From: Solidesulfovibrio sp.
GTDB taxonomy: Bacteria > Desulfobacterota > Desulfovibrionia > Desulfovibrionales > Desulfovibrionaceae
Direction: 5' to 3'
DNA: 38,219 bases
Assembly (NCBI RefSeq): GCF_029978005.1
Contig: NZ_JARKOZ010000076.1
Coordinates: 1 to 38,219, forward strand
Part shown: piece by piece, positions 1 through 38,219 of the stretch
Numbering within the stretch: the first letter of the stretch is position 1
Layout: each line of letters opens with the position of its first letter
The notes under the pieces: model-generated
The model's database searches: none
The model's input: only the letters and a program-made list of their open reading frames with translations
Told to the model about the DNA's origin: nothing
Program-made: the position numbers and the translations under genes

Positions 1-576
1 GAAGCGCTTTCGGGACTGGTCGATGAGCGAGAGCACGGCGGACTTGCGGATGGGGTCGAGCCCGGTGGTGGGCTCGTCGAAGAGCACGAGCCCGGGTTCG
101 GTGACGAGCGCCCGGGCCAGGGCCGCCCGCTTCTGCATGCCCCCGGAAATCAGGGACGGGAACTTCCCCAGGATGCCGGACAGCTCCAGCCGCTCGGCCA
201 GGGCCCCGACGCGCCGGGCCGTCTCGGCCTCGGACAGCCTGGCGGTCTCGCGAAGCGGCAGGGCGATGTTGTCGAACACGGTCATGGAGTCGAACAGGGC
301 CATGTTCTGGAACATGTAGCTGCAGCGGCGGCGAAAGGCCCGGCGCTCGGCCGAGGGCACCCCGGCCAGGGACCGGCCGCCGACCAGGATGTCGCCGGCG
401 TCGGGCTTAAGCAGCCCGATGATGTGCTTGAGCAGCACGCTCTTGCCCTCGCCGGACTTGCCGATCACGGCCGTGACCATGCCCTCGGGAACGGTCATGT
501 CGACGCCCCGGAGCACCGGCTGGCCGGCGAAGGCCTTGGTCAGGCCACGGATTTCGATCATGGGTTGCGGCGTCAT
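1..576 (-). CDS. MlaF-like ABC transporter ATP-binding protein (3' part outside window)
   Basis: The first 192 residues of an ABC ATPase are visible; the gene runs off the left edge. Walker A GKSGEGKS lies at residues 39-46, the Q-loop Gln at 90, the signature ISGGMQKR at 143-150 and Walker B VLFDEP at 164-169, followed by TTGLDP. The SGGMxKR form of the signature with FDEPTTGLDPI is typical of the MlaF/Ttg2A/Mkl family, which powers phospholipid (or MCE-type) transport between the membranes with an MlaE permease and an MlaD MCE protein. Those partners are not visible and would lie beyond base 1. The start at 576 has a GGGG-type ribosome site; a second in-frame ATG lies at 561. The family call is good, the substrate is inferred. 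Confidence 0.85.
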   Translation of the reverse strand, partial: MTPQPMIEIRGLTKAFAGQPVLRGVDMTVPEGMVTAVIGKSGEGKSVLLKHIIGLLKPDAGDILVGGRSLAGVPSAERRAFRRRCSYMFQNMALFDSMTVFDNIALPLRETARLSEAETARRVGALAERLELSGILGKFPSLISGGMQKRAALARALVTEPGLVLFDEPTTGLDPIRKSAVLSLIDQSRKRF

Positions 577-608
577 GGCGGATTGCCCCGTTTGGAAAAC
601 CGCGCTAC

Positions 609-630
609 TTTGACCGCAATCGCGGTCAAA
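609..630. promoter_or_regulatory. Perfect 9-bp inverted repeat upstream of the MlaF-like gene
   Basis: TTTGACCGC and GCGGTCAAA are separated by four bases, in the spacer between the EAL-GGDEF gene stop (678) and the ATPase start (576). On the minus strand it lies about 33 bases upstream of the start codon. No T-tract follows on either strand, so an operator is more likely than an intrinsic terminator. The symmetry is seen directly; the role is inference. Confidence 0.4.
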
Positions 631-677
631 GGCAAGGTCCGGGCGCAAGGCGGCGGACGGCTCGGCGGCTCGGCGCC

Positions 678-3038
678 TCAGGCTGCGCCGGGCGTCCCGC
701 CGGCGCAAAAGGCGTCGCCGCCGCCGATTTCGGGCAGGCCCAGGGGGGCGCGGCGGTCGCGCACGAAGGTGTTGCCGGGGTTGGACTTGGCGTATTTCTT
801 GACGGCCGCCGCCCGCAGACCCAGCTCGTCCATGGTCACGGGCACGGCGAAGGCGCAGTCGATGACGCCCATGGACACGGTGAGCAGCGGAAACCGGCCC
901 ACGCGGCCGTCGCGGCCCTGGCCCTCGATGTAGCCGCGTTCCCGGTCCTCGGCCGTGAACAGGGCCGGCGAGGCGGCGGCGAAGGCGGCCAGGGCCGCCC
1001 GGCACACGGGCTCCACCGAGGCGGCGTCGCACAGGATGACGAAGTCGTCGCCGCCGACGTGGCCCAGGAAGTCGTCGGGCGCGCCTTGGGCGGCCAGGGC
1101 CTCGCCCAGGATGCGGGCGGTCATGAGGATGGCCTTGTCGCCGTCCTGGAAGCCGTAGACGTCGTTGAAGACCTTGAAGTTGTCGAGGTCGGCGTAGACG
1201 AAGGAGGTGGGCCGGCCGGCCTCGGCGCGCCGGGCGATCTCGCGCTCGATGGCCACGTTGCCGGGAAGGCCCGTGAGCGGGTTGGCCCCCTTGGCCATTT
1301 CCACCTGCACGCAGGCCAGGGCGTCCAGGATGCGCCGCACGGAGACCATGCCGGCGAGCCTGCCCCGGCAGGTGACGAGGATGGGGTCGTAGAGCTTTTC
1401 CCGGTCGCGTGCCATGGCCGCCTGGGCCGCCACCTCCACGGGCGTGTCCCACTCCACGGCCAGGGGCGAGGGGTCCATGATGCGGGTGACGTCGCGGCGC
1501 AGGTACAGGGCCAGGCCGTAGGGGGTGCTCAGCACCCGGTCGAGGTGGTGGCTCATGATGAGCCCTTCGGGCCGTCCCTCGCGGACCACGGCCACGGCGT
1601 GGACCGATTCGTTGCCGTCGAAGAACTGCTTGACCTCGCCCACGCTGGCGTAGGGCGGAATCTGGTGGGTGCGCTCGGCCAGGTCGTTGATGGGCGAGGA
1701 GCACTTGAAGCCGTCGGCGACCTGGCTGGCGCAGCGGATGATGGTGAGGCGCACCTCCTCGCGCGGCGGCACGGCCGGGCACTCGGGCCGGCCCAGGAAG
1801 TAGCCCTGTCCGAAGTGCACGCCCAGGCGGATGCAGCAGGCCAGCTCCGCCTCGGTCTCGATGCCCTCGGCCACGATGCGGCAGCCGATCTTGTCGGAAA
1901 AGGTGAGCATCGTCTCGAGCAGCGCCCGCTTGACCGGGTTGGCGTCCACGCCCCGCACCAGGGACATGTCGATCTTCATGAAGTCCGGCTTGATCTCGGC
2001 GATGGAGAAGAGCCCGGAATAGCCGGTGCCCACGTCGTCCACGGCCACGCCGTAGCCGGCGTCGCGGTAGTGGGCCAGGGTGCGGTGGAAGAGGTTGAAG
2101 TCCTTGACGCTGTGGCGCTCGGTGATCTCCAGCACCACGTCGCGCGGCTCCATGCCGTATTTGTCGAGCAGCCGCCGGGTCTCGCCGGGGGTGAACTGCG
2201 GGTCGAGCAGGGTGCGGGGATGGACGTTGCAGAAAAGCCGCGCCCCCTGCCCGCGCCGGGAGAAGCCCTTGATGGCCGCCTCGCGGCAGAGCTTTTCCAG
2301 GGCGAAGACCGCGCCGGCCTCCTCGGCCACGTCGAAGAGCATGGCCGGGGATTCGAGGGGGCTTTTAAGCGGCCCCCGGGCCAGGGCCTCCCAGGCGAAC
2401 ACGTCGCCGCCGCGCAGGTTGACGATGGGCTGGTACACGGCCCGGACCCGGCCGAGCTCCAGTATCTCGCGGAATTCGCGAATGGCCGGGGCGCTGCCGC
2501 CCTCGCCGCCGGCGGCGAGCCGGGCCGCCTCGGACAGGGCGGCGGCCAGGGCCATGTCCAGGGCGATGGGGTCGCCCACGATGACCGCGGCCGCGCCGCC
2601 GCGGATCTCCAGGGCCTGCCCGGTCAGCCGCAGGGCCTCCTCGCGAAGCCCGCCCCGGACCTCCAGCCGCAGGACGGCGGCCACCCGGTCCAGGGCGTCG
2701 GCGTCCTCGTCCCAGCCCCCGACCAGGACCAGTACCCTTCCCGGCTCCACCACCTCGGCCAAGGCCACGGCATGGGCGGCCAGCCGCCTGGCCACGGCCT
2801 GCTCCACGGCCACGGCCATGGCGTCGGCCACGGCCAGGGCAACCTCCGGGCGGAAGAGCCGGCGCAGCAGGGAGAAATCGTGGATCTCGAGCATGACCAC
2901 GCCCAGGGCGCCGCCCCCGGCGACATGGTCCGCGACCCGGTCCCGATGGGCGCCCCGCAGCAGGCCGGGTCCGGACCCGGCCTTGGCGATCGCGCCATCA
3001 CGTACGGCAATCTCGTTGAGGCACGGCGAAAACTGCAT
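678..3038 (-). CDS. EAL-CBS-GGDEF domain c-di-GMP signalling protein
   Basis: A 786-residue protein likely to make or break cyclic di-GMP. After an N-terminal region of about 185 residues without a recognised domain comes an EAL phosphodiesterase domain (about 190-425): EALAR at 217-221, Asn271, EITER around 304-308, DDVGTGYSG at 334-342, KID at 355-357, AEGIE at 390-394 and GQGY at 410-413, so the catalytic set looks complete. A CBS pair follows (about 450-575), then a GGDEF domain (about 587-760) with LTGLPGN and a signature that reads GGDDF at 662-666 instead of GG[DE]EF. The reading frame stays open upstream to 3488, but the start at 3038 is preferred because AAGG sits about seven bases upstream and conservation-like sequence begins after it. 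No transmembrane segment is visible, so it is probably cytoplasmic. Active phosphodiesterase is likely; cyclase activity is uncertain. Confidence 0.88.
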   Translation of the reverse strand: MQFSPCLNEIAVRDGAIAKAGSGPGLLRGAHRDRVADHVAGGGALGVVMLEIHDFSLLRRLFRPEVALAVADAMAVAVEQAVARRLAAHAVALAEVVEPGRVLVLVGGWDEDADALDRVAAVLRLEVRGGLREEALRLTGQALEIRGGAAAVIVGDPIALDMALAAALSEAARLAAGGEGGSAPAIREFREILELGRVRAVYQPIVNLRGGDVFAWEALARGPLKSPLESPAMLFDVAEEAGAVFALEKLCREAAIKGFSRRGQGARLFCNVHPRTLLDPQFTPGETRRLLDKYGMEPRDVVLEITERHSVKDFNLFHRTLAHYRDAGYGVAVDDVGTGYSGLFSIAEIKPDFMKIDMSLVRGVDANPVKRALLETMLTFSDKIGCRIVAEGIETEAELACCIRLGVHFGQGYFLGRPECPAVPPREEVRLTIIRCASQVADGFKCSSPINDLAERTHQIPPYASVGEVKQFFDGNESVHAVAVVREGRPEGLIMSHHLDRVLSTPYGLALYLRRDVTRIMDPSPLAVEWDTPVEVAAQAAMARDREKLYDPILVTCRGRLAGMVSVRRILDALACVQVEMAKGANPLTGLPGNVAIEREIARRAEAGRPTSFVYADLDNFKVFNDVYGFQDGDKAILMTARILGEALAAQGAPDDFLGHVGGDDFVILCDAASVEPVCRAALAAFAAASPALFTAEDRERGYIEGQGRDGRVGRFPLLTVSMGVIDCAFAVPVTMDELGLRAAAVKKYAKSNPGNTFVRDRRAPLGLPEIGGGDAFCAGGTPGAA

Positions 3039-3219
3039 AGGCACCCTTGCTGCACTGCCTGTATCGGGCCAAAGCCCGTCGCGCAAGCGCCCCGTACTAG
3101 CACGACCGGCCCGCTCCTTGGGCGCGCCGGCCAGACGATGCCGTGACGATTGCGTGACGCTTCGGCGGCTCGGCCGCCGACCTTGCCAGCGCCACGGGAC
3201 TTGCCTACACCCCGGGGAC

Positions 3220-5172
3220 ATGGACGTTTTCGCCGCTTTCCCCGGACCGGATGCCGCGCCCTTGTCCCGGGACATGCTGCTGGCCTGGGGCCTGCGCGAG
3301 GACCTGCGCGCCGGCCGCGACATCGACGATCCCGAGGCCCGCCTGGATTTCCGGCTCTGGTGGCTGTGCTCGGCCGCGCGGGAGTTTCCCGCCGTGGCCA
3401 GCGCTCCCCGACCCGAGGACGCGGCCGCGGCCGGCGAAGTCCTCATTCCCTCCACGGGTCCCGGCGACGCGAGCGTCACCCGGCTCATGGACTTCGTGCG
3501 CCGCCTGCGGCCGGACGAAGCCGCCGCCTACGACCTGGGCACCCCCCAGGGAAGGCGGGCCATGGCCGCCTGGCACTACGCCTGCGTCGTGCCGGAGCTG
3601 TCCATGTTCGACCTGCTCGACGCCCGGGAGCGGGCCTGGCTCCTCGAACCCGTGACCCCGCCCCTGGCCCCGGCCGGCCTGCCCCTGCCCCGGCTCGTCC
3701 GGCTGACCTGGGAGAACCGCGCCGACGTGCGCGCGGCCATCGCCGTCGACCGCGACGGCGGCCCGGCCTCGCTGCTCGCCTGGTACTGGATCCACGGCGC
3801 GGCGGAAATGGGACACCGGGGCTACGCCGCCTGGCTGTCCGCGCCAAGCCTGTTCTCGCCCCTGCCCGGCCACGGCCCATTGACGGCCATGGCGCTTTTC
3901 GCCTGGCAGGCCGACGAGGAGAAACGCGCGCGCCTCGACCCGACCACCCCGGCCGGAGCGGCGGCGCTGGCCGCCTGGCTCGAGGAGAGCGGCCTGGTCC
4001 CCCGACTGGCCAAGGCCCTGCTCGATCCGCCGGCGAAGCCCCGCCGCCCGTGCCCGCCGCCGCCGATCCATGCCTTCGGCGCCAACGTCATCGGCTACGC
4101 CCGGGGCGAGCTCGGCATCGGCGAGGATTCGCGCATGTGCGCCCTGGCCCTGTCCCAGGCCGAGACGCCCTTCGCCGTGGTCAACATCCCCGTGGGCTCC
4201 AACACCCGGGAGCAGGACGACTTCCTCGACGCCTGCCTGGCCGAGGACGCGCCCTACCCGGTCAACATCTTCTGCCTGACCGGCCTGGACACGGCCCGGT
4301 TATGGCTGGAGCGCGGGGAAGCCCTCTTTTCCGGGCGCAGGAACGTGGGCTACTGGCCCTGGGAGCTGCCGGCCTGGCCCGAAGCCATGGCCGGAGCCTA
4401 CGAACTGGTGGACGAACTGTGGGTGTCGAGCGCCTATACCCGCGACGCCTTCCAAAGGACCGCGCCCATCCCGGTACGCCTTTTGCCCATGGCCGTGTCG
4501 GTGGACCGCCTGACGCCCCGGCCCAGGGAATACTTCGGCCTGCCCCGGGACCGGTTCCTCTTCCTGTACACCTTCGACTGCAACTCCTACCTGGCCCGCA
4601 AGAACCCCATGGCCGCCATCCGGGCCTTCCAGGCGGCCTTTCCCAAGGGAACGGAACCCGCGGCCCTCGTGCTCAAGACCATGAACGCCAGGGAGGGAGA
4701 CGCGCGCTGGGGAGCCCTGGCCGAGACCGCCGCGTGCGACGCACGCGTCCTCTTCCTGCACGGCACCATGGACCGGGGCGACGTGCTGGGGCTTTTCGCG
4801 GCCTGCGACGCCTACGTCTCGCCCCACCGGGCCGAGGGCTTCGGCCGCACCCTGGCCGAGGCCATGCTGCTCGGCAAACCGGTGGTGGGCACGGGATATT
4901 CGGGCAACGCGGATTTTCTCACGCCGGCAACGGGCTTCCCCCTGCCTTACCGCCTCGCGGCGATCGGACCGGACGAATATCCCTTCGGTCAGGGGCTGGT
5001 CTGGGCCGAGCCGGACCCGGAGGCCCTGGCCCGGAGCATGCGCCGCGTCTTCGGGGAGCCGGAACTGGCGGCGCGCCGGGCGCAGGCCGGGCGCGACCTC
5101 GTGGCCGGACGGCACCATCCCCTGGTCGTGGGACGGGCCTACCGGGAACGTCTGCTTGCGCTGTGCCGCTGA
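3220..5172 (+). CDS. GT4-family glycosyltransferase with long N-terminal extension
   Basis: A 650-residue protein. Residues 1 to about 280 have no recognised domain. From about 285 (NVIGYARGELGIGE) to the end is a GT-B fold glycosyltransferase of family GT4: the PHRAEGFGRTLAEAM segment carries the EX7E motif at Glu539 and Glu547 that usually binds the nucleotide-sugar donor, followed by GKPVVGTGYSGN. Such enzymes transfer a sugar from a nucleotide-activated donor; donor and acceptor cannot be told from sequence. The start at 3220 follows GGGGA closely; the frame is open much further upstream only because of high GC. It is divergent from the EAL-GGDEF gene and convergent with the small gene ending at 5195. 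It lies just before the type I secretion genes, so its acceptor may be a surface product of this block (inference). Confidence 0.85.
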   Translation: MDVFAAFPGPDAAPLSRDMLLAWGLREDLRAGRDIDDPEARLDFRLWWLCSAAREFPAVASAPRPEDAAAAGEVLIPSTGPGDASVTRLMDFVRRLRPDEAAAYDLGTPQGRRAMAAWHYACVVPELSMFDLLDARERAWLLEPVTPPLAPAGLPLPRLVRLTWENRADVRAAIAVDRDGGPASLLAWYWIHGAAEMGHRGYAAWLSAPSLFSPLPGHGPLTAMALFAWQADEEKRARLDPTTPAGAAALAAWLEESGLVPRLAKALLDPPAKPRRPCPPPPIHAFGANVIGYARGELGIGEDSRMCALALSQAETPFAVVNIPVGSNTREQDDFLDACLAEDAPYPVNIFCLTGLDTARLWLERGEALFSGRRNVGYWPWELPAWPEAMAGAYELVDELWVSSAYTRDAFQRTAPIPVRLLPMAVSVDRLTPRPREYFGLPRDRFLFLYTFDCNSYLARKNPMAAIRAFQAAFPKGTEPAALVLKTMNAREGDARWGALAETAACDARVLFLHGTMDRGDVLGLFAACDAYVSPHRAEGFGRTLAEAMLLGKPVVGTGYSGNADFLTPATGFPLPYRLAAIGPDEYPFGQGLVWAEPDPEALARSMRRVFGEPELAARRAQAGRDLVAGRHHPLVVGRAYRERLLALCR

Positions 5173-5194
5173 TCCCGCGACGGCCAGTGGCCCG

Positions 5195-5458
5195 CTATTT
5201 TTCCCGGAACGAAAACAGCCGTAGGATCCCGAGAAACACGTTGGCGAGATCCTTCCACGCCCAGCCCCAAAGCCGTGTGAGCTGGTTGCGGAAATCGATG
5301 CGCTGTTCGTGAAAGGACATGTTGTCGCCCACCCGGCCGACAAGGCTCGACGGCCCCACGTCTTTGCGCGGCAGGGGAGCGGGCTCCCGCCGCTCGGGGG
5401 CGGCGGGCTTTTCCGTAAAAACCAGATTGATGTTCTCGGACATTTTTTTCTCGGACAT
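5195..5458 (-). CDS. Small hypothetical protein (87 aa)
   Basis: No family recognised. The gene is credible because GGGAGG sits directly upstream of the ATG at 5458 with good spacing, and because it fills the space between two genes on the opposite strand. The protein begins with a doubled MSEKK/MSEN, has a Pro/Arg-rich middle (residues about 18-35), and ends in an aromatic, amphipathic stretch (WGWAWKDLANVFLGILRL) that could associate with a membrane. It has no clear signal peptide and no Cys. It is convergent with the glycosyltransferase (22-base gap) and divergent from the secretion ABC gene. A role as a secretion accessory or substrate is possible only by position. Confidence 0.55.
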   Translation of the reverse strand: MSEKKMSENINLVFTEKPAAPERREPAPLPRKDVGPSSLVGRVGDNMSFHEQRIDFRNQLTRLWGWAWKDLANVFLGILRLFSFREK

Positions 5459-5603
5459 ATCCCGCCTCCCGATGGGGAGATCTGTTGCGCCGGCCCCGCC
5501 GGAGCGCTTCGCACCTCCTGACTGTTACGTCCAACGCGACGCCCGGGCAAGTCGCATCGGGCAAGCCCTCCCTTCTGTCGCCGGGTGCAGCGCAAAAGAC
5601 ACA

Positions 5604-5637
5604 TTGACACAAGCTGTCCGTATTTGGCATGCTAAAT
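5604..5637 (+). promoter_or_regulatory. Possible promoter of the type I secretion operon
   Basis: A perfect TTGACA lies at 5604-5609 in an unusually AT-rich stretch for this window, about 80 bases before the ABC transporter start. A TGCTAAAT (extended -10-like) lies at 5630-5637, but the spacing is about five bases too long for a standard sigma-70 promoter, so the assignment is weak. Confidence 0.3.
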
Positions 5638-5715
5638 GGCTGCAGGTAAACTAAAAAAATATTTCCATTCCTATACAAGCGATCTTTTTTGCTTGCGTCG
5701 AGGAAACGGTAGGAC

Positions 5716-7896
5716 ATGACGAGCGATCAGCTTCGAAGCAACTCTGGCCTGTTTTGTTTCCTTCTTCTGGCGCGGCATCATCATATCGACTTGACGGTTG
5801 AATCCCTCTCGCACAAATACAATATCCATGACCGGGAGCTGGAGCCCCTCCTGCTTTTGCGCATGGCCAAGGACCTGGGGTTCAAAAGCAAAAGCAACAA
5901 CCTCACCTGGAAGAAGCTCTTCTACATCGGCAACGTTTTTCCGTTCATCGTCAAGTTGCGCGACGGGAAATACATCATCGTTTCCGGCGTGCGAGGCTCG
6001 GAGGAATCGGGCGAGGTCGCCATCGTCGATCCCAGCAAGGGCAGCCTCGAATTCATTTTTCTGCGCCAGGCCGATTTCGAGCTGATATGGGACGGCCAAT
6101 GCTTTCTGTTCAAGAAAGTCTACAAGATATCCGACGCGCAAAAGCCTTTCGGCCTGGATTGGTTCATCCCGGAGATGCTGCGGCACAAGAAACTGTTCCG
6201 TGACGTCGCCCTGGCCACCATAAGCGTCAACCTGCTGGCCATCACCTTTCCGATCTACCTCCAACTGATGTTCGACAAGGCCGTGTACCACCGGGCCATG
6301 TCCACGCTGATCGTCCTGTCCATCGCCATCATCATCGTCAGCGTCTTTGAAAACATACTCAAATACCTGAAAAACTATATCACGCTCTACGCCACGAACA
6401 AGATCGACCTGCGCCTGGACAAGGTCCTCCACAGCCACATTCTCCGGCTCCCCATCGACTTTTTCGACTTCATCCCCATCGGCCTCATCCTGCGCTACCT
6501 CTTCCAGAAGGAACGCATCCGCGAATTCATGACGGGCAAGCTGCTGACGACATTTTTCGACTTGAGCCTTATCGCTTTTGTCTTGCCGATACTTTTTTTC
6601 TACTCCTGGAAATTGAGCTTCGTCGTTCTGGCCTTCGTCACCGCCATCATCCTGCTCATGCTCGGCACCATGCGCGTCTTCCGTTACAAGATGTATCGCC
6701 TCCAGGAGTACGAGGCCGTCAAAAACAAGTACATCGTTGAAACGCTGCGGGGCATCGGCACCGTCAAATCCCTGGCTCTGGAGCCGCTGCGTTACAGGAA
6801 GACGGAATCGGATTCCGCCAACACCATTTCCCGACATCATTCCATCAGGAACCTCTCCCTTAAAGTCAACTTCATCAGCGAACTCCTCCAGGCCCTCATG
6901 CGGGTCTGCATCATCTGGTACGGCTGCTATCTGGCCGTCGATCAGGAGCTGACGCCCGGCGCCCTGATCGCCTTCGTCATGCTGGGCAACATGATCACCG
7001 CGCCCCTGGTCAACATCATCGGCATCCTCCACGAGTATCAGGAAGTCGCCGTCTCCGTCGGCCTGCTCGGCACCATTCTCAACCGTCCCGTGGAGCACGC
7101 CCACAGCAACCGCGGCCTGGTATCCCCCGTAAGCGGCAGCGTCGGCATCGAATCCGTCACCTTCCGCTACGCCCAGAACGCGCCGCCGGCCCTTTCCGAC
7201 ATTTCCATGCATTTCCCCGCCGGCTCGGTGGTCGGCATCGTGGGCCGATCCGGCTCCGGCAAGTCCACGCTCACCCGGCTCATCCAGGGCCTGTACCCCC
7301 TGCAGGAGGGCCGCATCACCATCGACGGCCTGGACATGCGCGACTACGATCTGGCCCACCTGCGCCGTTCCATCGGCGTGGTGCTTCAGGAGAGCTTCCT
7401 GTTCGAAGGCTCCATCCGCGACAACATCGCCGTCACCAAGCCCACGGCCACCTTCGAGGAAATCGTCTTCGCCGCCCGCATGGCCGGCGCCGACGAGTTC
7501 ATCCAACTGCTCCCCCAGGGCTACGACACCCGGCTCTTCGAGGGCGGCTCGAACCTGTCCGGCGGCCAGCGCCAGCGCCTGTCCATCGCCCGGGCCCTGA
7601 TCACCCAGCCGCCCATCCTCATCCTCGACGAGGCCACCAGCGCCCTGGACGCCGAATCCGAAGCCATCATCCAGGCCAACCTCACGGCCATCGCCCAGGG
7701 CCGCACCATGCTCATCGTCAGCCACCGTCTGTCCATGCTCACCATGTGCCACTCGATCATCGTGCTGGAGAAAGGCAAGCTGATCGGCAACGCTCCCCAT
7801 GACGAACTGCTGCGCACCTGCCCCATCTACGCAGACCTTTGGTACAAGCAGAACAGGCATCTGATGGGGGTGCTGCAAAACCAGGCCGCCATGTGA
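5716..7896 (+). CDS. Type I secretion ABC transporter with degenerate C39-like domain (HlyB/LapB type)
   Basis: A 726-residue inner-membrane export ATPase. Residues 1-125 form a C39 peptidase-like domain; the position of the catalytic Cys before GL is Ser10 and the catalytic His position is Tyr (in DGKYIIV), so it should not cleave leader peptides and resembles the HlyB C39-like domain that binds unfolded substrate. A six-helix membrane domain follows (about 160-440). The nucleotide-binding domain has Walker A GRSGSGKST at 509-517, LSGGQ at 614-618 and ILDEATSALD with Asp638-Glu639. It should act with the HlyD-type adaptor encoded next and a TolC-like outer-membrane protein, which is not in this window. 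The 5' half is less GC-rich than its neighbours, a possible sign of transfer. The start at 5716 follows a GAGGAAACGGTAGGA region. Confidence 0.93.
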   Translation: MTSDQLRSNSGLFCFLLLARHHHIDLTVESLSHKYNIHDRELEPLLLLRMAKDLGFKSKSNNLTWKKLFYIGNVFPFIVKLRDGKYIIVSGVRGSEESGEVAIVDPSKGSLEFIFLRQADFELIWDGQCFLFKKVYKISDAQKPFGLDWFIPEMLRHKKLFRDVALATISVNLLAITFPIYLQLMFDKAVYHRAMSTLIVLSIAIIIVSVFENILKYLKNYITLYATNKIDLRLDKVLHSHILRLPIDFFDFIPIGLILRYLFQKERIREFMTGKLLTTFFDLSLIAFVLPILFFYSWKLSFVVLAFVTAIILLMLGTMRVFRYKMYRLQEYEAVKNKYIVETLRGIGTVKSLALEPLRYRKTESDSANTISRHHSIRNLSLKVNFISELLQALMRVCIIWYGCYLAVDQELTPGALIAFVMLGNMITAPLVNIIGILHEYQEVAVSVGLLGTILNRPVEHAHSNRGLVSPVSGSVGIESVTFRYAQNAPPALSDISMHFPAGSVVGIVGRSGSGKSTLTRLIQGLYPLQEGRITIDGLDMRDYDLAHLRRSIGVVLQESFLFEGSIRDNIAVTKPTATFEEIVFAARMAGADEFIQLLPQGYDTRLFEGGSNLSGGQRQRLSIARALITQPPILILDEATSALDAESEAIIQANLTAIAQGRTMLIVSHRLSMLTMCHSIIVLEKGKLIGNAPHDELLRTCPIYADLWYKQNRHLMGVLQNQAAM

Positions 7897-7989
7897 ACCT
7901 CGCCGCAGGCGCCCGGAGATTCTCCCCTGCGCCCGCAGCGAAGCGGCCCGCCCTCAAGGGTTGTCGCCCTCGGCGCCCAATGGAACCGT

Positions 7990-9345
7990 ATGCTGCAGAA
8001 GTACCAGCCTAAAAACAACAAACCAGCGCTGTCCAAGGAAGCGTTGGAATTCCAGCCCGACGCCGATGAACTCGAACTCACGCCCCTGCCCCCTGCCGCC
8101 CGGCTCACGTTGCACAGCATCCTGTGCCTGTTCGGCATACTCTTGATCTGGGCCTGTTTCGCCCAAATCGACAAGGTCATTCCCGCCGGCGGCAAGATCG
8201 TCTCCTCGGGGAAGAACATCGTCGTGGCTCCGCTCAACGACGCCATCATCCGCAGCATCGACGTGCGTCTCGGCGCCACCGTGCGCCAGGGCGACGTGCT
8301 CGCCCACCTGGACCCCACCTTCACCACGGCCGACGCCGCCCGGCTGCAAAAGTCCAAGGTCTACGACCTGCTGCTCCTGGCGAGGCTGGAAAGCGAACTC
8401 GGCGGCAGGCCCTTCGCCCCGCCGCCCGGCGCCTCGGCCCAGGACACGGAAACCCAACGCAGGCTCTATGCCGGCCGTCTGGAGGAGTTCTCGGCCAAGC
8501 TGCGCACGTCCAACGCCAAAATTTCGCAGATGCACCAGGACATCCAGGCCTTGCTGCGACAGATCGTCCAGATGGACAAGCAGGTGTCCGTTGCCAAGGA
8601 ATTGGTGGGCATGCGCGTCAAGGTCTACGAACAGGGTTCGGATTCCCGCCTGTCCCTGCTCGAGGCCGAAAACCACCTGGCCCAGACCAACGCCTCCATG
8701 GAACAGCTCAAGGGCGCCCTGGAATCCAAACGCCACGATCTGACCCAACTGATGTCCGAAAAGGAAGCGTTCATCGAAGGCTGGCGCAACGACGTCTCGA
8801 GCCAGAAGACGCTCGGCATCAAGGACCTCCAGTCCGTCACCGAGGACCTGGCCAAGGCGGAACGCCTGCAGGAACTGTCCATCCTGACCGCGCCGAGCGA
8901 CGCCGTGGTCCTGGATATCGCCAACTACAACCCCGGCACGGTCATCAAGAGCGGCGAAGCCTTCATGACCCTCGTTCCCCTCAACGCCCCTCTGGAAGCC
9001 GCCGTGTACATCGACCCGAGCGACATCGGCTATGTCCGCCAGGGCGATCCGGCAGAGATCAAGCTCGACACCTTTCCTTTCCAGAAGTTCGGCTATCTCG
9101 ACGCCTCGTTGCGGACCCTCGCCGAGGACGCCCAGTACATCGAGACGGCGACCGGACGGAAATCTCTTTACGAAGGGCGGCTGCGCATCACCGGCACGAA
9201 CCATATGCGCGACCTCCCGCCGGATTTCAGGCTGGTGCCCGGCATGACCCTGTCCGCCGACGTCAAGGTCGGCAGCCGCACGGTCATCACGTACGTCACC
9301 TGGCCGCTCATCCGCGTTTTCGGCGAATCCGTCCGCGAACCCTAA
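7990..9345 (+). CDS. HlyD-family membrane fusion protein of the type I secretion system
   Basis: A 451-residue periplasmic adaptor. A short cytoplasmic N-terminus is followed by a single membrane helix (about 41-58), a beta-barrel/lipoyl half (IVSSGKNIVVAPLNDAII, then VRQGDVLAHLDPT), a long alpha-helical hairpin with heptad character (about 150-290), the second lipoyl half (TAPSDAVVLDI) and a C-terminal beta-barrel with the VPGMTLSADVKVGSRTV segment typical of HlyD/LapC proteins. It would link the upstream ABC transporter to an outer-membrane TolC-type channel. The gap to the ABC gene is 93 bases on the same strand and the two are almost certainly co-transcribed. An ATG at 7980 is in another frame. 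Confidence 0.92.
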   Translation: MLQKYQPKNNKPALSKEALEFQPDADELELTPLPPAARLTLHSILCLFGILLIWACFAQIDKVIPAGGKIVSSGKNIVVAPLNDAIIRSIDVRLGATVRQGDVLAHLDPTFTTADAARLQKSKVYDLLLLARLESELGGRPFAPPPGASAQDTETQRRLYAGRLEEFSAKLRTSNAKISQMHQDIQALLRQIVQMDKQVSVAKELVGMRVKVYEQGSDSRLSLLEAENHLAQTNASMEQLKGALESKRHDLTQLMSEKEAFIEGWRNDVSSQKTLGIKDLQSVTEDLAKAERLQELSILTAPSDAVVLDIANYNPGTVIKSGEAFMTLVPLNAPLEAAVYIDPSDIGYVRQGDPAEIKLDTFPFQKFGYLDASLRTLAEDAQYIETATGRKSLYEGRLRITGTNHMRDLPPDFRLVPGMTLSADVKVGSRTVITYVTWPLIRVFGESVREP

Positions 9346-9375
9346 GCCCGTGAATTCCCCGTCAAGGAGCGCAGC

Positions 9376-10581
9376 ATGCAGTCCCAGCAGCCGAATATGT
9401 CCGCACAAGGTCCGAAGTTGGAAACGGTCCTGCTCAGCGAGGTCACCCTCGTCCCCTTTCCTCCCGGCCGGTACCGCATCGCCGTGGGAGGCATGGAGCA
9501 TCCGCAAAAGACCGTGGCCGACACGGCCTTTCCGGCCATGCTCGTGACCGTGCTCCCCGGCTGCCGCCAGACGGCGCGCCTCGACGCGCCCGAGGCCGGC
9601 ACGGCCTGGCTGCAACGCGGCGGCGAGCAGGTCATGCTCACCGTGGCCGCTCCCGGCGGCTTGCTGCTTTTCACGACCTACCGGCCCCACGACTACCCCA
9701 CCACGGGCATCCGCGTGGACATCGAGCGCCTCAAGGAAGACGCGGCCCAGCAACCCCAGGCCCCAGGCCCCATGGCCCGGCCGGCGGCCGCCGCACCCCA
9801 GGCCCGGGGCTTTCCCAAGCCGGCCGGGTTCCCCCAGGCCCCCGGGTTCCCCCAGGCCCAGGGCATGTCCCAGCCGCAAGGCTTCCCGCAGGCCGCCGCA
9901 TTTCCCCAGGCGTCGGCCTACGCCCCGCCGGCCCAGGGCTTTTCCCTCACGCCGCCGACGGCAGGCGGCTTTGGCGCTCCCGGGGCTGCCTTTCCCCAGG
10001 CCCAGCCGCCAATGCCTTCCCCGGGATTCCAGCCGCAGCCTTTCGGCATTGCCGCCCCCGGGGTTCCCGGCGGCTTCGCCGCGCCGACTGCGGGCTTCGC
10101 CCCGGCCGCGCCGCGGCCCTTCGCGCCCCAGTCCGCCCCGGCCGCTCCCGTGGCCCCGGCCGCTCCGACGCCCGGCATCCGCATGGCCGGGCATATCGAG
10201 CGGGAAGGCGACGTGGCCTTCGAACCGGGACAGACCGTCGGCGTGCCGGGTTCCAGGAAACGCCTCGAGGCCGTGGCCCTCTACGCCGAGGGCGTGGCCC
10301 TGCACGAGATCGAATACGCGGCGGTGAGCCACGACGGACGCCTGATGCCCTGGGCCTGCCCGCCCCAGTTCACCGGCACCCGGGGCATGGGCCTGCCCCT
10401 GATCGGCTTCGCGGCCCGGCTCTCGGGCGACGCCGCCGCGCGCTACGACATCGTCTATTCGGGCAGCTTCATCCAGGGCGGGCCGGCCGGGCCCGTGGCC
10501 AACGGCGCATTCCTCGCCTCCCCGGTCCAGGGCGACCACCTGGAGACCCTGCGCGTGACGTTCGCGCCCAAAAAGGCCTAG
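9376..10581 (+). CDS. Modular protein with hexapeptide-repeat linker; possible type I secretion cargo
   Basis: A 401-residue protein of no family I can name firmly. Three parts are visible. Residues about 15-118 form a globular beta-rich domain. Residues about 125-265 are a Pro/Gln/Ala/Phe-rich low-complexity linker with a GFPQA(x) hexapeptide repeat at 145-180. Residues about 271-398 contain what looks like three diverged units of about 40 residues, each ending in a G-x-x-x-(R/L)-L-x-x-(hydrophobic) strand (GSRKRLEAVAL, GLPLIGFAARL, GDHLETLRVTF), reminiscent of clostridial hydrophobic W repeats; that likeness is tentative. There is no signal peptide, no RTX nonapeptide and no membrane helix. 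AAGGAG lies at ideal distance before the ATG. Being 30 bases behind the adaptor gene, it is a candidate exported substrate or accessory; this is inference. Confidence 0.6.
   Translation: MQSQQPNMSAQGPKLETVLLSEVTLVPFPPGRYRIAVGGMEHPQKTVADTAFPAMLVTVLPGCRQTARLDAPEAGTAWLQRGGEQVMLTVAAPGGLLLFTTYRPHDYPTTGIRVDIERLKEDAAQQPQAPGPMARPAAAAPQARGFPKPAGFPQAPGFPQAQGMSQPQGFPQAAAFPQASAYAPPAQGFSLTPPTAGGFGAPGAAFPQAQPPMPSPGFQPQPFGIAAPGVPGGFAAPTAGFAPAAPRPFAPQSAPAAPVAPAAPTPGIRMAGHIEREGDVAFEPGQTVGVPGSRKRLEAVALYAEGVALHEIEYAAVSHDGRLMPWACPPQFTGTRGMGLPLIGFAARLSGDAAARYDIVYSGSFIQGGPAGPVANGAFLASPVQGDHLETLRVTFAPKKA
9808..9915 (+). repeat. Six in-frame 18-bp units encoding GFPQAx hexapeptides
   Basis: Six consecutive codon-aligned units encode GFPKPA, GFPQAP, GFPQAQ, GMSQPQ, GFPQAA and AFPQAS (residues 145-180 of the 401-residue protein). 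The unit number could vary between strains by slippage, changing linker length. Confidence 0.85.
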
Positions 10582-10617
10582 CCGGCCCGACAGGCCAGGC
10601 CCGGCATCGCCGCGGAA

Positions 10618-10664
10618 GGCGCGGCCGCCGTGGGGGACGATCCCCGCGTCGCGGCGGCCGCGCC
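10618..10664. other. Strong intercistronic stem-loop (13-bp perfect outer stem)
   Basis: The arms at 10618-10630 and 10652-10664 are perfect complements of 13 bases, and a smaller GGGGA/TCCCC stem (10633-10637 with 10641-10645) sits inside. It lies between the modular protein gene and the following GT4 gene. No U-tract follows, so it may act as a transcription attenuator, a Rho-related pause or an mRNA 3'-end protector rather than a classical terminator. Confidence 0.55.
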
Positions 10665-10699
10665 CGGCCGCCGCACGGCCGGAGCCGAAGCGAGCCCCC

Positions 10700-11950
10700 A
10701 TGCAACCGGACCTGACCGTCCTTTTCGTCCACAAGGACTTCCCCAGCCAATTCCGGGGGCTGCTCGAACATTTCCTGCGCCGCCCCGGCACGCGGGTCGC
10801 CGCCATCCGGGACGGTGCCAAAGGAGCGCCCATCCCGGGCGTCGTGGACGCGCCCTACGGCGGCCTCGGCGAACGGCCCCAGGGGCTGCACCAGTACGCC
10901 CGCCAGGTGGAGGAGCAGATCCGGCGCGGCCGGGCCGCCATGGAAGCGGCCAAGGCCCTGCGCCGGGCCGGGATCGTCCCGGACCTGGTCTATGCCCATC
11001 CCGGCTGGGGCGAGGCGCTGTTCCTCAAGGACGTTTTCCCGAGCGCCCGCCTCATCGCCTACTGCGAGCACTACTACCTTCCGCGGGAGGGCGACGCCGC
11101 CTTCGACCCGGAGTTTCCGCTCCTGGAATACCACTGGCCCATCGTCACCCTGCAGAACACGGCGGGGCTGCTGGCCCTGGCCGCCTGCGACCGGGGCGTG
11201 TCCCCCACCTTCTGGCAACGGGGGAACTACCCGCGCCCGTGGCAGGAGCGCATCGAGGTCGTGCACGAGGGCGTGGACACCGACCTCGTGCGCCCCGACC
11301 CTGCCGCCCGGCTGCGCCTCGACGGCCTGCCCGGGGAGCTGGCCGTCGGCGACGAGGTCGTCACCTACATGGCCCGGGACCTCGAACCGTATCGCGGCTT
11401 CCACGTGTTCATGCGCTGCCTGCCCCACCTGCTGCGGCTGCGCCCGCGCTGCCGCGTGCTCGTGGTCGGACGCGAGGGCGCAAGCTACGGCATGAAGCCG
11501 CCTTTCGGCCAAAGTTACGCCAAGCGCTACAAGGCCCAGCACCCGGTGGATCCGAACCGGGTGTTCTTCCGCGACACCCTGCCCTATCCCGACTTCCTCA
11601 AGGTCCTCCAGATCTCGGCCTGCCACGTGTACCTGACCTACCCCTTCGTCTTGTCCTGGTCCGTCCTCGAGGCCATGGCCGCCGGCTGTCTGCTGGTCGG
11701 CTCGGACACGCCGCCCGTGCGCGAGGTGGTGGCGGACGGGGAAAACGGCTTTCTCACGGACTTTTTCGACCACGAGGCCCTGGCCGCGCGCATCGCCTCG
11801 GTGCTCGAAGCACGGGACGGCCTTGCGCACGTGCGCCGGGCCGCCCGGGAAACGGTGCTCGCGCGCTACGACAAGAAACGGGTCTGCCTGCCGGCGCATC
11901 TGCGCCTGGCCGGGCGGGTCCTGGCCGGAGGTCACGATGCCCAAGCCTGA
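10700..11950 (+). CDS. GT4-type glycosyltransferase
   Basis: A 416-residue GT-B glycosyltransferase. The N-terminal half begins VLFVHKDFPSQFRG, a start seen in a subgroup of GT4 enzymes, and contains VYAHPGWGEALFLKD. The donor half begins near VTYMARDLEPYRGFHVFM (about 223-240) and includes YPFVLSWSVLEAMAAG; the second Glu of the EX7E motif is present, but the first position is Phe, so the donor site differs from the family consensus. Substrates are unknown. The upstream ribosome site is weak (GGAG 16 bases away), and the next gene overlaps its 3' end by 14 bases, implying translational coupling. It belongs to the same transcription direction as the secretion genes. Confidence 0.83.
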   Translation: MQPDLTVLFVHKDFPSQFRGLLEHFLRRPGTRVAAIRDGAKGAPIPGVVDAPYGGLGERPQGLHQYARQVEEQIRRGRAAMEAAKALRRAGIVPDLVYAHPGWGEALFLKDVFPSARLIAYCEHYYLPREGDAAFDPEFPLLEYHWPIVTLQNTAGLLALAACDRGVSPTFWQRGNYPRPWQERIEVVHEGVDTDLVRPDPAARLRLDGLPGELAVGDEVVTYMARDLEPYRGFHVFMRCLPHLLRLRPRCRVLVVGREGASYGMKPPFGQSYAKRYKAQHPVDPNRVFFRDTLPYPDFLKVLQISACHVYLTYPFVLSWSVLEAMAAGCLLVGSDTPPVREVVADGENGFLTDFFDHEALAARIASVLEARDGLAHVRRAARETVLARYDKKRVCLPAHLRLAGRVLAGGHDAQA

Positions 11951-13217
11951 ACAGGCCCTCGCGCCGCCGTCCCCGGCCGCCCTGCACGCCCTGGCGGCGG
12001 CCAAGGCCCTGGCCGCCGCCGGGGACCTGGACCAAGCCCGGCAGCGGGCGCTTCCCGTGCTGGGCGAACCGGCCCTGCACGTGGCGGCCTTGCTGGTGCT
12101 GCACGATCTGGCCCGCCGCCGGGGCGACGCGGCCGAGGCCCTGCGCCTGGCCGGCCGGGCCGCCAGGCTCGCTCCCAAAAGCCCGCGCGCCCAAAGCCTC
12201 TTCGCCATGACCCAAACCGAGGCCGGCCGCCACGAGGCGGCCATGGCCACGGCCCGCCACACCCTGACCCTCGACCCGAACGAGCCCCTGGCCATGGCTG
12301 CCCTCTTTGCCGCGGCCGAAAGGCTGGGGCGGCCGCAAGCGGTCCGGGACGTGGCCGTGGCCGCCCTGGCCGCGCCGGTCCCCTCGCCGGAGCTTGCCCC
12401 CATGGCCGCCCGGCTTCTGGCCGCCCTGTCCCCGGACGGTTCCTTCGGCGTGCTGCGTTCCGCCGACGGCGGCGAGATCGCCGGGGTCGTGGCCCCCGGT
12501 CCGGGGCAAGTGGACCTGCTGGCCGACGGCAAGCGCCTGGTCCGGGTCGCGGCCGACCAGTCTTTTCTGGCCGAGACGGGGCTGGCCGCCTTCCGCTACG
12601 CGCCGCGCAAACCCCTGGCTCCCGGCACGACGGTCGAAGCCGTGCTGGCCGCCACAGGCCGGGCGCTTCTCGGCAGCCCGCAAATCGTGGCGACGGCCCG
12701 CGCCCCTTCCCCGGGGCCGGTGCGCGGCGCGGTCCGGGCACTTCCCGACGGCCGCATCGTCGGCCACCTGTACGATCCGGCCCGGCCCACGGCGCGCCTG
12801 CGCCTGGCCCTGGTCCCGGACGGCGACCCGGCCGGAACCGTCTTCGCCACGGCCGACGCTTTCGACGCCGACCTGCTGGCCCGGGGCTTCGGCGACGGCA
12901 GGCACGCCTTCGCCGTGGCCTGGCCCCACGAGCCGGGCCTTCCTTGCCGCCGCGTCCGTATCCTGGCGGCGGACACGGGAGAACCGCTGGCCGGCTCACC
13001 CGTGACGGTTCCCCAGCCCCGGGAGGCCGCGGCGGCCCTGTCCCGCCTCAACGCCTGGCTGCGGGAGGCCGGGCGCACGCCGGACGCGCCCCCGCCCCTG
13101 CCCGAGGCCTGCCGGGGCGCGCTGCTCGACCTGGCCCGCAGCGCCCTGGCCGCCCTGGCCGGCGAGTGCGAGGCCGCCCCCGGCGAACCGGAGACGCCGG
13201 GAGACGCCCATGCCTGA
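11937..13217 (+). CDS. TPR protein with two beta-sandwich-like domains
   Basis: A 426-residue protein. Residues about 12-165 form helical repeats with TPR-like spacing (AAGDLDQARQRAL, RGDAAEALRLAGRAARLAP, EAGRHEAAMATARHTLTLDPN). Residues about 179-253 and 262-360 look like beta domains; the second (VRGAVRALPDGRIVGHLYDPARP, then FDADLLARGFGDGRHAFAV) matches a pattern I know from domains appended to bacterial glycosyltransferases, of the form G-x-I-x-G-x-x-x-D-P...F-x-x-D-L...G-x-G-D-G-x-H-x-F. The start at 11937 is chosen for GGAGGT just upstream; it overlaps the previous gene by 14 bases, and the next gene overlaps its 3' end by 8 bases. It is likely a scaffold or acceptor-recognition partner for the adjoining glycosyltransferases (inference). 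Confidence 0.72.
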   Translation: MPKPEQALAPPSPAALHALAAAKALAAAGDLDQARQRALPVLGEPALHVAALLVLHDLARRRGDAAEALRLAGRAARLAPKSPRAQSLFAMTQTEAGRHEAAMATARHTLTLDPNEPLAMAALFAAAERLGRPQAVRDVAVAALAAPVPSPELAPMAARLLAALSPDGSFGVLRSADGGEIAGVVAPGPGQVDLLADGKRLVRVAADQSFLAETGLAAFRYAPRKPLAPGTTVEAVLAATGRALLGSPQIVATARAPSPGPVRGAVRALPDGRIVGHLYDPARPTARLRLALVPDGDPAGTVFATADAFDADLLARGFGDGRHAFAVAWPHEPGLPCRRVRILAADTGEPLAGSPVTVPQPREAAAALSRLNAWLREAGRTPDAPPPLPEACRGALLDLARSALAALAGECEAAPGEPETPGDAHA

Positions 13218-15171
13218 CGCCACCTCAGCCCACCTGCCCGTGGACGTCGTCGTGCCGGTCTACAAGGGCCACGCCCTGACCCGCGCCTGCCTGGAGTCGA
13301 TCCTGGCCGCGGCCAACCGCGCGCCCTGCCGGGTCGTGGTCGTAAACGACCGCTCGCCCGAGCCGGAACTGACGGACTCCCTGCGAAAGCTCGCCGCCTC
13401 CGGGCGCGTCCTGCTCCTGGAAAACGCCCGCAACCTGGGCTTTCCGGCCACGGCCAACCGGGGTCTGGCCCTGTCCCCCGGCCATGACCGGGTCCTCGTC
13501 AACAGCGACGTCGTGGTCTTCGACGGCTGGCTCGACCGCCTGGCCGCCGCCGTCCACGCCGCCCCGGACATCGGCACGGCCACGCCTTTTTCCAACAACG
13601 CCACCATCTGCTCCTATCCGCTGCCCAACCGCGACAATCCCCTGCCGGCGGACATCGACGCGGCGGGCCTCGACGCGCTGTTCGCCGCGCAAAACGCCGG
13701 GCGCGCCGTGGATCTGCCCACAGCCGTGGGCTTTTGCCTGTACATCCGGGGAGCCTGCCTGGAGGAAACGGGGCTTTTCGACGCCGATGCCTTCGGCACG
13801 GGCTACGGCGAGGAGAACGACTTCTGCCTGCGCGCGGCCCGGCTCGGCTGGCGGCACGTGCTGGCCGGCGACGTCTTTGCCGTGCACGCCGGCGGGGCCT
13901 CCTTCGGCAAGGACAAGGACCCGGCCCTGGCCCGCAATCTGGCCGTGCTGGCCGCGCGTCATCCCGGCTACCTGGCCGCCGTGGCCGCCTTCACCCGGGC
14001 GGACCCGGTCGCGCCCCTGCGCCGGGCCGTGGACGTGGCGAGGCTGCGCCACGCCGACGCCGGTCCCCTCGTCGTGCGCCTGTGCCACGCCAAGGACGGC
14101 GGCACGGCCAGGCGGCTGGCCGACGAGGCGAAAGAACTGACCGCCGCCAACTACCTGCCGGCCACCCTCGTCCCGGCGGACAGGGACGCCCCTGACGCTC
14201 CTGGCGCCCGGGTGCGCCTTGGCCTGGACCACCCCGAGGTTCCGGCCGAGCTCGTCTACGACCTGTCCCACGAATTGCCGCTCCTCGTGGCGGATTTGCA
14301 GGCCCTCGGCATCGTGGGCTGCATCTTCCACCATTTCCTGGACCTGCCGCCGCAACTGCTCGACCTGCCCGGGCTTTGCGGCGTGCCCCACGAGGCGCGC
14401 ATCCACGACTACGGCTGGTTTTGTCCGAGCATCAACTGCATCGACGACTCGGGACGTTGCTGCGGCGAGCCCGACACAGCCGCCTGCCAGCGCTGCGCCG
14501 ACGTCAACGGCACGGACATGCCGCACCTGACCGTGGAGGCGCTCCTCGACCAGTCCGCGCGCCTGCTCGGCACGGCGACGCGCGTCACGGCCCCGAGCGC
14601 CGACGCGGCCGGGCGCGTCGCCCGGCGCTTTCCCGCCGCCCGGGTGGAGGTCGTGCCCCATCCCGAGCCGCCTTTCGCCCCGCCGCCCCGGCCGGCGATC
14701 CTGCCCTGGGACGGCGCGACCGAGATCCAGCTGGCCGTGGTCGGAGCCATCGGCGAGCACAAGGGCTACGGCGTGCTGCTCGCCATGGCCCGCGACGCCA
14801 ACCGGCGCGGCCTGCCTCTGCGTTTTCTCGTGGCCGGCCACACCAGGGACGACTATCCGCTTTTCGCCACGGGCAAGACCTTCGTTTCGGGGCGGTACCA
14901 CGAGGAGGACGCCGTGGACGTCATCCGCGAACTCGACTGCCACGCGGCGCTTTTCTTGTCGGTGTGGCCGGAGACATGGTGCTACACCCTGACCGAGGCC
15001 TGGCGGGCCGGGCTTTGGGCCGTGGGCTTCGACCTCGGGGCCGTGGGCGAACGCATCGCGGCCACGGGATTCGGCTGGCGCCTGCCGCCGACGCGCGACG
15101 GCGGGGCGGTCAACGACCGCTTGTTGGCCCTGTTCCGCAGTCCACCCCGACCCGGGGCCCTCGTCCCCTGA
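13210..15171 (+). CDS. Bifunctional GT2-GT4 glycosyltransferase
   Basis: A 653-residue two-domain enzyme. Residues about 10-270 are a GT-A fold GT2 domain: DVVVPVYKGHALTRACLESIL at the start, NDRSPEPEL, the NSDVVV metal/nucleotide motif at 98-103, and GYGEENDFCLRAARLGW near 198-214. Residues about 290-640 are a GT-B fold GT4-like domain with AVVGAIGEHKGYGVLL and an EX7E motif at Glu588 and Glu596. A Cys-rich insert (SGRCCGEPDTAACQRCADV, about 417-435) sits inside the GT4 half and could bind a metal or form disulfides. Such fusions usually add two sugars in sequence to one acceptor. It starts 8 bases before the previous stop and closes the secretion/glycosylation block. Confidence 0.85.
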   Translation: MPDATSAHLPVDVVVPVYKGHALTRACLESILAAANRAPCRVVVVNDRSPEPELTDSLRKLAASGRVLLLENARNLGFPATANRGLALSPGHDRVLVNSDVVVFDGWLDRLAAAVHAAPDIGTATPFSNNATICSYPLPNRDNPLPADIDAAGLDALFAAQNAGRAVDLPTAVGFCLYIRGACLEETGLFDADAFGTGYGEENDFCLRAARLGWRHVLAGDVFAVHAGGASFGKDKDPALARNLAVLAARHPGYLAAVAAFTRADPVAPLRRAVDVARLRHADAGPLVVRLCHAKDGGTARRLADEAKELTAANYLPATLVPADRDAPDAPGARVRLGLDHPEVPAELVYDLSHELPLLVADLQALGIVGCIFHHFLDLPPQLLDLPGLCGVPHEARIHDYGWFCPSINCIDDSGRCCGEPDTAACQRCADVNGTDMPHLTVEALLDQSARLLGTATRVTAPSADAAGRVARRFPAARVEVVPHPEPPFAPPPRPAILPWDGATEIQLAVVGAIGEHKGYGVLLAMARDANRRGLPLRFLVAGHTRDDYPLFATGKTFVSGRYHEEDAVDVIRELDCHAALFLSVWPETWCYTLTEAWRAGLWAVGFDLGAVGERIAATGFGWRLPPTRDGGAVNDRLLALFRSPPRPGALVP

Positions 15172-15225
15172 TCGACACGACGAGGGGGTATCCGACACCG
15201 ATAATCGCTTCACCCAGGGGGAATC

Positions 15226-16584
15226 ATGGTCACGGGCAACCAAGCAGCGCCGGCCGCCCAGGCGGCTCCCAAGCAGATCGGACTTTTCTCCGCCGTCGCC
15301 ATCGGCATCGGCGGCATGGTCGGCGGCGGCGTGTACGCCATCTTCGGCACGGCGGCCAAGGTGGCCGGCTCGGCCCTGTGGATGTCGTTTCTGCTCGGCG
15401 CGCTGGTCGCCCTGGGCACCTCGTACAACTACGCCAAGCTCGGGGCGCGCTACCCCACCAGGGGCGGCGCGGTGGAATTCCTCGTCCGGGGGATCGGCGA
15501 CGGCGTGGTCAGCGGCGGGCTCAACATCTACATGTGGATCGGCTACGTCATCGCCCTGGCCATGTACGCCGCCGGCTTCGCCGGCTACATGACGACCTTC
15601 TTCCCCCAGGCCCACCTTCCCTGGCTGCCCAAGGCCGTGGCCGCCGGCGCGGTGCTGCTTTTCACCGGGGTCAACGTCCTCGGCGCGGCCTACGTCGGCC
15701 GCTCGGAGATGCTCACCGTGGCCGTGAACCTGGGGGTGCTGGCGATCTTTTCCATCTGGGGCTGCGCCACGGCCGACTGGAGCGGCCTGTCCTCCGCGGG
15801 CTGGGCCTCGCCCTCGGGCATCGTCTTCGGCGGCGGCATGCTGTTCATCGCCTACGAAGGCTTCGGCCTGGTGACCAACGCCGCCGGGGACATGCCCGAC
15901 CCGGCCCGCATCCTGCCCAAGGCGCTCTACATTTCCGTGGCCGCCGTCTGCCTCGTCTATCTGGGCGTGGCCCTGGCCGTGCTCGGCCACCTGTCCCTGC
16001 CGGCCATCGACGCGGCCAGCGACTACGCGCTCTCCCAGGCGGCCAGGACCTTCATGGGCGGCGCGGGATTCACCTGCATCGCCGTGGGGGCGCTGTTCGC
16101 CACGGCCGCGGCGCTCAACGCCACGCTCTACGGCGCGGCCAACGTCTGCTACATGATCGCCCGGGACGGCGAGCTGCCCGGCATTTTCGACCGCATGGCC
16201 TGGAAGCGCGCCCCGGAAGGGCTTTTCCTCACCTCCGGGCTGGTGCTGGTCTTTGTGCTCTTCTTCGACCTCTCGAGCGTGGCCATGATGGGCAGCGGGG
16301 CCTTCCTTTTCATCTACGCCGCCGTGGCCGCCGCCCACCTGCGGCTGCGGACCGAGACCGGGGGCAGGCCGGTCCTCATCTGGCTCTCCATCCTCCTGTG
16401 CCTGGTCCTTTTGGCCGTGCTCGGGGCCAACATGTTCACGCACTCCAAGCCGGCCTTCTGGACCATGCTCGGGCTTTTCCCCTTTTGCTTTGGCCTGGAA
16501 TGGGCCTACCGCCGGCTGACCGGCCGCCGGCTCAGGCTCGGGCGTGGCCAGACCTCTCCGGAAAAAGCGCGGCCAAGCCGTTGA
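15226..16584 (+). CDS. APC-superfamily amino-acid permease
   Basis: A 452-residue integral membrane protein with about twelve hydrophobic helices. The first helix carries the GIGGMVGGGVYAIFG segment, the form of the substrate-binding glycine motif expected in the amino acid-polyamine-organocation superfamily, followed by YNYAKLGARYPTRGGAVEFL on the cytoplasmic side of helix 2-3. A later GGGMLFIAYEGFGLVTNAAGDMPDP segment corresponds to the conserved helix-6 Y/F-E-G region. It should be a secondary transporter for an amino acid or related amine; the substrate cannot be told. GGGGGAAT precedes the ATG. It is on the same strand as the glycosyltransferases, 54 bases downstream, but functionally looks unrelated. 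Confidence 0.85.
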   Translation: MVTGNQAAPAAQAAPKQIGLFSAVAIGIGGMVGGGVYAIFGTAAKVAGSALWMSFLLGALVALGTSYNYAKLGARYPTRGGAVEFLVRGIGDGVVSGGLNIYMWIGYVIALAMYAAGFAGYMTTFFPQAHLPWLPKAVAAGAVLLFTGVNVLGAAYVGRSEMLTVAVNLGVLAIFSIWGCATADWSGLSSAGWASPSGIVFGGGMLFIAYEGFGLVTNAAGDMPDPARILPKALYISVAAVCLVYLGVALAVLGHLSLPAIDAASDYALSQAARTFMGGAGFTCIAVGALFATAAALNATLYGAANVCYMIARDGELPGIFDRMAWKRAPEGLFLTSGLVLVFVLFFDLSSVAMMGSGAFLFIYAAVAAAHLRLRTETGGRPVLIWLSILLCLVLLAVLGANMFTHSKPAFWTMLGLFPFCFGLEWAYRRLTGRRLRLGRGQTSPEKARPSR

Positions 16585-16717
16585 CGGGGGCTCCGCGCCC
16601 AAAGGGCGTGAACGTCGCGACAAATCAAGCAAACGTCACGCAACCGCCGCCGCGCCGCCGCCAAGCCCGGCCCGGATCGGCGCATGGTACGGTCCAATGA
16701 AAAAAGAGAGGTGCGCC

Positions 16718-16945
16718 ATGACCGACATCGACCCTCGCGTGTGCAGCCAGGAAAAAACCACCATGACCTGCGCCTGCGGCGCGGTCTTCGAGGTGGTGGT
16801 CTCCCGGCAAGCCGGCTGCGACCGGGAGCAGAACTACCTGTGCCCGGCTTGCGCCCGGCCCCACGCCGCCAAGACCTGCCTGCCGCCCCGCCTTTCGCTC
16901 ATCATCGTTCCCGCCCCCCGCGCCGCCAACCGACCCGCCGTCTGA
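16718..16945 (+). CDS. Small Cys-rich protein, possible zinc ribbon (75 aa)
   Basis: Seven Cys occur in 75 residues: Cys9, Cys18, Cys20 (CxC), Cys34, Cys42, Cys45 (CxxC) and Cys54. A CxC plus CxxC pairing with beta-strand-like residues between suggests a zinc ribbon or rubredoxin-like knuckle. The start at 16718 is chosen for GAGAGGTG nine bases upstream; the longer in-frame opening to 16544 overlaps the permease gene and lacks such a site. No partner can be named; the gene sits 193 bases before nuoA on the same strand but a promoter seems to separate them. Confidence 0.6.
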   Translation: MTDIDPRVCSQEKTTMTCACGAVFEVVVSRQAGCDREQNYLCPACARPHAAKTCLPPRLSLIIVPAPRAANRPAV

Positions 16946-17049
16946 GCCTTCCCTGGTCCTCAACCGTCCGCGACCGATGCCCCGGGCCCGCCCGGCGGCG
17001 TCGCGGCGCATTTTCCGGCGGCCGCGCAGCCTGCGCCAACGCCAACCTG

Positions 17050-17077
17050 TTGCAAAAAAATCCGTTGCGGGTAGTAT
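17050..17077 (+). promoter_or_regulatory. Candidate sigma-70 promoter for the nuo operon
   Basis: TTGCAA (17050-17055) and TAGTAT (17072-17077) are 16 bases apart in an AT-rich patch about 60 bases before the nuoA start. Each hexamer matches the consensus at four or more positions. Confidence 0.45.
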
Positions 17078-17092
17078 CGTTTGCAATAGGCC

Positions 17093-17118
17093 TTATCCGT
17101 TCGCGCGAAAACGGATAA
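17093..17118. promoter_or_regulatory. Perfect 9-bp inverted repeat between the nuo promoter and nuoA
   Basis: TTATCCGTT and AACGGATAA are separated by eight bases, ending 20 bases before the nuoA ATG. It lies downstream of the candidate promoter, where a repressor operator or a 5' leader hairpin would act. The symmetry is certain, the function inferred. Confidence 0.45.
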
Positions 17119-17138
17119 CCCGGGCCACGCGAGGTCAC

Positions 17139-17558
17139 ATGCCGCCACAGGACGCCTTCACCCCCCTCGTCTCGCCGTTTTCCCCCTGGGAACCCGGCGC
17201 GCTCGGCTTCGTGGTCTTTTTCGGCGTCGTGCTGGCCATTTTGGCCTTGATCCTCTTTCTGTCCGGCTTTCTGGTGCGCCGCCGGCCCACCCCGGAAAAG
17301 CAGCGCCCCTATGAATGCGGCATCCTGCCCACAGGTCAGGGCCGGTTCCGCTATCCGGTGCCCTTTTTCCTCATGGCCGTCTTCTTCCTCATCTTCGACG
17401 TGGAAACCGCCTACATCATCGCCTACGCCGTGGCCTGGACCGAACTCGGCCTGCCCGGCTACCTGCGCCTGGCCGTGTTCGTCGTGGTGCTGGGACTCGG
17501 CCTGGCCTACGCCTGGAAGAAAGGCGGCCTGGACTGGGACGAGGAGGAGGGCCTGTGA
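17139..17558 (+). CDS. nuoA: NADH-quinone oxidoreductase subunit A
   Basis: A 139-residue membrane subunit of respiratory complex I with three predicted helices. The conserved loop [20 protein letters not shown] (56 onward) and the following [11 protein letters not shown] helix are the NuoA hallmarks; NuoA sits beside NuoH near the quinone cavity. The start at 17139 is chosen for GAGGTC just upstream, rather than an open frame reaching 16977. The stop overlaps the GTG start of the next gene (GTGA), indicating translational coupling. It is the first gene of the operon. Confidence 0.95.
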
Positions 17559-19927
17559 CCGGAGCCCTGGACGCCGCCTTCGCCCCGGCCGACGCCGTCA
17601 TCAACTGGGCGCGCAAAAACAGCCTGTGGCCCTTTTTCTTCGGCCTGTCCTGCTGCTTCGTGGAGGAAGCCACGGCCTGGGGGCCGCGCTACGACATCGC
17701 CCGCTTCGGCTCGGAGGTCTTCCGCGGCTCGCCGCGCCAGGCCGACGTGCTCATCATCTCGGGCACGATGTTCAAAAAGGTCGCCCCGGTGGCCCTTCGG
17801 CTCTACGAGCAGATGGCCGATCCCAAATGGGTCATCTCCATGGGTTCGTGCAGCAATTCCGGCGGCATGTACGACGTCTATTCCGTGGTCCAGGGCTCGG
17901 ATCAAATTTTGCCCGTGGACGTCTACATCCCGGGTTGCCCGCCCCGGCCCGAGGCCGTGTTCGAGGGGCTCATGCTCCTGCAAAAAAAGATCTCCGCCGG
18001 GGAAAAGCCCACCCGGCCCGTGCTGCACCTGCCGGGCGGCAGCGAAGGCGGCCGGCGCGACCACCTGATCGACGGCGTGAACAAATGCCGCGACACGCGC
18101 GGCCCGGGCTACGCCGGCATCCCCATCCGGGGCACGGCCGCCACGGAACCGCGCTTTTTCGGCTCACGCGCCGAGGGCATGTGGACCCCGCCCGCGCCGG
18201 CCATTTCCCTGCGGCCGGACCAGGAGGCCGTGGCCGCCGACCTGCTGGCCGCCTTCGGGAAGGACGCCGCCCTGGCCCCGTCGGCCCAGGACATGCCGAC
18301 CTACGACGTGGCTCCGGCGCGCATCATAGAAGTCCTGGCCCACCTCAAGGGCAAGGCCCCCACCCGCTTCGAGCGCCTGGAGGACCTGACGGCCATGGAC
18401 GAGACGGCGCGGCGGGCCCCGCCCGGCCACGAGGCCACGGTGGTCTACACCCTGACCTCGCTGTCCAGGCCCGGCATGGTGCGCCTGCGCTGCGCGCTGC
18501 CCGGGCGGGACGCCTCCATCGCCACGGCGACAAGCGTGTGGCCGTCGGCGAACTGGTACGAACGCGAAGCGACCGAGATGTTCGGCCTGCGCTTCGACGG
18601 TCACCCGGACCCCAGGCGGCTTCTTACCCACCGCGACTGGGAGGGCCATCCCCTGCGCAAGGACTACGAGGGCCGGGCCACGAACATGCCGCCCTTCACC
18701 GAGGCCGACGCCCGCAGGCTCGAACCCGTGGACGCCCGGGAGATCCTCGGGCCGGGGGCCGACGCCGGGGACTACATCCTCAACTTCGGCCCCCACCACT
18801 ACGCCACCCACGGCATCCTGCGCTACGCGCTTTCGCTTCGCGGCGAACGCATAAACGCCCTGGGCCTGGACATCGGCTACCACCACCGGGGCGTGGAAAA
18901 GATCGGCGAGCGCCAGACCTGGCACCAGTTCATCCCCTACACCGACCGGGTGGACTACCTTTCGGGCGTGGCCAACAACCTGTCCTACGTCACGGCCGTG
19001 GAGACGCTGGCCGGCATCGACGTGCCGCCGCGCGCCGCCTACGCCCGGGTCATGCTCTCGGAACTCTTCCGCCTGTCCAACCACCTGATGTATTTCGGCA
19101 CCTTCCTTCAGGACCTCGGCATGATGAGCCCCATCTTCTACGCCCTTCGCGAGCGCGAGATGGTGCTCGACATCATCGAGACGATAACGGGCGGACGGCT
19201 CCATCCGTCATGGTTTCGCATCGGCGGCCTGGCCGCCGACCTGCCCGAGGGCTGGAAGGACATGGTGGATGCCTTTGTCCGGATTTTCCCGGCAAGGCTC
19301 AAGGAATACCATGCCGGGGTGACGAAAAACCCCATCGTCAAGGCGCGCTGCCTGGACGTGGGCGGCATCACGGCCGCGGAGGCCGTGGATTGGGGTATGA
19401 CCGGCCCCAACCTGCGCGCGGCCGGCCTGGCCTGGGACCGGCGCAAGACCATGCCCTACGGGGCCTACGCCGACTTCGACTTCGAGGTGCCTACCGGCGA
19501 AGGCGGCGACTGCTTCGCCCGCTACCTCGTGCGCATGGACGAGATGCGCCAGAGCCTGCGCATCGTCGAGCAGGCGGCGAACAGGATGCCCGGCGGGCGC
19601 TACCTGTCCGAGGACGTGCGCTACAGCCTGCCGCAAAAAGAGGAGGCGCTTCGCGACATCGAAAGCCTCATCCACCATTTCGTGAACGTGACGCGCGGCC
19701 CCAGGCTCCCGGCCGGCCAGGCCTACGCCGCCACCGAAGCCCCGCGCGGCGAGCAGGGCTACTTCCTGGTCTCCGACGGCGGCTGCCACGCGTACCGGCT
19801 GCGCGTGCGCACGCCGGGGTTTGCCAACATCCAGGCCCTGCCGGTCATCGCCAAGGGCCTTCGCATCGCCGATTTCGTGGCCGTGCTGGCCTCCTACGAC
19901 TACATCCTCCCGGACATCGACCGATGA
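17555..19927 (+). CDS. nuoBCD: Fused NADH-quinone oxidoreductase subunits B, C and D
   Basis: A 790-residue fusion of three peripheral-arm subunits. The NuoB part (about 10-160) keeps all four N2-cluster ligands: Cys33-Cys34, Cys99 (MGSC) and Cys128 (PGCPP). A linker of about 75 residues ([19 protein letters not shown] and following) leads to the NuoC part (about 280-375) with [16 protein letters not shown] and [11 protein letters not shown]. The NuoD part (about 400-790) has the quinone-site [12 protein letters not shown] and [12 protein letters not shown] segments and [10 protein letters not shown]. The start is GTG at 17555 behind GAGGAGGAGG. NuoCD fusions are common; the triple B/C/D form is known but rarer. 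The NuoD segment reads GPHH where most have GPQH. Confidence 0.95.
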
Positions 19928-19955
19928 ACGCAAAATTCCATACTCTACCCCTGTT

Positions 19956-20031
19956 CCCCTTTCGAGGGGGGCCGGGGGGCATCATGCCCCCCGGCGGGGT
20001 CCAGGGGCAGAGCCCCTGGCCGCCGGAGGCA
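19956..20031. repeat. REP-like palindromic element in the nuoD-nuoE spacer (copy A)
   Basis: Three adjacent hairpins: CCCCT-TTCG-AGGGG (19956-19969), a 12-bp perfect palindrome around base 19983 (19971-19995), and CCAGGGGC-AGA-GCCCCTGG (20001-20019). It ends in GCCGCCGGAGGC, which is shared with copy B and with the reversed copy C, and whose GGAGG serves as the nuoE ribosome site. Confidence 0.8.
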
Positions 20032-20035
20032 CACT

Positions 20036-20536
20036 ATGTCGCTGCCTGATGCCGTCGTGGCCGAAATCGACGGCGTCATCGCCGCCGTGGAGCACCACAA
20101 GCGCGAAGCGGCCGTGGACGTGATGTACGCCTTGCAGCGCCACTACGGCTATCTCTGCGACGAGGCCATGCACTACGCGAGCAAGGCGCTCGACATGACG
20201 ACGCTCGAGCTCGAGTCGCTGGCCACCTTCTACGACTACCTCTACCGCCGCCCCGTGGGACGCTACGTCATCCACGTGTGCGACTCGGTGGTGTGCTGGA
20301 TGTTCCACCAGGACTCCATCTTCGACTACCTGTGCCGCAAGCTCGGCGTGCCGCCGGGCGGCACCACGGAGGACGGCATGTTCACCGTGCTGCCGGCGGC
20401 CTGCATCGGCAACTGCCACAACGCCCCGAGCATGCTCATAAACGGCCGCTTTTACGACAGGCTGACCGCCGAGCGCATCGACGCGGTGCTCGCCGAGCTG
20501 CGCCAGTCCGCCGAGGAGCCGGTACGATGCAAGTAG
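20036..20536 (+). CDS. nuoE: NADH-quinone oxidoreductase subunit E
   Basis: A 166-residue thioredoxin-like [2Fe-2S] subunit of the NADH-input module. The N1a cluster ligands are all present: Cys82 and Cys87 (CDSVVC) and Cys123 and Cys127 (CIGNC). The N-terminal helical region (ALQRHYGYLCDEAM) is typical. GGAGG directly upstream comes from the end of the palindromic element. The 3' end overlaps nuoF by 10 bases. Confidence 0.95.
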   Translation: MSLPDAVVAEIDGVIAAVEHHKREAAVDVMYALQRHYGYLCDEAMHYASKALDMTTLELESLATFYDYLYRRPVGRYVIHVCDSVVCWMFHQDSIFDYLCRKLGVPPGGTTEDGMFTVLPAACIGNCHNAPSMLINGRFYDRLTAERIDAVLAELRQSAEEPVRCK

Positions 20537-21888
20537 AAACACCCCTGGTGCTTCTCAAAAACCGCCACCTGGGCCGGCCGGCCACCTTCGAGGAATACCG
20601 GGCCGGCGGCGGCTACGAGGCGCTTATCGCCACGGTCGGCAAGCGCACCCCGGCCGAGGTGCTGCAACTGGTGCTCGACGCCGACCTGCGCGGCCGGGGC
20701 GGAGCGGGCTTTCCGGCCGGCAAGAAATGGCAGGGCATCCCTGCGGGTTACGTCGGCCCGCGCTACGTGGTGGTCAACACCGACGAGATGGAGCCCGGCA
20801 CCTTCAAGGACCGCATCCTGGTCAACACCGACCCGCACCTCGTCATCGAGGGCATCATCCTGTGCGCCTACGCCGTGCAGGCCACCGAGGGCGTATGCTT
20901 CATCCGGCCCTCCTACGAATCCGACGCCGTGCTCATCGAGGAGCAGTCGCAGGTGGCCCGGGACCACGGGCTCCTCGGCGATAACATCCTGGGCTCGGGC
21001 TTTTCCTTCGACATCCACGTGCACCGCAGCGCCGGCCGCTACATCTGCGGCGAGGCCTCGGCGCAGATCAAGGCCATCTCGGGCCTGCGTCCCAATCCGC
21101 GAAAAGGCGGCCCGCGCACCAGCGTCAAGGGGTTGTGGGACTGCCCGACCATCGTCAACAACCTGGAGACCCTGGCCAACCTCCCCGGCATCGTGCGAAA
21201 CGGCCCGGACTGGTTCAAGTCCCTGGCCCGCTCGGCCGGGGGCTCGGGCACCAAGCTCTTCAGCGTGTCCGGCCGCATCTCCAGGCCCGGCTGCTACGAG
21301 CTGCCCATCGGCACGCCGCTTCGCGAGATCCTGGACCACGCCGGCGGCATGCCGCCCGGCCGGGTGCTCAAGGCCGTCATCCCCGGCGGGGCCTCCACAC
21401 CATTCATGCCCGACAAGTACCTCGACCTGGAAATGGACTTCGAGCCCATGAAGCGGGCCGGGCAGCGCTTCGGCACGGCCTCGATCATGGTCTTCGACCA
21501 GAACACCTGCCTGGTCGGGGCCACGCTCAACCTGATGGAGTTCTTCACCCGGGAGTCCTGCGGCTGGTGCACGCCCTGCCGCGAGGGCCTGCCCTACGTA
21601 CGCCACCTGCTGCGCCTCATCGAGGGCGGACAGGGCGAGGAGGAGCACATCGGCATGATCAAGGACATGGCCCAGGCCATGCGCTCGGCCTACTGCGCCT
21701 TCGCCCCGGGCGCGGCCGAGCCGCTGCTGAGCCTGTTCGAGTATTTCGAGCCCGAAGTGCGCGAGCACCTGCGCCAGAAGCGCTGCCCCTTCGGCAACCC
21801 GCCGCCGGCCATGCGCGGCAAGGCCTGCGGCACGCGGCCCCCGACCTTCGGCCCCACCCCCTGCCCGGAGGACCAATGCCCGATCTGA
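20527..21888 (+). CDS. nuoF: NADH-quinone oxidoreductase subunit F (NADH/FMN-binding)
   Basis: A 453-residue subunit that binds FMN and the nucleotide and carries cluster N3. GRGGAGFPAGKKW (56-68) and NTDEMEPGTFKDR (84-96) form the FMN/NADH site. The N3 ligands are Cys345, Cys348, Cys351 (SCGWCTPCR) and Cys390. Two oddities: the usually invariant GEETAL reads GEASAQ, so the second Glu is Ala177; by my recollection this is E. coli Glu183, which contacts the adenosine ribose and disfavours NADPH. And the C-terminal tail carries four extra Cys (420, 434, 446, 451), not typical of NuoF. The start at 20527 lies inside nuoE (overlap of 10 bases); the 3' end overlaps nuoG by 13 bases. The donor may therefore be NADH, NADPH or a protein; unresolved. 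Confidence 0.94.
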   Translation: MQVETPLVLLKNRHLGRPATFEEYRAGGGYEALIATVGKRTPAEVLQLVLDADLRGRGGAGFPAGKKWQGIPAGYVGPRYVVVNTDEMEPGTFKDRILVNTDPHLVIEGIILCAYAVQATEGVCFIRPSYESDAVLIEEQSQVARDHGLLGDNILGSGFSFDIHVHRSAGRYICGEASAQIKAISGLRPNPRKGGPRTSVKGLWDCPTIVNNLETLANLPGIVRNGPDWFKSLARSAGGSGTKLFSVSGRISRPGCYELPIGTPLREILDHAGGMPPGRVLKAVIPGGASTPFMPDKYLDLEMDFEPMKRAGQRFGTASIMVFDQNTCLVGATLNLMEFFTRESCGWCTPCREGLPYVRHLLRLIEGGQGEEEHIGMIKDMAQAMRSAYCAFAPGAAEPLLSLFEYFEPEVREHLRQKRCPFGNPPPAMRGKACGTRPPTFGPTPCPEDQCPI

Positions 21889-24233
21889 TCATCGACGGCC
21901 GGCCGGTGCGCGTGCCCAAGGGCACGCCGGTCATCGCGGCGGCCGAGTCGCTCGGGATCGTCATCCCCCGCTTCTGCTGGCATCCGGCGCTCGGCGCGGC
22001 CGGGGCCTGCCGCATGTGCGCCGTCATGTTCCTGGACGGGCCGGTCAAGGGCCTGGAGATGAGCTGCATGGTGCCGGCCGCCGACGGCATGGTGGTCGAG
22101 ACGTTCCACCCCGAGGCCGTGACCTTCCGCCGGCGCGTCGTCGAGCTGCTCATGGCCAACCACCCCCACGACTGCCCGGTGTGCGACGAAGGCGGCCATT
22201 GCCTGCTCCAGGACGAGACCATCTCCGGCGGACATGCCCTGCGCCGGTTTCCCGGCCGCAAGCGCACCTACCTGGACCAGGACCTGGGGCCTTTCATCCA
22301 GCACGAGATGAACCGCTGCATCCACTGCTACCGCTGCGCCCGGTTCTACCAGGAATATTGCGGCTATCTCGACTTCGGCCCCATGCAGAACGCCAACCGG
22401 GTCTATTTCGGCCGCTTCGCGAGCGGCCCCTTGGAAAGCCCCTTTTCCGGCAACCTAGCCGACATCTGCCCAACGGGCACGCTGACCGATAAGCCGGGCC
22501 GGTACAAGTCCCGGCGCTGGGACTGCCAGCGCGCCCCGTCCGTCTGCCCGCACTGCTCGCTGGGTTGCGCCACCGTGGCCCTTTCGCGCTACCGCGAGGT
22601 CGTGCGCGTCGAGGCCCGGGAAAACCCGGCCGTCAACGGCCATTTCATCTGCGACCGGGGCCGCTACAGCTTCGGCTACGCCGCCAGCGCCGAACGCCCC
22701 CGCCAGGCCCGGGCGGACGGCGTGCCGACCAGCATGAGCACGGCCCTGGCCCTGGCCGGGACGCGCCTGGGCGGGGTGGTGGAGGCGTTCGGCCCGGAAG
22801 CCGTGGCCGTGGTCGGCTCGGCCCGGTCCAGCCTGGAGACGCAGACGGCCCTGACCGCCCTGGCCCGGGCCGGCGGCTGGCGGGGGCCGGCCTTTTTCGC
22901 CGACCGGACGGAGCAGCAGGCCGTGGCTGCCGCCCTGGCCGCCCTGGCGGGCGGGCGCGCCCGGTCCCTGGCCGAGATCGGCCAGGCCGACGCCGTCTTG
23001 TGCCTCGGCGTCTCGCCCCTTCACGACGCGCCCATGCTGGCGCTGTCCCTGCGCCAGGCCGCCCGGGCCGGCGCGGTCGTGGCCGTGGCCGACCCCCGAC
23101 CCGCGACCCTGCCCCTGCCCTTTACTCACCTGCCGCTTGCGCCGGACAAACTGCCGGGTGCGGCCGCGCTCCTGACCGGGGCCGAAGCGGCCGACGCCGC
23201 CGCCATCCAGCGCGCGCTGCCCCTTTCGCCCGAGCTTTGGCCCGCCCTGGAGCGGCTGGCCCCGGCCTTCGCCGCAGCCGGCAACCCGGTCTTGGTCTTC
23301 GCTCCGGCCCTGGCCGCCCAGGCGCCGGCCGACGCCCGTTTCGGCCTCTTCCCGGTCCTTTGCGGCCCCAACGCCGCCGGCGCGGCCCTGGTCGCGGACG
23401 CCGACGCCCCGGCCTGCGACGACCTGGCCCGGGCCATCGAGGCCGGGGAGGTGAAGGGGCTCGTCCTTGCCGAGGCCGACGCCGCCGCCCTGTCGCCACG
23501 CCTCGCCGCCGCGCTGCCCGGGCTCGAAACCCTGGTGGTCCTGGACCACCTGCCCACGCCCTCCTTCGCGGCGGCCAAGGTCTTTCTGCCCACCCAGACG
23601 CTTTTCGAATCCGGCGGCACGCTTTGCAACAACGAGGCGCGGCTGCAATACGCCGCGCCGGTCGCGCCGCCGGGCGAGCCCGTCTCCCGCGACGGCCGCG
23701 GCGGGCATCCGCCCCGGGACTACGCCCGCAAGCTCCCCGGCACGGACCCGTTGCCCGCTGCCGCCCTGTGCGCCGTCCTGGCCCTGGAAATGGGCCTGGA
23801 CATGCCCGCGCTCTCCTTCGCCGCCTTCACCGGCGTCGGGCCGGAGGACGTAGCGCCCGAAGGCACGCGCGCCACGCGTCTGCCGGCCGCGCCCACAGCG
23901 CCCGCGCCGCCCTCCGCGCCTCCTGGACAGGGGCTGGTGGTGGTGCGCGACGACGCTCTTTTCGCAACCGACGCCTACGGCCGCTACGCCCCCCTGGCCC
24001 GCGCCCAGGCCCCGGCCGCGTCCGTGGTGCGGCTGCACCCGGACGACGCCGCCGGCCTGGGGCTTGCCGACGGCGAAGCCCTGACCGTGACCGTGGGCGA
24101 CCGCCGGATCGAGGCGACCCTCGCCGTGAGCGCCGCCGTGGCCCGGGGCGCGGCCGTGGTGCCGCGCCTGCCCGGCTGGGCCGGCCTGCCGGCCGCGATC
24201 GGCCCCGAGACCCTGCGCCGGAGGCAACCATGA
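21876..24233 (+). CDS. nuoG: NADH-quinone oxidoreductase subunit G
   Basis: A 785-residue iron-sulfur subunit. N-terminal ferredoxin-like N1b: Cys34, Cys45, Cys48, Cys64. N5: His96, Cys100, Cys103, Cys109. N4: Cys148, Cys151, Cys154, Cys198. The additional N7 site found in only some bacteria is complete: Cys224, Cys227, Cys231, Cys259. The remainder is a shortened, Ala-rich molybdopterin-oxidoreductase-like domain (about 290-785) that no longer needs a cofactor in complex I; the protein is shorter than the E. coli form of about 908 residues. GGAGG precedes the ATG at 21876. The stop overlaps the nuoH start as ATGA. Confidence 0.95.
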   Translation: MPDLIIDGRPVRVPKGTPVIAAAESLGIVIPRFCWHPALGAAGACRMCAVMFLDGPVKGLEMSCMVPAADGMVVETFHPEAVTFRRRVVELLMANHPHDCPVCDEGGHCLLQDETISGGHALRRFPGRKRTYLDQDLGPFIQHEMNRCIHCYRCARFYQEYCGYLDFGPMQNANRVYFGRFASGPLESPFSGNLADICPTGTLTDKPGRYKSRRWDCQRAPSVCPHCSLGCATVALSRYREVVRVEARENPAVNGHFICDRGRYSFGYAASAERPRQARADGVPTSMSTALALAGTRLGGVVEAFGPEAVAVVGSARSSLETQTALTALARAGGWRGPAFFADRTEQQAVAAALAALAGGRARSLAEIGQADAVLCLGVSPLHDAPMLALSLRQAARAGAVVAVADPRPATLPLPFTHLPLAPDKLPGAAALLTGAEAADAAAIQRALPLSPELWPALERLAPAFAAAGNPVLVFAPALAAQAPADARFGLFPVLCGPNAAGAALVADADAPACDDLARAIEAGEVKGLVLAEADAAALSPRLAAALPGLETLVVLDHLPTPSFAAAKVFLPTQTLFESGGTLCNNEARLQYAAPVAPPGEPVSRDGRGGHPPRDYARKLPGTDPLPAAALCAVLALEMGLDMPALSFAAFTGVGPEDVAPEGTRATRLPAAPTAPAPPSAPPGQGLVVVRDDALFATDAYGRYAPLARAQAPAASVVRLHPDDAAGLGLADGEALTVTVGDRRIEATLAVSAAVARGAAVVPRLPGWAGLPAAIGPETLRRRQP

Positions 24234-25222
24234 CGGACATCCTGTGCGGCATCCTGGTCATGCTGGCGCGCATGGCCGTGGTCCTGGCCGTGGTCTTCGG
24301 CCTGGCCGCCTACATGATCCTCGTCGAGCGCAAGCTCCTCGGGCGCTTCCAGGTCCGCTACGGCCCCAACCGCGTGGGGCTTTTCGGCCTGCTCCAGCCC
24401 ATCGCCGACGGACTCAAGATGCTGCTCAAGGAAGACATCGTAGCGGACGGCGTGGACCGGCGCATCTTTCTCATAGCCCCGGCCATCGTGGCCGGCGCGG
24501 CCCTCTTCTCCTTCGCCGTGGTGCCCTTCGGCCCCACCTTCGCCGTGTTCGACCGGCCCATCGCCCAGGTCATCGCCGACACCGACGTGGGGCTCCTGGT
24601 CATCTTCGGCCTGTCGTCGCTGGCCGTGTACGGCGTGGCGCTCGGCGGCTGGACCTCGGACAACAAGTACAGCCTGCTCGGCGGCATCCGCGGCGCGGCC
24701 CAGATGATCAGCTACGAGCTGGCTCTGGGGCTTTCGCTGGTGCCCGTGGCCATGATGGCCCGGTCGCTCAACCTCACGGACATCGTGAGCGCCCAGGCGA
24801 CGCTCCCCTTTGCGCTCAGCCAGCCCGTGGCCTTCGCCATCTTCGTGGTCAGCGCCCTGGCCGAGACCAACCGCATCCCCTTCGACCTGCCCGAGGCGGA
24901 AAACGAGCTCCAGGCCGGCTTTCACACTGAATATTCCGGCATGCGCTTCGCGCTCTTCTTCGTCGGCGAATACGTCAACATGATCCTGCTCGGCTCCGTC
25001 ACGGCCATCTTCTTCCTGGGCGGCTGGAATGGCCCGTTGCTGCCGCCCATCGTCTGGTTCGGGCTCAAGGTGCTGGCCGTGCCGGTCTTTCTCATCTGGA
25101 CCCGGGCCTCGTTGCCGCGCCTGCGCTACGACCAGCTCATGGCCCTCGGCTGGAAGTGCCTGGTGCCGCTGGGGCTGGCCAACATCCTCGTCACCGGGGC
25201 GCTGCTCGCGGCCGGCAGGTAG
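24230..25222 (+). CDS. nuoH: NADH-quinone oxidoreductase subunit H
   Basis: A 330-residue membrane subunit with about eight helices that joins the peripheral arm to the membrane arm and forms much of the quinone chamber. Diagnostic segments are VERKLLGRFQVRYGPNRVG (33 onward), the cytoplasmic ETNRIPFDLPEAENELQAGF loop with its cluster of acidic residues, and HTEYSGMRFALFFVGEY. The start overlaps the nuoG stop (ATGA), with GGAGG upstream. Confidence 0.96.
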   Translation: MTDILCGILVMLARMAVVLAVVFGLAAYMILVERKLLGRFQVRYGPNRVGLFGLLQPIADGLKMLLKEDIVADGVDRRIFLIAPAIVAGAALFSFAVVPFGPTFAVFDRPIAQVIADTDVGLLVIFGLSSLAVYGVALGGWTSDNKYSLLGGIRGAAQMISYELALGLSLVPVAMMARSLNLTDIVSAQATLPFALSQPVAFAIFVVSALAETNRIPFDLPEAENELQAGFHTEYSGMRFALFFVGEYVNMILLGSVTAIFFLGGWNGPLLPPIVWFGLKVLAVPVFLIWTRASLPRLRYDQLMALGWKCLVPLGLANILVTGALLAAGR

Positions 25223-25230
25223 GGAACGTC

Positions 25231-25794
25231 ATGGAAGAAAAAAAAGACAAGACGGGCCTCTTGCGCGAGGTTCTGGACGGCGCGGCCGGACTGGCCGGCT
25301 CCTACGCCGCGACGCTCACGCACCTGTTCCGCAGGCCCGTGACCGAGCAGTACCCGGAATACAAGCGGCCCATGCCGGCGCGCACGCGCGGCCGCATCAT
25401 CCTCACCCGCTCGCCCGACGGCAAGGAGCGCTGCGTGGCCTGCTACCTGTGCTCCGGAGCCTGCCCGGTCAACTGCATCTCCATGCAGTCCGAGGAAGGG
25501 CCGGACGGGAGGCGGCGGGCGGCCTGGTTTCGCATCAACTTCGCCCGCTGCATTTACTGCGGCCTGTGCGAGGAGGCCTGCCCCACCCTGGCCCTGCAGC
25601 TCACGCCGGAATTCGCCTTCTGCAAGGACGCCATCGAGGATTTCGTGTACGAGAAGGAGGATCTTCTGGTGGACCACGGCGGCAAGGACCCGGACTACGA
25701 TTTCTACGCCCACGCCGGCGTGGCCGCCGGCCGGCCCAAGGGCGAGCACATCGGCGAGGACGAGCCCGTGGACGTCAAGAGCATCCTGCCCTGA
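25231..25794 (+). CDS. nuoI: NADH-quinone oxidoreductase subunit I
   Basis: A 187-residue subunit with two [4Fe-4S] ferredoxin motifs: Cys68, Cys71, Cys74, Cys78 and Cys107, Cys110, Cys113, Cys117, holding clusters N6a and N6b that pass electrons to N2. The N-terminus is amphipathic and docks at the membrane. AGGGAA lies a few bases before the ATG at 25231. The C-terminal extension after about residue 140 is acidic and charged. The gene is followed by a 180-base spacer with a palindromic element. Confidence 0.95.
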   Translation: MEEKKDKTGLLREVLDGAAGLAGSYAATLTHLFRRPVTEQYPEYKRPMPARTRGRIILTRSPDGKERCVACYLCSGACPVNCISMQSEEGPDGRRRAAWFRINFARCIYCGLCEEACPTLALQLTPEFAFCKDAIEDFVYEKEDLLVDHGGKDPDYDFYAHAGVAAGRPKGEHIGEDEPVDVKSILP

Positions 25795-25880
25795 CCGGCG
25801 CGGGAAGCGAGGCCATCCGCCCATGAAAAGCACGCGACATCATCAAATATCCTGGCAAGAGACGGGCTCCAGGGCAGCGC

Positions 25881-25941
25881 CGCAAGGAACGCACCCCCTT
25901 GCGGGATTCCAAAGGGCGCCAGCCCCTTGGCCGCCGGAGGC
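25881..25941. repeat. REP-like palindromic element in the nuoI-nuoJ spacer (copy B)
   Basis: CGCAAGG pairs with CCTTGCG (25881-25887 with 25897-25903), and CCAAAGGGC pairs with GCCCCTTGG (25909-25930) with one mismatch; the element ends in GCCGCCGGAGGC exactly as copy A does. The rest of the 25795-25974 spacer shows no gene. Confidence 0.7.
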
Positions 25942-25974
25942 TTCCCCCCTTGCACATGCCGCCCGGAGGCCGTC

Positions 25975-26490
25975 ATGACCGCCCTCGGCGCGCTGTTCTA
26001 CCTGCTGTCCGCCGTAATGCTGGCCGCCGCCGGCCTGGCCGCCACCCGGCGCAATCCCATCCACGCCGTGTGCTGCGCCGTCGTCGCCTTCCTGGCCTCG
26101 GCCGGGGTGTTCACGGTCCTCGGCGCGCCACTGCCCGGCGCGTTGCAGGTGGTGGTCTACGCCGGGGCCATCATGGTGCTTTTCCTGTTCATCATCATGC
26201 TGCTCGGCCTGCCCGTGGGCCAGGGCTCGGTACCGGCGACGCGGCTGGCCGCGCCGGGCGTGCTGGTCGGGGCCAGCCTGGTCGCCCTGTTTACGCTCCT
26301 CATCCGCGACCCGGCCGGCCTGACGCCGCTGCCGGCGGCCACGGCCGCGCCCGGGGCCGTGGGGGCGGTGCTTTTCGGCGACTACTGGCTGGCCGTGGAA
26401 GCCGTTTCCATCCTGCTTTTCGCGGCCCTGGCCGCCGTGCTGCTGCTCGGCCGGGCCAGGCGGGGACACAAGGGAGGCGAACCGGCATGA
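25975..26490 (+). CDS. nuoJ: NADH-quinone oxidoreductase subunit J
   Basis: A 171-residue five-helix membrane subunit. The helix with QVVVYAGAIMVLFLFIIML is the NuoJ signature region with the pi-bulge helix. The start at 25975 is chosen for GGAGG seven bases upstream; an in-frame ATG at 25927 would begin inside the palindromic element. The stop overlaps the nuoK start (ATGA). Confidence 0.95.
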   Translation: MTALGALFYLLSAVMLAAAGLAATRRNPIHAVCCAVVAFLASAGVFTVLGAPLPGALQVVVYAGAIMVLFLFIIMLLGLPVGQGSVPATRLAAPGVLVGASLVALFTLLIRDPAGLTPLPAATAAPGAVGAVLFGDYWLAVEAVSILLFAALAAVLLLGRARRGHKGGEPA

Positions 26491-26795
26491 ACGTGCCCCT
26501 GTCCCACGTCCTTGTCGTGGCCGCGCTCCTTTTCGCCGTGGGCGGCCTGTGCGCCGCCTGCCGGCGCAACGTGCTCATGATCCTGGTCGGCGTGGAATTC
26601 ATGCTGACGGCCGCCTCCACCGCCTTCGTCGGCGGCGCGCTGGCCCACGGCAACCTGGACGGTCAGGCGGCGGTCATCCTGGTCATGGGCCTGGCCGCAG
26701 CCGAGGCCGCCCTGGGCCTGGCCCTGCTCGTCCATGCCCGGCGCGGCGGCGGCACGACCGACATCGACGGCTACCGCCGACTTTCGGGGGAATGA
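26487..26795 (+). CDS. nuoK: NADH-quinone oxidoreductase subunit K
   Basis: A 102-residue three-helix subunit of normal length. The two buried glutamates of the proton path are present as Glu37 (LVGVEFML) and Glu73 (AAAEAALGL). Starts inside the nuoJ stop and ends overlapping the nuoL start, so nuoJ-K-L are translationally coupled; GGAGG is upstream. Confidence 0.96.
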   Translation: MNVPLSHVLVVAALLFAVGGLCAACRRNVLMILVGVEFMLTAASTAFVGGALAHGNLDGQAAVILVMGLAAAEAALGLALLVHARRGGGTTDIDGYRRLSGE

Positions 26796-28660
26796 TGGAA
26801 AACGCCCTTGCCCTGATGCTGCTTTTCCCTCTGGCCGGGGCCGTGTTCCAGGCCGGCTGGGGCCTGTCCGTGGGCCGGCGGGCCAGCGGCGCGGCGGCCG
26901 CCCTGGCCGTGGCCGGGGCCCTGGCCGCCGCGCTTTTCGCCCTGGCCCGCTGCCCGGTCGCGCCGGTGCACGTCTCCTTCGGGGGCTGGTTCGCCTTCGA
27001 CGGCTTCTCCGCCGCCTTCTCGCTGCTTTACGACCGCATCGCCGCGGTCATGACCGCTACCGTGACCGGCACGGCCCTGCTCATCCACCTCTACTCCGCC
27101 GGCTACATGCGGGAAGACAAGTCCTATTCCCGCTATTTCTGCTACTTGAACCTGTTCGTCTTCTTCATGCTGCTCATCGCCCTGGCCGACGACCTGCTGC
27201 TGCTTTTCATGGGCTGGGAGGGCGTGGGGTTCTGTTCGTTCGCGCTCATCGGCTTCTGGCACGAGGAGCGCAAGAACGTGAACGCCGGGGTCAAGGCCTT
27301 CATCACCACGCGCATCGGCGACCTCGGCTACGTGGCCGGGCTGGCCCTTGTCGTGGCCTCCTTCGGCGAGGCGTCGCTTTCGGGCCTCGCCGCCGGGGCC
27401 GAGGTCCTCTCGCCGGGCATGGCCGCGGCCATCGGCTTCTGCTTTCTCTTCGCGGCGCTCGGCAAATCCGCCCAGCTGCCGCTCTCCTCCTGGCTCCCCG
27501 ACGCCATGGCCGGCCCCACCCCGGTCTCGGCGCTCATCCACGCCGCCACCATGGTCACGGCCGGGGTCTACCTGCTCATGCGCCTGGACCCGCTTTTGGC
27601 CTACGCCCCGTCCGTGGGCGCGTCGGCGGCGTGCATCGGCGCGGCCACGGCCCTTTACGGCGCGAGCTGCGCCCTGGGCCAGCGCGACGTCAAGCGCATC
27701 CTGGCCTATTCCACCATCAGCCAGGTCGGGTACATGTTCCTGGCCGCCGGCAGCGCCGACGTGACCGGAGCGCTTTTCCACCTCCAGACTCACGCCTTCT
27801 TCAAGTCGCTGCTGTTCATGTGCGCCGGCATCATGATCCAGGCCTGCGGCGAGGAGCACGACATCTTCCGCATGGGCGCGCACCTGCGGCGGCGCTACCC
27901 CGGCCTTTTCGTTCTCTTCACCTGCGGCGCGGCCGCCCTGGCCGGCATCCCCTTCACTTCCGGCTATTGCAGCAAGGGCCGGACCCTGGCCGACGCCCTG
28001 ACCCATCCCGATCCGGTCTTCCTGGCCGCCTTCGCCATGGGCGCGCTGGCCGCCCTGATCACGGCCATCTACGTTTTCCGCATGTATTTCGTGGCCTTTT
28101 TCTCCGAACCCGCCGATCCGGCCCGCCTGCATCCCGACCCGGCCCTTTCCCGCATGCAGTGGCCGCTGTGGCCCCTGGCCGGGCTGGCCGTGCTGTACGG
28201 CTTCGTCAACCCACCGGAATTCCTGCATCTCAAGGACTGGCTCGACCACTTCCTCGTCGGCGTGGCCGCGCCCCTGCCGCCCCATGCCGCCCAGGCGGAA
28301 CTGTTCGTGGAAAGCCTCGACGCCCTGCTCGCCCTGGCCGGGCTGGCCATCGCCTGGGGCCTGTACCGTCCGGCCCGGCATCCCGCGCCGGCCCCGGCCG
28401 GCTGGCTCACGGCCGGGCTCGGCCTGGACGGCTTCTACCTGAAGCGTCTGGCCGCGCCCTACGAAAAGCTCGCCGCCTTCGCCTGGCGCGGCATCGACGA
28501 GGACGTCCTGGATGGCGCGGCCGCCGGCCTGGCCTCGGGCGTCGGTGGAGCGTCCCTGGCCGTGGCCCGATTCGGCGGCGGACGCATCTCCGCCTCATTG
28601 CTCGCGATCTTCGCCGGCGCGGCCGTCCTGCTGCTCTGGCTCGCGATAGGATGGAATTAA
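26792..28660 (+). CDS. nuoL: NADH-quinone oxidoreductase subunit L
   Basis: A 622-residue antiporter-like subunit, close to the usual length, including the distal C-terminal part that forms the lateral helix (GLDGFYLKRLAAPYEKLAAF onward). Proton-path residues visible are Glu143 (GWEGVG), Lys225 (LGKSAQLPLSSWLPDAM), His/Lys in HAFFKSLLF (Lys338) and Lys395. After Lys395 the usual Asp is Gly396 (SKGRTL instead of SKDEIL), an uncommon change at the position of E. coli Asp400. Two tandem ATG codons (26792 and 26795) follow GGGGGA. Confidence 0.95.
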   Translation: MMENALALMLLFPLAGAVFQAGWGLSVGRRASGAAAALAVAGALAAALFALARCPVAPVHVSFGGWFAFDGFSAAFSLLYDRIAAVMTATVTGTALLIHLYSAGYMREDKSYSRYFCYLNLFVFFMLLIALADDLLLLFMGWEGVGFCSFALIGFWHEERKNVNAGVKAFITTRIGDLGYVAGLALVVASFGEASLSGLAAGAEVLSPGMAAAIGFCFLFAALGKSAQLPLSSWLPDAMAGPTPVSALIHAATMVTAGVYLLMRLDPLLAYAPSVGASAACIGAATALYGASCALGQRDVKRILAYSTISQVGYMFLAAGSADVTGALFHLQTHAFFKSLLFMCAGIMIQACGEEHDIFRMGAHLRRRYPGLFVLFTCGAAALAGIPFTSGYCSKGRTLADALTHPDPVFLAAFAMGALAALITAIYVFRMYFVAFFSEPADPARLHPDPALSRMQWPLWPLAGLAVLYGFVNPPEFLHLKDWLDHFLVGVAAPLPPHAAQAELFVESLDALLALAGLAIAWGLYRPARHPAPAPAGWLTAGLGLDGFYLKRLAAPYEKLAAFAWRGIDEDVLDGAAAGLASGVGGASLAVARFGGGRISASLLAIFAGAAVLLLWLAIGWN

Positions 28661-28675
28661 GGTAACGGAGCCCCC

Positions 28676-30169
28676 ATGCGGCAACTGCCCTGGCTGACCC
28701 TGCTCGTCTTCTGGCCCCTGGCCGCCGCCCTGGCCATGCCGCTTTTGCGGCGCTCCCGGGAGGCCTGCCGCCGTTTCGCCCTGGGCGCGGCCCTGGCCGA
28801 GCTGGCCCTGGCCGGGCTCGTCGTGCTCCTGTTCGCCGCCGGCCGGCCCGACCTGCCCGTGGTCGAGGACGCGGCCTGGATTCCCGCCCTGGGCATCCGC
28901 TACACCCTCGCCTGCGACGGGTTGAGCCTCGTGTTCGTCGTGCTCACGGCCTTTATCGGCGTGTGCTGCATGCTGACCTCGCGCCACGACGACGCCTCGC
29001 GCCCGGCCCTGTACCACGCCCTGATCCTGGCCTCGCTCGCCACGGTCCAGGGCGTGTTCCTGGCCACGGACGTGTTCCTCTTCGCGCTCTTCTGGGAGGC
29101 CCAGCTCATCCCGGTCTTTTTTCTCATCGGCGTCTTCGGCCACGGCGAGCGCATGCGCGTGGCCATCAAGTTCTTTCTCTTCTCCGCCGTGGGCGGCCTG
29201 CTCATGTTCCTGGCCGTCATCGCGCTCGGCATCCATTCCGCCGACCTGCCGGACGGCCCCACCTTCGCGCTTTTCGACCTCACCCGCCTGTCCCTGCCTG
29301 TCAGCACGGGCCGCTGGCTCTTCGCCGCCTTCGTGCTCTCCTTCGCCATAAAAATCCCGCTGGTGCCGGTCCACATGTGGCTGCCCGACGCCCACACCGA
29401 GGCACCCACGGCCGGCAGCCTCATCCTGGCCGGGCTGCTGCTGAAAACCGGCGGCTACGCGCTCATCCGCTTCGCCCTGCCCCTTTTCCCGGAAGCGGCC
29501 GTGGCCTTCGCCCCGCTCCTTACCATCCTCGGCCTGCTCGGGCTCTTCTACGCCTCGGCCGTGGCCCTGGCCCAGGAGGACGTCAAGCGCCTCATCGCCT
29601 ATTCGAGCATCGGCCACATGGGCCTGGCCGTGGCCGCCGTGGTCTCGGGCTCGCGCCTGGCGCTCGGCGGCGCGGTGGTCATGATGGTCAGCCACGCCCT
29701 GACCTCGGGCGGGCTTTTCGCCCAGGCCGGCATGATCGGCGAGCGTCTGGGCAGCCGCCGCTTCGACGTGCTCGGCGGCATCTGGAACAAGGCCCCGGGA
29801 TTCGGCGCGGCCTTCCTTTTCTGCATCCTGGCCGCCGCCGCCTTGCCCGGGCTATCGGGCTTCGTGGGCGAGGCCATGATGGTCTTCGGCCTGTTCCGGG
29901 TCGATGGCCTGGCCGGCGGCTTCGCCGTGGCCGGCATGGCCGCGACGCTTATCTACCTCCTGCGTCTGGCCCGGGACACCCTCTTCGGCCCGGCCCGAAG
30001 CGGCCTGCCCTTCCCGGACCTCGACGCCCGGGAGACGGCCCTGCTCGTGTCCCTGGTCCTGGCCATCCTCTGGCTCGGCCTTTTCCCCGGCCCGGTGCTG
30101 CAACTCGTCGCCTCGCCCCTGGACGCCGTGGCCGGCCATGTCTGGCCCGTCGCCGGGACGGGCATGTAA
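28676..30169 (+). CDS. nuoM: NADH-quinone oxidoreductase subunit M
   Basis: A 497-residue antiporter-like subunit with about fourteen helices. Key charged residues are in place: Glu141 (LFWEAQLIP), Lys226 (AIKIPLVPVHMWLPDAHTEAP), Lys257 (LLLKTGGYAL) and the Glu of GLSGFVGEAMM, the exit-channel position. GGAG lies before the ATG. The spacing to nuoL is only 15 bases. Confidence 0.96.
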   Translation: MRQLPWLTLLVFWPLAAALAMPLLRRSREACRRFALGAALAELALAGLVVLLFAAGRPDLPVVEDAAWIPALGIRYTLACDGLSLVFVVLTAFIGVCCMLTSRHDDASRPALYHALILASLATVQGVFLATDVFLFALFWEAQLIPVFFLIGVFGHGERMRVAIKFFLFSAVGGLLMFLAVIALGIHSADLPDGPTFALFDLTRLSLPVSTGRWLFAAFVLSFAIKIPLVPVHMWLPDAHTEAPTAGSLILAGLLLKTGGYALIRFALPLFPEAAVAFAPLLTILGLLGLFYASAVALAQEDVKRLIAYSSIGHMGLAVAAVVSGSRLALGGAVVMMVSHALTSGGLFAQAGMIGERLGSRRFDVLGGIWNKAPGFGAAFLFCILAAAALPGLSGFVGEAMMVFGLFRVDGLAGGFAVAGMAATLIYLLRLARDTLFGPARSGLPFPDLDARETALLVSLVLAILWLGLFPGPVLQLVASPLDAVAGHVWPVAGTGM

Positions 30170-30186
30170 TCCGGAAGGAACGCTCT

Positions 30187-31575
30187 ATGGCCGCCGTCCT
30201 GACCGATCTCGCCCCCCACCTCGCCCTGGCCGTCGGCGGCCTGGCCGCCCTGGGCACGGCCTGGCTGCCCCGCGCCGCCGCCCGCTCCCTCACGCCCGTC
30301 GTGGCCGCCCTCTTCGCCCTGCTGCCCGGCCTGTGGGCCGTCTGGACCGGCGGCGAGGCCAGCGGCATGACCCGCTTTTTCGCGGGCCTCCTCAGCGTGA
30401 TCACCCTGGCCGTGACGGGACTTCTCGCCCGCTTCGCCGACCGCCGGGGCTTCGCCGGCGACGCGCTTTACGGCCTCGTCCTCTGGTCGGCGCTGGGCAT
30501 GCTGCTGCTGGCCGAATCCACGGACTGGATCATGCTGCTCCTCGGCCTGGAGCTGGCCTCCCTTTGCCTCTACGCCCTGGTGGCCGCCCGCACGGACGAC
30601 GGGCTCGGGGCCGAGGCGGCGCTCAAGTACTTCCTGCCCGGCGCCGTGGGGCTGGCCGTCATGACGTTCGGCGTAAGCCTCGTCTATGCCGCAAGCGGCA
30701 GCCTGGACATCGCCGACTCCCTGGCCGCCGGCGGCCCCCTGGTCGCGGCCGGGCTGGCCCTGGCCCTGGTCGGCCTGGGGTTCAAGCTCTCCCTGGCCCC
30801 GGTCCACCTCTGGACGCCCGACGTCTACCAGGGCGCGCCGGCCCCGGTGGCCGCCTTTCTCTCCACGGGCTCCAAGGCCGCCGTGGCCGCCGCCCTGCTC
30901 CACCTCTGCGCCGAGGCCCCTCCCGAGACCATGGACGTCCTGGCTCCGGCCCTGGTCGCCGTGGCCGCCCTGACCATGGCCGTGGGCAACCTCGGGGCGC
31001 TCCTGCAAAAAAGCGTCAAGCGCATGCTGGCCTTCTCCTCCATCGGCCAGATGGGCTACCTCGCCATGGCCGCCCTGGCGGTCAACGACGGCGGCGGCGA
31101 GGCCGCGCTCTACTACCTGGCCGCCTACGCCCTCATGGACCTCGGCGCTTTCGGAGCCGTGGGCGCGCTTTCCGGCGACGGCCCGGACCGCGACGCCATC
31201 GAATCCTACCGGGGCCTCGGCTACGTCTACCCCTGGCGCTGCGGTGCCCTGTGCGCCTGCCTGCTCTCCCTGGCCGGCCTGCCGCCCACGGCCGGCTTCA
31301 TGGGCAAGTTCCTGGTTTTCGGCGCGGCCCTGCGGGCCGGCTATGTCGGACTGGCCGTGTTCGGCATCCTCATGGCCGTGGTCGGCATCTTCTACGCCCT
31401 GCGCCTGGTGGCCACGCTCTACATGCGCCAGAGCGTCGAGGCCCTGCCCGTCCTCCCCGCCCCGACCGGACCGGCGGCGGCCGCCGTCCTGTGGGCCGTG
31501 TCCGCCGGCGTCCTCGCCCTGGGACTGTTTCCCGGGCCGCTGCTTGCGGCCATCGCCAGCATCGTTGGAGAGTGA
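30187..31575 (+). CDS. nuoN: NADH-quinone oxidoreductase subunit N
   Basis: A 462-residue antiporter-like subunit, last in the operon. Glu122 (LGLELASL), Lys147 (AALKYFLPGA) and Lys200 (GFKLSLAPVHLWTPD) match the proton-channel positions. The start at 30187 follows GGAAGGAA; the gap to nuoM is 17 bases. Confidence 0.95.
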   Translation: MAAVLTDLAPHLALAVGGLAALGTAWLPRAAARSLTPVVAALFALLPGLWAVWTGGEASGMTRFFAGLLSVITLAVTGLLARFADRRGFAGDALYGLVLWSALGMLLLAESTDWIMLLLGLELASLCLYALVAARTDDGLGAEAALKYFLPGAVGLAVMTFGVSLVYAASGSLDIADSLAAGGPLVAAGLALALVGLGFKLSLAPVHLWTPDVYQGAPAPVAAFLSTGSKAAVAAALLHLCAEAPPETMDVLAPALVAVAALTMAVGNLGALLQKSVKRMLAFSSIGQMGYLAMAALAVNDGGGEAALYYLAAYALMDLGAFGAVGALSGDGPDRDAIESYRGLGYVYPWRCGALCACLLSLAGLPPTAGFMGKFLVFGAALRAGYVGLAVFGILMAVVGIFYALRLVATLYMRQSVEALPVLPAPTGPAAAAVLWAVSAGVLALGLFPGPLLAAIASIVGE

Positions 31576-31584
31576 GGGGAAAAT

Positions 31585-31635
31585 GCCTCCGGCGGCCAGG
31601 AGGGGGCACCCCCTCCTGGACCTCCCCGATGGGAG
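31585..31635. repeat. REP-like palindromic element after nuoN (copy C, reversed)
   Basis: Begins GCCTCCGGCGGCC, the reverse complement of the end of copies A and B, then an 11-bp perfect palindrome (31596-31606 with 31609-31619) followed by ACCTCCCCGATGGG. The palindrome and tail match copy D closely. It may slow transcription after nuoN. Confidence 0.75.
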
Positions 31636-31670
31636 GAGGCCGCGCGGGAGCGATGGGGGAAGGCGGGGAA

Positions 31671-32591
31671 ATGCTGGAAGCGGTGATGAAATTGCTGGTC
31701 TGTCCGGGGTGCCTGCCGGAAGAATATGGACTGGAACTGCGAGCCGACCGTCGCGAAGGGGACGACGTCATTGCCGGGACGTTGACCTGCCCGGCCTGCG
31801 GCGCGGCCTACGCCATTGCGGACGGCGTCGCCGATCTGGTTCCCGGCCATGCGGCCGTGCCCGAGGCACAGGCCAGATACGACGAGGAGCGCCTCGCCGC
31901 CTCCTACCTCTGGGCCCATTTCGCCGACCTGTGGGACGACCCCGAGGCCACGCCGGCCTACGCGGCCTGGCTGACCGCCCTTGGCGACTGTTCCGGGCCG
32001 GCGCTCGACGCCGGTTGCGCCGTGGGCCGCTTCACCCTGGAGCTGGCCGCGCGCACGGGGTTGGCCGTGGGCGTCGACCTGTCGCGAAATTTCGTCACGC
32101 TCGCCCGCCGCATCGCCCGCCAGGGCGGCCTGGCCTTCGACGCCCCCTGGCAGGGGCTGCTCACCACCCGCTTTTCCTGCGAGCTGCCGCAACGCCTGCC
32201 GCGCGGCACGGTGGAATTCGTACGCGCCGACGCCCTGGCCCTGCCTTTCGCCCGGGGCCGCTTCGGCACGGTCGCCTCGCTCAACGTCCTGGACAAGCTG
32301 CCCAAGCCCCGCCGCCACATCGAGGAATGCCGCCGGGTGTGCGCCGCGCCGGCCACGCTTCTCGTGGCCGATCCCTTTTCCTGGTCGCCGGACATCGCCG
32401 CGCCCGAGGACTGGATCGGCGGCAGGCCGGACGCCGGCGAAAGCGGCCCCTGCCTGGCAAAGCTCCTGGCCGACGCCCCCGGCTGGACGGCCCGGCAGGC
32501 CGAAAGCGTCGCCTGGACCATCCGCGACCACAAAAACCGTTTTGAGCGCATCCGAAGCGAAACCGTCGTGGCCCGCCGCGCCCCCCTTTAA
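31671..32591 (+). CDS. SAM-dependent methyltransferase with Trm112-like zinc domain
   Basis: A 306-residue protein. Residues 1-60 resemble Trm112/YcaR: MKLLVCPGC near the start (Cys11, Cys14) and LTCPACGAAYAIADGVADLVP (Cys40, Cys43), a zinc-binding platform. Residues about 65-306 form a class I methyltransferase: motif I LDAGCAVGRF (112-121), then VGVDLS, and a later ADALALPFARGRF. The acceptor is unknown. The start at 31671 follows a GGAAGGCGGGG stretch; ATG at 31653 is a weaker alternative. It is 95 bases behind nuoN, separated by a palindromic element, so membership of the nuo transcript is uncertain. Its stop overlaps the convergent next gene's stop in TTAA. Confidence 0.8.
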   Translation: MLEAVMKLLVCPGCLPEEYGLELRADRREGDDVIAGTLTCPACGAAYAIADGVADLVPGHAAVPEAQARYDEERLAASYLWAHFADLWDDPEATPAYAAWLTALGDCSGPALDAGCAVGRFTLELAARTGLAVGVDLSRNFVTLARRIARQGGLAFDAPWQGLLTTRFSCELPQRLPRGTVEFVRADALALPFARGRFGTVASLNVLDKLPKPRRHIEECRRVCAAPATLLVADPFSWSPDIAAPEDWIGGRPDAGESGPCLAKLLADAPGWTARQAESVAWTIRDHKNRFERIRSETVVARRAPL

Positions 32592-34855
32592 TCTCCCGCC
32601 AGCGCCTCGTCGATGTAGGGCGGGATCGGCATGCCGGCCGCGCGCAGGTTGTGCCGGGCCAGCCGCACCTTCTCCAGTGGGATCTCGTGCTCGCGCCAGT
32701 AGGCCCCGGGGTCGTCCAGGAAGGCGGCCATGACCGCATAGCCCTCGGCATAGCTGCCCACCTCGTGGCAGCAGTTGACGATCCAGCGCGGCCCGAGCGC
32801 CCCCAGTTCGTAGCCGCCGCCGGACAGGTCACTCGAGAGGATGCGGAACTGCGCGAGCGTCTGCCGCCAGAACGGCTCGCCCCCGGGCCCCAGGCCCACC
32901 GGGTCGATGAAGATGTAGGGCGCGGGCAGACACTGGCCGATCTTCATGAAGGTGAGCGCCATGTTGATCTCATAGCAGGTGCCGAAGCCTCCCAGGTTGA
33001 AGACCTTGAAGAGCGAGCGCCGGTCCAGGATGTCCTGCCGGGTGTTGAGCGCCAGGTTCGTGAACTGGGCCACGGCCTGGGGGGCGAAATTGGTCTTCTG
33101 GCCGATCTCCTCGGCGTCGATGCCCACCCCCAGGCGGTAGATGTCGAGCCCCGCGGCCGCGTCGTCCACGATGCGCATCACCCCCGGCCCCGAGCCGTGC
33201 GCCACGCCGAACCCCTCGCCCAGGCGTGGATGGTCCCGCAGCCGGCGCAGGAAGTCGGCGATGGGCTCGGCCAGCACCGGCCCCAGCACGTCCACGGACG
33301 AACCGAACATGGCCATGGTGGTGTGCACGCGCGGCAGCCGCTCCTTGCCCGGCCGCGTCACCCAAAGCCCCCGGAAGAACTCCCGCACCTGGGCCTCGCC
33401 GTTCACCTCAAGGAGCAGGTAGAAGCGCATGCCCTCGTTTTCCAGGCGCACCAGCTCCTCGTACAGCGTCTGGTCCATGCGGAAGTGGGGCAGCCGACAG
33501 GCCTCGCCCACGGCGCAGCCCATGCCCCGGGCCACCACCACGCCGATGCCGTTGCGCTTGAGCACCCGCAGCGTGTCCACCGGCGGCAGCGCGTCGGACA
33601 CGAAGACCTTGGACAGATTCTGCTCGCCGCCCACGTATTTGAGTTCCTCGAGCAGCGGGCGCACGCGCTTGGGGATCTCCTCGCCCTCCATCACACCCTC
33701 GGGGATGTTGCCTCGGGCGTATTCGTAGACCAGCCGCCACTGGAACTCCTGGAGCCACTCGCCCTCCTCCTGCTCCCAGGGAACGGCGATGGTCTTGCCC
33801 GGCATGAGGATGCGGCCGTAGACCCCGCCCTGACCCGGTGCGGCCGTGACCTCGTCGAAAAAGACCCGTGTGACTGCGGGGTTGAAGACGTCGGTCAGGT
33901 CGGCGAAATCCACGCCCGCCGCCAGCACCTCCCGGGCCCGCCCCGGCGCGAGCACCCGCTCGGCCAGCCGGGCCAGTCCCTGGTCGGCCGGGTAGAGCCG
34001 CAGGCGCACGGACAGCTCGCTCGTGGACGCGGCCGCCTCGCCGCCGTTGTAGAGTTCCACCTGGCGCGGCGTGCGGATGCCCGTGGTGCGGATGCCGTCG
34101 AGCAGCCGCGAGGCCAGATGAAAGACGCCCGGGGCCGAGGTCTCGCGCACGATGAAGGCTAGGTAAGGCCCAAGGGCGATGCGCACCGCGCCCACGAGAA
34201 ATTCCTTGGCCCCGAGAAGCGCCGGCAGCCCGGCCGGGGACGGGCTCTGGAAGATGGTCAGGCCGTGCTTGCCCTTGACCACCATCTCCGCGAAATTGCG
34301 TCCCACGCCGAGCAGGCGCGAGGACAGGGCGTAGCGCAGGTTCTCCAGGGGAATTTCCACCACCCCGTCCGCGTCGATGCGGTGGCGCTCGGGCAGCAGC
34401 AGCCAGCCCCGCTCCACGGCGGCGCCGATGGCCTCGCCGGACAGGGCCGGGCCGCGCGGGATGAAAAGCCGTCCGAAATCCACTCCCCCGTCCGGGCACA
34501 ATCCGCGCAGATCGGCCAGGGATTCGGCCAGGGCGGCGTTGAGCGCCGTCAGCGCCACCGGGACCTCCACGGTGCGGGCCGCGTCCGAGACCTCCGGCGG
34601 GTCGCCCGTCAGACGCACGTCGAGGCCGATGCGCGAATGGCCGCTGCGGCCGCTTAAGTCCATGTAGTCCGTCAGCGAGGTTCCTTCCCGGGCGGCCCGG
34701 TCGCGCAGGTCGCGCACAAGGCCGCGAAGCGTGTCGCTGGTGTGGGAAAAGCGCATGAGGCCAAGGGCCTGGGGCGCGCCGAGTTCGTCGTTGAAGTGGA
34801 CGTCGCCCATGGAAACGAGCTGGCCGTCGCCGGTGATGAGCGGGGATGGGGTCAT
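32588..34855 (-). CDS. Large LOG-domain (Rossmann, lysine decarboxylase-like) protein
   Basis: A 755-residue protein. The last third (about 505-725) resembles the LOG/TIGR00730 fold: MAMFGSSV (515-522), HGSGPGVMRIVDDAA (553-567) and LGGFGTCYE (621-629), corresponding to the conserved PGGxGTxxE nucleotide-binding motif. LOG enzymes cleave nucleoside monophosphates to base and ribose phosphate; bacterial relatives such as PpnN act on purine/pyrimidine nucleotides. The preceding 500 residues have no domain I recognise, making this much longer than LOG (about 190) or PpnN (about 450). The start at 34855 is chosen for AGGAGG four bases upstream; the frame opens to 34903. A TATAAG promoter lies about 50 bases further up. 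Activity is inferred. Confidence 0.75.
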   Translation of the reverse strand: MTPSPLITGDGQLVSMGDVHFNDELGAPQALGLMRFSHTSDTLRGLVRDLRDRAAREGTSLTDYMDLSGRSGHSRIGLDVRLTGDPPEVSDAARTVEVPVALTALNAALAESLADLRGLCPDGGVDFGRLFIPRGPALSGEAIGAAVERGWLLLPERHRIDADGVVEIPLENLRYALSSRLLGVGRNFAEMVVKGKHGLTIFQSPSPAGLPALLGAKEFLVGAVRIALGPYLAFIVRETSAPGVFHLASRLLDGIRTTGIRTPRQVELYNGGEAAASTSELSVRLRLYPADQGLARLAERVLAPGRAREVLAAGVDFADLTDVFNPAVTRVFFDEVTAAPGQGGVYGRILMPGKTIAVPWEQEEGEWLQEFQWRLVYEYARGNIPEGVMEGEEIPKRVRPLLEELKYVGGEQNLSKVFVSDALPPVDTLRVLKRNGIGVVVARGMGCAVGEACRLPHFRMDQTLYEELVRLENEGMRFYLLLEVNGEAQVREFFRGLWVTRPGKERLPRVHTTMAMFGSSVDVLGPVLAEPIADFLRRLRDHPRLGEGFGVAHGSGPGVMRIVDDAAAGLDIYRLGVGIDAEEIGQKTNFAPQAVAQFTNLALNTRQDILDRRSLFKVFNLGGFGTCYEINMALTFMKIGQCLPAPYIFIDPVGLGPGGEPFWRQTLAQFRILSSDLSGGGYELGALGPRWIVNCCHEVGSYAEGYAVMAAFLDDPGAYWREHEIPLEKVRLARHNLRAAGMPIPPYIDEALAGD

Positions 34856-34905
34856 GGGGCCTCCTGCCGGAGGGCGGCCAGATCGCCGCGCGGGTCCGGA
34901 CAATT

Positions 34906-34934
34906 CTTATAAGCCAAGCCGCGCTCCCGGAAAA
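34906..34934 (-). promoter_or_regulatory. Candidate promoter of the LOG-domain gene
   Basis: On the minus strand TTTTCC (34929-34934) and TATAAG (34906-34911) are 17 bases apart, in the 214-base spacer between divergent genes, about 50 bases before the start. The -10 is strong, the -35 weak. CTTATAAG is itself palindromic, so it might serve either direction. Confidence 0.4.
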
Positions 34935-35069
34935 CCCCCTTTCCCGGCGCGCCCTTGCCCACCGGACGCGGCGATGATAGACGCCAGGGACACTCCTTGC
35001 GCGTCGCAGGGCCGCGACAGGCCCGGGGCTTTCGCGAAATACGGTCGCGCAGGCAAACAAGGACCGCCC

Positions 35070-36281
35070 ATGCCGACACTTCCCCTTTCCAAGGCGCGCG
35101 CCGGCATGGTGCTGGCCGCGGACGCCGAGAGCCTCGACGGCAACTACCGCCTCGAAGCCGGCCTGGAGCTAAGCGACGGGCACCTCCGGCTGCTGCGCGG
35201 CTGGCACGTCGCGGCAATCGATGTAAAAAACGACGACGCCTCGCCGCCTGCCCCCTCGCGGGACGCCCCCGAGGCGGCCATACTCGAACGCTTCGCCCAT
35301 CTGCCGGCGGACGAGCCCGTGGTCGCCGCCCTGCGCCGGCTGGCCCTGGACCGGGCCGCCACCCTGCCCCCGCCGCCCCCCTGCCCCATCCCGTCCGCCA
35401 AGGCGGCCACGCCAGCGGCCCTCGCGCCGGAACGCATCCTGGCCAACGACCCGGTGCTCGTTTCCCTGCCGGAAGTCTTCATGCGCATCCGCGAGGTCCT
35501 AAGCGACCCGGACTCCACCGTGGAAGAGGCGGCGGCGGTCATCGGCAAGGACCCGAGCCTGACGGCCAAGCTCCTCAAACTCGTCAACAGCGCCTTCTAC
35601 GCCCGCACCATGCGCGTCTCCGGCGGCCTGCCTCCCGGGGCGGTGGATTCCCTGAGCCGGGCGGTCATGCTCCTTGGACTCAACCAGCTCTCCACCCTGG
35701 CCATGGGCGTGTCCGTGCTGCCCCTTTTCAAGGACATCCCGCCGGAATGCATCGACATGCGCCAGTTCTGGCGGCACAGCGTGGCCGTGGGACTCGTGGC
35801 CAAGCTCCTGGCCTCGCGCCTGGGCGACCCGAGCCCGGAACGTTTCTTCGTGGCCGGCCTGCTCCACGACATCGGCAGGCTCGTGCTCTACAAGCAGCAA
35901 CCCGCCGCCTCGGCCGCCGCCCTGGCCCGGGCCGCCGCCACGGGACGGCTGCTGGTCGACGTGGAACGCGAGATGTTCGGCTTCGACCACGGCAAGCTCG
36001 GCGGCATGCTGCTGCGCAAGTGGCGGTTCCCCGAGAGCCTGGAGCAGGCCGTGTGGCGGCACCACGACCCCCTCGGCGGCGAGGTGCCGCTGGAGCCGGC
36101 GCTCATCTGCGTGGCAGACATGATCGCCGGCGCGACGCTCTCCGGCGGCAGCGGCGAGCGCCTGACCCCACGCTTCCTGCCCGAAGTCTGGCGCATCGCG
36201 GCCATCTCCCCCGGCGAACTGCCGGAACTGGTGGTCATGGCCGAATCGCATCTCGACGTCGTGTGCGCCATGTTCGCCTGA
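35070..36281 (+). CDS. HDOD/HD domain signalling protein
   Basis: A 403-residue cytoplasmic protein. The N-terminal ~55 residues (KARAGMVLAADAESLDGNYRLEAGLELSD...) match the small domain that precedes many HD-GYP/HDOD proteins. After a Pro-rich linker, residues about 120-350 form the HDOD domain: DPSLTAKLLKLVNSAFY at 161-177, RAVMLLGLNQLSTLAMG at 197-213. HD-type residues are retained: His236, HD at 266-267 (LLHDIGRL), HH at 331-332 and Asp350, whereas many HDOD proteins have lost them. It has no GYP motif. It probably acts in c-di-GMP or stress signalling (inference). The start at 35070 follows AAGGA; a 34974 start is possible. Confidence 0.82.
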   Translation: MPTLPLSKARAGMVLAADAESLDGNYRLEAGLELSDGHLRLLRGWHVAAIDVKNDDASPPAPSRDAPEAAILERFAHLPADEPVVAALRRLALDRAATLPPPPPCPIPSAKAATPAALAPERILANDPVLVSLPEVFMRIREVLSDPDSTVEEAAAVIGKDPSLTAKLLKLVNSAFYARTMRVSGGLPPGAVDSLSRAVMLLGLNQLSTLAMGVSVLPLFKDIPPECIDMRQFWRHSVAVGLVAKLLASRLGDPSPERFFVAGLLHDIGRLVLYKQQPAASAAALARAAATGRLLVDVEREMFGFDHGKLGGMLLRKWRFPESLEQAVWRHHDPLGGEVPLEPALICVADMIAGATLSGGSGERLTPRFLPEVWRIAAISPGELPELVVMAESHLDVVCAMFA

Positions 36282-36345
36282 TCGCCGCCCGGTCCGACGA
36301 TCGAGGCGGCAGGCCGCCGCGCACCTCAACCAGGGAGGATCTCCC

Positions 36346-38037
36346 ATGGACGTTCCCGCGCACGCCCTCCTCGCATCCCCGGATCGCGCCGAAGAGCTCA
36401 AGGCCCGGTCCCTTTCCCACAAGTCCGTGACCCTGTCCCCGCGTCAGCAAGCCACTCTCGAATTGCTGCTCTCCGGAGCCCTCTTTCCCCTCACCGGCTA
36501 CATGGGCCGGGAGGACTGGCAAGCCGTGCTCGATTCCATGCGCCTGGCCGACGGCCGCCTCTTCCCCATGCCCGTCTGCCTCGACGCGCCGGCCGCCCTG
36601 GCCCAGGGCCTCACGCCCGGGGAGAAGCTGGCCCTGCGCGACCAGGAAGGCTTCATGCTGGCGGTGCTGACCGTGTCCGAAGCCTGGGAGGCGGATGCGC
36701 ACGCCGAGGCGGCCGCCGTCTTCGACGCGGCGGACATCGACCGCCACCCCGGCGCGGCGGCCTACGCCCGGGAAACCGCGCCCTGGCGCGTGGGCGGCGC
36801 GGTCGAGGGCGTGTCTCTGCCGCCCCATGCCGACTTTCCGGAACTGCGCCGCACGCCCCAGGCCGTTCGGGACGTGTTCCGGCAGCGCGGCTGGCGACGG
36901 GTGATCGGCTGCCAGACCGACACACTGCTCCACAACCGCGAGCACGCCATGCTGCGCCGGGCGGCGGCGGACGTCGAAGGCAGCATCCTGCTGCTGCGCT
37001 GCGCCGGCGACGCCATGGCCGGCGGCGCGCCCCACTTCGTCGGCGTGCGCTGCGCCCGCCTGTTCTCCGGGGCCTTTCCCGAAAATCTCCTGCTCCTCAG
37101 CCTCCTCCCCCTGCTTCGGCTCAACGCCGGGCCGCGCCAGGCCCTCTTCGAGGCCCTTGTTCAGAAAAACCACGGCTGCACCCATACCCTGGTGGGCCTG
37201 AACCACGCCGACCCTACGGCTGCCAGTGGAACGCCCTTCTACCCGCCGGGCAAGGCCCAACGCCTCGTGGCCGAGAGCGAAGACGAGACCGGCATCGCCA
37301 TGGTCCCGGAAACCCCCATGGAATACGTGGAGGAAAAAGCCCAATACCTGCCGCGCGCCGCCGTCGGCCAGGGAATGACCGCCCGTGACGTCACGCCGGC
37401 GGAATTCACCCGCCGCCTGGAATTCGGCCTGGACGTCCCGGCCTGGTTCACCCCGCCGGAAGTCACGGCCGAACTGCGCGCCGTCTTCCCGCCGCGCTCC
37501 AAACAAGGCTTCACCCTCTTCATGACCGGGCTCTCCGGCGCGGGCAAATCCACCCTGGCCAAGATCCTCTACGTCAAGTTCATGGAACTGCGCACCCGGC
37601 CGGTCACGCTCCTCGACGGCGACATCGTGCGCCGGCACCTCTCGAGCGAACTCACCTTCTCCAAGGAACACCGCAACCTCAACATCGCCCGTATCGGCTT
37701 CGTGGCCAGCGAAATCACCAAAAACGGCGGCATCGCCATCTGCGCCCCCATCGCGCCCTACGCCAGCGCCAGACGGGAAGCCCGCTCCCTGGTCGCGCCC
37801 CACGGCGGCTTCGTGGAAATCCACGTCTCCACGCCGCTGGACGTGTGCGAACAGCGCGACCGCAAAGGCCTCTACGCCAAGGCCCGGGCCGGACTCGTCA
37901 AAGGCGTCACCGGCATCGACGACCCCTACGAACTCCCCGAACACCCGGAACTCCGCCTGGACACCAGCCGCCTCAGCCCCGGCGAAGCGGCCCAGGAAAC
38001 GCTGCTCTACCTCGAACGCGAAGGCTATCTGGCGTAG
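36346..38037 (+). CDS. APS kinase fused to a degenerate ATP-sulfurylase domain
   Basis: A 563-residue protein with the domain order of bacterial bifunctional PAPS synthases (sulfurylase first, kinase last). The sulfurylase-like part (1 to about 370) aligns well overall (DIDRHPGAAAYARE, RRTPQAVRDVFRQRGW, KNHGCTHTLVG), but its catalytic motifs are lost: QTRNPLHxxH reads QTDTLLH followed by His200 with an extra residue (190-200), and GRDHAG reads GLNHAD (284-289). The APS kinase part (about 385-563) looks intact: Walker A GLSGAGKS at 395-402, LDGDIVRRHLS from 423, and GLYAKARAG...TGIDDPYE...PEHPELRLDT. It should phosphorylate APS to PAPS; sulfate activation by the first domain is doubtful. GGAGG lies eight bases before the ATG. 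Confidence 0.88.
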   Translation: MDVPAHALLASPDRAEELKARSLSHKSVTLSPRQQATLELLLSGALFPLTGYMGREDWQAVLDSMRLADGRLFPMPVCLDAPAALAQGLTPGEKLALRDQEGFMLAVLTVSEAWEADAHAEAAAVFDAADIDRHPGAAAYARETAPWRVGGAVEGVSLPPHADFPELRRTPQAVRDVFRQRGWRRVIGCQTDTLLHNREHAMLRRAAADVEGSILLLRCAGDAMAGGAPHFVGVRCARLFSGAFPENLLLLSLLPLLRLNAGPRQALFEALVQKNHGCTHTLVGLNHADPTAASGTPFYPPGKAQRLVAESEDETGIAMVPETPMEYVEEKAQYLPRAAVGQGMTARDVTPAEFTRRLEFGLDVPAWFTPPEVTAELRAVFPPRSKQGFTLFMTGLSGAGKSTLAKILYVKFMELRTRPVTLLDGDIVRRHLSSELTFSKEHRNLNIARIGFVASEITKNGGIAICAPIAPYASARREARSLVAPHGGFVEIHVSTPLDVCEQRDRKGLYAKARAGLVKGVTGIDDPYELPEHPELRLDTSRLSPGEAAQETLLYLEREGYLA

Positions 38038-38065
38038 TGCGGGAGTGAGAACGACGGGAAGAAAA

Positions 38066-38128
38066 CGGGGCTCCGCCCCGAGCCCCGCCAGGAGGGGGTG
38101 ACCCCCTCCTGGACCTCCCCGACGGGTG
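38066..38128. repeat. REP-like palindromic element after the APS kinase gene (copy D)
   Basis: A CGGGGC-TCC-GCCCCG hairpin (38066-38080) is followed by a 12-bp perfect palindrome (38088-38099 with 38101-38112) and ACCTCCCCGACGGG, nearly identical to copy C. It begins 29 bases after the stop and may end transcription or protect the transcript. The rest of 38129-38219 shows no gene. Confidence 0.75.
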
Positions 38129-38219
38129 CGGATGGGGAGGCAGGTGGGAACAGTGGGCGGCGGGGCGGCGGTGGTTGTGGTCTCGGAAATGGGCCGGGCG
38201 ACGCAGGCCGCAAAGCCGG

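Follow-up and report, generated by a model that had tools for sequence, protein, structure and literature searches.

A two-domain APS kinase of Solidesulfovibrio with a degenerate ATP sulfurylase domain

Sulfurylase-type and kinase-type domains are joined on one chain in several described proteins. In the bifunctional enzyme of Aquifex aeolicus (PDB 2gks) the sulfurylase loops are intact (QTRNPMHRVH, GRDHAS, SGTEIR). In the two-domain APS kinase of Thiobacillus denitrificans (PDB 3cr8, Gay et al. 2009) the sulfurylase domain is reported to be inactive, and this dead domain has been proposed to stabilise the hexamer (PMC13213808). The APS kinase of Entamoeba histolytica (PDB 23vk) also has a dead sulfurylase-like domain before the kinase, described as enhancing the active kinase: without the domain kcat is reported to fall about 100-fold, and two point mutations to lower it 21- to 60-fold, while kcat/KM changed little and the shortened protein aggregated (PMC13213808). 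The ATP sulfurylase of Penicillium chrysogenum (PDB 1i2d, 1m8p) can be seen as the mirror image, as it is the kinase-like domain (P-loop GYMNSGKDA) that is described as dead and regulatory, sensing PAPS. For the sulfurylase active site itself, the QXRN and GRD loops and a conserved SGTxxR motif, the Arg of which swings towards sulfate, have been described (PMC3779200), and the transition state of the soybean enzyme is reported to involve Arg248, Asn249, His255 and Arg349 (cited in PMC9578213). Judged by spacing, these four would correspond to the Arg and Asn of QXRN, the second His of HXXH and the Arg of GRD.

The fusion gene described here lies in a window (the whole stretch of Solidesulfovibrio DNA that was analysed) of 38,219 nucleotides, at 36346..38037 on the forward strand. 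It is an intact open reading frame of 563 amino acids, with an ATG start preceded by a GGGAGGA stretch and zero internal stops. Pfam places the PUA-like N-terminal part of the sulfurylase-like domain at residues 8-156 (36367..36813; PF14306, PUA_2, 119 bits), the catalytic part, without its catalytic motifs, at residues 166-378 (36841..37479; PF01747, 149.7 bits, as against 282 bits for the separate Sat of the same genome) and the APS kinase domain at residues 387-539 (37504..37962), all on the forward strand. NCBIfam assigns the protein to PRK05537/NF004040, the bifunctional sulfate adenylyltransferase/adenylylsulfate kinase, at 719.4 bits against a curated cut-off of 669, but the intact QXRN, HXXH, GRD and SGTxxR implied by that name were not found. 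Pfam, NCBIfam, AlphaFold and Foldseek together describe a two-domain APS kinase with a degenerate N-terminal ATP sulfurylase domain. A sulfurylase fold leading into a kinase on one chain, loss of the sulfurylase catalytic residues and intact kinase motifs are features that the protein shares with the T. denitrificans type; the kind of protein found in the window is already known from the dead-sulfurylase APS kinases of T. denitrificans and Entamoeba.

The initial annotation, made from the sequence alone, had described the N-terminal domain as recognisably ATP sulfurylase but without its catalytic motifs, and had suggested alignment with the Aquifex and Thiobacillus enzymes and a look at related genomes. 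Both comparisons bear it out. The former QTRNPxHxxH loop (residues 190-199, 36913..36942, forward strand) now reads QTDTLLHNRE, with QTDTL at 190-194; the former GRDHAG loop (residues 284-289, 37195..37212, forward strand) reads GLNHAD; and the former SGTxxR motif (residues 350-355, 37393..37410, forward strand), loss of which is a further finding of the motif comparison, reads TPAEFT. In the alignment, QXRN is thus QTDT, HXXH is HNRE and GRD is GLN. The first His of HXXH (His196) is kept, and the residues at the four presumed transition-state sites are Asp, Thr, Glu and Leu; the Arg of SGTxxR is Thr. One detail did not survive alignment: a one-residue insertion had been placed before the second His, but QTDTLLHNRE matches QTRNPMHRVH without a gap, position 199 is Glu, and the His that had been counted is the variable position 200. 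Nor are the catalytic motifs found intact elsewhere in the domain, as the whole domain aligns end to end.

Among 34 aligned copies from the order (the window and 33 others), the GRD Arg and the QXRN Asn are absent from all and the QXRN Arg is present in two. A sequencing artefact is excluded because the 33 further copies also lack the GRD Arg and the QXRN Asn. A pseudogene is also ruled out: none of the 34 copies, one of which reaches the end of its contig, has an internal stop, and in the 22 closest pairs dN/dS does not exceed 0.40.

The kinase half was taken to be complete in the initial annotation, and it is: the full Pfam APS_kinase profile (1-152 of 152) is covered and all motifs are present (P-loop GLSGAGKST, LDGDIVRR, FSKEHRNLN, ICAPIAPY and RDRKGLYAKA), many of their residues being invariant across a 30-row alignment. 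The T. denitrificans enzyme, which has the same domain order and is the best PDB sequence match (473.5 bits), has identical kinase motifs except for FSKEHRNLN. In contrast to the window protein, it still has Arg in QXRN and the first two residues, SG, of SGTxxR. The Entamoeba enzyme differs further, being described as dimeric and as wholly lacking the substrate-binding loop (PMC13213808).

In the AlphaFold model, built with 42 sequences, the sulfurylase fold is predicted to be retained though the active site is lost. Mean pLDDT is 91.3 and pTM 0.83, and within the dead domain the average falls below 70 only at residues 1-10 and 221-230. The top Foldseek matches (1i2d, 1m8p, 2gks and 3cr8) are nearly full length, with TM-scores to the query of 0.73-0.85. 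The first of these belong to Penicillium, which shares the two-domain fold and the keeping of one domain after loss of catalysis; with Aquifex, architecture and fold are shared over 542 columns.

The genome carrying the window has aprA (1101.6 bits, contig C75) and a separate Sat (contig C40) with QLRNPMHRSH, GRD and SGTxxR intact, and thus looks like that of a sulfate reducer having its own source of APS. The initial annotation had expected a separate Sat; it is present, with every listed catalytic residue in place, and it is this gene, rather than the fusion, that fits the role of a stand-alone Sat with intact loops. CysD gave no match in the genome. Two other proteins of this genome may be recorded here. 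A 417-residue protein on contig C61 (L235:1530-2783, reverse strand) has a weak APS_kinase match (67.7 bits) and an AAA_33 match in its C-terminal half, with no Pfam match in its N-terminal half, and is probably not a true APS kinase. On contig C172 (28810-30480) there is a full-length, divergent AprA-like protein, similar to proteins in twelve other genomes (368-426 bits against a cut-off of 641.75); all genomes with it except one (G025) also carry normal aprA or pieces of it.

The fusion is present in all 13 other genomes of the genus that were searched. Across genus, family and order, a near full-length fusion occurs in 33 of 59 genomes (own included) as 34 copies, with a cut piece in one more, and 32 of the 34 fusion genomes of the order have a separate Sat-like match (the exceptions are G052 and G057). 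The genome with two copies, G003, has two altered fusions, L007 (contig C2) and L035 (C11), which are 78% and 63% identical to that of the window; L035 keeps HXXH (HCAH), and L007 has HNRQ.

The survey was widened by the best 80 named loci among the matches listed in a scan of 84,980 species genomes, and by fusions from the order (20 genomes) and class (369 genomes) around a Thiogranum MAG. This gave 178 scored sequences after 8 duplicate loci, 2 partial fusions (L134 of G155, and L152), 6 stand-alone Sats and 3 PDB rows had been left out; fusions with internal stops (G244, G470, G184) and the partial ones of G323 and G052 were also unscored. A fusion was called intact when nine residues (Q, R, N, H, H, G, R, D, H) were all canonical. 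SGTxxR played no part in this call, and in 74 intact fusions its residues were S in 74, G in 74, T in 73 and R in 74. In genomes with aprA (counting as present the fragments below the family cut-off in G101, G108, G122, G007 and G053), 85 of 86 sequences are altered, three of them by one residue, and the sole intact one is L121; in genomes without aprA, 73 of 92 are intact. Three fusions, L073 and L080 (Desulfacinum) and L081 (a Desulfobacteraceae MAG), have a single change among the nine scored residues, Gln for the second His of HXXH, with GRD intact, and L080 is changed in the SGTxxR region too; these fusions may have only begun to lose the function, or may retain activity.

A separate Sat was found in 26 of 34 genomes with altered fusions, compared with two of 35 with intact ones. 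These 69 genomes comprise 62 of 64 from one aprA search (G244 and G470 left out) and seven picked by hand because they broke the aprA pattern (in six the fusion is altered although aprA is absent, in one it is intact although aprA is present); stand-alone PF01747 matches were sorted by hand, a genome with two fusions was called altered if either copy was, and four genomes with scored fusions (G071, G087, G078, G081) stood outside the Sat search. CysD was searched for because the redundancy idea predicted it, and it was found in four of the eight altered genomes without Sat (G267, G382, G480, G385), all with heavily altered fusions, and also in three with intact fusions (G231, G345, G412). Taking Sat and CysD together, another ATP sulfurylase accompanies 30 of 34 altered-fusion genomes and five of 35 intact ones (Fisher p 3e-10 over the 69 genomes), a split that fits loss by redundancy. 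The exceptions are G144, G088, G434 and G082, altered without Sat or CysD (the last two by a single substitution), and, on the intact side, G277 and G095, which have Sat, with the three CysD genomes above. In G385, the heavily altered fusion (C31:24425-26050) and cysD (26265-27146, on the opposite strand) are 214 bases apart, and a second fusion elsewhere in the genome is nearly intact (second His to Tyr).

The counts overstate the strength of this pattern. The motif state changes six times along the tree, and in independent-pair tests with 3-11 pairs per test, a mean of 0.5-2.3 pairs differed as predicted and 0-0.3 in the opposite direction, the rest showing no difference, so that 0.05 cannot be reached. 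The sulfurylase half tends to die where another ATP sulfurylase exists, but because few independent events underlie the counts this rule is not statistically secure.

Most of the sulfate-reducer sequences form one clade (support 100/100), and one old loss event would therefore account for them. A single loss for all altered fusions is rejected (AU test on 45 rows, p 0.0013). A loss common to the sulfate reducers and a sulfur-oxidiser clade is not rejected (p 0.43); both names were given on the basis of aprA and the titles of the records, and aprA gave no match for several rows of the second group. The T. denitrificans enzyme lies outside the window's clade, and adding its group to these two is borderline, being rejected only at p 0.047; under a simpler tree model, 95 altered rows including the sulfur-oxidiser clade and the T. 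denitrificans group fall in one clade (support 77). L208 and L209 are each joined to intact rows (support 97/90) and to a one-change row (98/92). We read these trees as pointing to at least three losses. The dead domain of Entamoeba was added to see whether it came from this clade, but its relation to the bacterial clades has support of 24/3, too low to place it.

Selection on the dead domain was compared with that on the kinase. Among the 22 closest pairs, dN/dS spans 0.06-0.40 in the dead domain, compared with 0.02-0.30 in the kinase, and the dead domain has the higher value in each pair, although the values are rough, coming from a simple method applied to GC-rich genes. At a kinase distance of 0.3, the sulfurylase domains differ by 0.37 among intact fusions, by 0.56 among all altered ones and by 0.45-0.52 within single altered groups. 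Together the two comparisons show a domain under purifying but relaxed selection.

The old pocket has fared differently in different groups. In Solidesulfovibrio, represented by 9 thinned rows that exclude one of the two G003 copies (L035), the mean entropy of 20 active-site columns is 1.31 bits, compared with 0.94 elsewhere in the domain, a value that 98.9% of random draws do not exceed for the active-site columns, and His196 is replaced in 7 of 14 rows. The pocket is therefore drifting, which argues, in this genus, against a sensory pocket and against the APS-binding role that the initial annotation had suggested. In the other sulfate reducers (33 thinned rows), the active-site columns have 0.81 bits and the rest 1.24 (1.7% of random draws as low), with the consensus GFhTe.yLHCAHrEM and a.DhaDPf; in the sulfur-oxidiser clade the values are 0.90 and 1.15, which is not significant (8.9% of draws), with the consensus TskPMHRlq / GP.Ha.PP. 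In intact fusions they are 0.18 and 1.19, the former being low partly by definition.

The surroundings of the gene were searched for clues to the use of PAPS. Upstream in the window is an HDOD protein, and the contig ends 182 bases past the fusion gene; no sulfation gene is found among the two window neighbours scanned. Across the genus no conserved partner gene lies beside the fusion, its neighbours varying by sub-clade (chemotaxis, DNA polymerase III and HDOD among those scanned). The use in sulfation suggested by the initial annotation is consistent with two relatives (L230, L231) in which the fusion lies among glycosyltransferase genes, in a polysaccharide cluster: a sulfotransferase gene is about 6 kb from the fusion in L231, and in L230 there are a polysaccharide export gene and, on the same contig, sulfotransferase matches 9-14 kb off. 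A tight link between fusion and sulfotransferase does not hold, however, as the association is weak: Sulfotransfer_3 occurs in 23 of 34 genomes with the fusion and in 10 of 25 without (Fisher p 0.06). The window's own genome encodes one Sulfotransfer_3 protein. A neighbouring gene belonging to one cluster is present at 11 of the 56 loci examined (of 80), of which just three have altered fusions; the four members scanned encode Inositol_P proteins, which may act on PAP. Within the window, a gene at 32588-34903 (reverse strand) encodes 771 amino acids with no Pfam match and a weak TIGR00730 match, and a related gene is near the fusion at five of ten other loci fetched from the genus. In four Desulfobulbaceae MAG and Desulfogranum loci (L048, L049, L059, L061), the fusion is followed at equal offsets by a VanZ-like protein, whose match in L061 falls slightly short of the Pfam threshold, and then by what by eye resembles a sensor kinase, a small protein and an apparent sigma-54 response regulator.

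Taken together, the window protein is probably a monofunctional APS kinase on a retained sulfurylase-fold scaffold, supplied with APS by Sat. The N-terminal domain, its fold kept in a confident model, would have lost its catalysis and most likely serves as a module for oligomerisation and support of the kinase; the separate Sat, the enzyme of sulfate respiration, would supply APS through the cytosol; the fusion's kinase would convert APS to PAPS, most likely for sulfotransferases; and the sulfurylase half would have died where another ATP sulfurylase made it redundant. We infer all of these steps, from inactivity of the window's sulfurylase domain to redundancy as the cause and sulfation as the use. 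The proposal of the initial annotation, a repurposed domain rather than a bifunctional enzyme, stands as far as the lost catalytic residues and the complete kinase are concerned; with the old pocket drifting, a structural role fits Solidesulfovibrio better than a nucleotide sensor. Several points count against a scaffold: sulfate reducers of other genera have a changed pocket that is nevertheless conserved (LHCAH, DHxDP), which a pure scaffold does not need; kcat/KM of the Entamoeba enzyme hardly changed on loss of the domain; and the precedents for the role are two distant relatives, unlike each other in oligomer and mechanism.

It is very improbable that the domain retains a weak or altered ATP sulfurylase activity, which would make the enzyme bifunctional as its NCBIfam name says. 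The equivalog score, the retained first His of HXXH and the few related fusions with a single change, such as those of Desulfacinum, would suit such activity, but here the QXRN Arg and Asn, the second His, the GRD Arg and the SGTxxR Arg are lost together, the last being present in 74 of 74 intact fusions although it lies outside the definition of intact, and the T. denitrificans enzyme, with fewer of these residues lost, is reported to be without activity. An unlikely reading is that the dead domain is a repurposed sensor of a ligand (APS, PAPS, ATP or another nucleotide) that tunes the kinase, a mirror of Penicillium. The changed yet conserved pocket of the other sulfate reducers and the separate consensus of the sulfur-oxidiser clade speak for it, whereas the conservation in that clade is not significant and in the window's own genus the pocket columns vary more than the rest. 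That the domain is a docking module, whose direct contacts would let it take over APS from Sat or deliver PAPS to a sulfotransferase, is quite unlikely: purifying selection after loss of its own catalysis and the sulfotransferase matches 6-14 kb from the gene in two relatives agree with docking, but the genus has no conserved partner gene beside the fusion. Possible, if doubtful, is a history that combines scaffold and sensor, in which the sulfurylase half died several times where another ATP sulfurylase was present, the dead site was rebuilt in most lineages as a conserved ligand pocket regulating PAPS synthesis (LHCAH/DHxDP in sulfate reducers, TSKPMHR/GPxHxxPP in the sulfur-oxidiser clade), and the window's genus later lost the pocket and keeps the scaffold only. 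In the cousins of Solidesulfovibrio, as judged from pocket conservation, the domain may be a sensor.

In the open literature, neither the sulfate-reducer clade of altered fusions nor the redundancy rule was found described, nor an assay of any protein of that clade, most subscription papers lying outside the search. Automatic annotation calls these fusions bifunctional PAPS synthases, and in the sampled genomes with aprA almost none should be; metabolic models are affected where such genomes are credited with a second ATP sulfurylase. The proposed rule, that the sulfurylase half is intact in cells with no other ATP sulfurylase and dead in those that have one, is testable. The series from an intact pocket, through one that is changed but conserved, to one that is drifting can be seen as a natural experiment on why dead enzyme domains are kept.
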